From an uncultured Bacteroidota bacterium (GTDB lineage Bacteria; Bacteroidota; Bacteroidia; Flavobacteriales; Flavobacteriaceae): a stretch of DNA of 61,294 bases. The stretch covers positions 1 to 61,294 of the forward strand of contig CABXRK010000004.1 of NCBI GenBank assembly GCA_902514625.1. Direction: 5' to 3'. This document shows positions 1-61,294 of the stretch, piece after piece (position 1 is the first letter of the stretch; the number at the start of each line of letters is the position of its first letter). Below the pieces are notes generated by a model that was given only the letters and a program-made list of their open reading frames with translations, did not search any database and was not told the DNA's origin. Position numbers and translations under genes: made by a program.

Positions 1-1204
1 TTTAGAATTAATCTGATCAACTTCAGGGCGAAGAGCCTTCATTTTTACTTGGGAAACATAGGATTTGTAAGTTACAGGAGACATAGCTAATCTAACGAGA
101 ATAGTCATAACTATAATAGAAATACCATAAGGGAAAAAAGAGCTTAAAAAATTAAAAAGTTTTATAAAAACATATTTATTAATCCATCCGAAAATTCCCC
201 ATCCAAAATAAATCGAATCTTCAATTCCTAAATCATAAGATTTTAAAACTTCATATTCAGAAGGTCCAAAGTACCATTTGAATTTTAAATTAATCTCATT
301 AGGATTCTGAAATTCAAAATCAGTAAAATACTTCTTAGTGAAAAGCTGATTTTTATCTTCAGAAGCAACTAAATTATCTGATTTAAAATTTACTTTTTTT
401 ATTTGTTTTTCTGGAATTAATATTGAATTAAAAAAATGTTGCTTATACCCTATCCAATTAATTTCATTAACCTCTTCATCATCAGAACTAGTGCTTGACA
501 AGTAAGACATTTTATTATCCTCATAACCATAAGTTAATTCAGTATAGCGATTTTCATATTCAACACTTTTAGAGTTTCTAAAACACTTAAGATTCCAATT
601 CAATTTTATAGACTCTCGACTGTTCAAAATTGATTTAAAACCACCCGATTCAATTTTAAAGTTTATCATAAAATCATCTGGCTGAAATTCATAAATCAGT
701 GCTAAATATTTATCATTAGATAATGAGGCTTTCATTGTCAATACTTGTTTTGAATTTTTTCTACTAAATATTGGTTTGAAATAAAAATCGGAAGAATTAA
801 AAACTCTCCCATCAATTGAAGTAAACTGTATGTTAAAATCATGATTATCATTAATTATATACAAAGAGTCTCCTTTATGATTTGTAAAATCTTTAAGTTT
901 TAACTCATTTATCATTCCCCCTTTAGATTGAACTTTTAAAATCATTTTTCCATTTTCAATCAAAATTGGTTTTGAGTTAATTTCTTCTTCAAAAAAGACT
1001 TCTGAACTCTCCAAAATCCTGAATTTTTTCAAATGGCTTGACAGTTTTATTATTAACAGGAGATTGAATAGGGACATTTAAGCTATTTTCTACTTTACTA
1101 TTTTCATCTGTTATAGGTTTTTGATCATAAAGCATCCAGGTCAAAATAATTGCAATTAAAATAAAACCAATAAACTGATAAGGATCAAACTTATTTTCTT
1201 CCAT
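1..1204 (-). pseudogene. yidC: Membrane protein insertase YidC, partial (3' end beyond window) and frameshifted near 991-996
   Basis: N-terminal ORF 989..1204 (MEENKFDPYQFIGFILIAIILTWMLYDQKP) resembles the Bacteroidetes YidC N-terminus. The continuation (EEEINSKPILIENGKMILKVQSKGGMINELKLKDF...) is in another frame and runs off the window start. Confidence 0.75.
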
Positions 1205-1218
1205 ACTAATAAATTCAA

Positions 1219-2848
<1,630 letters not shown>

Positions 2849-2878
2849 TTATCATAATAATACATACTTTTCCGGACT

Positions 2879-2886
2879 CAAAAATA
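2879..2886 (-). promoter_or_regulatory. Candidate Bacteroidetes -7 box (TATTTTTG, matches TAnnTTTG) for pyrG
   Basis: Minus-strand TATTTTTG about 40 nt upstream of the pyrG start. Confidence 0.4.
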
Positions 2887-2913
2887 CAAAAACTATTATT
2901 ACTTATTAATAAA

Positions 2914-4668
2914 CTATTCTAATTTATTAATTTCTTTAACTGAATAATCAATATGTTTAAGTAAGTAAAAAGATCTATTTATATAACCTCCATAACCGTC
3001 TTGTAAGTAATCAAATCTATTTTCAAGATATTCAGTTTCCCCTACTTCTATGTTAATCATTCTATTCAAATAAGCTAATCTTAAAAGAATATCTAAAGTT
3101 ACATCAAATCCCCTTTTGACTTCTTTATTAGGGAGTTTATAAAATTCATTTAAATACTCCTCTTCAAACTTTTTTGTTTCATCATCTTCTCTTATTATTG
3201 ATCCGTTTGTATATGAAAAATTAATATTCCCTAAATGTTTTCTAGAAATATTAATATTATCATAAACATTTGATCTATAAGTCGTAAATAACTCTATATC
3301 TCTTTCATTAGAAATCTGCGAATTTAATAAAGAGGTTACATTTGCAATTAAAGATAAATTTTGAGACTCAAATATAACTTTATTAGGCAAAGAATCAATT
3401 AATAAAGAATCAACCAATTCAGTAGACATATATCCTCCTTTTTCAGGTCTAATTATTTGAGAATAAGGAAATCTATCTTTTAATTCTTGCTCAATTTTCC
3501 TATTTAAAGAATCAGAGATTATAACAACATTTTGAGTTGTATCAATTATCTTTTCAAGATACTTTATCATTTGTAATCTTAAAATTTTTTCATTTGTTAC
3601 AGATTGAAAGACATTAGGCGCAGAATTTACAGGCTTTGAAGAAAGAGGAGCAACCATTGGAATATTTTTAAAATACTGACTTTTAGATACGTAATTAAAA
3701 TTTGAAGGAATTAAAGGCCCAATTACCACATCATAAAATTGATTTTTTTTTAAGGAAATTATTTTATTAAGATGGCTTATACTATTTCGAGTATCAATAA
3801 ATTCAATCTCAGTTTCTATCCCATAAGAATTGGCTTTTTTAGAAGCCATAATAACTCCAGAATAAAAATCTAATGAAATTGAATGAAGATTCCTTTTAGA
3901 TAAAATCATTTTTGTTTTAATCAATGAATCTATTTCTAAATCATTAAGTTTAAAAGGCAGCATTACCGCCAATTTAAGTTTTACACCAGGAATAATAGAA
4001 TCCTTAAGACTAACTCTTTCTGTTAAAAAATTATTTTCATTATTAAATTTTTTATAACTCAGTAGTCGAATTTTAAGAATCATCCCCTCTTTTAAACCCT
4101 GAGTTTTTAAAATCGGATTCAATTCAATTAGTTTTTCTTCTGAAATTCCAGTTTTTCTTTCTATACTATAAATACCCTCTCTGGGTTTAACTTTATAATA
4201 ATTATAATTTTCCTCAATAATATTTTGAGAAAAAAGTTTAGGAACTTTGATTTTTTGTCCTGCTTTCAAACTATTTTTTTTTAAAATAGGATTTAATTTT
4301 TCAAGAGAATCAATAGTAATGCCGTATTTATATGCTATACGCCACTTAGTCTCTTTTTGTGGGACTTCATAAAAAGAAATCAAATCATTAATCAAATTAT
4401 CCTCATTATTTTTTTTCTTATAAAAAACCGGGATTTTAATTATCATTTTTCTCTTTAAACCTAAATTGATTAAAATTGGATTATATGATTTAATCTCATC
4501 AATTGAAACATTATATTTTTTAGATAAAGAGAAAAGTGTTTCTCTTTTTTTAATCTTATGATCAATAAAAGAAACTGAATCTACTTGAGCATAAATAAAA
4601 ATTGATGATAACAAATAAATTATTATAAAATTTTTCATTATTAAATCTATTAAAAAAATCACTCCCAT
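2914..4668 (-). CDS. LysM repeat + periplasmic-binding (PBP1-like) domain protein; true start probably the MKNFIIIY methionine
   Basis: Three LysM-like repeats ([71 protein letters not shown]) followed by a PBP1-like region. Confidence 0.8.
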
Positions 4669-6188
4669 TCAATTGTAGCAGGGGGTTTAGAACTTATATC
4701 ATAAACAACTCTATTAACACCCTTGACCTTATTAATTATTCTATTTGATATTTTTTGCAAAAAATCATAAGGCAAATCCACCCAGTCTGCTGTCATTCCA
4801 TCAGTTGAAGTGACTGCTCTTAAAACAATACATTTTTCATATGTTCTTTCATCTCCCATTACACCAACACTATCTACTGGTAATAAAATGGCTCCAGCTT
4901 GCCAAATCGAATTATACAAATTTGACAACTTTAATTCTTCAATAAAAATATAGTCAACTTCTTGCAATAAATTAACCTTTTCTTTAGTGACTTCTCCTAA
5001 GATTCTTATTGCTAAACCTGGACCAGGAAAAGGGTGCCTTCCAATTATTTCCGATCTAATTCCAAGACTTAAACCAACTTTTCTCACCTCATCTTTAAAC
5101 AACATCCTCATTGGCTCAATTGTTTTAAGCTTCATGAAATCAGGTAGACCTCCAACATTATGATGAGATTTAATTGTAGCTGAAGGTCCTTTTACGGATA
5201 CTGATTCAATCACATCTGGATAAATAGTTCCTTGAGCTAACCATTTAGCCCCCTTGATTAAACTAGCTTCGTGATCAAAAACATCAATAAAAGTTTTACC
5301 AATAACTTTCCTTTTTTGTTCAGGATCAAAAATACCTTTTAGTTTATCTAAAAATAGATTTGAAGCATCAACTCCCTTTACTTTTAAACCGATATCTTTA
5401 TATAAACTTAAAACATCTAAATACTCATTTTTTCTTAATAATCCATTATTAACAAAAATACAATTCAATCTTTCTCCTATTGCCTTTTTCATTAAAACTG
5501 CTGCAACAGTAGAATCAACTCCTCCTGAAAGTCCCATTATAACCTTTTCTGTCTTTACAAGACTCTTAATTTTTTTAATTGAGTTGTCAACAAAAGAATC
5601 TGGAGTCCAATTCTGATTAAATTTTAAAATTTTTACCAAAAAATTATAAATAATTTTTTTTCCATCTGAAGTATGATATACCTCTGGATGAAATTGGATA
5701 GAATAAGTAAATTCATTATCAAATTTATAAGCTGCATTTTTTACATCCTTTGTGCTAGCTAAAAGAGTAGAATTTTCTGGAAGGGCCTCTATTGTATCTG
5801 AATGACTCATCCATACTTGACTTCCTTCAGCGATAGAATCAAAAAAAGGTTCATTTTTTCTTATAAATGATAAATTTGCTCTACCATATTCCCTGTTATT
5901 TGATGAACTAACCTTTCCTCCTAAATTATAAGCCATATACTGAGCACCATAACATACGGCCAAAATAGGTATTTTACCTTTAATACTATTAAGATTAAGT
6001 TGAGGAGCATCATCAGATTTTACAGAAAATGGAGACCCTGATAAAATAATAGCGTTAAATGAAAGAATTTCATTAGGCAAGTTATTATAAGGATAAATCT
6101 CACAGAAAATAAAAAGTTCCCTAACTCTTCTTGCAATTAATTGAGTATACTGAGAACCAAAATCTATTATTAAAACCTTTTCTTGCAT
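4659..6188 (-). CDS. guaA: GMP synthase (glutamine-hydrolysing); start set at the ATG at 6188 rather than the upstream TTG
   Basis: [24 protein letters not shown]...[18 protein letters not shown]...[20 protein letters not shown]...KPPATIEWE. Confidence 0.97.
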
Positions 6189-6191
6189 GGA

Positions 6192-6199
6192 CAAAAATA
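6192..6199 (-). promoter_or_regulatory. Candidate -7 box (TATTTTTG) directly upstream of the guaA ATG
   Basis: Minus strand TATTTTTGTCCATGCAAGAA; motif TAnnTTTG is 3 nt before the ATG. Confidence 0.4.
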
Positions 6200-6249
6200 C
6201 AATTTAAATTTACTATCAATAAAGAAGATATTTTTTTTATATAAAAAAT

Positions 6250-7863
6250 CTATTCTTCAAATTCAATTACATCAAATTCATTAGATAAAGGATCAAAATA
6301 ATCTATTAAATTCTGAATGAATTTTTCTCCATATAACTCATAAAAAAAAGTAAAATTCACTACTCTTTCCTGCAATTCACCGTTGGGAAAAATATCCTCA
6401 TAAACTAATTTTAATCTCTCAACATGATCAGAAAGTTTCTTTTTTTGAGCTTTAATTAATCGTTTCTCTAAATAATCTATACCCTTTTTCTGTTTTACTA
6501 ACTGAGCTTCAACTGCTCCTTTAAAAGATTTGTCTGTCTTTAATACTAATCCTTGTAAATATTTAAACTGGTTTTCGAGACTTTCTTTTAAAAAAGACAA
6601 ATCCAAATCTAAATCACTGATTTGACGAATTTTTTTATCTATTAAACTATCTTTATTTAAAAAAAAGTCATTATATCCTAAATTTAATTTATTTATTTTT
6701 TTTGCTGTCTTTGAATTTAATAGTAAAGCAGAATTTCTATTCAATATTATTGGAAAAATAATTTTTTGAGAATCAAAATAAAGTTTCAACTCTAACCAAT
6801 AAGACAACTCAGTCGATCCTCCAATATAGCATATGTTTGGCAGTATTACTTCCTGATATAGAGGGCGCATTAAAACGTTAGGGGAAAATTTTTCTGGATA
6901 TTTTTTTATATTATTCAAGATTTCATTCTTAGAATATTTTAAATCCGTTTTATCTAATATAAATCCATCTTTATTTTTTATAATTCTTTTTCTACCTTGC
7001 TCTAGCAAAAAAAATAAATTTATATCTCTAGGATTTACTTGAGCATCGTACTTATGATTATATTTTTTTTTAATTAAATCATTTGTTTTATCAACCGATA
7101 TTTTACAAGTACACAAATTAATTTCATTTTTAAGATATGGAATAAATAATTCTTTAAGTTTTTTTTCATTAGGATCAAGAACTACCAAACCATAATCTCC
7201 AAAAATTTCATTTACAATAGCTCTAGTTGCATTAGATAAATTATTAGAGGATAAATAACTTTTTTCAACTAATTCTTTTATTTTTTTACTATTAGGTGAT
7301 TGTCCTAAATTATTAAAATACAAATCAAAAACCTCTTTTAAGCCAACTAAAGAAAAATCACCTACAGAACCAGCATTCTCTCGTTCCCATTTAAAATTAA
7401 TTCCTTTAAAATTAAAATTACTTATTTCATCAAAATCATGATCTTCAGTTGCCATCCAATAAATAGGAACAAAATTATACTGAGGATAAGTTTTTGCTAA
7501 AACTTTGCACAAATTAATTGCACTAATAATTTTGTAGATAAAATACATTGGACCAGTAAGAATATTTAACTGATGAGCAGTTGTGATTACAAAAGTTTTA
7601 GGAGAAGCTATAGCTTCAATATTATTTTTAACGTCCTTACTTAAATTATTTATTCTTTTATATTGTTGTTTTAATATTTTAAATAAAATCTTTCTGCTAT
7701 TTTCAGGATATTCAATAGATTTATCCTTTATTTGATCCAAAAAACTTTTCAAAGTTGGATTTCTACCATAAAATTCCTTTAAATTATTTTCTCCTTCAAT
7801 ATAATCACAAATAAAATCTGAAAAAAAACTTGTATCTCTATAAGAAAACCTATACCCTTTCAT
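6250..7863 (-). CDS. bshC: Bacillithiol biosynthesis cysteine-adding enzyme BshC
   Basis: TTAHQLNILTGPMYFIYKIISAINLCKVLAKTYPQYNFVPIYWMATEDHDFDEISNF is characteristic of BshC. Confidence 0.92.
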   Translation of the reverse strand: MKGYRFSYRDTSFFSDFICDYIEGENNLKEFYGRNPTLKSFLDQIKDKSIEYPENSRKILFKILKQQYKRINNLSKDVKNNIEAIASPKTFVITTAHQLNILTGPMYFIYKIISAINLCKVLAKTYPQYNFVPIYWMATEDHDFDEISNFNFKGINFKWERENAGSVGDFSLVGLKEVFDLYFNNLGQSPNSKKIKELVEKSYLSSNNLSNATRAIVNEIFGDYGLVVLDPNEKKLKELFIPYLKNEINLCTCKISVDKTNDLIKKKYNHKYDAQVNPRDINLFFLLEQGRKRIIKNKDGFILDKTDLKYSKNEILNNIKKYPEKFSPNVLMRPLYQEVILPNICYIGGSTELSYWLELKLYFDSQKIIFPIILNRNSALLLNSKTAKKINKLNLGYNDFFLNKDSLIDKKIRQISDLDLDLSFLKESLENQFKYLQGLVLKTDKSFKGAVEAQLVKQKKGIDYLEKRLIKAQKKKLSDHVERLKLVYEDIFPNGELQERVVNFTFFYELYGEKFIQNLIDYFDPLSNEFDVIEFEE

Positions 7864-7921
7864 TATTAATTCTTAAATCTCATTTTTACATTTCAAATTA
7901 AAACAACTCAAAATTATAATT

Positions 7922-9235
7922 TTAATTAATTATATTATTAGGGATAGCATACAAATCATAATCTGAAGAATCTACTATCTCTAAATTAACAAATTCTCCT
8001 TGTTTCAAATAAAATTTTGAAGCATCCACAAGCACCTCATTATCTACATCTGGGGAATCCATTTCAGTCCTTCCAATAAAATATTCACCTTCTTTTCTAT
8101 CTATGATACATTTAAATGTTTTTCCAATCTTATCTTGATTTAATTCCCTTGATATAAGGCTTTGAATATTCATTATTTCAGACAACCTCCTTTCTTTTTC
8201 TTCATCTGAAACATTATCACTTAATTGATATGCCATTGTATTCTCTTCATGACTATACTTAAAACAACCAACACGATCAAATCTCATCTTAACTATCCAT
8301 CTTTTTAAAGCTTCAAAATCTTCAACAGTTTCTCCAGGATAACCAACAATAAATGTTGTTCTCAAACAAATTTCCGGAACGATTTTTCGGAAATTATTAA
8401 TTAATTCTATTGTTTTCTTTTTCGTTATTCCTCTCTTCATTGATTTTAAAATTGGATCAGAAATATGCTGTAATGGAATATCTAAATAATTACAAATTTT
8501 AGGTTCTCGTCTCATTAATTCTAATACATCTAAAGGAAATCCTGTTGGAAATCCATAATGTAATCTTATCCATTCAATCCCATTAATTTTAACCAACTCT
8601 TCAAGTAATTTCTTAAGGTTTCTTTTTTTATAAAGATCTAAACCGTAAAAAGTAATATCTTGAGCTACTAGAATTAATTCTTTTACTCCATTTTTTGCAA
8701 GTAACTTTGATTCTAAAACAATATCTTCGATAGTTCTTGATTTATGTTTACCTCTCATTAATGGAATTGCACAAAAAGAACACGGTCTATTGCATCCTTC
8801 TGAAATTTTCAAATAAGCATAATTTTTTGGTGTACTTCTTATCCTCTCCCCTAATAATTCATGTCTATAATCAGCTCCTAAGGCTTCAAGAAGACTAGGT
8901 AATTCAGTTGTTCCAAAAAATTGATCAACTTCAGGAATTTCTTTAATTAAATCCTGTTTATAACGTTCACTTAGACAACCCGTAACAAATACTTTGTCAA
9001 TTTTACCATTTTGCTTAAGTTTTATATTTTTCAATATAGTATTTATAGATTCTTCTTTAGCATTTTGAATAAAACCACAAGTATTTACAACAACAATGTT
9101 ACCCTCTTTTTCATGAACCACTTTCTTTCCATTAGCTTTCAATTGACCCATTATCACTTCAGAATCGTAAATATTCTTAGAACAACCTAATGTAATTACA
9201 TTAATTATATTTTTTTTTGAGCTTTTTGTTCTCAT
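7922..9235 (-). CDS. rimO: Ribosomal protein S12 methylthiotransferase RimO
   Basis: Radical SAM CxxxCxxC motif (ISEGCNRPCSFCAIPLMRGKHKSR), MTTase N-terminus (VITLGCSKNIYDSEVIMGQL). Confidence 0.95.
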   Translation of the reverse strand: MRTKSSKKNIINVITLGCSKNIYDSEVIMGQLKANGKKVVHEKEGNIVVVNTCGFIQNAKEESINTILKNIKLKQNGKIDKVFVTGCLSERYKQDLIKEIPEVDQFFGTTELPSLLEALGADYRHELLGERIRSTPKNYAYLKISEGCNRPCSFCAIPLMRGKHKSRTIEDIVLESKLLAKNGVKELILVAQDITFYGLDLYKKRNLKKLLEELVKINGIEWIRLHYGFPTGFPLDVLELMRREPKICNYLDIPLQHISDPILKSMKRGITKKKTIELINNFRKIVPEICLRTTFIVGYPGETVEDFEALKRWIVKMRFDRVGCFKYSHEENTMAYQLSDNVSDEEKERRLSEIMNIQSLISRELNQDKIGKTFKCIIDRKEGEYFIGRTEMDSPDVDNEVLVDASKFYLKQGEFVNLEIVDSSDYDLYAIPNNIIN

Positions 9236-9252
9236 GAAATAACAAATTCTTA

Positions 9253-10521
9253 CTAATTATTAAAAAATGAATCTATAAACTCTTCCTTATTAAAAACTTG
9301 AAGGTCATCAATTGATTCACCAATTCCAATATACTTAACTGGTATTTTAAATTCATCTGACACACCTAGAACAACTCCCCCTTTTGAAGTTCCATCTAAT
9401 TTTGTGATAGCAAGAGCATTAACATCAGTCGCAGCCGTAAACTGTTTAGCTTGCTCAAATGCATTTTGACCTGTTGAACCATCTAAAACAAGAAGAACTT
9501 CGTGTGGGGCATTAGGAATAACCTTATCCATAACCCTTTTTATTTTTGAAAGTTCATTCATAAGGTTTACTTTATTATGTAACCTTCCAGCAGTATCGAT
9601 TATAACAATATCTTTATTGCTAGATTTAGCAGATTGTAAAGTGTCAAATGCAACCGAAGCAGGATCACTCCCTAAATCTTGACTAACAATAGGGACATTA
9701 ACTCTCTCAGCCCATATTTTAAGTTGATCTATAGCTGCAGCTCGAAAAGTATCTGAGGCTCCTAAAATTACTTGTTTTTGTTCTTTTTTAAATTTATGTG
9801 CCAGCTTTCCTATTGTTGTTGTTTTACCGACACCATTAACCCCAACAACCATAATAACATATGGATTCTTAAAATCATGATTATTAGGATAGAAATTATT
9901 TGTATCTGACTGTTTTAATAAAAGGGTTATAATCTCTTCACGTAACATTTTCATTAATTGATCAGTGCCTAAATATTTATCCTTAGAAACTCTTGTCTCA
10001 AGTGCTTCAATAATTTTTATAGTTGTTTTAACTCCAACATCAGATGTTATAAGGACTTCTTCTAGATTATCTAAAACATCATTATCTACTTTATTTTTAC
10101 CAAGGATAGCATTGCCTAACTTTGCAAAAAAAGATTTTCTTGTTTTCTCTAAACCCTTTTCTAATTTTTTCTTAGTATCAAAAGATTCCTGCTTTGATAT
10201 AAAATCTGATTTTTTCTTTAATTGTGAAGATTGCTTTTGTCTAAAATCAGACTCTGTTTCAGGATTTTTCTTGGGCTCTAAAGATTTTTTTTTCTTAAGG
10301 ATTGCCTTTAATTCAGTCTTTTTCTTAGGCACTAAAGACTTTTTTTCCTTAAGCATTGGCTTTAATTCGGTCTTTTTCTTGGACTCTAAAGACTTTTTTT
10401 TCTTAAGGGCAGGCTTTATGGGTTTAACTTCAGTTAAAATTTTTTTTTCTTTCTCTTTTAGAGTTTCTTTTTTGTTTCTTTTCCCTTTAAAAAAAGAAGT
10501 TATTGATTTTAATATTCCCAT
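9253..10521 (-). CDS. ftsY: Signal recognition particle receptor FtsY with repetitive Lys-rich N-terminal extension
   Basis: NG-domain motifs GVNGVGKTTTIGKLAHKF, DTFRAAAIDQLKIW, IIDTAGRLHNKVNLMNEL, TKLDGTSKGGVVLGV. Confidence 0.96.
   Translation of the reverse strand: MGILKSITSFFKGKRNKKETLKEKEKKILTEVKPIKPALKKKKSLESKKKTELKPMLKEKKSLVPKKKTELKAILKKKKSLEPKKNPETESDFRQKQSSQLKKKSDFISKQESFDTKKKLEKGLEKTRKSFFAKLGNAILGKNKVDNDVLDNLEEVLITSDVGVKTTIKIIEALETRVSKDKYLGTDQLMKMLREEIITLLLKQSDTNNFYPNNHDFKNPYVIMVVGVNGVGKTTTIGKLAHKFKKEQKQVILGASDTFRAAAIDQLKIWAERVNVPIVSQDLGSDPASVAFDTLQSAKSSNKDIVIIDTAGRLHNKVNLMNELSKIKRVMDKVIPNAPHEVLLVLDGSTGQNAFEQAKQFTAATDVNALAITKLDGTSKGGVVLGVSDEFKIPVKYIGIGESIDDLQVFNKEEFIDSFFNN
10266..10422 (-). 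repeat. About 54-bp tandem repeat inside ftsY (about 3 degenerate copies)
   Basis: Protein repeats LKKKKSLESKKKTELKPM / LKEKKSLVPKKKTELKAI / LKKKKSLEPKKNPETES (18 aa period). Confidence 0.85.
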
Positions 10522-10533
10522 TTAATTATAAAT

Positions 10534-10560
10534 AAAAAAAGCTACTATAAAAGTAGCTTA
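10534..10560 (-). terminator. Rho-independent terminator/attenuator between the DUF4295-like gene and ftsY
   Basis: Minus strand AAGCTAC-TTTTATA-GTAGCTTTTTTTATT, hairpin followed by T-run. Confidence 0.75.
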
Positions 10561-10589
10561 TATTTCTTTAAATTTAAAAAAACAATAAA

Positions 10590-10877
10590 TTATTCAAGAG
10601 TTTCATCTGTCAATGCCTCAGCTGCAGGAGCTTCCTCTTTAGGTGCCTCAGCTGCAGGAGCTTCCTCTTTAGGTGCCTCAGCTGCAGGAGCTTCCTCTTT
10701 TAAAACAACTTCTTCTAGAAATCCCTCCTGTTTTTTTAACCAAAAATTTACTTGATCAGGTGATATGATAGTCTCAACAAAAGAATAATTTAAAGAATCA
10801 TTTTTTTTAACCATCTTAATAACTTTGGTTAATCTTTTTGAACCACTCGTTAAAGAAGCAACAGATTTTTTAGCCAT
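10590..10877 (-). CDS. DUF4295-family protein (bL38-type candidate ribosomal protein of Bacteroidetes) with repetitive acidic/Ala/Pro C-terminal tail
   Basis: MAKKSVASLTSGSKRLTKVIKMVKKNDSLNYSFVETIISPDQVNFWLKK core next to rpmG/rpmB; tail EEAPAAEAPKEEAPAAEAPKEEAPAAEALTDETLE. Confidence 0.85.
   Translation of the reverse strand: MAKKSVASLTSGSKRLTKVIKMVKKNDSLNYSFVETIISPDQVNFWLKKQEGFLEEVVLKEEAPAAEAPKEEAPAAEAPKEEAPAAEALTDETLE
10615..10700 (-). repeat. 30-bp tandem repeat, about 2.9 perfect copies, inside the DUF4295-like gene
   Basis: Plus-strand unit gcctcagctgcaggagcttcctctttaggt at 10615, 10645 and 10675 (partial). Confidence 0.97.
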
Positions 10878-10879
10878 AA

Positions 10880-11062
10880 TTATTTAATTTCTTTATGAAG
10901 TGTCATCTTTTTAAGAATAGGATTAAATTTTTTGATTTCTAATCTATCAGGTGAATTTTTTTTATTCTTAGTTGTTATATACCTAGAAGTTCCTGATTTT
11001 CCAGAATTTTTATGTTCAGTACATTCTAAAATAACTTGAACTCTATTACCTTTTTTTGCCAT
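10880..11062 (-). CDS. rpmG: 50S ribosomal protein L33
   Basis: [60 protein letters not shown]. Confidence 0.97.
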
Positions 11063-11074
11063 TATCTAATAATT

Positions 11075-11308
11075 TTAAAGCAAACCTTGTTTTTTTGCCT
11101 CACTTAAAACTGCTGAAATACCATTTTTGTTAATAGTTTTCAAAACTCTAGAAGAAACTTTTAATTTAATCCATTTATCTTCTTCTGGAATATAAAATCT
11201 CTTATTAATTAAATTAACCTCAAATCTTCTTTTTGTTTTATTTACCGCTTTAGACACATTATTACCAAACATAGCCCTTTTACCACTAATCTGACAAGTT
11301 CTAGACAT
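11075..11308 (-). CDS. rpmB: 50S ribosomal protein L28
   Basis: MSRTCQISGKRAMFGNNVSKAVNKTKRRFEVNLINKRFYIPEEDKW. Confidence 0.97.
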   Translation of the reverse strand: MSRTCQISGKRAMFGNNVSKAVNKTKRRFEVNLINKRFYIPEEDKWIKLKVSSRVLKTINKNGISAVLSEAKKQGLL

Positions 11309-11344
11309 GAAAAAAATATTTAATATTAATATAATTTAAGTCTG

Positions 11345-11352
11345 CAAATTTA
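11345..11352 (-). promoter_or_regulatory. Candidate -7 box (TAAATTTG) for the rpmB operon
   Basis: Minus-strand TAAATTTGC, about 37 nt upstream of the rpmB ATG. Confidence 0.4.
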
Positions 11353-11420
11353 GTTTTTTTTAAATAGATTCAAAAAAAATGATATGATTTTAATTTTTTT
11401 AATTAAAATCAATAAAATTT

Positions 11421-12665
11421 CTAACCGGAAACTTCTAATAATAATAATTCTAGAGATTTATTAACAGCTTTTTCAATAACTCTCTCTCTGTGTTTTCCAT
11501 AATTGAATTTATAATTAATTACTTTTTTACCATTAACTATACAAATATATACTGTTCCGATAGGCTCTTCAGAATCTCCTTTACTTGGTCCAGCATTTCC
11601 AGTAACAGCAAGGGAAATATTAGATTTAAACATCGATTTTGTTCTTAAGGCCATAACTTTAGCAACCTCTTGACTAACAACAGAAAAGTCATTAATTAAC
11701 TCAACTGGTATTTTTAGAATTTCTTGTTTAATTTTTGTATTATATGGGATTATACCTCCTTTATAATAAACTGATGAACCTGGAATTTTAGTTATTCTCG
11801 CTGCTATATTTCCTCCAGTACAACTCTCAGCTAATGAAAGAGTAATTTTATTTTTTTTAAATTTTTTTAAAAGTTCTTGTTCTATTGATGTCTCTCCTTC
11901 AATACCAACTATTATATCACCAATTAATGAGTATAATTTTTTTATTTGATTATTAATTTTATTATTTAACAAATCTCTATTTTTTCCTCTTATAGACAAT
12001 CTTAAACGAACTCTTCCTAAATTAGGCAAGTATGCTAATTTCATATTAAAAGGTAAATTCTTTTCCCAATCTTTAATCTTTTCAGAAATAAAACTTTCAC
12101 CTAATCCATATGTTAAGATTGTTTTATTAATTAAAATGATTCTATTGCTTTTTTTTCTCAATTCAGGTATAACTTGATTTATTAAAATCTCTTTCATTTC
12201 AAAAGGGACTCCTGGAAGTGAAATAAAAGAAATATTGTCTTTTGTAAACCATAACCCTGGAGCAGTACCATACGAGTTATTCAAAATTTTTGCTTTTGAT
12301 GGAACCAAAGATTGATCTCTGTTTTTTTTCGACATTGGGGTAGAAACGTATTTTTCAAATATTTTTTCAATGTTTTTCAAAACTTTTCTGTTTTCCTCTA
12401 ATGAATCACCAAAATACTTACATAATGCATGCTTAGTTATATCATCATTAGTTGGACCTAATCCTCCAGTCATAATTATTAAGTCTGAATTTTTTTTTGC
12501 TAAATCAAGTGAATCAATTATTGTTTTTTCTTTATCTGAAATAGAAGTTATTTTTACAACTTCAACACCAATTTTATTCAATTCTTTTGAAATAAAAACA
12601 GAATTTGTATTTACAATTTGACCAATTAAAATTTCATCTCCAATACTTATAATTTCGCAAATCAT
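11421..12665 (-). CDS. cinA: CinA-like competence/damage-inducible protein (nicotinamide-nucleotide amidase family)
   Basis: MICEIISIGDEILIGQIVNTNSVFISKELNKIG...MTGGLGPTNDDITK...SLAESCTGGNIAARIT. Confidence 0.94.
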   Translation of the reverse strand: MICEIISIGDEILIGQIVNTNSVFISKELNKIGVEVVKITSISDKEKTIIDSLDLAKKNSDLIIMTGGLGPTNDDITKHALCKYFGDSLEENRKVLKNIEKIFEKYVSTPMSKKNRDQSLVPSKAKILNNSYGTAPGLWFTKDNISFISLPGVPFEMKEILINQVIPELRKKSNRIILINKTILTYGLGESFISEKIKDWEKNLPFNMKLAYLPNLGRVRLRLSIRGKNRDLLNNKINNQIKKLYSLIGDIIVGIEGETSIEQELLKKFKKNKITLSLAESCTGGNIAARITKIPGSSVYYKGGIIPYNTKIKQEILKIPVELINDFSVVSQEVAKVMALRTKSMFKSNISLAVTGNAGPSKGDSEEPIGTVYICIVNGKKVINYKFNYGKHRERVIEKAVNKSLELLLLEVSG

Positions 12666-13277
12666 CTACTTAATTTTAAACGAGAAAATATTTTTATTTT
12701 CAATAAATCCTTCATACTGGTCATCAATGTATATTTTTCCAACTCCAGAAGGGGTTCCTGAAAAAATAATATCTCCAATCTTTAATGTTAAAAACTTAGA
12801 TACCTCTGAAATCAACTCATTTAATTTCCAAATCATGTTTTTTGTATTTCCTTTTTGAACAACTTTGCCATTTTTTTCCAAATGAAAACTGATATCATCA
12901 ATATTTGAAAAATGATTTTTATTTATCCATTTACCTACTACTGCAGAATTATCAAATGCCTTAGCTCTCTCCCAAGGTAATCCCTTTTTTTTTAAAGAAT
13001 TCTGAATATCTCTGGCAGTAAAATCAATTCCTAACCCAATTTCATTATAATATTTGTTAGCAAATTTTTTTTGAATGTTTTTTCCAATCCTATTAATTCT
13101 TATCAAAATTTCTACTTCATATTCTATCCTATTTGAAAAATTAGGGATAAAAAATGGTTTATTATTCTTCAAAATTGAACTGTCAGGCTTTAAAAAAAAT
13201 ATAGGTTTCTCAGGTAATTTATTATCTAATTCTTTTATATGATCTTTATAGTTTCTACCAATACATATAATTTTCAT
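12666..13277 (-). CDS. Fumarylacetoacetate hydrolase family protein
   Basis: MKIICIGRNYKDHIKELDN...PIFFLKPDSS...GLGIDFTARDIQ...GDIIFSGTPSGVG. Confidence 0.9.
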   Translation of the reverse strand: MKIICIGRNYKDHIKELDNKLPEKPIFFLKPDSSILKNNKPFFIPNFSNRIEYEVEILIRINRIGKNIQKKFANKYYNEIGLGIDFTARDIQNSLKKKGLPWERAKAFDNSAVVGKWINKNHFSNIDDISFHLEKNGKVVQKGNTKNMIWKLNELISEVSKFLTLKIGDIIFSGTPSGVGKIYIDDQYEGFIENKNIFSFKIK

Positions 13278-13289
13278 AAAATCAATTAA

Positions 13290-14063
13290 TTAACTATTAT
13301 TATTGAGTTTGCTAAGGCGAATTGAAGTTAAAATCTTTTTAGTATAAAGGGGGAAATCCGCATTAAGAACCCATCCAAAATAACCCGGGTCATTTTCTAA
13401 AACCATCTCTACAGTTTTTCCTTTGTGCTTCCCAAAAGAAAAACATGGCTCTTCATTTTCATCAAACACTATAAACCCAGCAACATCAACCAATTTCTTT
13501 CTATTAGAAAATTCTGACAATTCACTAACCGTTTTACCAAGTTCGTCATATCTATCTATTTGAGACATTAATACTTCATAAGTGGCATTAGAGTCTGAAA
13601 GCGCAGAATGGGCATTGACTAATTCTTTATTACAATAAAATTTATAAGCAGCACCTAATGTTCTTTTTTCCATTTTATGAAAAATTGTCTGCACATCTAT
13701 GGTTTTAATTTTTTTTAAATCAAAATCAATTTCTACTCTTAGAAATTCTTCGGCTAATAATGGTATATCAAATCTATCACAATTAAAACCAGCAAGATCA
13801 GAATCCTTAATGAAATCAAATATAACTCTAGAAATTTCTTTAAAGCTTGGAGAATCTTCGACATCTTCATTAGTAATTCCATGTATTTGAATAGCTTCTT
13901 CAGGAATAGTAATTCCAGGGTTTGTTAACCATGTTTTGCTTTCTGTATTTCCATTAGGCAATAATTTTACAATTCCAATCTCTATAATTCTATCTTTAAC
14001 AATATTTATCCCTGTGGTTTCAAGGTCAAAAAAACAAAGAGGACGTTTCAAATTAATTTTCAT
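13290..14063 (-). CDS. DnaQ-like 3'-5' exonuclease
   Basis: PLCFFDLETTGINIVKDRIIEIGIVKL...NAHSALSDSNATYEVL. Confidence 0.88.
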   Translation of the reverse strand: MKINLKRPLCFFDLETTGINIVKDRIIEIGIVKLLPNGNTESKTWLTNPGITIPEEAIQIHGITNEDVEDSPSFKEISRVIFDFIKDSDLAGFNCDRFDIPLLAEEFLRVEIDFDLKKIKTIDVQTIFHKMEKRTLGAAYKFYCNKELVNAHSALSDSNATYEVLMSQIDRYDELGKTVSELSEFSNRKKLVDVAGFIVFDENEEPCFSFGKHKGKTVEMVLENDPGYFGWVLNADFPLYTKKILTSIRLSKLNNNS

Positions 14064-14072
14064 TTTATAAAT

Positions 14073-15371
14073 TTAAAATTCAACATTAACATCCCAATTT
14101 TCAAGATATTCAGATACTAACTTAACAAAGTTACCCCCTAAAGCTCCATTAATAATTCTATGATCATAACTATGACAAATAATTATTTTTTTTCTTATAC
14201 CAATAAAATCTCCTTTTGACGTCTCAATAACTGATGCCATTTTTCTGATTTCTCCAAACGCAATTATCCCAACCTGAGGTTGATTGATTATAGGAGTTCC
14301 AGTCAATGATCCAAAACCACCAATGTTAGTAACTGTATATGTCCCTTCTTGAACTTCTTCTGAAGTTAATTGTTTTTTTCTAGCCCGATTAGATAAATCA
14401 TTTACAGATTTAGTTAAACCTACTAAATTCAAGTGATCTGCATTTTTAATAACTGGAACAATTAAATCTCCATTTTCCATTGCAGTCGCCATTCCTATAT
14501 TAATATCTTTTTTTTGTGTTATTTTATTTCCATCAAAAGAGCTATTTAATAAAGGATATCTTTTTATTGCATTTATAACTGCAGAAATAAATATTGGAGT
14601 GAAAGTTATTTTTTGATTTTGTTTAATAAAAAATTTTTCTTTAATGCTTTCCCTCCATTTAAATAAATCAGTCACATCAGCTTCAACAAAAGATTGAACA
14701 TGTGCTGCAGTTTTTTTTGATAAAGTCATATGTTCTGCAGCAATTTTTCCCATTCTAGACAACTCAATAATTTTATCATTTTCAAAATTCTTTAATCCCT
14801 TTATTGGTGAATTTTTAGAACGAATTTTTGAAATATAAGATAGAATATCCTTCTTTGTAACCCTATTGTCTATTCCTGTCCCCACAATATCATTCAATTC
14901 TTCAAAAGAAACTCCTTCTTTTGTTGCAATATTCTTTACAAGAGGAGAATAATTTCGCTTAGTAGGTGAAACTGTATTATTAAATTCTTTTTTATTTGAA
15001 ATTAATGGTTCAGTCAATTCTATAACATCATTAATTTGTTCTTCAATTAATAAAGATTTTTTTTCTAATTTTTCAATATAAACACTTTTATCAATTTTTA
15101 TTTCTTCAACTTTTTTTTCATCAAAGTTTGAAGATTCAATTACAGCAATCACATCACCAACTTTAACAATATCATTAATTTTAAACTTTTTTTCAATTAA
15201 AACACCTTCATATTCAGATGGAATATCAGAATCAACCTTATCAGTAGCAATTTCAACAATAGACTCATCAACACTTATTTTATCACCAATTTCTTTCAAC
15301 CAACTTGTAATTGTTGCTTCAGCAATACTTTCTCCCATTTTAGGAAGTTTCAATTTATATTTTCCCATCAA
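14073..15371 (-). CDS. 2-oxo acid dehydrogenase E2 component (dihydrolipoamide acyltransferase)
   Basis: N-terminal lipoyl domain (EIATDKVDSDIPSEYEGVLIEKKF), E3-binding domain, catalytic SYDHRIINGALGGNFV. Confidence 0.93.
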   Translation of the reverse strand: MMGKYKLKLPKMGESIAEATITSWLKEIGDKISVDESIVEIATDKVDSDIPSEYEGVLIEKKFKINDIVKVGDVIAVIESSNFDEKKVEEIKIDKSVYIEKLEKKSLLIEEQINDVIELTEPLISNKKEFNNTVSPTKRNYSPLVKNIATKEGVSFEELNDIVGTGIDNRVTKKDILSYISKIRSKNSPIKGLKNFENDKIIELSRMGKIAAEHMTLSKKTAAHVQSFVEADVTDLFKWRESIKEKFFIKQNQKITFTPIFISAVINAIKRYPLLNSSFDGNKITQKKDINIGMATAMENGDLIVPVIKNADHLNLVGLTKSVNDLSNRARKKQLTSEEVQEGTYTVTNIGGFGSLTGTPIINQPQVGIIAFGEIRKMASVIETSKGDFIGIRKKIIICHSYDHRIINGALGGNFVKLVSEYLENWDVNVEF

Positions 15372-15395
15372 AAAATCATTAAAGTATTAGGACTA

Positions 15396-15403
15396 CAAAT
15401 GTA
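15396..15403 (-). promoter_or_regulatory. Candidate -7 box (TACATTTG) for the E2 gene
   Basis: TAnnTTTG match 25 nt upstream of the ATG. Confidence 0.35.
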
Positions 15404-15453
15404 TCAAAATTATAAAATAGTGTTATGTTATGAAAAAGAAGAATTTTGTATTA

Positions 15454-16074
15454 CTAACCTTCATAAGGAATTCTTTTTAATATACTTCTTCCTAAGGTAA
15501 CCTCATCAGTATATTCAAGTTCATCACCAATGGGAATTCCTCTAGCTATAGAAGAAATTAAAACTTTATAAGGCTTTAATTTTTTATATATATAAAAAAT
15601 TGTTGTATCTCCTTCCATAGTTGGGCTAATAGCAAAAATAACTTCTTTAATATTTCCCTCTTTTATCTTTCCAATAAGAGACGAAATAAATAAATCTTGT
15701 GGGCCAATTCCATCTATTGGAGAAATTATACCATTCAACACATGATAAACTCCTTTGTATTGATTTGTATTTTCAATTGCAATTACATCTCTAATATCTT
15801 CCACAACACATATTTGAGAAGAATCTCTTCTAGGATTACTGCAAATTTCACAAATTTTAGTATCAGATAAATTATGACAATTTTGACAAAGGATAATATT
15901 AAATCTAAACTCTTCCAATGATTTAATAATTGATGTAGTAGTTTTCTCTGGTTGCTTTAACAAATAAAGAGCCATCCTTAATGCTGTTCTTTTCCCAATA
16001 CCAGGTAATCTAGAAATTTCATGAACAGCATTTTCAAGTAATCTAGAAGAAAAATCCATTTTGCAATTTAACAA
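15454..16074 (-). CDS. recR: Recombination protein RecR
   Basis: [17 protein letters not shown], zinc motif [36 protein letters not shown]. Confidence 0.96.
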
Positions 16075-16122
16075 AATAATACATAAATATGCTTTCGTAT
16101 CTTTAAGCTTTATATATATTTT

Positions 16123-17559
16123 ATGTCTGCAGGAACTATTATAATATTAATCTCCACATATTTTATTTTATTATTAATTATTTCTTACCTGACAAGAAGT
16201 GATAGCAACAGCTCGTTTTTCACGGCAAATAAAAAATCTCCTTGGTATCTAGTTGCTTTTGGAATGATCGGAGCTTCACTTTCTGGAGTTACATTTATTT
16301 CAGTACCAGGCTGGGTGGAAGCATCAAAATTTAGTTATTTACAAATGGTGATTGGATATACCCTAGGATACTTTATAATTGGCAGCGTTCTTCTTCCATT
16401 ATATTACAAAATGAATCTTACATCTATTTACACATATTTAGATCATAGATTTGGATCCAATAGCTATATAACTGGAGCTAGTTTTTTTTTGTTATCTAGA
16501 ATTATTGGTGCAAGTTTCAGACTCTATTTAGTAGCAAATGTTTTACAACTTTTAGTTTTCAATTCAATAGGGATTCCTTTTTGGATAACAGTCTCAATAA
16601 CAATTTTTTTAATTTGGATTTACACCTTCAAATCAGGTATTAAAACAATTGTATGGACCGATACTTTACAAACATTTTTTATGCTTTTAGCTGTAATTTT
16701 ATGCGTTAATGAACTGATAGATTTAATGGATATTAATCTTAAAGAATTTATACCTGAAATAATTGAAAGTTCTAAAACTCAGGTATTTTTTTTTGATGAC
16801 TACAAGAACTCAAATTATTTTTGGAAACAATTTTTTTCTGGTGCTTTTATAGCTATAGTAATGACAGGTTTAGACCAAGATATGATGCAAAAAAATTTAA
16901 CATGTCGATCTCTAAAAGATGCTCAAAAAAACATGTTTTGGTTCACTATAGTTTTAGTAATCGTAAATATTTTATTTATGGTGTTAGGTTATTTACTTAC
17001 AGAATTTGCTATTTTAAATAACATTGATATTCATAAAGATAATTTATTCCCAACAATAGCAAATCTCCCAGAAATGGGAAAGTTTGTTTCAGCAATGTTT
17101 ATACTTGGATTAATAGCTGCAGCTTATAGTAGTGCGGATAGTGCTTTAACATCAATGACAACATCAATTTGCATTGATATTTTGAAAATTGAAAAAACAA
17201 AATCTCATTTACATCAAGTTATAATTAGAAAAAAGACTCATCTATTTTTATCAATTCTCTTAATAATAGTAATCTTAATTTTTAAATACGCTATAGCAAA
17301 TGAAAGTGTTATAGCAAAAGTTTTTCTTTTCGCTGGCTATACTTATGGTCCCCTTCTGGGTCTTTACAGTTTTGGACTACTAACAAAATGGAAAATAAAA
17401 GATAGATGGGCTATAATAATATGTATTATATCTCCATTTATTGGGTATTTAATTTCAGAATTTTTATTAAACTCAATAGCCTTTGATTTAGGCTTTTTTA
17501 TACTAATTATCAACGGAATTATTACTTTTAGTGGATTATTTCTTATTAGAAAAAAGTGA
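16123..17559 (+). CDS. Sodium:solute symporter (SSS family)
   Basis: Multi-pass; [59 protein letters not shown]. Confidence 0.9.
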
Positions 17560-17578
17560 TTAATTTATTTAATCGTTT

Positions 17579-18586
17579 TTACCAAACAACACTAGTGCTT
17601 CCCCAAGTAAAACCACTTCCAAAAGCAGCTAAAACTATTTTAGAACCATTATTAATTCTTCCTTGTTCCCACGCTTCAGAAAGAGCTATTGGAATTGAAG
17701 CTGCTGTTGTATTTCCATATTTCATAATATTATTAAAAACCTGATTTTCAGAAAGTTTAAATTTCTTTTGGATAAATTGAGAAATTCTAAGATTAGCCTG
17801 ATGAGGGATTAATAAATCAATGTCTTCAGATGACCACTTGTTTTTATTTAATACTTCCTGAATAACTTCAGAAAATCTAACAACAGCATGCTTAAAGACC
17901 ATTTGACCATTCATATAAGGAAAATATGAGATATCTTCAGGGTCATTTTCATCTAAAATTTCAGGCACCCATCGATTTGTACTAGGGCCTATTAATGAAA
18001 GCTCCTTAGCATATTTACCCTCAGAATAAATAAAGCTTGATTGGATCCCTTTTTTATTATTCTCTTCTCTGGATAATATTGCTGCACCAGCTCCATCTCC
18101 AAAAATAACAGATACCCCTCTACCTCTTGAAGACATATCAAGTCCACCTGAATGATTTTCCGAACCAACAACCAAAATATTTTTATACATTCCAGTTTTA
18201 ATGAATTGATCAGCAGTAGTTAATGCATAAATAAAACCTGAACATTGATTCCTAATATCCATAGCAGGACAAGCTTCAATGTTAAGGAGTTCCTGGAGAA
18301 TCACACCTGATCCAGGAAAATAATAATCAGGGCTTAGGGTGGCAAATAAAATCAAATCAATTTCTTTTGGTTGAATATTTGCTCTTTTTAAAGCTATTAT
18401 AGAAGCTTTATATCCCATAATAGCAGTTGAATTCCCATCACCCTTTTTAATATGTCTTCTGTTTTCTATTCCAGTTCTCTCCCTAATCCATTCATCAGAA
18501 GTATCCATAATTGAAGACAAATCATCATTAGAAACAACATTTTCAGGAACATATTTTCCTAAACCAATAATCTTAGAATTGTACAT
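17579..18586 (-). CDS. fabH: 3-oxoacyl-ACP synthase III (KASIII, FabH-like)
   Basis: GLGKYVPENVVSNDDL...DIRNQCSGFIYALTTADQFIKTG...LIPHQANLRI...YGNTTAASIPIAL. Confidence 0.88.
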   Translation of the reverse strand: MYNSKIIGLGKYVPENVVSNDDLSSIMDTSDEWIRERTGIENRRHIKKGDGNSTAIMGYKASIIALKRANIQPKEIDLILFATLSPDYYFPGSGVILQELLNIEACPAMDIRNQCSGFIYALTTADQFIKTGMYKNILVVGSENHSGGLDMSSRGRGVSVIFGDGAGAAILSREENNKKGIQSSFIYSEGKYAKELSLIGPSTNRWVPEILDENDPEDISYFPYMNGQMVFKHAVVRFSEVIQEVLNKNKWSSEDIDLLIPHQANLRISQFIQKKFKLSENQVFNNIMKYGNTTAASIPIALSEAWEQGRINNGSKIVLAAFGSGFTWGSTSVVW

Positions 18587-18662
18587 AAATCAAATTTTAA
18601 TATTTTAAAATTAACATTAATTAGATAATATCAATAGTAAAAATATTTTTTTACAATAAATA

Positions 18663-18678
18663 ATGTCATGATGTCATG
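18663..18678. repeat. Perfect tandem 8-mer (ATGTCATG x2) in the htpG upstream region
   Basis: taatgtcatgatgtcatgaaaa; direct reading. Confidence 0.9.
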
Positions 18679-18727
18679 AAAAAAAGAATGGTATCATTTT
18701 AGTAACTAAATATATTAAAAAAAAATT

Positions 18728-20617
18728 ATGTCTAGCGGTAAAATAAATGTCTCTGTAGAAAATATTTTTCCATTAATTAAAAAATTTCTCTATAGTGATC
18801 ATGAAATATTTCTTAGAGAATTAATTTCAAATGCTACTGATGCAACAATCAAATTAAATCACTTAAGTTCAATAGGAGAAACGAAAGGAAATGTAGAAGA
18901 TTGTTTAATTGATATTAAAATTGATAAAAACAAAAAAACACTTCATATTATTGATGAAGGTATAGGAATGACTTCTGATGAGGTTAAAAAATATATCAAT
19001 GAAGTTGCATTCTCAGGAGCTGAAGAATTTTTAGAAAAATATAAAGATAGTGCTTCTGATGCTGGAATAATTGGCCATTTTGGACTAGGTTTTTATTCAG
19101 CTTTTATGGTTTCTAAGAAAGTTGAAATAATAACTAAAACATATAAAAAAAATGTTCCCGCAGCTCACTGGGCTTGTGATGGTTCACCAAATTATACTCT
19201 TAAAAAATCTGACAAAAAAACCAGAGGAACAGAGATAATTTTGCATATAGATAAAGATTCAAAAGAGTTTCTTGAAGACTCAAAAATATCATCTCTATTA
19301 AACAAGTATAATAAATTCATGCCAATACCTATTAAATTTGGCACCAAAGAAGAAACTCTTCCGCTACCTAAAAATGCTCCTAAAGATGCAAAAGCAGAAA
19401 AAGTAATCGTAGATAACATTGTAAATAATACTAAGCCTGCATGGACTCAAAGTCCTTCTAAACTGAAAGATGAAGATTATTCTAATTTCTATAAGGAACT
19501 TTATCCAATGCAATTTGAAGATCCATTATTTAATATTCATTTAAATGTAGATTATCCTTTTAATCTAACTGGAATTTTATATTTTCCTAGAATAAATAAT
19601 GATATTAATCTTCAAAAAGACAAAATTCAACTTTATCAAAACCAAGTTTTTGTAACAGATAATGTAGAAGGTATAGTTCCTGAATTTTTAACCTTACTTA
19701 GAGGTGTTATAGACTCGCCTGATATACCTTTAAATGTTTCTCGAAGTTATTTACAAGCTGATGGTGCAGTAAAAAAAATTAGCAATTATATAACAAGAAA
19801 AGTTGCTGATAAATTAAACAGCTTATTCAAAAAAAATCGTAATAATTTTGAAGAAAAATGGAATGACATAAAAGTTGTTATTGAATATGGTATGCTTTCA
19901 GAAGATAAATTTTTTGAAAAAGCAGGAAATTTTTCTTTATATCCAACAGTAGACAATAAATATTTTACACTTAATGAATTTAAGGAGAAGATTAAAGATC
20001 TACATAAAGATAAAGATGATAAAATCATAATTCTATACTCTTCAAATGTTGATGAGCAACATAGCTATATTGAATCTGCAAAAGAAAAAGGTTATGAAAT
20101 TTTACTTTTAGATTCTCCTATTGTTCCTCATCTTATTCAGAAATTAGAAACAAAAAACGAGAAACTCTCCTTTGTAAGAGTTGATAGTGATTCCATTGAA
20201 AATCTTATTAAAAAGGACGAAGCAACTGTTTCTAAATTATCAGATGAAGAAAAAGATAAATTAAAACCATTAATAGAAAAAATTATACCTAAGGAAAAAT
20301 ATACTGTTCAAATAGAAGCATTATCAAGCTCTCAACTTCCATTTGTTCTAACACAACCTGAATTCATGAGAAGAATGAAAGAAATGCAACAAAATGGTGG
20401 ATCAGGAGGAGGAATGCTTGGTAATTTTCCTGAAATGTTCACCCTAGTAGTTAATTCTAATCATAATCTAGTTGGAGAAATACTAAAAACAAAAGCTAAG
20501 AAAAAAAGAGATAGGTTAATTCATCAGGCATTAGATTTAGCAAGACTGTCACAAAATCTTCTAAAGGGTGAAGAATTAACTAAATTTATTCAAAGAAGTG
20601 TTGATTTGATTAAATAA
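18728..20617 (+). CDS. htpG: Molecular chaperone HtpG (Hsp90)
   Basis: SDHEIFLRELISNATDATIKLNHL, IGHFGLGFYSAFMVSKKVEI, PLNVSRSYLQ. Confidence 0.98.
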   Translation: MSSGKINVSVENIFPLIKKFLYSDHEIFLRELISNATDATIKLNHLSSIGETKGNVEDCLIDIKIDKNKKTLHIIDEGIGMTSDEVKKYINEVAFSGAEEFLEKYKDSASDAGIIGHFGLGFYSAFMVSKKVEIITKTYKKNVPAAHWACDGSPNYTLKKSDKKTRGTEIILHIDKDSKEFLEDSKISSLLNKYNKFMPIPIKFGTKEETLPLPKNAPKDAKAEKVIVDNIVNNTKPAWTQSPSKLKDEDYSNFYKELYPMQFEDPLFNIHLNVDYPFNLTGILYFPRINNDINLQKDKIQLYQNQVFVTDNVEGIVPEFLTLLRGVIDSPDIPLNVSRSYLQADGAVKKISNYITRKVADKLNSLFKKNRNNFEEKWNDIKVVIEYGMLSEDKFFEKAGNFSLYPTVDNKYFTLNEFKEKIKDLHKDKDDKIIILYSSNVDEQHSYIESAKEKGYEILLLDSPIVPHLIQKLETKNEKLSFVRVDSDSIENLIKKDEATVSKLSDEEKDKLKPLIEKIIPKEKYTVQIEALSSSQLPFVLTQPEFMRRMKEMQQNGGSGGGMLGNFPEMFTLVVNSNHNLVGEILKTKAKKKRDRLIHQALDLARLSQNLLKGEELTKFIQRSVDLIK

Positions 20618-20839
20618 GGATATTAATACTTTCATGAATTTATTTCAAATAATAATTCTGACAAGTGTACTTTAATCAGTTCTATAAAATTCAAAATAAC
20701 AATCGGAATTATATATTTCTGCTGTTAGGTTCAACTAAAAAAATAAATTTCTAAAACATTGTTCAAAAATAAAATTTAAAATATATAAAAATATACAATT
20801 AATGAAATTCATCTTATATTTACATATAATATTTTTTCT

Positions 20840-23047
20840 ATGAATTCATTAAATAAAATTTTTTTATTTATATTATCTATTTCATTCTTCTTAGCTTATA
20901 ATCAAGAAAAAAAAGAAATTTTCGCCTCTTATACCGAAGAAAAAATTGTGTTGGATGGGATCCAAAATGAGATTTCATGGAAAAAAAAGAAAATGGTTAG
21001 AGATAGTTTTTTTCAATTTATTCCTGTTCCGGAAAGCAAAGGATCTTCAATGAATGAATTTAAAATTATTTATGATAAAAAAAATATTTATGTTTTTGCA
21101 AAACTATTCAGCGAGGCAAAAAAAATTAGTGTTCCATCTCTTGAGCGAGATTGGAAAATTAGAGGCTCTGATGGATTTTTAATATTATTTGACACATATA
21201 AAGATGGATCTAATGCATTTTGGTTTGAATCAAATTCTGTTGGTGTAAAAAAAGATGCATTAGTTTCTAATGGAGGGCAAAGATTTGAGAGTGACGTTGA
21301 CTTTTCATGGGATATAAAATGGGATGTTAAATCGTCTCCTGGAGAAGGATACTACAATCTTGAATTTAAAATCCCTTTTAGCTCTTTAAAATTTCCTGAG
21401 GGATCTACTAAATGGAAAGTTCAATTTTTCAGAGCTGACAATTATAACAGTGAATTTAATTCATGGACTCTTATTCCTAAGGGACAAACGCCAGTTAATT
21501 TAGCTTTTCATGGTGATCTTATTTTTGATAAACCTTTAGGAAGTTCTAAAAGTCCATTAATTCTAATACCCTATTCAAATGGATTAATTTCAAAAAACTA
21601 TGAAAAAAATTATAATTATAGTGATTTAGCATTAGGTGTAGATGCAAAAATATCTATTGGAAACGGGATGGATTTAGACTTAACTTTAAACCCCGACTTT
21701 TCTCAAGTCGAGGTTGATGATCAAATAATTAATCTAACTAGATTTGAAGTTAATTTACCTGAAAAAAGACAATTTTTTATTCAAAACAGTGACTTATTTT
21801 CAAGCTTTGGTGATTCAAGAGATTCTAGAACTTTTTTTTCTAGAAGAATTGGTGTTGCTAAAGATGATGATGGAAATACAATCGAAAATAGAATATTAGC
21901 GGGCGTAAGACTTAGTGGAAAGTTAAACAATAATTTAAGACTAGGATTTTTAAATATGCAAACTGAAGAAGACGCAAAAAACAATATTAACGCTAACAAC
22001 AATATGGTTTTTGCTCTTCAACAAAAGGTTTTTTCAAGGTCCAATATAAGTCTTTTATTTATTAATAGAGAAAAAACTGGAAATTCAAATCTAAACAATG
22101 ATCAAGAAAAATTTAACAGAATTGTAGGTATTGACTATAATTTGAGATCAAAAGATTCAAAATGGTCAGGTAAACTTTTCTATCATAACTCATTAAACGA
22201 ACAAAAGAAAAACAATTCTTACTCAACAGGCTTAAATCTTTTTTTAAATACGAGAAATCATGGGTTATACATTAAATCAATTAGATTAGGTGAAGGTTTT
22301 CAATCTGATCTTGGATTTATAAGAAGAAATGGAATTTTCAAACAATTCTTAAGATATGAGAGAAGATTTTGGATAGAATCCGATAGAATAACTAATATAA
22401 GTATTACAAATAACATTAGATATATTACAAAGCCAAATGAGAACTCTTTAATTACTGATAGGGACTATTCTATAGGTTTTGAAATAAACTATAAGAATTT
22501 ATCAAATTTTGAATTTGAATTTAGTTTCCCATACACCTATCTAGACAACGATTTTAATGTTACAAGAAAAGATGGAGCAGTTCCAATTCCAATTGGAGGT
22601 TATAATTATCCGAATTATGGAATATCATTTAGAAATAGTTTTTTTAAAAAATTCTCTTATTTTTTAGCAGTTGACGGAGGTCAATTTTTTAATGGCTCAA
22701 AAAAATCCTTTCAAACTAAATTAGCTTACAGAATTGAACCTTTTATTCAAGCCAGTATGAATTTAAGCTATGATAAAATTAAATTGCCTAAACCATATGA
22801 CTCAGCTGATTTATGGTTAATAGGCCCCAAAATAACTTTTACATTTAATAAACAACTTTTTTGGTATAATTTAATTCAATACTCTAGTGTAGCAGAAAAT
22901 TTTGGAGTTAATTCCAGATTAAAATGGAGGTTTGCACCTTTATCTGATCTATATTTAGTTTATAATGATAATTACTTTGCGTCAAATATTTTTGCGCCTA
23001 AAATAAGAAGTCTTACTTTTAAACTTAGTTATTGGTTTAATTTGTAA
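20840..23047 (+). CDS. DUF5916 / CBM9-like N-terminal domain outer-membrane-associated protein
   Basis: Signal peptide, carbohydrate-binding-9-like start (KIVLDGIQNEISWKKKKMVRDSF), LTLNPDFSQVEVDDQIINLTRFEVNLPEKRQFFIQNSDLF. Confidence 0.88.
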   Translation: MNSLNKIFLFILSISFFLAYNQEKKEIFASYTEEKIVLDGIQNEISWKKKKMVRDSFFQFIPVPESKGSSMNEFKIIYDKKNIYVFAKLFSEAKKISVPSLERDWKIRGSDGFLILFDTYKDGSNAFWFESNSVGVKKDALVSNGGQRFESDVDFSWDIKWDVKSSPGEGYYNLEFKIPFSSLKFPEGSTKWKVQFFRADNYNSEFNSWTLIPKGQTPVNLAFHGDLIFDKPLGSSKSPLILIPYSNGLISKNYEKNYNYSDLALGVDAKISIGNGMDLDLTLNPDFSQVEVDDQIINLTRFEVNLPEKRQFFIQNSDLFSSFGDSRDSRTFFSRRIGVAKDDDGNTIENRILAGVRLSGKLNNNLRLGFLNMQTEEDAKNNINANNNMVFALQQKVFSRSNISLLFINREKTGNSNLNNDQEKFNRIVGIDYNLRSKDSKWSGKLFYHNSLNEQKKNNSYSTGLNLFLNTRNHGLYIKSIRLGEGFQSDLGFIRRNGIFKQFLRYERRFWIESDRITNISITNNIRYITKPNENSLITDRDYSIGFEINYKNLSNFEFEFSFPYTYLDNDFNVTRKDGAVPIPIGGYNYPNYGISFRNSFFKKFSYFLAVDGGQFFNGSKKSFQTKLAYRIEPFIQASMNLSYDKIKLPKPYDSADLWLIGPKITFTFNKQLFWYNLIQYSSVAENFGVNSRLKWRFAPLSDLYLVYNDNYFASNIFAPKIRSLTFKLSYWFNL

Positions 23048-23049
23048 AA

Positions 23050-23754
23050 ATGAAAAAAATACTTTTCAAATTTATTTTTATTTCTATAATATTATTGGGA
23101 TGTAATAACTCCAATAATAAATCTATGAATATTAGTGGCTCGATAAAAGGTTTAAAAAAAGGAACTCTATATCTTCAAAAATTAAAAGATTCATCTTTAA
23201 TAAATGTTGATTCATTCAAAGTTAATGGTCAAAAAAATTATTTTTTAGCTGACAATATTATTGATTCTGAAATGTATTACTTATACCTAAACAAAGAAGA
23301 TGGAGACACTCTAAATGATAGAATTTCATTTTTTGGTGAAAAAGGGAATATTAAAATAAATACTCTCTTGACAACTTTTGAAAGTAGTGCTAAAATATAT
23401 GGTTCTGAAAATAATTTAATTTGGGAAGAATACAATTCTATGATTAGAAAATTTAATTCAAAAAATCTTGAAATCATTAAAGAATATATTAATAAAAAAG
23501 ATATTGTTCCAGATAAAGAAAGATTAGAAATCTTTGAAAATGAATCCAATAACCTTCTAAAAAGAAGATATTTGTTTTCATTAAATTTTGCTTCACTTCA
23601 CAGTAATAAAACCATAGCTCCTTATATTGCGCTTTATGAAGTTCCCGATGCAAATCCAAGATTATTGGATACTCTATATTCTAACTTGTCAGAAGAGGTT
23701 AAAAATTCAAAATATGGAAAAATTTTTGGTCTCCATTTAAATAAAATAAAATAA
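23050..23754 (+). CDS. DUF4369-like lipoprotein
   Basis: Lipobox IILLGCNNSNN; ISGSIKGLKKGTLYLQKLKDSSLINVDSFKVNGQ. Confidence 0.7.
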   Translation: MKKILFKFIFISIILLGCNNSNNKSMNISGSIKGLKKGTLYLQKLKDSSLINVDSFKVNGQKNYFLADNIIDSEMYYLYLNKEDGDTLNDRISFFGEKGNIKINTLLTTFESSAKIYGSENNLIWEEYNSMIRKFNSKNLEIIKEYINKKDIVPDKERLEIFENESNNLLKRRYLFSLNFASLHSNKTIAPYIALYEVPDANPRLLDTLYSNLSEEVKNSKYGKIFGLHLNKIK

Positions 23755-23755
23755 A

Positions 23756-24028
23756 TTATTTAGTCAATTTATCCAATTTTTTATATAAATCTTCAATATC
23801 AATTTTAAATTCTTTTTGAATTTCCTTAAAATATTTTTTTCCTTTTTCCTTAGATGGGTTATTGATTTTATCAATATATTGATCAAATAAACTTATAGAA
23901 TTATCAATTAATTTATTGCTTTTCTTAAAATCAATATCAGGATTAGATATTTCAAAAATATATACATCTTCTATTAATCCTCCAATAACTGAATTTATAT
24001 CCCTTTTTAAATGTCTTATACTTGCCAT
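23756..24028 (-). CDS. Conserved hypothetical protein (flavobacterial-type)
   Basis: 90-aa ORF MASIRHLKRDINSVIGGLIEDVYIFEISNPD, fits between neighbouring genes. Confidence 0.7.
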   Translation of the reverse strand: MASIRHLKRDINSVIGGLIEDVYIFEISNPDIDFKKSNKLIDNSISLFDQYIDKINNPSKEKGKKYFKEIQKEFKIDIEDLYKKLDKLTK

Positions 24029-24066
24029 AGTTAATTCTTACATTTTTTAAATTTACAATAAACTTT

Positions 24067-25035
24067 TCACAGATGAATATGAAAAAACTTTACATTTACC
24101 CCTTCTAAAAGAATATTATTAATTTCTGCAGGCAGAAACAATGTTGATGCGAAATCTAAAGATATTTTTTTTTGCTGATAATTATAAATTAATTCTCCCT
24201 GAACACATATTATTACACTAAATGAATCTAACGAAAGAAGATTTAAATTCAATTTACCATCTAAATGAAAAATATTAATTTTAAAAAAATCAGAATTAAC
24301 TAGTAAAGATTTTCCATTAGCTTTTAAATCAAAATTAATATTAAAATCAGTGTTATCAAGTTTTATGACTTTATCAGCTAATTCAGTGTGAAGTTCTCTT
24401 TTATTTCCATTTTCATCTTTTCTGTCATAATCATATATTCTATATGTTATATCAGATGATTGCTGTATTTCAAGAAGGACTATATCTTTACCAATAGCAT
24501 GAACAACACCAGGATTTATAATAAAAGCATCCCCTCTAGATACATTTTTAAAATTAAGAATTTCTTTAAGGGTATTGTTTTTTAAGTGAGTTTTATATTT
24601 TTTTTTTGTAATATTTTCTTTAAAACCAACAATCAAATTTGATTCTTTTTCAGCGTCAATAACATACCACATTTCTTTCTTGCCAAAAGAGCCGTGATTT
24701 TTTTTAGCAAATTTATCATCTGGATGTAATTGTAATGATAAATCTAATTTGGCATCAATAAATTTTATTAAGATTGGAAAGTTATTCCCAAATTTTTTAT
24801 ATACTGACTCTCCTAATAATCTACCTTTGTATGCTTTAATTAAATCATCAAATGATTTTCCAAATAAAGGACCTGATGAAACTTTTGAAATAGAATTAGG
24901 TATTGCAGACAGTTCCCAACTTTCTCCAATTTTTTCTCCATCAAAAGGTTTGTTTAATTTTTTTTTTAAATTATCTCCACCCCAAATCCTTTTTTTAGGT
25001 TGAGGAATAAATTTAATAGGAGGGATTAATTTCAT
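24067..25035 (-). CDS. manA: Mannose-6-phosphate isomerase, class I
   Basis: PIKFIPQPKKRIWGGDNLKK...PILIKFIDAKLDLSLQLHPDD...GKKEMWYVIDA. Confidence 0.92.
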   Translation of the reverse strand: MKLIPPIKFIPQPKKRIWGGDNLKKKLNKPFDGEKIGESWELSAIPNSISKVSSGPLFGKSFDDLIKAYKGRLLGESVYKKFGNNFPILIKFIDAKLDLSLQLHPDDKFAKKNHGSFGKKEMWYVIDAEKESNLIVGFKENITKKKYKTHLKNNTLKEILNFKNVSRGDAFIINPGVVHAIGKDIVLLEIQQSSDITYRIYDYDRKDENGNKRELHTELADKVIKLDNTDFNINFDLKANGKSLLVNSDFFKINIFHLDGKLNLNLLSLDSFSVIICVQGELIYNYQQKKISLDFASTLFLPAEINNILLEGVNVKFFHIHL

Positions 25036-25045
25036 TATATATATT

Positions 25046-25453
25046 TTACCCAGAATATTTTACAAAATTTCTTGGAGTTTCAAATAAAATTACCTCCAAT
25101 TCCAAATTTTTTTTTAAATGATTTTTAATTCTATTATATATAACAACAACAATGTTTTCAGATGTCGGAATTAATTCCTTAAATTCTTTAACATCTTTAT
25201 TAAGATTTTTATGATCAAAATCATTTTCTATATAAATTTTGATGATTTTTTTTAATTCTTTTATATCCATAACAAAACCAGTTTGAGGATCAATTTCACC
25301 AGTAACACTAACAATTAGCTCATAATTATGTCCATGATAATTAGGATTAGAACATTTTCCAAAAACACTTTTGTTTTTAGTATCTGTCCAATCTTTTCTA
25401 TACAATCTATGAGCTGCATTAAAATGAGCCTTTCTACTTACCGTTACTATCAT
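25046..25453 (-). CDS. 6-pyruvoyl-tetrahydropterin synthase / 6-carboxytetrahydropterin synthase family
   Basis: FNAAHRLYRKDWTD...CSNPNYHGHNYELIVSVTGEIDPQTGFVMDIKELKKII. Confidence 0.92.
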   Translation of the reverse strand: MIVTVSRKAHFNAAHRLYRKDWTDTKNKSVFGKCSNPNYHGHNYELIVSVTGEIDPQTGFVMDIKELKKIIKIYIENDFDHKNLNKDVKEFKELIPTSENIVVVIYNRIKNHLKKNLELEVILFETPRNFVKYSG

Positions 25454-25974
25454 AATAAAAATTTAAACTTTTCAAAAAAATCATTAATAATTATTTTTAA
25501 CCAAGCAGTATAATTGTTTGGATTTGCTTCTACATCTTTTTTTATTTCATCTAAAGACATCCACTTCCAATCTTCTGCTTCTATTAAATTTAATTTAGGA
25601 GAATTATTATAACTTCCAATTAAAACATAATCAAATTCATATTCAACTAATCCATTTTCAAAAGATTCCTTGTAAATGAAATTAAATAATTCTTTAAGGT
25701 CAGTTTGAAAACCCATTTCATCATTTAATCTTCTCAAACCAGCTGAAATTATAGATTCATTATTTCTTGGATGGCTACAACAAGTATTAGTCCATAAACC
25801 AGGAGAATGATATTTATTTAAAGCTCTTTTTTGAAGCATTATTTCATTTTTATCATTAAAAATAAAAACAGAAAAAGCTCTATGTAACAAACCTTTTTGG
25901 TGAGCCTCCATTTTAGGCATTAAACCAATAAATTTATCATTCTTATCAACTAAAACTACATTTTCTTCAATCAT
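25450..25974 (-). CDS. idi: Isopentenyl-diphosphate delta-isomerase (type I)
   Basis: LLHRAFSVFIFNDKNEIMLQKRALNKYHSPGLWTNTCCSHPRNNE. Confidence 0.95.
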   Translation of the reverse strand: MIEENVVLVDKNDKFIGLMPKMEAHQKGLLHRAFSVFIFNDKNEIMLQKRALNKYHSPGLWTNTCCSHPRNNESIISAGLRRLNDEMGFQTDLKELFNFIYKESFENGLVEYEFDYVLIGSYNNSPKLNLIEAEDWKWMSLDEIKKDVEANPNNYTAWLKIIINDFFEKFKFLL

Positions 25975-26069
25975 GTTTTCAAAATTACCGATTTATTCTT
26001 AAAAAAGCTATTCTATTAATTCTACTAATAGTTTAATTTATAGTAGTATTTTTGAAAAGTTTTTTAAAA

Positions 26070-27653
26070 ATGTTAAAAGAAGAAATATTAAAAAGAAGGA
26101 CATTTGGAATAATCTCACATCCAGATGCCGGAAAGACAACTTTAACTGAAAAGTTGCTTTTATATGGAGGTGCAATCCAAGAAGCAGGAGCAGTAAAATC
26201 AAATAAGATAAAAAAAGGAGCTACAAGTGATTTCATGGAGATTGAAAAACAAAGAGGGATTTCTGTTGCAACATCTGTATTAGCTTTTTTATATAAAAAC
26301 AAAAAAATTAATATTCTTGATACACCAGGTCATAAAGATTTTTCAGAAGAGACTTTTAGAACATTAACAGCTGTTGACAGTGTCATTGTAGTAATAGATG
26401 TAGCTAAAGGTGTTGAAAAACAAACTGAAAAACTAGTTGAAGTATGTAGAATGAGAAAAATTCCTATCATTGTTTTTGTAAACAAATTAGATCGAGAGGG
26501 TAAAGATGCTTATGATCTATTGGATGAAATAGAAAAAAAATTAAAACTAAAAATTTCACCTTTAACTTTTCCTATTGGAATGGGAATTGACTTTAAAGGG
26601 ATTTATAATCTTTGGGAAAGAAATATAAATGTTTTTCTAACAGAAGAAAAACAAAAAATAAGCAAAACCAATTTATTTAATTCATTAGAAGATAATAAAC
26701 TAACCGATTTGATTAGTGAAAAATCCTTAAAAACACTTAAAGAAGATCTAGAATTATTGGAAACTGTTTATCCTAAGTTCAGTGAAGAAGAATATCTAAA
26801 AGGTGATCTTCAACCTGTTTTTTTTGGATCTGCATTAAATAACTTCGGTGTTAAAGAATTATTAGATTGTTTTATTAATATAGCACCCCCTCCACGTCCA
26901 AAGGAATGCGAGGAGCGTATTGTAAATCCAGAAGAAAATGTGTTTTCTGGATTTGTTTTCAAAATTCACGCAAACATGGATCCAAATCATAGAAATAGAA
27001 TTGCTTTTATAAAAGTTGTGTCAGGTAAATTTGAAAGAAACACCCCATACCTACATGTAAGACTCAAGAAAAAATTTAAATATTCTAGTCCTAATGAATT
27101 TTTTGCTAATAAAAAACAAATAATTAATACTTCGTTTCCAGGTGATATTATAGGTCTGCATGATACAGGTAATTTTATAATTGGGGATACCATTACATCA
27201 GGAGAAAAAATCAATTTTAAAGGGATCCCTAGTTTTTCTCCTGAACACTTTAAATACATAAACAATGAGGATGCTATGAAATCAAAACAATTAAATAAAG
27301 GAATTGATCAATTAATGGATGAAGGAGTGGCTCAATTATTTATCCTATCACTAAATAATAGAAAAATTATTGGTACAGTAGGAGCTCTTCAATATGATGT
27401 AATCAAATATAGACTTGAACATGAATATGGTGCTAAATGTAGTTATGAAAATGTAAATTTCTACAAAGCTTGTTGGGTAGAATCAATTGATGAAAAATCA
27501 GAAGAATTCATCGAATTTAAAAGAACAAAAAATAAATTTCTAGGAAAAGACAAATTAAATAAATTAGTTTTTTTTGCTGATTCTCTATTTACATTACAAA
27601 TGACAAAGGAAAAGTTTCCAAAAATAAAATTCCACATAAATTCAGAATTTTAA
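26070..27653 (+). CDS. prfC: Peptide chain release factor 3 (ORF track start 26052 uses TTG; ATG at 26070 preferred)
   Basis: RRTFGIISHPDAGKTTLTEKLLLYGGAIQEAGAVKSNKIKKGATSDFMEIEKQRGISVATSV. Confidence 0.96.
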   Translation: MLKEEILKRRTFGIISHPDAGKTTLTEKLLLYGGAIQEAGAVKSNKIKKGATSDFMEIEKQRGISVATSVLAFLYKNKKINILDTPGHKDFSEETFRTLTAVDSVIVVIDVAKGVEKQTEKLVEVCRMRKIPIIVFVNKLDREGKDAYDLLDEIEKKLKLKISPLTFPIGMGIDFKGIYNLWERNINVFLTEEKQKISKTNLFNSLEDNKLTDLISEKSLKTLKEDLELLETVYPKFSEEEYLKGDLQPVFFGSALNNFGVKELLDCFINIAPPPRPKECEERIVNPEENVFSGFVFKIHANMDPNHRNRIAFIKVVSGKFERNTPYLHVRLKKKFKYSSPNEFFANKKQIINTSFPGDIIGLHDTGNFIIGDTITSGEKINFKGIPSFSPEHFKYINNEDAMKSKQLNKGIDQLMDEGVAQLFILSLNNRKIIGTVGALQYDVIKYRLEHEYGAKCSYENVNFYKACWVESIDEKSEEFIEFKRTKNKFLGKDKLNKLVFFADSLFTLQMTKEKFPKIKFHINSEF

Positions 27654-27965
27654 CTAAGCTTCACCTGTAGGACCAAAATTTAAAGGAACTTGAAGCTGAT
27701 CAAGATTTTTAATTTCTCCATTCTTCTTTTCAAATCGATTAATGTTTTCAGCTAAAGCATCTCTCAAACGCTTTGCATGTTGAGGAGTTAATATTATTCT
27801 TGACTTAACCTTAGCTTTAGGTGCTCCAGGCATCAAAGAAACAAAATCGATTATAAACTCAGAAATGGAATGATTAATAATAGCTAAATTAGAATACGTT
27901 CCTTCAGCAATATTTTGATCTAACTCAATGTCAATTTTTTTATCTTTTTCTTTTTTTTCAGTCAT
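27654..27965 (-). CDS. DUF3467 domain-containing protein
   Basis: Located after rpo[49 protein letters not shown]. Confidence 0.9.
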
Positions 27966-30900
27966 CAGTATAATTTAACTCTTGTTCGCCAATTAATAAA
28001 CTTGTATACTCATCTTTAGAGCCGACAATAATATTATCGTATTCTCTTAAACCAGTCCCAGCAGGAATTTTATGACCAACAATTACATTTTCTTTTAGCC
28101 CCTCTAAAAAGTCCACTTTACCATTAACAGCGGCTTCATTTAAAACCTTAGTAGTTTCCTGAAAAGATGCTGCTGAGATAAATGATTTAGTTTGAAGAGA
28201 AGCTCTTGTAATACCCTGAAGTTCAGGAGTTGCAGTTGCAGGTTCAGCATCCCTAGCCTTTACTTCACTTTTTCCTTTCTGTTTTAAGATTGAATTCTCA
28301 TCCCTTAATTGACGAGAACTTATAACTTGACCAGGACTAAAATTTTCAGAATCACCTATTTCTTCGATAACTTTCTTTCCATACAAATTATCGTTTTCAT
28401 GCATAAAGTCATATCTGTGAATCAGTTGATTCTCTAGAAAAATTGTATCACCTGGATCAATTATTCTAACTTTTCGCATCATTTGTCGAACTACAACCTC
28501 AAAATGCTTATCATTTATTTTTACACCCTGTAACCTATAAACTTCCTGAACCTCATTAACTAAATATTGTTGAACTGCTGCGGGACCTTTAATCTTTAAA
28601 ATATCAACTGGTGAAATTGATCCATCAGAAAGTGGCATTCCAGCTTTAATAAAATCGTTCTCCTGAACTAAAATTTGATTTGAAAGTTTAACTAAATATT
28701 TTTTAATGTCCCCAAACTTTGACTCAACAATAATTTCTCTATTTCCCCTCTTAATTTTTCCAAAAGAAACTACGCCATCAATTTCACTAACAACAGATGG
28801 GTTTGAAGGATTTCTGGCTTCAAAAAGTTCTGTGACTCGAGGTAATCCACCAGTAATATCTCCTGACTTAGCAGATTTTCTTGGAATTTTTACAAGAATT
28901 GTTCCCTGCTTAATTTTTTGATTATCATCTACCATTAGATGTGCACCAACTGGTAAATTATATGATCTTAAAATGTTCCCTTTATTATCTTCGATTATTA
29001 AAGTAGGGATTATTTTTTTATTTCTAGATTCAGAAATAACTTTTTCCTTAAATCCTGTTTGTTCATCTATCTCTACTTGATAAGTTATCCCTTGTTCAAT
29101 ATTTTCATAAACTACTTTACCAGAAAATTCAGAAACAACAACGCCATTAAATGGATCCCATTGACATATAACTTCATCACGCTTAACTATATCACCATTT
29201 TCAATAAACAATGATGACCCATAAGGAATATTATTTGTACTTAAAATAGCTTTAGTCTTTTGATCAACTAAACGAATCTCAGTAGTTCTAGATATCACTA
29301 TTTTAATTTTTTTCCCTTCATTATCCTTACTATCAACAACCTTTAAATCGTCTATTTCAACTCTACCATCAAATTTAGCAACAATCTGATTTTCTTCAGA
29401 AACATTCCCAGCGACTCCTCCAACATGAAAAGTCCTCAAAGTCAATTGAGTTCCGGGCTCACCAATTGACTGAGCAGCAACAACTCCTACTGCCTCTCCC
29501 TTTTGAACCATTTTATTATTTGACAAATTCCTGCCATAGCATTTAACACAAACTCCTTTTTTAGCCTCGCAAGTTAATGGAGATCTAACTTGAACCGAAT
29601 CAATTAAAGAATCCTCTATAATAGAAGCAATTTCATCAGAAATTTCATCTCCAGCTTCTACATATAATTTCTTGTCCATTGGATTAATTATATCATATAA
29701 AGAGACTCTCCCTTTAATTCTATCAGATAAAGATTCTACTATTTCCTCATTCTTCTTAAGTGCTTTAACTTCAAGCCCTCTCAATGTGCCACAGTCTTCA
29801 ATATTAATTATAACATCTTGTGAAACATCAACAAGTCTTCTAGTCAAATAACCAGCATCAGCAGTTTTTAGAGCTGTATCTGCGAGACCTTTTCTAGCTC
29901 CGTGAGTAGATATAAAATACTCTAATATTGATAATCCTTCTTTAAAATTAGATAAAATAGGATTTTCAATAATTTCTCCTCCTCCAGCATTAGATTTTTT
30001 AGGTTTAGCCATTAATCCCCTCATTCCTGTTAATTGTCTAATTTGTTCTTTAGATCCTCTAGCACCAGAATCCAACATCATAAATACAGAATTAAATCCT
30101 TGCTCGTCTTCACTTATTCTTTTCATTGATAAACTAGTCAAATGTGAATTTGTAGAAGTCCATACGTCAATAATCTGATTATAACGTTCATTGTTTGTTA
30201 TTAAGCCCATATTATAATTACCCAGGATACCATCAACCTTAATATTTGCATCATCAATTAATGATTTTTTTTCTGGAGGAATAATTATATCTCCTAGACT
30301 AAAGGACAGACCTCCTTTAAATGCAAATCCATAACCCATGTCTTTAATTTTATCAAGGAAATCAGCTGTTTCAGGTACACTAGTAAATTTTAAAATTTTA
30401 CCAATAATTTCTCTCAAAGTTTTTTTAGTTAAAACTTCATTAAAAAAACCAGCCTTTTCCGGTACAACCTCATTAAACAAAACTCTACCAACAGTAGTAT
30501 CAATAATTTTATATTCGAATTTTCCAGCAGCATCATAAACCTTTATTCTAATTTTAATTGAGGCATTTAACTCAACTTTATTTTCATTATAAGCAATATG
30601 AACTTCTTCAGTTGAATAAAATGTAAGTCCTTCACCTAAAACTTTATTACTATCTATAGATTTTCTCTCCTTAGTCATGTAATATAAACCTAAAACCATA
30701 TCTTGAGAAGGTACGGTTACAGGAGCTCCATTTGCTGGATTTAAAATATTATGAGAAGCTAACATTAATAATTGAGATTCAAGAATCGCTTCAGGACCTA
30801 AAGGTAAATGAACAGCCATCTGATCGCCATCAAAATCAGCATTAAATGCAGTACAAACTAAAGGATGTAATTGAATTGCTTTACCTTCTATTAGTTTAGG

Positions 30901-32265
30901 CTGAAAAGCTTGAATACCCAATCTATGCAATGTAGGAGCTCTATTTAATAAAACTGGATGACCCTTTAATACATTTTCTAATATATCCCAAACAACTGGT
31001 TCTCTTCTATCAATAATTTTCTTTGCTGATTTAACAGTTTTAACAATACCTCTTTCAATTAATTTTCTAATTACAAAAGGTTTGTAAAGCTCTGCTGCCA
31101 TCCCTTTAGGAAGTCCACATTCATACAATCTTAATGTAGGGCCAACTACGATTACAGACCTAGCAGAATAATCAACTCTTTTACCTAAAAGATTTTGTCT
31201 AAAACGGCCTTGTTTCCCTTTTAAAGAATCGGAAAGAGATTTTAAAGGTCTATTTGAATCTGTTTTCACTGCAGAAGACTTACGAGTATTATCGAATAAA
31301 GAATCTACAGATTCCTGAAGCATCCTTTTTTCATTTCTAAGGATTACCTCAGGTGCTTTTATTTCTACTAATCTTTTTAATCTATTATTTCTAATAATAA
31401 CTCTTCTATATAAATCATTTAAATCAGATGTAGCAAATCTTCCACCATCAAGAGGAACCAATGGCCTTAATTCAGGAGGAATTACAGGAATTGCTTTCAT
31501 TATCATCCATTCAGGTAAATTTTCTTTTCTTTCGTTAGCTTCTCTAAAAGCTTCAACTACTTGAAGTCTTTTAAGAGCTTCCGTTTTTCTTTGTTTAGAT
31601 GTTTCATTATTAGCCTTATGGCGAAGCTCATAAGACAAAGCTTTTAAATCAATTCTTGATAATAATTCTATTAAACATTCTGCTCCCATTTTAGCAATAA
31701 ACTTATTTGGATCTGAATCTTCAAGAAATTGATTATCAGAAGGTAATTTTTCTAATATATTTAAATATTCTTCCTCTGTAAGAAAATCCATTTTTTGAAT
31801 TGGATCACCCTCAGAATTTGTTGAATTTCCAGGTTGAATAACTACGTATCTTTCATAATAGATTATCATGTCTAACTTTTTAGATGGTAGACCTAATAAA
31901 TATCCTATTTTGTTAGGAAGCGACCTAAAATACCAAATATGAGCAACAGGGACAACTAAACTTATGTGTCCAACCCTATCTCTTCTAACTTTTTTTTCAG
32001 TTACCTCTACACCACACCTATCACATACAATTCCTTTGTATCTAATCCTTTTATACTTTCCGCAAGCACATTCGTAATCTTTAACAGGACCAAAAATACG
32101 TTCACAAAAAAGACCATCTCTTTCAGGTTTATGAGTTCTATAATTAATTGTTTCTGGTTTTAATACTTCACCTCTTGAACTTCCAAGAATAACTTCTGGT
32201 GAAGATAAACCTATTGTTATTTTATCAAATTTTTTTTGGGTAACTATTTCGTTATTTCTAATCAT
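27958..32265 (-). CDS. rpoC: DNA-directed RNA polymerase subunit beta'
   Basis: Catalytic [15 protein letters not shown], zinc motifs. Confidence 0.99.
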
Positions 32266-32307
32266 AACTTTTTAAAGTAATTAAATTTTATTAATTTTTT
32301 CTATAAC

Positions 32308-35300
32308 TTATTCTTCTAATCTAATATCAAGTCCAAGTCCTCTTAACTCATGCATTAATACATTGAAGGATTCCGGAAGTCCTGCTTCAGGAAGTGAATC
32401 TCCTTTAACAATTGATTCATATGATTTAGCTCTTCCTACGACATCATCAGACTTGACAGTAAGAATCTCTTGTAAAGTGCTTGATGCACCATAAGCTTCT
32501 AGGGCCCAAACTTCCATTTCTCCAAATCTTTGCCCACCAAATTGAGCTTTTCCTCCCAATGGTTGTTGAGTAATTAATGAATAAGGGCCAATAGATCTTG
32601 AGTGCATTTTATCATCAACCATGTGCCCTAATTTCAACATATATATAACTCCAACAGTAGCAGCCTGATCAAAACGTTCACCAGTACCACCATCATAAAG
32701 ATAAGTATGACCATAGCGAGGTATTTTAGCTTTATCTGTTAATTCATCAATTTGATCAGAACTAGCCCCATCAAATATTGGAGTAGAATACTTCTCTCCT
32801 AATTTTTGACCTGCCCAACCTAAAACAGTCTCGTAGATTTGCCCAATATTCATTCTAGAAGGAACTCCAAGAGGGTTTAAAACAATATCCACTGGTGTAC
32901 CATCTTCTAAAAATGGCATTTCTTCTTGCCTTACTATTCGAGCAACAATACCTTTATTTCCATGACGACCAGCCATTTTATCTCCCACTTTAAGTTTTCT
33001 TTTTTTAGCTATATAAACTTTAGCTAATCTTTTTATTCCAGCAGGCAATTCATCTCCAACACTAATTGTAAACCTTTCTCTACGAAATGAACCTTGAATA
33101 TCATTTTCTTTGATTTTATAATTATGAATCAAATCCCCAATTAATCTGTTAGTTTCATTACTTATTGTCCAACTTCCTTTAGTTAAATGAGAATAATCTT
33201 CAACATTAGACAACATTTTTAGAGTGTATTTTTTTCCTTTTGGAAGAACTTCTTCCCCAAGATCATTTTCCACACCCTGACATGTTTTACCATTTACAAT
33301 CGTAAATAATTTTTCAACCAAAATCGATTTTAATTCATCAAATTTTTTATTATAAATAGAATCTAATTCTTCTAGTTCTTGTTTATCTTGATTTCTTTTT
33401 CTTTTATCTTTAATCGATCTAGTAAAAAGTTTCTTATCAATCACTATACCATGAAGAGATGGTGGAGCCTTCAAAGAAGCATCCTTAACATCCCCTGCTT
33501 TATCTCCAAAAATTGCTCTTAGAAGTTTTTCTTCTGGAGTTGGATCAGACTCTCCTTTTGGAGTTATCTTTCCAATTAAAATATCACCTGGATTCACTTC
33601 AGCTCCAATTCTAATCATTCCAAATTCATCAAGATCTTTTGTTGCCTCTTCACTAACATTTGGGATATCATCTGTTAACTCTTCAGATCCAAGTTTAGTA
33701 TCCCTAACATCTAAAGAATATTCATCAATATGAATAGAAGTAAAAACATCATCTCTAACAACTTTTTCAGAAATAACAATAGCATCCTCAAAATTATATC
33801 CTTTCCATGGCATAAAAGCGACTTTTAAATTTCGTCCTAAAGCTAACTCACCTTCATGAGTTGCATAACCTTCAGATAAAATCTGGCCTTTAGTTACTTT
33901 ATCACCTTTTTTAACAAGAGGCTTGAGATTTATACAAGTACCTTGATTAGTCTTCCTAAATTTTATTAAATCATATTTTTTACTTTCATCCTCAAATCCT
34001 ACTAATTTTTCAGTTTCAGAAAAATTATATTTTATTATTATTTTTTTTGAATCAACATATTCAACAATTCCATCCCCTTCAGCATTAATTAAAACTCTTG
34101 AATCAGATGCAACTTGCAATTCCAATCCAGTTCCTACTATAGGAGCTTCAGGCTTTAAAAGAGGCACAGCTTGTCGCATCATATTTGAACCCATTAGAGC
34201 TCTATTTGCATCATCATGTTCTAAAAATGGAATTAATGAAGCAGAAATTGACGCAATTTGATTTGGTGCTACATCTGTATAATTAATAGATTTAGAGTCA
34301 ACAACTGGAAAATCTCCTTCTTCTCTAGCAATAATTTTCTTTCCTTTTATTTTTCCATTTTCATCAAATGGAATATTTGCCTGAGCAATTAATTTATTTT
34401 CTTCCTCTTCAGCAGTAAGGTAAACAGTCTCATTTAAATTAATTTTTCCATTCAAAACTTTTCTATATGGTGTCTCAATAAAACCTAAATTATTTACTTT
34501 AGCATAAACACTTAATGAAGAAATCAAACCAATATTTGGTCCTTCAGGAGTCTCAATAGGACATAACCTACCATAGTGAGTATAATGAACATCTCTAACT
34601 TCAAAGCCAGCCCTTTCTCTTGATAATCCCCCAGGTCCAAGGGCAGATAATCTTCTTTTGTGAGTTATTTCAGCTAAAGGATTAGTCGCATCCATAAATT
34701 GAGATAATTGATTTGTTCCAAAAAAAGTATTAATAACAGAGGATAGGGTTTTTGCATTAATTAAATCTATAGGAGTAAAAACTTCATTATCTCTAACATT
34801 CATTCTTTCTCTTATTGTTCTAGCCATTCTAGCAAGTCCTACACCAAATTGAGATGACAATTGTTCTCCTACAGTTCTAACCCTTCTATTTGATAAATGA
34901 TCAATATCATCTATTTCAGCTTTAGAATTAACTAATTCAATTAAATATTTGACAATAGTAATAATATCTTGTTTAGTTAAAATTTGCTTGTCCATTTCAA
35001 CATCATTACCTAATTTCTTATTCATCCTATAACGCCCAACTTCTCCTAAATTATAACGTTGATCAGAAAAGAATAATTTATCTATAATACCTCTTGCCGT
35101 TTCTTCATCAGGTGGCTCAGCATTTCTCAATTGTCGATATATATGTTCAACAGCCTCTTTTTCAGAATTTGTAGGATCTTTTTGAAGTGTATTATGAATA
35201 ATGGCAAAATCTGACATATGAGCATCTTCCTTATGCAATAAAATTGTTTTAATATTAGATTCGAGTATAAGTTTAATGTGATCCTTCTCAATTAGAGTAT

Positions 35301-36117
35301 CTCTATCAATTATAATTTCATTTCTCTCAATTGATATTACCTCTCCTGTATCTTCATCAACAAAATCTTCATGCCAAGTATTTAAAACTCTTGCAGCTAG
35401 TTTTCTTCCTAACACTTTTTTAATTCCCGTTTTTGTTACTTTAACTTCTTCTGCTAAATCAAATATTTCAAGAATATCCTTATCCCTTTCATATCCAATA
35501 GCCCTAAATAAGGTGGTAACAGGTAATTTTTTCTTTCTATCAATATAAGCATACATGACATTATTTATATCAGTAGCAAACTCAATCCAAGATCCCTTAA
35601 AGGGAATAACTCTTGCTGAATAAAGTTTTGTGCCATTTGCATGAAATGATTGTCCGAAAAATACTCCTGGAGATCGGTGTAATTGAGAAACTACAATTCG
35701 CTCTGCACCATTAATTACGAATGTACCACTAGGAGTCATATAAGGAATTGTTCCAAGAAAAACATCCTGAACAATAGTCTCAAAGTCTTCGTGATCTGCG
35801 TCAGTACAATATAATTTTAATCTTGCTTTTAAAGGAACTGAGTAAGTTAATCCTCTTTCTATACATTCCTGAATAGAATACCTAGGTGGATCTATAAAAT
35901 AATCAATAAACTCTAGTATAAATTGATTTCTGGTATCAGTAATAGGAAAATTCTCCTTAAAGGTATTAAACAACCCTTCCTCAGCTCTCTCATCAGATTT
36001 TGTTTCTAATTGAAAAAAATCTTGGAAAGATTTAATCTGTATATCTAAAAAGTCGGGATAATTGGGTTTCTCTTTTGATGTAGAAAAATTGATTCTGTTC
36101 GATATTGAATTTGACAT
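32308..36117 (-). CDS. rpoB: DNA-directed RNA polymerase subunit beta
   Basis: [48 protein letters not shown]. Confidence 0.99.
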
Positions 36118-36181
36118 GTTATATTAAATTAGTAATTTATTTTAATGAACTTAAATGATTTTTGAGTGAATAAAACAGAAC

Positions 36182-36211
36182 GGTTTAGAGTGATTATAAT
36201 CACTCTAAACC
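36182..36211 (-). promoter_or_regulatory. 30-bp perfect palindrome between rplL and rpoB (attenuator or RNA processing-site candidate)
   Basis: GGTTTAGAGTGATTATAATCACTCTAAACC equals its reverse complement. Confidence 0.85.
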
Positions 36212-36230
36212 TAAGCAATAAAACTTAAAA

Positions 36231-36608
36231 CTATTTTAATTCAACTTCTGCTCCAGCCTCTTCTAAAGATTTTTTCATACTTTCTGCTTCATCTTTAGAA
36301 ACACCTTCCTTTATTGGGCTTGGCGCATTATCAACAAGATCTTTTGACTCTTTAAGGCCAAGACCTGTAAGTTCTTTTACTAATTTAACAACAGCCAATT
36401 TTGAACCTCCGGCTGCAGATAAAATTACATCAAATTCAGATTTTTGCTCTGAATCAGCTTCGTCTGATCCAGAAGAAGGTCCAGCTACAGCAACAGCTGC
36501 TGCTGCTGGTTCAATACCATAATCATTTTTTAAAATATCAGCTAATTCATTAACTTCTTTAACTGATAAGTTAACTAACTTTTCTGCGAATTCTTTTAAA
36601 TCTGCCAT
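36231..36608 (-). CDS. rplL: 50S ribosomal protein L7/L12
   Basis: [39 protein letters not shown]. Confidence 0.98.
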
Positions 36609-36668
36609 TTTCTAGTGTTTGAATTTTAAATATTAATTAATTGTTTTCATAAATTTATTCTCAGACAT

Positions 36669-37184
36669 TTAACGATCTGAAAGTGTTTTCAATATACCTG
36701 ATAATTGATTTCCACTCGATTTAAGAGCAGAAATTACATTTTTAGCAGGTGATTGAAGTAAGGAAATTATATCTCCTATAAGTTCCTCTTTTGATTTAAT
36801 AGAAACCAAACTATCAATTTGATTATCACCTAAGTAAATAGATTCCTCAACATAAGCTCCCTTAAGTATTGGTTTTTCATGTTTTCTTCTAAAGTTTTTA
36901 ATAACCTTTGCAGGTGCATTACCAACATTAGAAAACATTAAAGATGTATTACCTTTTAATACATCTTTAAATTCACTGAAATCTTTTTCACAAGATTCCA
37001 TAGCTCTTTCCAAAAGAGTGTTTTTGACAACAGACAATCTAATGCCAGCATTAAAACATGCTCTTCTCAATTCAGAAGTATTTTTAGAATTTAAACCAGC
37101 AATATCAGTAAAATAAAGCACTTTTGACTCAACCAAGTCATTAGCTAATTTATTAACCACTTCTGTTTTTTGTTCTTTAGTCAT
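36669..37184 (-). CDS. rplJ: 50S ribosomal protein L10
   Basis: MTKEQKTEVVNKLANDLVESKVLYFTDIAGLNSKNTSELRRACFNAGIRLSVVKNTLL. Confidence 0.97.
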   Translation of the reverse strand: MTKEQKTEVVNKLANDLVESKVLYFTDIAGLNSKNTSELRRACFNAGIRLSVVKNTLLERAMESCEKDFSEFKDVLKGNTSLMFSNVGNAPAKVIKNFRRKHEKPILKGAYVEESIYLGDNQIDSLVSIKSKEELIGDIISLLQSPAKNVISALKSSGNQLSGILKTLSDR

Positions 37185-37201
37185 TTACTCAATTATTTTA
37201 T

Positions 37202-37891
37202 TTATACTAAATTAGTATCAACAGCAATACCATAACTCATAGTACTTGACATAGAAATACTTTTAAGATAACTACCTTTAGTACTTGTTGGTTTTAATTT
37301 AATAACTGTTTTGATTAGTTCATCAGCATTTTCAAAAATTTTATCAGCAGAAAATGAAGCCTTAGCAATCGAGGAATGAATTATTCCATCTTTATCTACT
37401 TTAAAATCAATTTTACCACTCTTAATATCACTTATAGCTTTTTTAATATCCATCGTAACTGTACCGGTTTTAGGATTTGGCATTAATCCTCTAGGACCAA
37501 GAATTTTACCTAATGATCCTATTTTAGCCATTAAAGTTGGCATAGTTACAATTACATCTACGTCAGTCCATCCATCTTTAATTTTTTGTAAAAATTGATC
37601 TAAACCAATAAAATCCGCTCCACCTTCTTTTGCTTCATCTTCTTTATCTGGAGTCACTAATGCTAAAACTTTAACATTTTTACCTGTTCCATGAGGAAGT
37701 CTTACAATTCCTCTAACCATTTCATTAGCTTTTTTTGGATCTACTCCTAATCGAATAGCAAGATCAACAGATGCATCAAAATTAACCTTTGTAATTTCTT
37801 TAACTAATGAAGATGCTTCATTGAGAGAATATAACTTATTCTGATCTACCTTTGACATTAATTCCTTTTGTTTTTTTGTAAGTTTACCCAT
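37202..37891 (-). CDS. rplA: 50S ribosomal protein L1
   Basis: [16 protein letters not shown]...[16 protein letters not shown]...[15 protein letters not shown]. Confidence 0.98.
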
Positions 37892-37899
37892 TTCAATTT

Positions 37900-38343
37900 T
37901 TAATTATTATCAGGAAACTTTCCTGAAACTTTAAACCCCATAGATCTAGCTGTACCTGCAACCATTTTCATAGCTGACTCTATTTTAAAAGCATTTAAAT
38001 CTTGCATTTTATCTTCAGCTATTTTTTTTATTTGTTCCCAAGTAACTGAAGCTACTTTATTTCTATTAGGTTCTCCAGAACCTTTTTTTGTTTTGGCTGC
38101 TTCCATTAACTGAACAGCTGCAGGAGGAGTCTTAATTATAAAATCAAAAGATTTATCTTGATAAACAGATATAACAACTGGAAGTAATTTTCCAGGCTTA
38201 TCTTGTGTTCTCGCGTTAAATTGTTTACAAAATTCCATAATATTCACACCAGCAGCACCCAACGCTGGACCAACCGGAGGAGAAGGATTAGCAGCTCCAC
38301 CTCTAACTTGCACTTTTAAAACCTTTTCGACTTGTTTAGCCAT
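37900..38343 (-). CDS. rplK: 50S ribosomal protein L11
   Basis: [35 protein letters not shown]. Confidence 0.98.
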
Positions 38344-38379
38344 TTTTATTTTTTAAATTAAAAAATTATAATATAAATT

Positions 38380-38931
38380 TTATATTTTTTCAACTTGCAT
38401 ATAGCTTAATTCTAATGGTGTTTTTCTACCAAAAATCTTAACCATTACCTCAAGCTTTCTTTTTTCCTCATTAATATTTTCAATATTACCAGTAAATCCA
38501 TTAAATGGACCGTCAATGACTTTAATAGTCTCTCCAATAATAAAAGGAATAACTGCATGTTCTTTATTTAAAGCTAATTCATCAACCTTACCAAGCATTC
38601 TATTTACCTCTGATTTTCTTAAAGGAATAGGTTCACCCCTTTTAGTTTCTCCTAAGAATCCAATAACATTTGTAACAGATTTTATAATGTGAGGGATTTC
38701 TCCTATTAAGTTTGCCTTTATCATTATATATCCAGGAAAATAAACTTTCTCTTTACTAACCTTTTTGCCATTACGAATTTGAATAACTTTTTCAGTAGGA
38801 ACAAGAATATCCTCTATATAACTTTCAAAACCAAGTCTAGTTATTTCTGACATAATATAATCTTTTATCTTTGATTCTTTCCCGCTAACAGCCCTAATTA
38901 CATACCATTTTTTTTCAGTAGTTTCAACCAT
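38380..38931 (-). CDS. nusG: Transcription termination/antitermination protein NusG
   Basis: KKWYVIRAVSGKESKIKDYI...YFPGYIMIKANL...GPFNGFTGNIENINEEKRKLEVMVKIFGRKTPLELSYMQVEKI. Confidence 0.97.
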   Translation of the reverse strand: MVETTEKKWYVIRAVSGKESKIKDYIMSEITRLGFESYIEDILVPTEKVIQIRNGKKVSKEKVYFPGYIMIKANLIGEIPHIIKSVTNVIGFLGETKRGEPIPLRKSEVNRMLGKVDELALNKEHAVIPFIIGETIKVIDGPFNGFTGNIENINEEKRKLEVMVKIFGRKTPLELSYMQVEKI

Positions 38932-38934
38932 AAA

Positions 38935-39129
38935 TCAATTAATTAATTTAAAATAAATAGTAATAATTCTTGACAAAACCGTGTCTGCTCCCCAAATAGC
39001 AAGTGAAAAAAGCAAAGAAAAAACGAGAACTACAATAGTTAATCTTTGAAGTTCAGCAATAGGGGTCCAGGAAACATTATTTTTTAACTCTTCAAAAGAT
39101 TCTTTAATATAATTTATAACTGTAGACAT
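38935..39129 (-). CDS. secE: Preprotein translocase subunit SecE
   Basis: 64-aa single-TM protein next to nusG: YIKESFEELKNNVSWTPIAELQRLTIVVLVFSLLFSLAIWGAD. Confidence 0.93.
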   Translation of the reverse strand: MSTVINYIKESFEELKNNVSWTPIAELQRLTIVVLVFSLLFSLAIWGADTVLSRIITIYFKLIN

Positions 39130-39154
39130 TCTCTTTTTATTATCTCATTTTAAG

Positions 39155-39227
39155 CACGGGTTGAGAGACTCGAACTCCCGACACCTGGTTTTGGAGACCA
39201 GTGCTCTACCAACTGAGCTAAACCCGT
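39155..39227 (-). tRNA. tRNA-Trp(CCA)
   Basis: ACGGGTTTAGCTCAGTTGGTAGAGCACTGGTCTCCAAAACCAGGTGTCGGGAGTTCGAGTCTCTCAACCCGTG; anticodon CCA; complete cloverleaf arms. Confidence 0.97.
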
Positions 39228-39284
39228 TTTTAGTTAAAAATAAGTCTCTAAACAAACCCTATTTAATAATTAAAAACTTCCTTC

Positions 39285-40472
39285 CTAGTCTAAAATTTTT
39301 GTGACCTGACCAGCTCCAACTGTTCTGCCACCTTCTCTAATAGCAAATCTCAAACCAACACTTAAGGCTATTGGCTGAATCAAATCTACATTAATTGTCA
39401 AATTATCTCCAGGCATAACCATTTCAACTCCACTTGGTAAATTTATATTTCCAGTTACATCAGTTGTCCTAACATAAAATTGTGGACGATAATTATTATG
39501 GAATGGAGTATGTCTCCCTCCTTCTTCTTTTTTCAAAATATAGACTTCAGCTTCAAATTTTGCATGTGGCTTGACAGACCCTGGCTTACAAATAACCATT
39601 CCTCTTTTAATATCTGTCTTTTCAATGCCTCTTAACAATATTCCTACATTATCTCCTGCCTCTCCTCTATCTAATATTTTTCTAAACATTTCTACACCAG
39701 TAACTGTAGAACTTAATTTTTCAGCACCCATACCAATTATATCAACAGTATCAGATGAATTAAAAACTCCCGTTTCAATTCTACCAGTAGCAACAGTACC
39801 ACGACCAGTAATTGAAAAAACATCTTCAACTGGCATAAGAGCATCCTTTTCAACATCACGTTTTGGTAATTCAATCCATGAATCTACTTCAGTCATTAAT
39901 TTCATAACTGTATCTACCCATTTTTGTTCTCCATTTAAAGCTCCCAATGCGGAACCAAGAACGCATGGAGTATTATCACCATCATAATCATAAAAAGAAA
40001 GTAATTCTCTGACTTCCATTTCAACTAATTCAAGAAGTTCATCATCATCAACCATGTCTGCCTTATTTAAGAAAACGACAAGGCGAGGAACACCAACTTG
40101 ACGGCCCAATAAAATATGCTCTCTAGTTTGAGGCATTGGTCCATCAGTAGCAGCTACTACTAGAATTGCACCATCCATTTGGGCAGCACCAGTAACCATG
40201 TTTTTAACATAATCGGCGTGACCTGGACAATCTACATGAGCATAATGACGTTTTTCAGTTTGATATTCAACATGTGATGTGTTAATGGTTATTCCACGTT
40301 CTTTTTCTTCAGGAGCATTATCAATTTGATCAAAGCTTTTTGCTTCAGAAAAACCCGCATCAGCAAGAACCTTTGTTATTGCTGCTGTGAGAGTAGTTTT
40401 ACCATGATCTACGTGACCTATAGTTCCAATATTTAAATGTGGTTTTGAGCGGTCAAAAGTTTCTTTAGCCAT
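39285..40472 (-). CDS. tuf: Elongation factor Tu
   Basis: [38 protein letters not shown]...[25 protein letters not shown]. Confidence 0.99.
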
Positions 40473-40506
40473 AATTGATTTATTTCGTTATTATTTTAAG
40501 AGCTTG

Positions 40507-40514
40507 CAAATTTA
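40507..40514 (-). promoter_or_regulatory. Candidate -7 box (TAAATTTG) directly upstream of tuf
   Basis: Minus strand TAAATTTGC about 35 nt before the tuf ATG. Confidence 0.4.
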
Positions 40515-40632
40515 GAAAAAAAATTAATTAATACTTAACAATAATCATCTTTTTTTCATACTTAATGAACCTTATTTTATTATCAATTTTTATTTGTTAT
40601 TATTTTACTACATTGTATAAAAATTAAAAACC

Positions 40633-40986
40633 ATGAAAAAACTATTATTTATCTCAATATTTATAACTTCTTTCTTCTCTTTTTCACAAGATTTAACAGT
40701 AAATGGAATTCCTATTTCTGAATTGGATGCCCAATACATTAGAATAAATGCTGAAGTTAAATTGCTAAGACCATTTCAAGCTAAAATTTATGTTGACTAT
40801 GGACAAATTTCAAGGATAAAAGAAATAAAAAAAGGTTATGTCTTAGATGAAAATGGAAAGAAATTTGCCTTTAATGGAATTATGGGTGCAGTGAACCTTT
40901 TGATTGAAAACGGATATTTAATTGACCATGTTTATTACAATGGCGATGCTGAATCCGTCAACTATATTATGAAAAAGGTTAAATAA
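40633..40986 (+). CDS. Small secreted hypothetical protein
   Basis: Signal peptide MKKLLFISIFITSFFSFSQ; 117 aa; no family recognised. Confidence 0.7.
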   Translation: MKKLLFISIFITSFFSFSQDLTVNGIPISELDAQYIRINAEVKLLRPFQAKIYVDYGQISRIKEIKKGYVLDENGKKFAFNGIMGAVNLLIENGYLIDHVYYNGDAESVNYIMKKVK

Positions 40987-41046
40987 GTAAGTTTTATATT
41001 TAATGTATATGAAATCAATCCATAATTTATTTATTAGTTATAAGCT

Positions 41047-41721
41047 ATGAAAAAATTTTCCATTTTATTTGTTCTATTTTTCCCTATTATAACATTATCT
41101 CAAGAACCTGTTGAAGATATTTATGGTTATGTAAAAGTTTATTCAATCGAAGGTAAATTACAAAACGAAATCCACAGTAATATTCTAGAATGGATTGGAG
41201 AAAATTTTAAATCTCCTCAAGAATCAATTCAATTTAATGAGAAAAATAAAATTATCGTTGACCGTGACTTCAAAATGAGTCCAAAACTAATTCAGACATC
41301 ACAAAACACAACAACAAACTATAGAGTATCATCTACAATGGTGTTTCTTATAAAAGAAAATAGATTTCGTTTAGAAATGAAATTAAAAGATATTTATTCT
41401 TTTGATGGAAAAAAGAGAGAGCCTAACTCAACATGGGATATAGCAAGCAACCAAGTTGATGAAAATTATATAGGAAATCTTTTATTGGATGGATTTTTAA
41501 ACGTAAAACAATTTCGTAGATACAATCTAAATTATAGATCTGATTTAAAAGGGGATGTTAAATCAAAAAAAGCTTCAAAATATGTTGATAAAGAAATTAA
41601 AAAAGGTATTTACTTAAAAAGAGTTACTAAAGTAGCCAATGAATTAAATGATGAAATCATTTCTGTCTTTAACTCTATTGAACAGCATTTTAAAAACAAT
41701 TCATCTAATGATGACTGGTAA
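41047..41721 (+). CDS. Secreted protein with DUF4468 (TBP-like fold)-type region
   Basis: Signal peptide; NILEWIGENFKSPQESIQFNEKNKIIVDRDFKM pattern. Confidence 0.55.
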   Translation: MKKFSILFVLFFPIITLSQEPVEDIYGYVKVYSIEGKLQNEIHSNILEWIGENFKSPQESIQFNEKNKIIVDRDFKMSPKLIQTSQNTTTNYRVSSTMVFLIKENRFRLEMKLKDIYSFDGKKREPNSTWDIASNQVDENYIGNLLLDGFLNVKQFRRYNLNYRSDLKGDVKSKKASKYVDKEIKKGIYLKRVTKVANELNDEIISVFNSIEQHFKNNSSNDDW

Positions 41722-41831
41722 AAAAATATTAATTCTCATATGAAATTTCTTTATTAATTTTTTCATTTTTGTTGATTTATTTTATCCACTTTAAATATAC
41801 AAGTTAAAATTTAAACTGAATTAATCTATTG

Positions 41832-42302
41832 TTAATCTAAGTTCCTGCTGTATCCACTTATTATTGGAAAATATTCAAACGGAGCTTTGATGCCAACTTT
41901 TTCAACAGTCCTATTATTAAAATTAATTAATCGATTTGTAAAACCTCCATAAACGGAAACTTTTTCAAGTGAAAAAAAAGTGAACGACTCATTTAAAAGT
42001 TCATTTCTTTTTCCTCCTGGCGATATATTTTTTGCAGTTATTATGTTTGCATCCTCATTTTTATATCTTTCTATCAAAACTAATTTATCACCAGAGATAT
42101 TATAAGTCCATCCCAATGTATTGGATTCAGTTTCATTTACAAATTCACTATACTTTTTCGTAAAAGTTTTGATTTCATCTTCTGATTTATTTTTATTTAT
42201 TCTCAACTCGACAACTACGGTTACCTCATTTGGAATATATTTTTTATCTGTAGAATTACATCCAATTGTTGCAAATGAAATCAATAATATCAATTTTTTC
42301 AT
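41832..42302 (-). CDS. Lipoprotein with antibiotic-biosynthesis-monooxygenase-like region
   Basis: Lipobox FATIGCNSTDK; VVVELRINKNKSEDEIKTFTKKYSEFVNETESNTLGWTYNIS resembles ABM/quinol monooxygenase-like folds. Confidence 0.5.
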   Translation of the reverse strand: MKKLILLISFATIGCNSTDKKYIPNEVTVVVELRINKNKSEDEIKTFTKKYSEFVNETESNTLGWTYNISGDKLVLIERYKNEDANIITAKNISPGGKRNELLNESFTFFSLEKVSVYGGFTNRLINFNNRTVEKVGIKAPFEYFPIISGYSRNLD

Positions 42303-42399
42303 TAATTATTTTTTTTTATTAAGCATAAGTAACTGAAATAAATTTTATTACAAAGTATTATTATAAAAGTCAAATACTTGGAATTACCTTTAAAAAGTA

Positions 42400-42449
42400 G
42401 AGCCAATGCCGAGATTTGAACTCGGGACCTCTTCCTTACGAAGGAACGC
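42400..42449 (-). pseudogene. tRNA-Thr 3' fragment (pseudo-tRNA or attachment site); anticodon position reads CGT
   Basis: gagccaatgccgagatttgaactcgggacctcttccttac is identical over 40 bp to the 3' part of tRNA-Thr(GGT) at 46700..46739. The D-arm and acceptor 5' half are not recognisable. Confidence 0.9.
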
Positions 42450-42505
42450 ATGACATTCATCTTTTTATTACCGGAATGGACATTACTGGATTTAATGCTT
42501 TTTAA

Positions 42506-43396
42506 ATGTTTATATTTAATAAAGTTAAATTAATTATAATGAAATCAATTAATAAATTCACTCTCCTATTTATCATTAATAGCTTTTTATGTTTTTCGCA
42601 ATCAAATATTCCAATAAATGAATGGGCAGGAAAAACTATATTACTTATAGGTGCACATCCAGATGATGATCATCAATCACATGGGACATTGGCAATGCTA
42701 AAAGCAAATGAGAACAAAATCTTCATGGTGATTTTGACAACTGGAAACGTTGGCACTAAAGACCCTAATATAAGTAAAACGGATTTGTCTAAGATAAGAA
42801 GGCAAGAACAAATTGATGCTATTAAAGAAATTGGTCTTTTAGAAGAACATTATGTTAATCTAGGTTATGATGATGGTCGTCTAGAATTTGCTGATAAGGA
42901 AGAAGCAATAGGTAAACTAGTATATTATATTCGTAAGTTTAAACCTGATGTTCTGATGTCATTTGATCCAGGATTTAACTATCAGGTATGGCACAAGAGT
43001 GATCACCGTGCAGCAGCTTATCTAACAGCAGATGCCGTTAGAGCAGCAGAATGGCCTTTAATGTATGAAGGAGATATTATTCAACATAAATTGGACGCCC
43101 ATCTTGTTCCTGAATTTCTTTTTTACGGAGGCAATGTAAGTGACAAAAACACAACAGTAAACATTGATAAATATGTTAATCAAAGAGTAGAAGCAGGGAC
43201 CAAATATTTAAGTCAATGGTCAAGTGGGTGGTTCAACTATTTAGGCTCAGATATTGATAATTATCCAAAAGGAGAAAAAGAGAATGTTTACAAGAAAATA
43301 AGAGATAGAATAAAGGTGGTTAACGGAATATATGTTGAGCAATTTAGGCATTACAAAGGAATTCCAGATGGAATGGGAAGAAGACCAAGAGATTGA
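42506..43396 (+). CDS. PIG-L family deacetylase (secreted); start may be the internal ATG (MKSINKF)
   Basis: TILLIGAHPDDDHQSHGTLAMLK...VILTTGNVGTKD...RRQEQIDAIKEIGL. Confidence 0.9.
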   Translation: MFIFNKVKLIIMKSINKFTLLFIINSFLCFSQSNIPINEWAGKTILLIGAHPDDDHQSHGTLAMLKANENKIFMVILTTGNVGTKDPNISKTDLSKIRRQEQIDAIKEIGLLEEHYVNLGYDDGRLEFADKEEAIGKLVYYIRKFKPDVLMSFDPGFNYQVWHKSDHRAAAYLTADAVRAAEWPLMYEGDIIQHKLDAHLVPEFLFYGGNVSDKNTTVNIDKYVNQRVEAGTKYLSQWSSGWFNYLGSDIDNYPKGEKENVYKKIRDRIKVVNGIYVEQFRHYKGIPDGMGRRPRD

Positions 43397-43430
43397 ATTT
43401 TAATTAGATTTAAAGAATATTATTTCTATC
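43392..43430 (+). repeat. 39-bp direct repeat copy 1
   Basis: attgaattttaattagatttaaagaatattatttctatc; 38/39 identical to 45653..45691. Confidence 0.95.
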
Positions 43431-43469
43431 TATGATCTCTCTAATTAACTTTAGGGGTTTTTTATTGGT

Positions 43470-43496
43470 GGACCTTACGGTCCTAAGTTCGAACTT
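43470..43496. terminator. Hairpin (GGACC-TTAC-GGTCC) plus AAGTTCGAACTT palindrome and T-run between PIG-L and pspC genes
   Basis: Direct reading of ggaccttacggtcctaagttcgaacttttttaat between convergent genes. Confidence 0.4.
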
Positions 43497-43498
43497 TT

Positions 43499-45049
43499 TT
43501 AATCTTCACAACTAATACAACTAAGTCCTTCTTTTTCCATTTTCCAATAGTGGCCAAGCATATCATAATCCCACATATTATGAACATTTTTAATGTCGTA
43601 AATTAAGTCCTCTAAACTATGATCTAAGAAAACAACCATATCAATAGGTAATTCTAAAGTTAAATCTAATTCTTGCATGCGCCATTTTTGTGTAGCGATA
43701 GTGAAAAAGTCATCAAAAATCAGATTATCATTTTCTAGTGTAAATTCAAAACCAATTCCTTCTGCCATTTCTTTTGCTAGATGCTTTTCTTTACCCCTTC
43801 CAGTAGCTTCTTTAATTAAATTAAAATTATCATTTTTACTTTTTACAATATCTAATTCCATTCCAATACCGATTAAGTTATCTTCAAATGGAGTGACTTT
43901 AAATCCTTTTGTATCAAATATATTGTCTAACACTCTATTAACATCATTCATACTTAAATAGAGAGTGTCGCTTTCTGTAATTATATTTTCAATAATTGTG
44001 TTTTTTGCTTCTTCTTTAAATTCTAATGAAATATCTTTTACTGAATTAAGAAGAAAGAATATAGATGTTATCCATAAAACAAATATTCCTATTTTGTAAT
44101 TCATATGGATTTTGGTATTTTTAACTAATCTTAATCCAAATAGAATAACTGCAACAATTGGTATCCCAATGAAGAGAGAGAGCCATGTTGCTGATTTATT
44201 GTTAAAGAAATCATTGAATACATGGTCAACCATTGGATAGTTGTGAAATAAAATTTCTGCACCAGAGAACGCAAAAGAGAAAATAAGGAGAAGTAGGATT
44301 CCTCCAAATAAAATGCAAAAAATTCCAAAAAAACTTCCTGCAAATTTAAATACTCCTTTAATTACACGGATAAAAAAATCCACTATTTTTCTGAAAAAAC
44401 TATTTGCTCCAAACATTTCTTTAGTGAACTTCCTGTCAAAATCTCTTATTTTATCTTCTATTATATTTAATTCTTTTTTAATATTTTTTTCAATATTATT
44501 AATGTTTACTCTTTCACCTTTCATCTCTAATTTTTCAGCAGTAGTTTTAGCAGATGGAAGTACAATCCAGAACATTATATATAGAAATGGTGCTCCAGGG
44601 CCAATTAAAAATAACATCCCTATAAATATAATTCTACAGAAAAGGACATTTATATCAAAATAATGAGCCATTCCACGACAAACTCCACCAATCATTCTAT
44701 CTTCCTCATCTCTGAAAACTTTTCTTCTTTTTCCTTTTCTTAAGTCTTCTTCTTTATCCTGACTTTCCTGAGATTGCTCCTGCTCAATTTCATCATCATA
44801 TTGGCTAGGGTCACCCATTATTGTAGTTATTTCATTTATATCAGTAAGTGAAATCGCTTCTTTTTTATCTAATCGTTCCGTAAAAAGTTCAGCAATTCTT
44901 CCTTCAATATCTTTTAATATTTCATCTCCACCTTCTTCATTTTTAAAATGATTTTTAAGTGCATTTAGGTAATTGTTCAATGTTTCAAAAGCATTTTCAT
45001 CAATATGAAATACAATTCCTGCTAGGTTAACGTTTACAGTCTTATTCAT
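43499..45049 (-). CDS. PspC domain-containing membrane protein
   Basis: KVFRDEEDRMIGGVCRGMAHYFDINVLFCRIIFIGMLFLIGPGAPFLYIMFWIVLP; flavobacterial PspC N-terminal extension; adjacent to padR. Confidence 0.92.
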   Translation of the reverse strand: MNKTVNVNLAGIVFHIDENAFETLNNYLNALKNHFKNEEGGDEILKDIEGRIAELFTERLDKKEAISLTDINEITTIMGDPSQYDDEIEQEQSQESQDKEEDLRKGKRRKVFRDEEDRMIGGVCRGMAHYFDINVLFCRIIFIGMLFLIGPGAPFLYIMFWIVLPSAKTTAEKLEMKGERVNINNIEKNIKKELNIIEDKIRDFDRKFTKEMFGANSFFRKIVDFFIRVIKGVFKFAGSFFGIFCILFGGILLLLIFSFAFSGAEILFHNYPMVDHVFNDFFNNKSATWLSLFIGIPIVAVILFGLRLVKNTKIHMNYKIGIFVLWITSIFFLLNSVKDISLEFKEEAKNTIIENIITESDTLYLSMNDVNRVLDNIFDTKGFKVTPFEDNLIGIGMELDIVKSKNDNFNLIKEATGRGKEKHLAKEMAEGIGFEFTLENDNLIFDDFFTIATQKWRMQELDLTLELPIDMVVFLDHSLEDLIYDIKNVHNMWDYDMLGHYWKMEKEGLSCISCED

Positions 45050-45380
45050 CTTTTTTTGTTTTAGTGGTTAATCGTACTGCTTTTGCTAAATCTTTCCAAG
45101 TGCTATCTAATTCTATTAAAAATGTAATTCCTTTTTTGGTTAAAGAATAATATTTTCTTGGTGGTCCTGCACTAGACTCTTCCCAGCGGTATTGTAATAA
45201 TTCAGCATTTTTTAAGCGAGTAAGTAAGGGATATAGCGTTCCTTCCACTACTATCAATTTTGCTTTTTTTAGCTTTTCGATAATATCAGAAGGGTAGGCC
45301 TCACTATTTTTTAATATGGAAAGTATGCAGTATTCCAAAATCCCTTTTCGCATTTGTGATTGTGTATTCTCAATTTTCAT
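45042..45380 (-). CDS. PadR family transcriptional regulator (start revised to the MKIENTQSQ methionine)
   Basis: MRKGILEYCILSILKNSEAYPSDIIEKLKKAKLIVVEGTLYPLLTRLKNAELLQYRWEESSAGPPRKYYSLTKKG. Confidence 0.95.
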   Translation of the reverse strand: MKIENTQSQMRKGILEYCILSILKNSEAYPSDIIEKLKKAKLIVVEGTLYPLLTRLKNAELLQYRWEESSAGPPRKYYSLTKKGITFLIELDSTWKDLAKAVRLTTKTKKDE

Positions 45381-45384
45381 ACTG

Positions 45385-45392
45385 CAAATATA
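45385..45392 (-). promoter_or_regulatory. Candidate -7 box (TATATTTG) 4 nt before the padR ATG
   Basis: Minus strand TATATTTGCAGTATGAAAATTG. Confidence 0.45.
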
Positions 45393-45465
45393 TAAAAAAT
45401 ATAGAACTATGTATAACAAAGTACTATAAAAATTAAAAAGGGTAGTTTTTAACTAGTTTATTAAG

Positions 45466-45664
45466 AAATAAAAATGAACAAACAGGACTAGATATAATAC
45501 ATATACATTCATTTCCTGAAGGTTATATCTGGATGCAGAGTAATCATTTTACACAAATGGAAACCTCCATCAAGGTTTCCATCGCTAAAATACCTTGGAT
45601 AAAAAGTGCTTTTATTGGACATATAGCCGGTGTATTAATTAATAACAAACTAATTGAATTTTAA
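45466..45664 (+). pseudogene. C-terminal gene remnant, possibly tocopherol cyclase-like
   Basis: In-frame KNEQTGLDIIHIHSFPEGYIWMQSNHFTQMETSIKVSIAKIPWIKSAFIGHIAGVLINNKLIEF*; protein-like composition, but no complete upstream gene. Confidence 0.5.
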
Positions 45665-45691
45665 TTAGATTTAAAGAATAGTATTTCTATC
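45653..45691 (+). repeat. 39-bp direct repeat copy 2
   Basis: attgaattttaattagatttaaagaatagtatttctatc; one mismatch to 43392..43430. Confidence 0.95.
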
Positions 45692-45722
45692 GCTGTCGTG
45701 TAAATGATTTCGTCTAATAATA

Positions 45723-46247
45723 TCAATAATCCGTGGGTATATTAACAAAGCATTTTTCATTTCCAGACATAGCAAACATATATGGATAATCTTTATTATC
45801 CTCACATTTTAATAATTCAAGATAAAGCTTGTATCCCTTTTCTGTACCCGGTGCTTTTAATTTTTGTAAAGCAGAATTAGGATTAATATATATATCAGTT
45901 AACAAATTAAACTTCCTAATTTCATTATAATAACCTTCAGAAACTATAATCAATTTACTTCTGTATTCTTTTTTTTGTGTTTCATTTCCAAATTCATCTC
46001 TTAAAGTATTTGTGGTGTATAAGCGATAGCCTAAAGGACTATAATCATTAGCTCTTAATTCTCTTAATATTGCTTTTCTTGGTTCATCTAACCTACCACT
46101 TATGTATATGTCCCTTGGGATGTCCCTTGGGATGTCCCTTGTGGCTGGAACTTCTGATTCGTATGTAAAGTGTCCAGCTGCTGCACCAACACCGAGACTA
46201 ACAATTACCCACCAATAAACTTTTAAATAATTGATTATTTTTTCCAT
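45723..46247 (-). CDS. Hypothetical protein with one N-terminal TM segment and RDIP repeat
   Basis: MEKIINYLKVYWWVIVSLGVGAAAGHFTYESEVPATRDIPRDIPRDIYISG...; no family recognised. Confidence 0.65.
   Translation of the reverse strand: MEKIINYLKVYWWVIVSLGVGAAAGHFTYESEVPATRDIPRDIPRDIYISGRLDEPRKAILRELRANDYSPLGYRLYTTNTLRDEFGNETQKKEYRSKLIIVSEGYYNEIRKFNLLTDIYINPNSALQKLKAPGTEKGYKLYLELLKCEDNKDYPYMFAMSGNEKCFVNIPTDY
46108..46140 (-). repeat. 12-bp tandem repeat (atgtcccttggg), about 2.75 copies
   Basis: Direct reading; encodes RDIPRDIPRDI. Confidence 0.95.
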
Positions 46248-46701
46248 TTTTATGACTTTAATAATTTCAATATATAAAAAATAAAATTCACCAACTCATA
46301 GCTTCATTTTTATTTCTTAATATACTAGTTAAAAGCTACCCTTAATTATATGTTTAGTGTAGTTGTTTTATTCCAATTTACCATGTTCACTAAATTAGTT
46401 GCATATTTATTTAAATCATTCATTATCAATTACTTATATTTCATTTAAGGGTAAAGGAGATGATAGGCCTCCGACACCCCAATACTATATATACAATCGA
46501 GATCATAAAATCGGTCATATTTGTTCACCAATTTTATTAAAATTCAATATTGAAAAAGATTTGTTCCACTTTTGTCGACATTTTGTAGAAATAGAGATCG
46601 TTGAAAAAAGTAATTCCGAATAGATGGTTTTTCACCAACGTGACACCAAAGTAATTTTGGTGTTTATAAAAATACTACGTAACTATCTGATTATCAATTG
46701 A

Positions 46702-46772
46702 GCCAATGCCGAGATTTGAACTCGGGACCTCTTCCTTACCAAGGAAACGCTCTACCCCTGAGCTACACCGGC
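46702..46772 (-). tRNA. tRNA-Thr(GGT)
   Basis: GCCGGTGTAGCTCAGGGGTAGAGCGTTTCCTTGGTAAGGAAGAGGTCCCGAGTTCAAATCTCGGCATTGGC; anticodon GGT. Confidence 0.95.
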
Positions 46773-46780
46773 AATAATTG

Positions 46781-46853
46781 AGCGGAAGACCGGGTTCGAA
46801 CCGGCGACATTCAGCTTGGAAGGCTGACGCTCTACCAACTGAGCTACTTCCGC
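46781..46853 (-). tRNA. tRNA-Gly(TCC)
   Basis: GCGGAAGTAGCTCAGTTGGTAGAGCGTCAGCCTTCCAAGCTGAATGTCGCCGGTTCGAACCCGGTCTTCCGCT; anticodon TCC. Confidence 0.96.
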
Positions 46854-46869
46854 GTTTTAAATTTTTAAG

Positions 46870-46951
46870 TGGGGAGAGCAGGATTCGAACCTGCGAAGGT
46901 AAAACCAACAGATTTACAGTCTGTCCTCGTTGGCCGCTTGAGTATCTCCCC
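46870..46951 (-). tRNA. tRNA-Tyr(GTA)
   Basis: GGGGAGATACTCAAGCGGCCAACGAGGACAGACTGTAAATCTGTTGGTTTTACCTTCGCAGGTTCGAATCCTGCTCTCCCCA; long variable arm; anticodon GTA. Confidence 0.97.
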
Positions 46952-46975
46952 TTACCTATAAATAGTTAAGCTAAG

Positions 46976-47049
46976 AGCCGATGGAGGGACTCGAACCCAC
47001 GACCTGCTGATTACAAATCAGCTGCTCTAGCCAGCTGAGCTACATCGGC
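46976..47049 (-). tRNA. tRNA-Thr(TGT)
   Basis: GCCGATGTAGCTCAGCTGGCTAGAGCAGCTGATTTGTAATCAGCAGGTCGTGGGTTCGAGTCCCTCCATCGGCT; anticodon TGT. Confidence 0.96.
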
Positions 47050-47208
47050 ATAAATTATTTGCCTATAACTACTATTATTAAGTAAAATTTCTTAATACAA
47101 AAGCTTAAGAAACTGAGGCCAAAAATAATACAATTTAAATCAAAACAACAAATCAATTAAAAAAATTTAATTTTGATAAAATAGCCCTCTTTTTATTTAT
47201 TCAATAAT

Positions 47209-48606
47209 TTAATTTATGATAGCAAGTGGTTTAGTTGTTTTCCATTTGCCTCTAGTAAAATCAGGAAATTTTTGAGGGTAGCCACCTTGAGCAACTGAAA
47301 TTTCACTTAAAGGTGAAACAGCACTCCAAAAGCATCCCTCATAAACATTCTGATCCAAAGGAATGCCTTCTCTCAAGCATTCAACCATTCTATATAGCAT
47401 CATAAAATCCATCCCGCCATGACCTCCCATTTTTTTTGCTAAGGCTCCTAGTCTTTTATACATTGGGTGTTCGTACTGCTCATAAAGAGCTTCTAATTGT
47501 TGACCTTCTGCCCAACTATTATGGTTTTCGGTTGCTCCAGGAACTCCACCTTGTAATGCTACTCGAGTAGGAAAACCAGCTAAAGTGCCTTTTGTTCCTT
47601 GAATTAAATTTAACCTAGAATATGGCCTAGGACTTGTCTCATCCCACTGAACCATAATTGTCCTACCTAAATTGGTCTTAATGATTGATGTATTAAGGTC
47701 TCCTCCTATAAAATCTGTACTATTCCATAAGTGATCTTTTGAATAATTTTTTCTAGCATATAAATTTCTCCCAATAGCAGGTGTTGAATAAGATACAATT
47801 GTATTAAATTGATCTTCAGATCTTGACAGATTCATATATTGGGCAACAGGACCTAGTCCATGTGTAGGGTATAAGTTTCCATTTCTTTTTGCCAAGTGAT
47901 AAGGTCGCCATACACCCTCACCTCTTTTTTGGTCATCCATTTGATCACGAAGATCATGAATGTAAGCAGCTTCTGCGTGAAGTAAATCACCAATGACTTC
48001 TTTACGGCACAGATTAAGATATAAAAGTTCCTCTCTGCCATAATTGACATTTTCCATCATCATACAATGCTTTTGTGTCTGCTCTGAAGTATTAACAATT
48101 TCCCACATTTCTTTCATAGTTACTGCGATAGGTACTTCTACAAAAGCATGAGCCCTTTGCTTCATAGATTCAATAGTCATTTGAGCATGATTATTCCAAT
48201 TAGTTGCTATAATTACAGCATCAGGTTTTACCTTTTTCAGCATTTTTTTCCATAGATTTTCATCTCCAAAATACTTTGCTATATTTTGATGTCTTCCATT
48301 ACCTTCCTCAATACAAGAAGAAACTGAACGATTTACCAAATCTTCATGAAGATCAGATATTCCAACAATTTCAGTCCCTTTGATGGAAGCAAGTTGTTTA
48401 GCGTGTGCATGTCCTCGACCTCCAACACCTATAATGGCTATACGGACTTTTTCAAGTTTAGGAGCCGCAAAATCACCCATATAATTTTCTTCAGAATTAA
48501 CAAAATAATCTTTACTGCAAGCATTTTGTATAATACTTGAAGAAGAAATAGTCGCGGCTGAAAGTAATGAAGTTTTTAAAAATTTACGTCTATCAAAATT
48601 TTTCAT
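47209..48606 (-). CDS. Gfo/Idh/MocA family oxidoreductase, GH109-like, with Tat-like signal
   Basis: DRRKFLKTSLLSAATISSSS; IAIIGVGGRGHAHAKQLASIKGTEIVGISDLHEDLVNR; VEVPIAVTMKEMWEIV; NVNYGREELLYLNLCRKEVIGDLLHAEAAYIHDLR. Confidence 0.88.
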   Translation of the reverse strand: MKNFDRRKFLKTSLLSAATISSSSIIQNACSKDYFVNSEENYMGDFAAPKLEKVRIAIIGVGGRGHAHAKQLASIKGTEIVGISDLHEDLVNRSVSSCIEEGNGRHQNIAKYFGDENLWKKMLKKVKPDAVIIATNWNNHAQMTIESMKQRAHAFVEVPIAVTMKEMWEIVNTSEQTQKHCMMMENVNYGREELLYLNLCRKEVIGDLLHAEAAYIHDLRDQMDDQKRGEGVWRPYHLAKRNGNLYPTHGLGPVAQYMNLSRSEDQFNTIVSYSTPAIGRNLYARKNYSKDHLWNSTDFIGGDLNTSIIKTNLGRTIMVQWDETSPRPYSRLNLIQGTKGTLAGFPTRVALQGGVPGATENHNSWAEGQQLEALYEQYEHPMYKRLGALAKKMGGHGGMDFMMLYRMVECLREGIPLDQNVYEGCFWSAVSPLSEISVAQGGYPQKFPDFTRGKWKTTKPLAIIN

Positions 48607-48720
48607 TTATAAAAAAATATTTTTTATTAATGTTTAAATATAAAATAAAAATTAATGAATAAAATATTTTTAAGTCTTAATGAAAATTATTATTCTTAAA
48701 ATAAAGTCTTTATAATACGT

Positions 48721-49008
48721 TCACTTTTTTTTCAATTTGACCAAGATTCTTTCAGCTTTTTTAATGCTCCTATTAACAGATTTCTCAAAAGAAAATGTAG
48801 TGTTTTTTACAACTATTTCCCTTCCTGGTATCCTAACTATGAATTCTACAATTTTATTAATTTTAGAAGATGTGTTTTCTATTTTAAAAAGAACTCTAAT
48901 TTTCAATATTCTTTTGTAAAACTTCTCTAATTTTTTCGTCTTATTTTTAACGAAAAATTTAAGTTTATTATCGACTTTAAAATTAACAGACTGAAAGTTA
49001 TATATCAT
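48721..49008 (-). CDS. hpf: Ribosome hibernation-promoting factor family (HPF/YfiA); start revised to MIYNFQSVNF
   Basis: NFQSVNFKVDNKLKFFVKNKTKKLEKFYKRILKIRVLFKIEN; position next to xerC and the tRNA cluster. Confidence 0.85.
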   Translation of the reverse strand: MIYNFQSVNFKVDNKLKFFVKNKTKKLEKFYKRILKIRVLFKIENTSSKINKIVEFIVRIPGREIVVKNTTFSFEKSVNRSIKKAERILVKLKKK

Positions 49009-49912
49009 TTTTTTTATTTCTTGGATGAGTTTTAGAATAAATTTCCTTGATTTTATCCATACTACTATGAGTATAAATTTGAGTTGCAGCAAGAGTAGAA
49101 TGGCCTAAAAGTTCTTTAACCGCATTAAGATTGGCTCCTTTATTTAATAGATGAGTAGCAAAACTATGTCTCAACATATGAGGACTTTTTTTAACCTTGG
49201 TTGATACAACACTAATATAATAATTAACTGTCTTATAAACAAAATTCTCATTTAGCATTTTACCCTTTTTATTAACTAATAAATACTCCTGATCAATTAT
49301 GATTTTCAAATTTTTTCTGTAATTCAAAAATTTAATTAATGAATTCTCTAAAACTCCTACAATTGGTATTAACCTCTCCTTATTTCGTTTGCCAAGAACT
49401 TTAATAACTTTGTTAGATAAATCTAAATTCTTATAGTGTAAGTTTATTAACTCCGCTCTTCTAATTCCAGTAAAATAAAATAATTCTATAATAATTTTAC
49501 TTAAACATCCTTCATAGTTTTCTTTAAAAAGATTAGATTCAAATAAATCATTCATCTCTTTTTCTGAAAATGGTATCTGAACTTTTTTTGACTCTTTTAA
49601 AGCTATATGTTTTATTAAAGGGGAAGCTTCTCTTACTTCTACTCTAACCAAAAAATTATAAAAAGATCTTAAAACAGAAATTTTTCTGTTAACGGTCCTA
49701 TTTGTATTTCCAATTTCTATTAGAGATATTATCCAATCCCTTATAGAGTTATATTCAACATAATCAATATTGTTTTTTTTTGATTTTATGCAATAATGAT
49801 TCTGAAATGACAATAAATCTTTTTTATATGCTTTTTGAGTATGAGAAGAGTATTTTTTTTCTAAGGTTAAGTATTCAATAAATCTATTAATTGAGCTTTC
49901 CATTATAATCAA
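48998..49912 (-). CDS. xerC: Tyrosine recombinase XerC-like
   Basis: FTGIRRAELINLHYKNLDL, LGKRNKERLIPI, HMLRHSFATHLLNKGANLNAVKELLGHSTLAATQIYTH. Confidence 0.93.
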   Translation of the reverse strand: MIIMESSINRFIEYLTLEKKYSSHTQKAYKKDLLSFQNHYCIKSKKNNIDYVEYNSIRDWIISLIEIGNTNRTVNRKISVLRSFYNFLVRVEVREASPLIKHIALKESKKVQIPFSEKEMNDLFESNLFKENYEGCLSKIIIELFYFTGIRRAELINLHYKNLDLSNKVIKVLGKRNKERLIPIVGVLENSLIKFLNYRKNLKIIIDQEYLLVNKKGKMLNENFVYKTVNYYISVVSTKVKKSPHMLRHSFATHLLNKGANLNAVKELLGHSTLAATQIYTHSSMDKIKEIYSKTHPRNKKNDI

Positions 49913-49963
49913 AGTTATAATTTAAAATTTATAATTACACTCAATATTAAAATATAAAGTTTA

Positions 49964-51658
49964 CTAATAACCTATTGCTGCTCCATCTGGACTTGCTGAG
50001 TCTGAAGCCCCTATAAAATATTTATTTTTTTCATCAAACAAAATGCCCATTAAATTTCCTAGCTGCTCTACTCCAATTAAATTATGACCCATTAATATTA
50101 ATTTATTTTTAATTTCATCTGATAATTTATTTTTTTCAAACCTTACATTATCTGGAAACCATTGGTGATGAATTTTTGGAGCCTCAATAGCCTCTTTTAT
50201 ACCCATATTAAATAAGAGAACATTCGCTATTGTTTGAAAAACAGTATTAATTATAGTTCTTCCTCCAGGGCTTCCAATAATAAGATACGGTTTTTTATTT
50301 TTTGTAACTATAGTTGGAGTCATACTAGAAAGCATCCTTTTTTCAGGTTCTATAAGATTAGGGCTAGTTCCAATTAAACCAGCTTCTGTTGTTAAACCAG
50401 CTACAGGATTAAAATCACCCATTTCATTATTAAAAATAAAACCTAATTTTGTAGAACCCATACCCGATCCAAAAGAATCTTCCAAAGTATATGTCAGTGA
50501 AACTGCACCCCCAAATTTATCAACTACAGAGATATGGGTTGTGTTTTCACCATCATTTGGATGGTTAATTCCATTTATTAAACTTTTTGACGCTTTATTT
50601 TGATTAATTAATTTAAATTTTGTTTTTGAACTAACCTTAGATGTCAATTTTTCAATTGGCATATTTAAATTAAAATCAGGATCTCCAAGATATTTTGCTC
50701 TTTCAAAAAATCCAATCCTCATTATTTCTATTAAAAGATGGAAATATTTAGTAGAATCAAAATTAATTTTTTCTGTTTCAATTTGTTCTAACATATTCAA
50801 CATTGATATTAAAGTGACACCTCCTGAACTTGGGGGTGGCATTGAATATATTTTATATCCTTTATAGTCTCCTTTTATTGGATCCCTTTCAACAGAATTG
50901 TAATTTTTAAGATCTTTATGGGTTATGAGACCATTATTTTTTTTCATAAACTCAACAATTTCATCAGCAACCCAACCATCATAAAAACCATTTCTTCCTT
51001 CGTCTCTTATACTAATTAAAGTTTCAGAAAGAGCTTTTTGAATCCATATTTCTCCAGGTTTAACAATTTTTTTTTGTGGATTATTAAAATAATTTTTCAA
51101 AAAATCTTGAGTAGGATGAAATTTTCGATTATTTACAGAATTAAATAAACCTATAGTCATTATAAACCCGTTTCTAGCTAAATTAATCGCAGGTTGAACC
51201 AATTCATTCCAAGGAATTGTACCATATTTTTTATGAGCGTAATAAAGTCCATCGACAGTTCCCGGAACTCCTATAGCTTTAACTCCTTTATGATTTGAGT
51301 TATAAATCAAATCTCCAGTCTCATTTTGAAACATTTTTTCCGATGCTAAAATAGGGGCTTTTTCTCTAAAGTCAATTGAGGTAACTTTGTTTTTAGAGTT
51401 TAAATAAATAATAAATCCACCTCCTCCAATATTTCCAGCTGCTGGAAAAGTAACGGCTAAAGCAAATGCCGTAGCAGTTACAGCATCTATAGCATTTCCC
51501 CCTTTTTTAAGTACATCTATTCCAATTTGAGAAGCAATATCACTATCTGAAACAACCATTCCATTTTTTGCAATAATCTGAGAATTTAATTCTATTGCAT
51601 TCAATAAAAACAAAAGGAAAAAGATTAAATAAAATCTAATTTTAATAAAACTTAGCAT
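49964..51658 (-). CDS. ggt: Gamma-glutamyltransferase (ggt family)
   Basis: NAIDAVTATAFALAVTFPAAGNIGGGGFIIY; NTTHISVVDKFGGAVSLTYTLEDSFGSG; GSPGGRTIINTVFQ. Confidence 0.94.
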   Translation of the reverse strand: MLSFIKIRFYLIFFLLFLLNAIELNSQIIAKNGMVVSDSDIASQIGIDVLKKGGNAIDAVTATAFALAVTFPAAGNIGGGGFIIYLNSKNKVTSIDFREKAPILASEKMFQNETGDLIYNSNHKGVKAIGVPGTVDGLYYAHKKYGTIPWNELVQPAINLARNGFIMTIGLFNSVNNRKFHPTQDFLKNYFNNPQKKIVKPGEIWIQKALSETLISIRDEGRNGFYDGWVADEIVEFMKKNNGLITHKDLKNYNSVERDPIKGDYKGYKIYSMPPPSSGGVTLISMLNMLEQIETEKINFDSTKYFHLLIEIMRIGFFERAKYLGDPDFNLNMPIEKLTSKVSSKTKFKLINQNKASKSLINGINHPNDGENTTHISVVDKFGGAVSLTYTLEDSFGSGMGSTKLGFIFNNEMGDFNPVAGLTTEAGLIGTSPNLIEPEKRMLSSMTPTIVTKNKKPYLIIGSPGGRTIINTVFQTIANVLLFNMGIKEAIEAPKIHHQWFPDNVRFEKNKLSDEIKNKLILMGHNLIGVEQLGNLMGILFDEKNKYFIGASDSASPDGAAIGY

Positions 51659-51756
51659 AACAGAAATTTAATAAACCTAAGTCTTATTGCTAAATAAAAC
51701 AATAAAAAATTAAAAAAGTATTTTTATTAAAATGAAGAGATAAGAAAAAAAGAAAA

Positions 51757-51951
51757 CTATTGAGAATCCAGATCCCTAAGTTTTTGAATGTATTCAGCTT
51801 TTTGAATTCTATTCCTATTAGTGACTGAAGGTTTAGTGAACTGCTTTCTAACCCTTAACTCCTTCATAGCGCCAGTTTTATCAAATTTTCTTTTAAATCT
51901 CTTAAGGGCTCTATCTATATTTTCACCTTCCTTAACTGGAATTATTAACAT
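51757..51951 (-). CDS. rpsU: 30S ribosomal protein S21
   Basis: MLIIPVKEGENIDRALKRFKRKFDKTGAMKELRVRKQFTKPSVTNRNRIQKAEYIQKLRDLDSQ. Confidence 0.97.
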   Translation of the reverse strand: MLIIPVKEGENIDRALKRFKRKFDKTGAMKELRVRKQFTKPSVTNRNRIQKAEYIQKLRDLDSQ

Positions 51952-51981
51952 ATCAATTTATTATTTTTATAAAATCGACGA

Positions 51982-51989
51982 CAAATATA
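51982..51989 (-). promoter_or_regulatory. Candidate -7 box (TATATTTG) for rpsU
   Basis: TAnnTTTG about 30 nt upstream of the rpsU ATG. Confidence 0.4.
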
Positions 51990-52023
51990 AATAAAGACTG
52001 ATTAAAATAATAATATTTATCAA

Positions 52024-53190
52024 CTAACTTTTTCTAAGAATATCTCTAGAAATAACTATTTTTTGAATCTCAGTAGTACCCTCTCCAATTGTACAAAGCT
52101 TCGAGTCTCTGTAAAACTTTTCCACAGGAAAATCTTTTGTATACCCATATCCTCCTAATATTTGAACCGCTTCATTAGAAATTCTAACACAAACTTCAGA
52201 AGCAAACATTTTTGCCATAGCACCAGTCTTTGTGACTTTTTCACCAGAATTTATTTCAAAAGCGGCCTTATGTAAAAGCAACTCAGAAGCTTCAATTTCA
52301 GTTGCCATATCTGCTAACTTAAATGATATTCCTTGAAATGAACTTATAGGTTTACCAAATTGTTCTCTCTCTTTAGAATATTTTAATGAAGCCTCAAAGG
52401 CTCCTTTAGAAATCCCCAAAGCAAGAGCACCTATCGATATTCTTCCTCCATCTAAAATTTTCATAGACTGTATAAATCCATCTCCAACAGGTCCAAGTCT
52501 ATTCTGATCTGATATAATACAATTGTCAAAAATAATCTCTGAGGTTTCTGAAGCCCTCATTCCTAATTTATTTTCAACTTTACCGTAATTAAGGCCATCA
52601 TTACCTCTTTCAACTACAAAAGCGGTCATACCTTTACTATCATTTTTATTTCCAGTACGAGCAATAACAACAATTATATCTCCACTTTTACCATGAGTAA
52701 TAAAGTTCTTAGATCCATTAAGAATCCAATTATTTCCTTCTTTTTTAGCAAAAGTATTCATTGCCTTTGCATCTGATCCAGTTTGATATTCGGTTAAAGC
52801 CCAAGCCCCAATACTTTCTCCAGAAACTAATTTTGGAAGCCACCTACAACGTTGATCTTCATTTCCAAATAAATATATATGATTAGTACATAAAGAATTA
52901 TGAGCTGCAAGTGAAAGACCAATTGAAGGATCTACTTTTGAAACTTCTTCAATAACTGAGATATATTCATGATATCCTAAACCAGAACCTCCATATTCTT
53001 CTGGAATTAAAATCCCCATAAAACCATATTCTCCAGCAATCTTAAAAACATCTTTAGGGAAAAATTGATTTTCATCCCATTTTTTTAGATTAGGGGCTAA
53101 AAATTTTTTTGAAAATTTTTCTGCAGATTTTGAAATCAATTTAATAGTCTCATCTCTCTCAAATACTTTAGTGTGGGTATATTCAATCAT
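52024..53190 (-). CDS. Acyl-CoA dehydrogenase
   Basis: GIPEEYGGSGLGYHEYI-type motif (LIPEEYGGSGLGYHEYISVIEEVSKVDPSIG), ILGGYGYTKDFPVEKFYRDSKLCTIGEGTTEIQ. Confidence 0.95.
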   Translation of the reverse strand: MIEYTHTKVFERDETIKLISKSAEKFSKKFLAPNLKKWDENQFFPKDVFKIAGEYGFMGILIPEEYGGSGLGYHEYISVIEEVSKVDPSIGLSLAAHNSLCTNHIYLFGNEDQRCRWLPKLVSGESIGAWALTEYQTGSDAKAMNTFAKKEGNNWILNGSKNFITHGKSGDIIVVIARTGNKNDSKGMTAFVVERGNDGLNYGKVENKLGMRASETSEIIFDNCIISDQNRLGPVGDGFIQSMKILDGGRISIGALALGISKGAFEASLKYSKEREQFGKPISSFQGISFKLADMATEIEASELLLHKAAFEINSGEKVTKTGAMAKMFASEVCVRISNEAVQILGGYGYTKDFPVEKFYRDSKLCTIGEGTTEIQKIVISRDILRKS

Positions 53191-53220
53191 TTTTTTTTTT
53201 TCAAATTTAAAACTAAATTT

Positions 53221-54864
53221 TTAATTAAATGATTTGATTGCATTAATATAAGAAGTTAGTTCTGACTTAACTTTAGGATATAAAATAAGTAATCCTATCA
53301 TATTTGGAAATACTAAAGCAAGAATCATTGCATCAGAAAATGCCCAAACTGCAGACATATCAGCAGCAGCTCCAATAACTATAAAAATCAAAAATAAAAT
53401 TTTATAAATCATATCTGATAATTTACTTTTACCAAAAAGATACATCCAAGACTGAAGTCCATAATAAGACCAAGAAATCATGGTAGATATTGCAAAAAGA
53501 ACTACTGCTAAAGTCAAAAAAGGACCTGAAAAAGAAATATATTTTGAAAATGCAGCTGAGGTTATCCCTGCACCTTCAACCTGTTGACCATTTATGGTAA
53601 CTATTCCAGCTTCACCTCCATAACTAAAAACAGTACCATCTCCATTAAAAATAATTATAACCAAAGCCGTCATTGTACATATCACTACAGTGTCTATGAA
53701 TGGTTCTAATAAAGCAACTAAACCTTCTGAAGCAGGGAATTTAGTTTTAACTGCTGAATGAGCAATTGAAGCAGAGCCAGCTCCGGCCTCATTAGAAAAA
53801 GCAGCTCTTCTAAATCCAGTAATTAAGACACCAATTACTCCACCTACTCCAGCTTGAGGAATAAAAGCTTGAGTCAAAATCATATTAAAAGCATCATCTA
53901 TAAAAGTATAGTTTGAAACAATAATATAAAGGCAGGCCATTACATATAAAATAGCCATAAAAGGGACTATCTTTTCAGTAACAGAAGCTATTCTTTTTAT
54001 TCCGCCAATTATAATTATTCCCACCAATATCATCATAATAATTCCAATAATTGTTCTAGCATTTCCACCAGTCATTCCAAAAGAATCTACTAATTGCATA
54101 GCAGCCTGATTAGATTGAGCAGCATTTCCACCTCCAAATGATGCTCCAACGCATAGCATAGCAAATACAATTGCTAAAAATTTTCCCAATTTAATTAGAC
54201 CCCTTTCTTTCAAACCCTTTGTCAAATAATACATTGGTCCACCATAAACAGTGCCGTCAGAGCCAACATCTCTATATTTAACTCCTAGAGTACATTCTAC
54301 AAACTTTGTCGACATTCCTATTAATCCACACAATATCATCCAAAAGGTCGCACCAGGTCCACCGATTGCTATCGCTAAAGCAACTCCTGCAATATTTCCA
54401 TTACCAACAGTCCCTGAGACAGCAGTAGCAAGAGCTTGAAAATGAGTTACTTCTCCTTCCCTTTGAGAATTTTTAAAAGAAGAATCTTCAGATTTAGAAG
54501 AGTTTTTCTCAAGAGAATCAAATTTTCCACTTACAGTACTAATTGATAAAGGAAAATATCTAAAATTAATAAAACCAAAATAAAAAGTAAAAAAAAGAGC
54601 TCCTCCCACCAATAGTATTATTATTGTAGGAATTTGAGAACCAAAAATATATTGAGAACCTGGAAAAGCATGAAGAATAATAGATTCCCACCAAGCAGCA
54701 ATAGGAGTAAAAGCCTCATTGATTCTTTCATCTAATCCTTCTTCTTGAGAAAAAAGAGTATTAGAAAAAAATATAAAAAATAAACCTATCAAAGATTTTG
54801 TTTTATTAAAATTATTTATCATAAATGAAATATTCTTATGAAGGATATTGGCAATATCCAACAT
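53221..54864 (-). CDS. Sodium:alanine symporter family protein (AGCS)
   Basis: TAVSGTVGNGNIAGVALAIAIGGPGATFWM; GFRRAAFSNEAGAGSASIAHSAVKT. Confidence 0.93.
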   Translation of the reverse strand: MLDIANILHKNISFMINNFNKTKSLIGLFFIFFSNTLFSQEEGLDERINEAFTPIAAWWESIILHAFPGSQYIFGSQIPTIIILLVGGALFFTFYFGFINFRYFPLSISTVSGKFDSLEKNSSKSEDSSFKNSQREGEVTHFQALATAVSGTVGNGNIAGVALAIAIGGPGATFWMILCGLIGMSTKFVECTLGVKYRDVGSDGTVYGGPMYYLTKGLKERGLIKLGKFLAIVFAMLCVGASFGGGNAAQSNQAAMQLVDSFGMTGGNARTIIGIIMMILVGIIIIGGIKRIASVTEKIVPFMAILYVMACLYIIVSNYTFIDDAFNMILTQAFIPQAGVGGVIGVLITGFRRAAFSNEAGAGSASIAHSAVKTKFPASEGLVALLEPFIDTVVICTMTALVIIIFNGDGTVFSYGGEAGIVTINGQQVEGAGITSAAFSKYISFSGPFLTLAVVLFAISTMISWSYYGLQSWMYLFGKSKLSDMIYKILFLIFIVIGAAADMSAVWAFSDAMILALVFPNMIGLLILYPKVKSELTSYINAIKSFN

Positions 54865-54921
54865 TTAGTTTAAAAAACAAATAATTACTATAAAAATAAA
54901 TTAATTGCTTAAGGATTAAAA

Positions 54922-55242
54922 TCAAACATGTTTACTTACTATTTTTCCATTCCAATTCTCAATACCGCCTATTAAGTTATAAGTGAAATTAAAACCCAAA
55001 CTATCCAAAATTTTACATGCATTTGAGCTTCTAACACCAGAAGCACAATAAACAAAATATTTTTTTGTTCTATCAAGTTTTTTTATCATTTCCATAAAAG
55101 ATGAAGGATCCGATATATCAATTAGGATTGACCCTTCAATATGTTTTATATTATATTCTTGTCTAGTTCTAACATCTAGAATTGTAGAATCTTTATTTAA
55201 TTTCAAAAGTGATGACCATTTAATTTGATCTAATTCTTCCAT
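54922..55242 (-). CDS. Rhodanese-like domain protein
   Basis: STILDVRTRQEYNIKHIEGSILIDI; YFVYCASGVRSSNACKILDSLGF. Confidence 0.92.
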   Translation of the reverse strand: MEELDQIKWSSLLKLNKDSTILDVRTRQEYNIKHIEGSILIDISDPSSFMEMIKKLDRTKKYFVYCASGVRSSNACKILDSLGFNFTYNLIGGIENWNGKIVSKHV

Positions 55243-55339
55243 ATTTTTTTTTCAAATGTAATCAGGAAAATTATTAGAACAAAATTTTTTATTTTTATTT
55301 TTTATTATATATTTGTTATGACGAATATTGTTTAAACAA

Positions 55340-55762
55340 ATGATTAAAAAAACAACCAGAGATTCAATTCTCTCAGTTTTAAAAGCAGGTTTAAGAATTA
55401 ATAGTAAACTATATAGTATTTTAAAAAAATACAATATTTCAGAACAGCAATTTAATATACTAAGAATATTAAGGGGAAGAAAAAATAAACCCTCTAATTT
55501 GATAACACTGCAGGAAAGAATGGTTCATAAAATGAGTAATACTACCAGATTAGTCGATAAATTAATTAGAAAAAAATATGTTAGAAGAACCCTATGTAAA
55601 ACAAATAGAAGAAAAATTGAGATTTTTATTACAGATAAGGGACTAGAAGTGCTAAGTTTAATTGACCCTATAATAGATAAAAATGAAGAATTATTAGCTG
55701 TTAACCTTTCAGAAGAAGAAAAAAAACAATTAATCTATTTATCTAATAAATTAGCAATCTAA
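55340..55762 (+). CDS. MarR family transcriptional regulator
   Basis: ISEQQFNILRILRGRKNKPSNLITLQERMVHKMSNTTRLVDKLIRKKYVRRTLCKTNRRKIEIFITDKG. Confidence 0.9.
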   Translation: MIKKTTRDSILSVLKAGLRINSKLYSILKKYNISEQQFNILRILRGRKNKPSNLITLQERMVHKMSNTTRLVDKLIRKKYVRRTLCKTNRRKIEIFITDKGLEVLSLIDPIIDKNEELLAVNLSEEEKKQLIYLSNKLAI

Positions 55763-55773
55763 AATAAAAAGGA

Positions 55774-55781
55774 TATATTTG
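55774..55781 (+). promoter_or_regulatory. Candidate -7 box (TATATTTG) of the trp operon
   Basis: TAnnTTTG match immediately upstream of the leader ORF and attenuator-like terminator. Confidence 0.45.
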
Positions 55782-55786
55782 CACTT

Positions 55787-55834
55787 ATGAAGTTAAACTT
55801 TAATAAAAAATATTGGTTGGAATCACTAAACTAA
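55787..55834 (+). CDS. trpL: Putative trp leader peptide MKLNFNKKYWLESLN
   Basis: Short ORF containing a Trp codon between a promoter-like motif and a terminator, directly upstream of trpE. Confidence 0.55.
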   Translation: MKLNFNKKYWLESLN

Positions 55835-55866
55835 ATAGTTCGTGAATTCTAGCTAGACCTATAATT

Positions 55867-55897
55867 AAAAGGCTTGTCATCACGACAAGCCTTTTTT
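55867..55897 (+). terminator. Rho-independent terminator, probable trp attenuator
   Basis: AAAAGGCTTGTC-ATCAC-GACAAGCCTTTTTT, 12-bp perfect stem with T-run ending 5 nt before the trpE ATG. Confidence 0.9.
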
Positions 55898-55902
55898 AAT
55901 TT

Positions 55903-57312
55903 ATGAAAATGAGAAAATATAAATTATCATCTTCACATAAAAAAATAATTTCTGACACATTAACGCCTGTTAGTGCCTATCTTAAAATTAGAGATCATTT
56001 TTATAATAGTATTTTATTAGAAAGCAGTGATTATTTAATTAATAATAAAAACTTCTCATACATATGTTTTAACCCGATTGCATATATAAAAATTAAAGGA
56101 AATAATTTAACAAAATGTTTTCCTGACAACGTAATAGAAAATTATAAATTATCACCATCAGACAATGTTCCAGAAATAATTAATAATTTTTCACAACAAT
56201 TTATAAGCAAAAGCTTTCCTTATAAATTTATCTGTAATGGCCTCTTTGGCTATATATCTCATGATGCAGTTGAACATTTTGAAAATATAAACCTAGACAA
56301 AAATAAAGAAGGTTTTGATATCCCTGATATATACTACGCAGTTTATCAAAATATTATTGCTATTAGCCTTTTCAATCACGAAGCTCATTTATTTTCTCAT
56401 ACGTATAAAAGTGATCAAAATCTTGAGAAAGTTGAAAAAATTCTTAATAGAAAAAACACTTCCCATTTTCCATTTAATAAAATTGGTGAAAAAAAATCTA
56501 ACCTTACAGATGAAGAATATATAGAATTTGTCAAAAAAGGCATAAAACACTGTTACCGTGGAGATGTTTTTCAAATTGTACTTTCAAGAAGGTTTTCTCA
56601 AAATTTTAAAGGAGATGAATTTAACGTATATAGAACTTTGAGATCAATTAATCCATCACCATACCTGTTCTTTTTTGACTATGGAAATTTTAAAATTTTC
56701 GGGAGCTCACCTGAAGCGCAACTTATAGTAAAAAAAGGGAAAGCTGAAATACATCCAATAGCCGGAACATTTATAAGAACTGGAAATGATGATGAGGATT
56801 CAAAATCTGCTATAAATCTTTCTAAAGATCCTAAAGAAAATAGTGAACATATTATGCTAGTTGATTTAGCTAGAAATGATTTAAGTAGAAATGGATCTAA
56901 TGTACTTGTAGAAAAAAATAGAGAAATCCAATTTTTTTCTCATGTAATTCATTTGGTTTCAAAAGTAACATGTAAAATGAAGAAAAAAAGTAAAACTTTT
57001 CAAGTTGTAGCAGATACCTTTCCTGCAGGAACACTTACTGGAGCTCCAAAACATAGAGCTTTAAAACTCATTGACAAATATGAAAAAACAAAACGAAACG
57101 TCTATGGAGGTGCTATTGGATACATGGATTTTCAAGGGAATTTTAATCATGCTATAATAATTCGATCTTTTTTATCTAAAAACCAGGTATTACATTATCA
57201 AGCAGGAGCAGGCATAGTGGCCGATTCAATACCAGAAAAAGAGTTAAATGAAGTTTTTAACAAGTTGAGAGCTTTAGATAAAGCAATAACTTTAACCCAA
57301 GATTTAATATGA
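55903..57312 (+). CDS. trpE: Anthranilate synthase component I
   Basis: GDVFQIVLSRRFSQNFKGDEFNVYRTLRSINPSPYLFFFDYG; IAGTFIRTG; PAGTLTGAPKHRALKLID. Confidence 0.96.
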   Translation: MKMRKYKLSSSHKKIISDTLTPVSAYLKIRDHFYNSILLESSDYLINNKNFSYICFNPIAYIKIKGNNLTKCFPDNVIENYKLSPSDNVPEIINNFSQQFISKSFPYKFICNGLFGYISHDAVEHFENINLDKNKEGFDIPDIYYAVYQNIIAISLFNHEAHLFSHTYKSDQNLEKVEKILNRKNTSHFPFNKIGEKKSNLTDEEYIEFVKKGIKHCYRGDVFQIVLSRRFSQNFKGDEFNVYRTLRSINPSPYLFFFDYGNFKIFGSSPEAQLIVKKGKAEIHPIAGTFIRTGNDDEDSKSAINLSKDPKENSEHIMLVDLARNDLSRNGSNVLVEKNREIQFFSHVIHLVSKVTCKMKKKSKTFQVVADTFPAGTLTGAPKHRALKLIDKYEKTKRNVYGGAIGYMDFQGNFNHAIIIRSFLSKNQVLHYQAGAGIVADSIPEKELNEVFNKLRALDKAITLTQDLI

Positions 57313-57875
57313 AAAAAATTTTTCTTATTGATAATTATGATTCCTTTGCCTACAATTTAGTTCATTATTTGGAAGAATTAAATTGTAATGTAACTGTTAA
57401 ACGAAATGATCAATTTAATATAAATGAAATTGAAAATTTTGACAATATACTATTATCTCCTGGACCTGGAGTCCCAGATGAATCTGGCTTGCTTAAATCA
57501 ACAATAAAACGTTATGCATCAAATAAAAAAATCTTAGGAGTCTGTCTAGGGCATCAAGCAATTGGAGAAGTATTTGGCGCTAAATTAATTAATTTAGACA
57601 AAGTATTTCATGGAGTAGCAACTCCAATAAAAATTATAAAAAACGATATTCTTTTTAAAGGACTCCCGGAAACATTTAAGGTTGGCAGATATCACTCCTG
57701 GGTCGTTAAAACACCTTTACCTAAAGACCTAATTGCAACTTCTATTGATAAAGATGGACAAATAATGTCTTTACGTCATAAAAATTTTAATGTTTGTGGA
57801 GTTCAATATCACCCTGAGTCAATATTAACCTCTTATGGAAAAAAAATTATCCAAAACTGGATTAATAATTCTTAA
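57309..57875 (+). CDS. trpG: Anthranilate synthase component II (glutamine amidotransferase)
   Basis: IDNYDSFAYNLVHYLEEL; LSPGPGVPDESG; GVCLGHQAIGEVFGAKL. Confidence 0.96.
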   Translation: MKKIFLIDNYDSFAYNLVHYLEELNCNVTVKRNDQFNINEIENFDNILLSPGPGVPDESGLLKSTIKRYASNKKILGVCLGHQAIGEVFGAKLINLDKVFHGVATPIKIIKNDILFKGLPETFKVGRYHSWVVKTPLPKDLIATSIDKDGQIMSLRHKNFNVCGVQYHPESILTSYGKKIIQNWINNS

Positions 57876-57878
57876 CTC

Positions 57879-58874
57879 ATGAAAAAAATCTTAAATAGAC
57901 TTACTAAATACGAGCAACTTTCTAAAGAAGAAGCTCGCCAAATTATTTTTAAAATTGTTGATGGAAAGTTTAATAGTAGCCAAATTGCTGCTTTCCTGAC
58001 TATTTATATGATGAGAAGTATTAGTCTAGATGAGCTTGAAGGGTTTCGATCAGCTCTCTTAGAACTTTGTATACCTATAAATTTAAGTGAATTTGAAACC
58101 ATAGATTTATGCGGAACCGGTGGAGATGAAAAAAATACTTTTAATATATCCACAATTTCCTCGTTTATAACTGCTGGAGCTGGCATTAAAGTTGCCAAAC
58201 ATGGTAATTATGGGGTTTCATCAGGATGTGGCTCTAGTAACGTTCTAGAATCTCTAGGGATTCGTTTCTCAAATAAAGAAAGTTTTTTGAAAAAATGTAT
58301 TGAAAAATCGGGAATCTGTTTTTTACATGCTCCAATTTTTCATCCCGCCATGAAAAATGTAGGTCCTGTTCGTAAAGATTTAGGTGTCAAGACATTCTTC
58401 AATATGTTAGGCCCTTTAGTTAATCCGTCTTTTCCTGAAAATCAATTAACAGGGGTTTTTAATCTTGAATTAGCAAGGTTATATTATTATCTATTTCAAA
58501 AAACAAATCAAAAGTTTACAATTTTATATGGATTAGATGGATATGATGAAATTTCATTAACAGGAGCAACAAAAGTATTAAGAAATAATTGCGAACAAAT
58601 TATTACTCCGTCCGACTTTGGGGTTAATCAAGTTACAGCTGATGAAATTATGGGAGGAGAAAATGTAAATTCTTCAACAGAAATTTTTTTGAATATTCTT
58701 CAAAACAAAGGAACTGAAGCTCAGAAAAATGTAGTTTGTGCTAATGCTGGTATGGCAATCTCTACTGCTTTACAATTAAGCCCTATTGAAGGTTTTGAAA
58801 AAGCTAAAGAATCTCTTTTAAATGGGAAAGCTCTAAATGCATTAACTAATCTTCAAAAACTAAGTTCTGAATGA
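57879..58874 (+). CDS. trpD: Anthranilate phosphoribosyltransferase
   Basis: DLCGTGGDEKNTFNISTISSFITAGAGIKVAKHGNYGVSSGCGSSNVLESLG. Confidence 0.97.
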   Translation: MKKILNRLTKYEQLSKEEARQIIFKIVDGKFNSSQIAAFLTIYMMRSISLDELEGFRSALLELCIPINLSEFETIDLCGTGGDEKNTFNISTISSFITAGAGIKVAKHGNYGVSSGCGSSNVLESLGIRFSNKESFLKKCIEKSGICFLHAPIFHPAMKNVGPVRKDLGVKTFFNMLGPLVNPSFPENQLTGVFNLELARLYYYLFQKTNQKFTILYGLDGYDEISLTGATKVLRNNCEQIITPSDFGVNQVTADEIMGGENVNSSTEIFLNILQNKGTEAQKNVVCANAGMAISTALQLSPIEGFEKAKESLLNGKALNALTNLQKLSSE

Positions 58875-59662
58875 ATATTTTAGATAAAATACTAGAAGAT
58901 AAAAAAAATGAATTAATCCTTAAAAAGAAAATTCTTCCAATCAATTATTTGAAAAAATCTCCAATTTTTAATAGAGAATGTATTTCTTTAAAAAAATCTT
59001 TAACAAAAAGTGCTTCAGGTATTATAGCTGAACACAAACGTCGTTCTCCTTCAAAAAATAATATTAATAACTCTCTATCTTTAATAAATGTCATCAAAGG
59101 ATATGAAAATGCAGGAGCTTGTGGAATTTCTGTTTTAACTAATACTAAATTTTTTGGAGGGTCAATCGAGGATCTAATTTTAGCAAGAGAAACAACCAAT
59201 TTACCTATACTTAGAAAGGAATTTATTATTGATGAATATCAAATTACTGAATCAAAAGCTAATGGGGCTGATGCAATACTTCTAATTGCTTCAATTCTAA
59301 ATAATAAAGAAATCAAACATCTGTCTAACTTTGCAAAAAATTTAGGGTTAGAAATTTTAATAGAAGTTCATAATTTAGAAGAAATAGAAAAATCTATTTT
59401 ACCTAATATTGACTTAATAGGTATAAATAATCGCAACCTTAAAACCTTTGATGTTAATATAGAAAGGAGTAAAAAACTTGCAAAAATGATACCTGAAAAA
59501 TATTTAAAAATTTCAGAAAGTGGAATAGAAAAAACTACATCAATTTTAGAGTTAAAAAGTTATGGGTTTTCAGGTTTTCTTATAGGTGAAAAATTTATGA
59601 AAACTAATGACCCAGGAAAAGCTACATCAGAATTTATAAAAAAAATTGAAAATGAAACTTAA
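58871..59662 (+). CDS. trpC: Indole-3-glycerol phosphate synthase
   Basis: IIAEHKRRSPSKNNIN; LTNTKFFGGS; LLIASILNN; IGINNRNLKTFDV; SESGI. Confidence 0.96.
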   Translation: MNILDKILEDKKNELILKKKILPINYLKKSPIFNRECISLKKSLTKSASGIIAEHKRRSPSKNNINNSLSLINVIKGYENAGACGISVLTNTKFFGGSIEDLILARETTNLPILRKEFIIDEYQITESKANGADAILLIASILNNKEIKHLSNFAKNLGLEILIEVHNLEEIEKSILPNIDLIGINNRNLKTFDVNIERSKKLAKMIPEKYLKISESGIEKTTSILELKSYGFSGFLIGEKFMKTNDPGKATSEFIKKIENET

Positions 59663-60269
59663 AATTTGTGGCTTGCGAGATCCTAAAAACATCCAAGATG
59701 TTTCAAATTTAAATCCTAACTACATGGGTTTTATTTTCTGGAAATCTTCTTCTAGATTTGCAAGTAAAAAAATACCCATATTAGATCAAAATATAATAAA
59801 AACTGGAATTTTTGTAGATGCATCAATAGACTATGTTAAAAATTTAATACTACTAAACCAACTTCAAGCAGTGCAACTTCATGGAAAAGAAACGCCTAAA
59901 TATTGTAATGAAATACAAAAGCTTAATGTTGAAGTAATCAAAGTTTTTAATATTAATCAGAATTTTAATTTTTCTAAATTATCCCTCTATGAAAAATTTT
60001 GTGATTATTATCTTTTTGACACAAAAGGAAAACTTCCTGGTGGAAATGGGATTAATTTTAATTGGTCAATTTTAAAAGACTATTCGTCACAAAAACCCTT
60101 TTTTTTAAGTGGAGGAATTGGATTAGAAAATTTTAATGATATTAAAAATATTTTAAAAAGTGATTTACCAATTCATGCAATTGACATAAACAGTAAATTT
60201 GAAATTCAACCTGGTTTAAAAAACATAGATCTGCTAACAAAATTTAAAAAGAAGTTAAATGAATTATAA
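59646..60269 (+). CDS. trpF: Phosphoribosylanthranilate isomerase
   Basis: MKLKICGLRDPKNIQDVSNLNPNYMGFIFWKSSSRF; FDTKGKLPGGNGINFNW; LSGGIGLEN. Confidence 0.95.
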   Translation: MKMKLKICGLRDPKNIQDVSNLNPNYMGFIFWKSSSRFASKKIPILDQNIIKTGIFVDASIDYVKNLILLNQLQAVQLHGKETPKYCNEIQKLNVEVIKVFNINQNFNFSKLSLYEKFCDYYLFDTKGKLPGGNGINFNWSILKDYSSQKPFFLSGGIGLENFNDIKNILKSDLPIHAIDINSKFEIQPGLKNIDLLTKFKKKLNEL

Positions 60270-61294
60270 TGTTGATGAAAAGGGATATTATGGAAATTTT
60301 GGAGGAGCATTTATCCCTGAAATGTTATACCCAAATATAAATGAATTAAAAATAAAATATATTGAAATAATTGAAAACATCAATTTCAAAAAAGACTTTA
60401 AAAGACTTTTAAAATCGTACGTTGGAAGACCAACACCTCTATTTTTTGCTAAACGATTATCAAAAAAATATAAAACAAAAATTTATCTTAAAAGAGAAGA
60501 CCTATGTCATACAGGAGCACATAAAATAAATAATACAATTGGACAAATTCTTCTAGCAAAACGATTAGGAAAAAACAGGATTATAGCTGAAACTGGAGCA
60601 GGACAACATGGTGTTGCTACAGCGACTGTTTGTGCTTTAATGGGAGTTGAATGTGTTGTATATATGGGAGAAGTAGATATCAAACGCCAAGCTCCAAATG
60701 TGGCAAGAATGAAAATGTTAGGTGCTAAAGTTAGACCAGCAATTTCAGGAAGTAAAACACTTAAAGATGCAACTAATGAGGCAATTCGTGATTGGATAAA
60801 TAATCCTGTAAACACTCATTATATAATTGGCTCAGTAGTTGGTCCTCATCCATTCCCAGATATGGTAGCTCGTTTTCAGTCAATTATAAGTGAAGAAATC
60901 AAAAACCAACTTCAAGATTTAGAAGGAAGAGACTATCCAAACTATTTAATCGCTTGTGTTGGTGGAGGAAGTAATGCTGCTGGATTGTACTATCATTATT
61001 TAAATGATAAACGCGTAAATATAATTGCTGTTGAAGCTGCAGGCAAGGGAATTAAATCAGGAGAGAGTGCTGCTACTTCGGCTTTAGGAAAAGAAGGTAT
61101 TATCCATGGAAGCAAAACTTTATTAATGCAAACTTCTGATGGTCAAATAACAGAACCATACTCAATTTCTGCTGGCTTAGATTACCCAGGTGTTGGCCCT
61201 ATGCATGCTCATTTATATAAATCAAAAAGGGCAAAGTTTATTTCAATTACAGATCAAGAAGCTATGGATTGGGGATTAACTTTATCTCAAATGG
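60259..61294 (+). CDS. trpB: Tryptophan synthase beta chain, partial (3' end beyond window)
   Basis: MNYNVDEKGYYGNFGGAFIPEM...LKREDLCHTGAHKINNTIGQILLAKRLGKNRIIAETGAGQHGVATAT; open at window end; overlaps trpF by 11 nt. Confidence 0.97.
   Translation, partial: MNYNVDEKGYYGNFGGAFIPEMLYPNINELKIKYIEIIENINFKKDFKRLLKSYVGRPTPLFFAKRLSKKYKTKIYLKREDLCHTGAHKINNTIGQILLAKRLGKNRIIAETGAGQHGVATATVCALMGVECVVYMGEVDIKRQAPNVARMKMLGAKVRPAISGSKTLKDATNEAIRDWINNPVNTHYIIGSVVGPHPFPDMVARFQSIISEEIKNQLQDLEGRDYPNYLIACVGGGSNAAGLYYHYLNDKRVNIIAVEAAGKGIKSGESAATSALGKEGIIHGSKTLLMQTSDGQITEPYSISAGLDYPGVGPMHAHLYKSKRAKFISITDQEAMDWGLTLSQM

Follow-up and report, generated by a model that had tools for sequence, protein, structure and literature searches.

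A tRNA-Thr(GGT) 3' half repeated 4.3 kb from its gene in a marine flavobacterium: a probable scar of integration

Introduction

How did the 3' half of a tRNA-Thr(GGT) gene come to stand twice on one contig, 4.3 kb apart, and did the DNA between the two copies arrive with an integrating element? The question is raised by a stretch of 61,294 bp, called the window below, from contig C4 of a Flavobacteriaceae draft genome (60 contigs with 1.25 Mb in total, 63% complete, with an estimated contamination of 0.01). A preliminary description had offered two readings, a decayed island targeted to tRNA-Thr or a degraded duplicate of the tRNA gene with the anticodon CGT. The locus presents a case of accessory gene gain at a tRNA gene in a small-genome marine flavobacterium.

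The repeated tRNA-Thr half

An intact tRNA-Thr(GGT) gene is called by ARAGORN, and also identified by Rfam, on the minus strand at 46700-46772. As described before, its last 40 bp plus one flanking base (46700-46739) recur exactly at 42400-42439, and the further matching bases noted across the anticodon loop are confirmed as well, with the match reaching 47 nt. The complete direct repeat thus consists of 42400-42446 and 46700-46746, with 46 of 47 positions identical, in the same orientation and at a spacing of 4,300 bp: the first 40 nt are identical, then comes a G/C difference at the first anticodon base, and then 6 identical nt. The match sets in within the anticodon stem-loop and extends to a single base beyond the discriminator, and the duplicated part comprises the tRNA 3' half only, flank not included; the flanks of the two copies show no significant likeness to each other. 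The displaced 3' fragment, also on the minus strand, lies downstream of the intact gene, and the geometry of an intact tRNA at one end with a 3' fragment at the other is upheld by both ARAGORN and the repeat itself.

A repeat of 47 nt is far beyond chance. The longest exact repeats in first-order Markov simulations of the window measure 16-19 nt, and when the window is compared with itself by blastn, the tRNA repeat is the strongest short repeat listed. In the family as a whole, the tRNA-Thr 3' half is present in 343 of 400 Flavobacteriaceae genomes, as a single copy in the rows listed except for this genome, which has two copies.

Gene content and origin of the segment

The putative island body between the repeats (42447-46699) contains three intact genes, namely those of a PIG-L family deacetylase (42506-43396, plus strand; Pfam PF02585, 4.3e-24), a PspC domain protein (43499-45049, minus strand; PF04024 and PF22744) and a PadR-type regulator (45042-45419, minus strand; PF03551, 2.2e-16, with an ATG start near 45380). 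The PspC gene overlaps the PadR gene, and the two make up a two-gene operon. Besides these, there are a gene remnant (45446-45664, plus strand) and an orphan ORF of 174 aa (45723-46247, minus strand) for which Pfam, PHROG and the viral contigs hold no relative. The content had been described as accessory and devoid of an integrase, and this is what we find: the relatives searched hold no orthologue of PIG-L or PspC, and no integrase-like gene is found between the repeats, the sole match to PF00589 within the window being a Xer-type gene at 49 kb.

The origin of these pieces can be approached by comparison with relatives. For PIG-L, there is no orthologue in three same-genus genomes, while genes of two other genera share 87-88% nt identity with it. 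Since this cross-genus identity exceeds that of tuf within the genus (82-83%), the PIG-L gene was probably acquired horizontally, by transfer between lineages. PspC is absent from 10 relatives. The remnant matches a gene of another genus: 157 bp of it (45505-45661) agree at 99% with an internal stretch of a 323-aa gene in a genome of a distant genus (G079), a likeness that may stem either from very recent transfer or from an error of assembly. By its GC profile the segment does not stand out. Just outside the fragment, the gene at 41832-42302 shares 83% aa identity with a gene of a same-genus genome (G003) and is native to the genus. With a native gene outside and a foreign PIG-L gene inside, the native/foreign boundary falls between 42302 and 42506, where the fragment sits.

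Two other short repeats are located within the segment. One is a 39-bp direct repeat on the plus strand (43392-43430 and 45653-45691, 38 of 39 identical), of which one copy stands where the foreign PIG-L gene has its 3' limit and the other at that of the foreign remnant, and which, these copies aside, is not met in full in about 0.9 Mb of loci. The other is a 41-bp inverted repeat (45438-45478 and 46303-46343, 95% identity) enclosing about 0.9 kb in which the remnant and the orphan ORF lie, a unit which could be invertible or mobile. These 39-41 bp repeats indicate that further rearrangement occurred inside the segment.

The tRNA-Thr/tuf interval in related genomes

In all 52 other loci measured in the family and the order, the start of tuf lies 50-122 bp beyond tRNA-Thr. 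In this clade the distance is 0.8-11 kb, or tuf is not found; thus a junction that is tight elsewhere has been broken open and has become a site of gene turnover. The distance amounts to 6.2 kb in the window and 4.9 kb in G001 of the same genus, and to 1.9, 7.4 and 11.3 kb in L115, L117 and L118; in L120, tuf is 0.8 kb from the fragment, and L114 and L116 have no tuf within 10-15 kb. The open junction is found in this genus and in nearby small-genome lineages, with contents that vary between lineages, those of G001 and G002 being partly alike. Neither G001 nor the other tRNA-Thr/tuf intervals of the clade contain a second tRNA-Thr half.

In the window, tuf (EF-Tu; 39285-40472, minus strand) adjoins the older part of the opened interval (40473-42399), with ORFs at 40633-40986, 41047-41721 (DUF4468) and 41832-42302, the last being the genus-native, lipoprotein-like one. 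The stretch directly upstream of tuf is conserved throughout the four members of the genus and carries what we take to be a Bacteroidota-type promoter motif (TTG, 21 nt, TAAATTTG), and on the strength of both features tuf is probably transcribed on its own in the window genome. The whole interval from 40.5 to 46.7 kb is, when set against the gene order of the family, foreign to the family plan. The preliminary description had placed the accessory zone at 42.4-46.7 kb, which is right as to the accessory content and too narrow as to the extent, the zone reaching to tuf at 40.47 kb. Because the junction was already open in the clade, the 4.3-kb segment would be a late addition to the hotspot, and the older genes would have been pushed toward tuf by it, a time order that we infer.

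A different element at the same tRNA-Thr 3' half

An exact T-arm half is common to eight named genomes, six of which have it within an intact tRNA-Thr, as the 3' half. In L069 and L072 the tRNA 3' half is joined, at the contig starts, to a non-tRNA sequence that does not differ between them (64 of 64 nt), and the flanks downstream of the tRNA half differ between the two. L068, which has the intact tRNA-Thr, is 95% identical to L072 over 1,550 bp, the homology running from the tRNA half onward into the flank, and judging from this alignment L068 and L072 form an empty/occupied pair at the same attB. The pair indicates that, in related marine flavobacteria, a second, different element has its attB in the part of tRNA-Thr(GGT) from the anticodon to the 3' end, and the fragment starts in the window and in L069/L072 are within a few bases of each other. 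The L072 contig begins inside the element, a genus-mate of L072 is without it, and the L072 assembly has an estimated 7% contamination; L069 has the same element end independently. On the whole, tRNA-Thr(GGT) is added as an attachment site, used there by at least one, probably two, elements.

Possible sources were also searched for. Among the viral contigs, neither the tRNA 3' half nor the L072 element end has an exact match, and PIG-L and the orphan ORF are without relatives there; the matches in phage records are only to ordinary tRNA-like stretches, and the plasmids hold nothing resembling the remnant. As for integrases elsewhere in the draft genome, one on a short contig adjoins mnmE, and around the rest, the loci read are without the tRNA-Thr core, so none was retained as the source. 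Phage-type integrase genes adjoin mnmE both in this genome (L137, 282-1442) and in G424 (L136, 3589-4794), which suggests a second integration site common to these lineages.

Integration and alternative explanations

The explanation that we favour, with a probability of about 0.8, is that an integrative element recombined into the 3' half of tRNA-Thr and that its integrase has since been lost or was not part of it. The element would have carried the tRNA-Thr(GGT) 3' half on its attP and crossed over with the chromosomal tRNA-Thr in the anticodon loop. Counted against this are the single repeat mismatch, which falls in the likely overlap region, the lack of an integrase between the repeats and the further rearrangement marked by the two other short repeats. 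The copy at 46700-46746 (attL), presumably supplied by the element, would have rebuilt the tRNA gene at the 46.7-kb end, and the chromosome's own 3' half would have been displaced to the 42.4-kb end as attR (42400-42446). What is left would be 4.3 kb of cargo, from which the integrase was deleted or which belonged to a non-autonomous element using an integrase in trans, inserted into a hotspot that the clade had opened earlier when tRNA-Thr was parted from tuf. The catalysis may be ascribed to a tyrosine integrase, a member of the recombinase family that is known for its use of tRNA genes (PMC4383910). Observed directly are the repeat with its geometry and uniqueness, the foreign cargo, the native gene beyond the fragment and the other element at this tRNA half, and all of them speak for integration; the tyrosine recombinase, the time order and the choice between a lost and an absent integrase are inferred. 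The fragment has just the form that site-specific integration into a tRNA 3' half would predict, and its start in the anticodon stem-loop is counted for integration since this is a known crossover sub-site, anticodon-centred sites occurring in about half of the 3,919 islands found by the Islander principle (PMC4383910). An empty site, with tRNA-Thr running straight into the sequence left of 42400, had been proposed as a check; no relative shows one for this exact insertion, where the only close orthologue of the outside gene sits at a contig end and the G001 flank resembles both window flanks equally (0.025 each versus random AT-rich stretches), pointing to neither as the ancestral one. A special form of this explanation, in which the segment would be a compact cargo cassette that by nature has no integrase and was mobilised in trans by that of another element with the same tRNA-Thr core, we consider unlikely; if true, the tRNA-Thr/tuf junction in streamlined marine Flavobacteriaceae would be a docking site at which autonomous and non-autonomous elements alike insert.

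The other reading of the preliminary description, a decayed duplicate of the whole tRNA-Thr gene, has in its favour the CGT at the anticodon position and a CCGGT shortly before the match, near the expected tRNA 5' end. However, the tRNA-calling check proposed for 42.4 kb returns no gene, since ARAGORN calls none there and the Rfam tRNA model gives the fragment 17.3 bits, below the gathering score of 29. When a tRNA 5' half is sought 5' of the fragment, its anchored score is matched by 42% of random AT-rich stretches, and none is recognisable. Decay is disfavoured because a 98% intact 3' half adjoins this random-like 5' side, and the other family genomes listed have no second copy, so that we find a decayed duplicate scarcely credible. 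A segmental duplication is disfavoured too, as the flank would be expected to come along and is absent here. The island is therefore the favoured one of the two original readings, based on the absence of a tRNA-like 5' side, the intact 3' half and the use of the same tRNA half as att site by another element in related genomes.

Integration has also to be weighed against illegitimate recombination or a short templated duplication, which would have copied the tRNA part with no site-specific element, repeated repair building the segment together with its 39-bp and 41-bp repeats. These two repeats, of high identity and similar length, fit such a history, as does a 39-bp copy at the 3' limit of each of the two foreign pieces. 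However, the tRNA repeat is bounded, like an att core, by the anticodon loop on one side and the tRNA end plus one base on the other, and the same core is used by another element in relatives, so repair seems to us clearly improbable. An assembly or amplification artefact, with a chimeric join in the contig at the tRNA half or the short repeats, would be conceivable for a draft in 60 contigs with the odd 157 bp at 99% identity to a distant genus. Yet the fragment is set apart by a mismatch and by a unique 5' side, the genes of PIG-L, PspC and PadR are intact, several junctions would need to be false at once and the estimated contamination is low, which leaves an artefact very improbable.

Comparison with known island classes

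Among the known classes, the segment is most readily compared with the tDNA-bounded islands collected by Islander (PMC4383910). Like these, it has an intact tDNA at one end and a downstream 3' fragment in the same orientation at the other, with an anticodon-centred crossover; the fragment reaches the tDNA end and lies outside coding domains, and the length of 4.3 kb is within the range of 2-200 kb. Unlike them, it has no tyrosine integrase gene inside (no PF00589 match in the segment) and would fail the Islander integrase filter. An empty site is found for the other element at the same attB (L068/L072), though not for this insertion. Likewise comparable is fGI-2, an additive flexible genomic island at tRNA-Lys of Ca. 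Methylopumilus (PMC10872708), which shares with our case a streamlined pelagic host, variable genes at one tRNA and a repeated tRNA 3' end, and relatives of the window genome do carry different genes at the same site; however, the fGI-2 repeat is 20 nt and recurring, while here it is 47 nt and single. Tycheposons, the tRNA-bounded cargo elements first described in Prochlorococcus, are also marine and mostly cargo by definition (PMC10872708), but no tyrosine recombinase is found here. Owing to the missing integrase, the segment is classed neither as a complete island nor as a tycheposon; it is a decayed or non-autonomous member of the known kind of tRNA-bounded islands, an ordinary kind of scar.

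Neighbourhood of the tRNA cluster

Accessory genes are also seen on the other side of the tRNA cluster. In the window, a Gfo/Idh/MocA (GH109-like) gene (47209-48606) separates tRNA-Thr(TGT) from the hibernation-factor gene, two genes that stand close together in relatives; accessory genes enter both sides of the cluster. The Xer-type recombinase gene (48998-49912) adjoins the tRNA cluster in most relatives checked. In G429 (L073, 3270-4263), about 1 kb parts tRNA-Gly from tRNA-Thr(GGT), so that the tRNA cluster itself is interrupted there.
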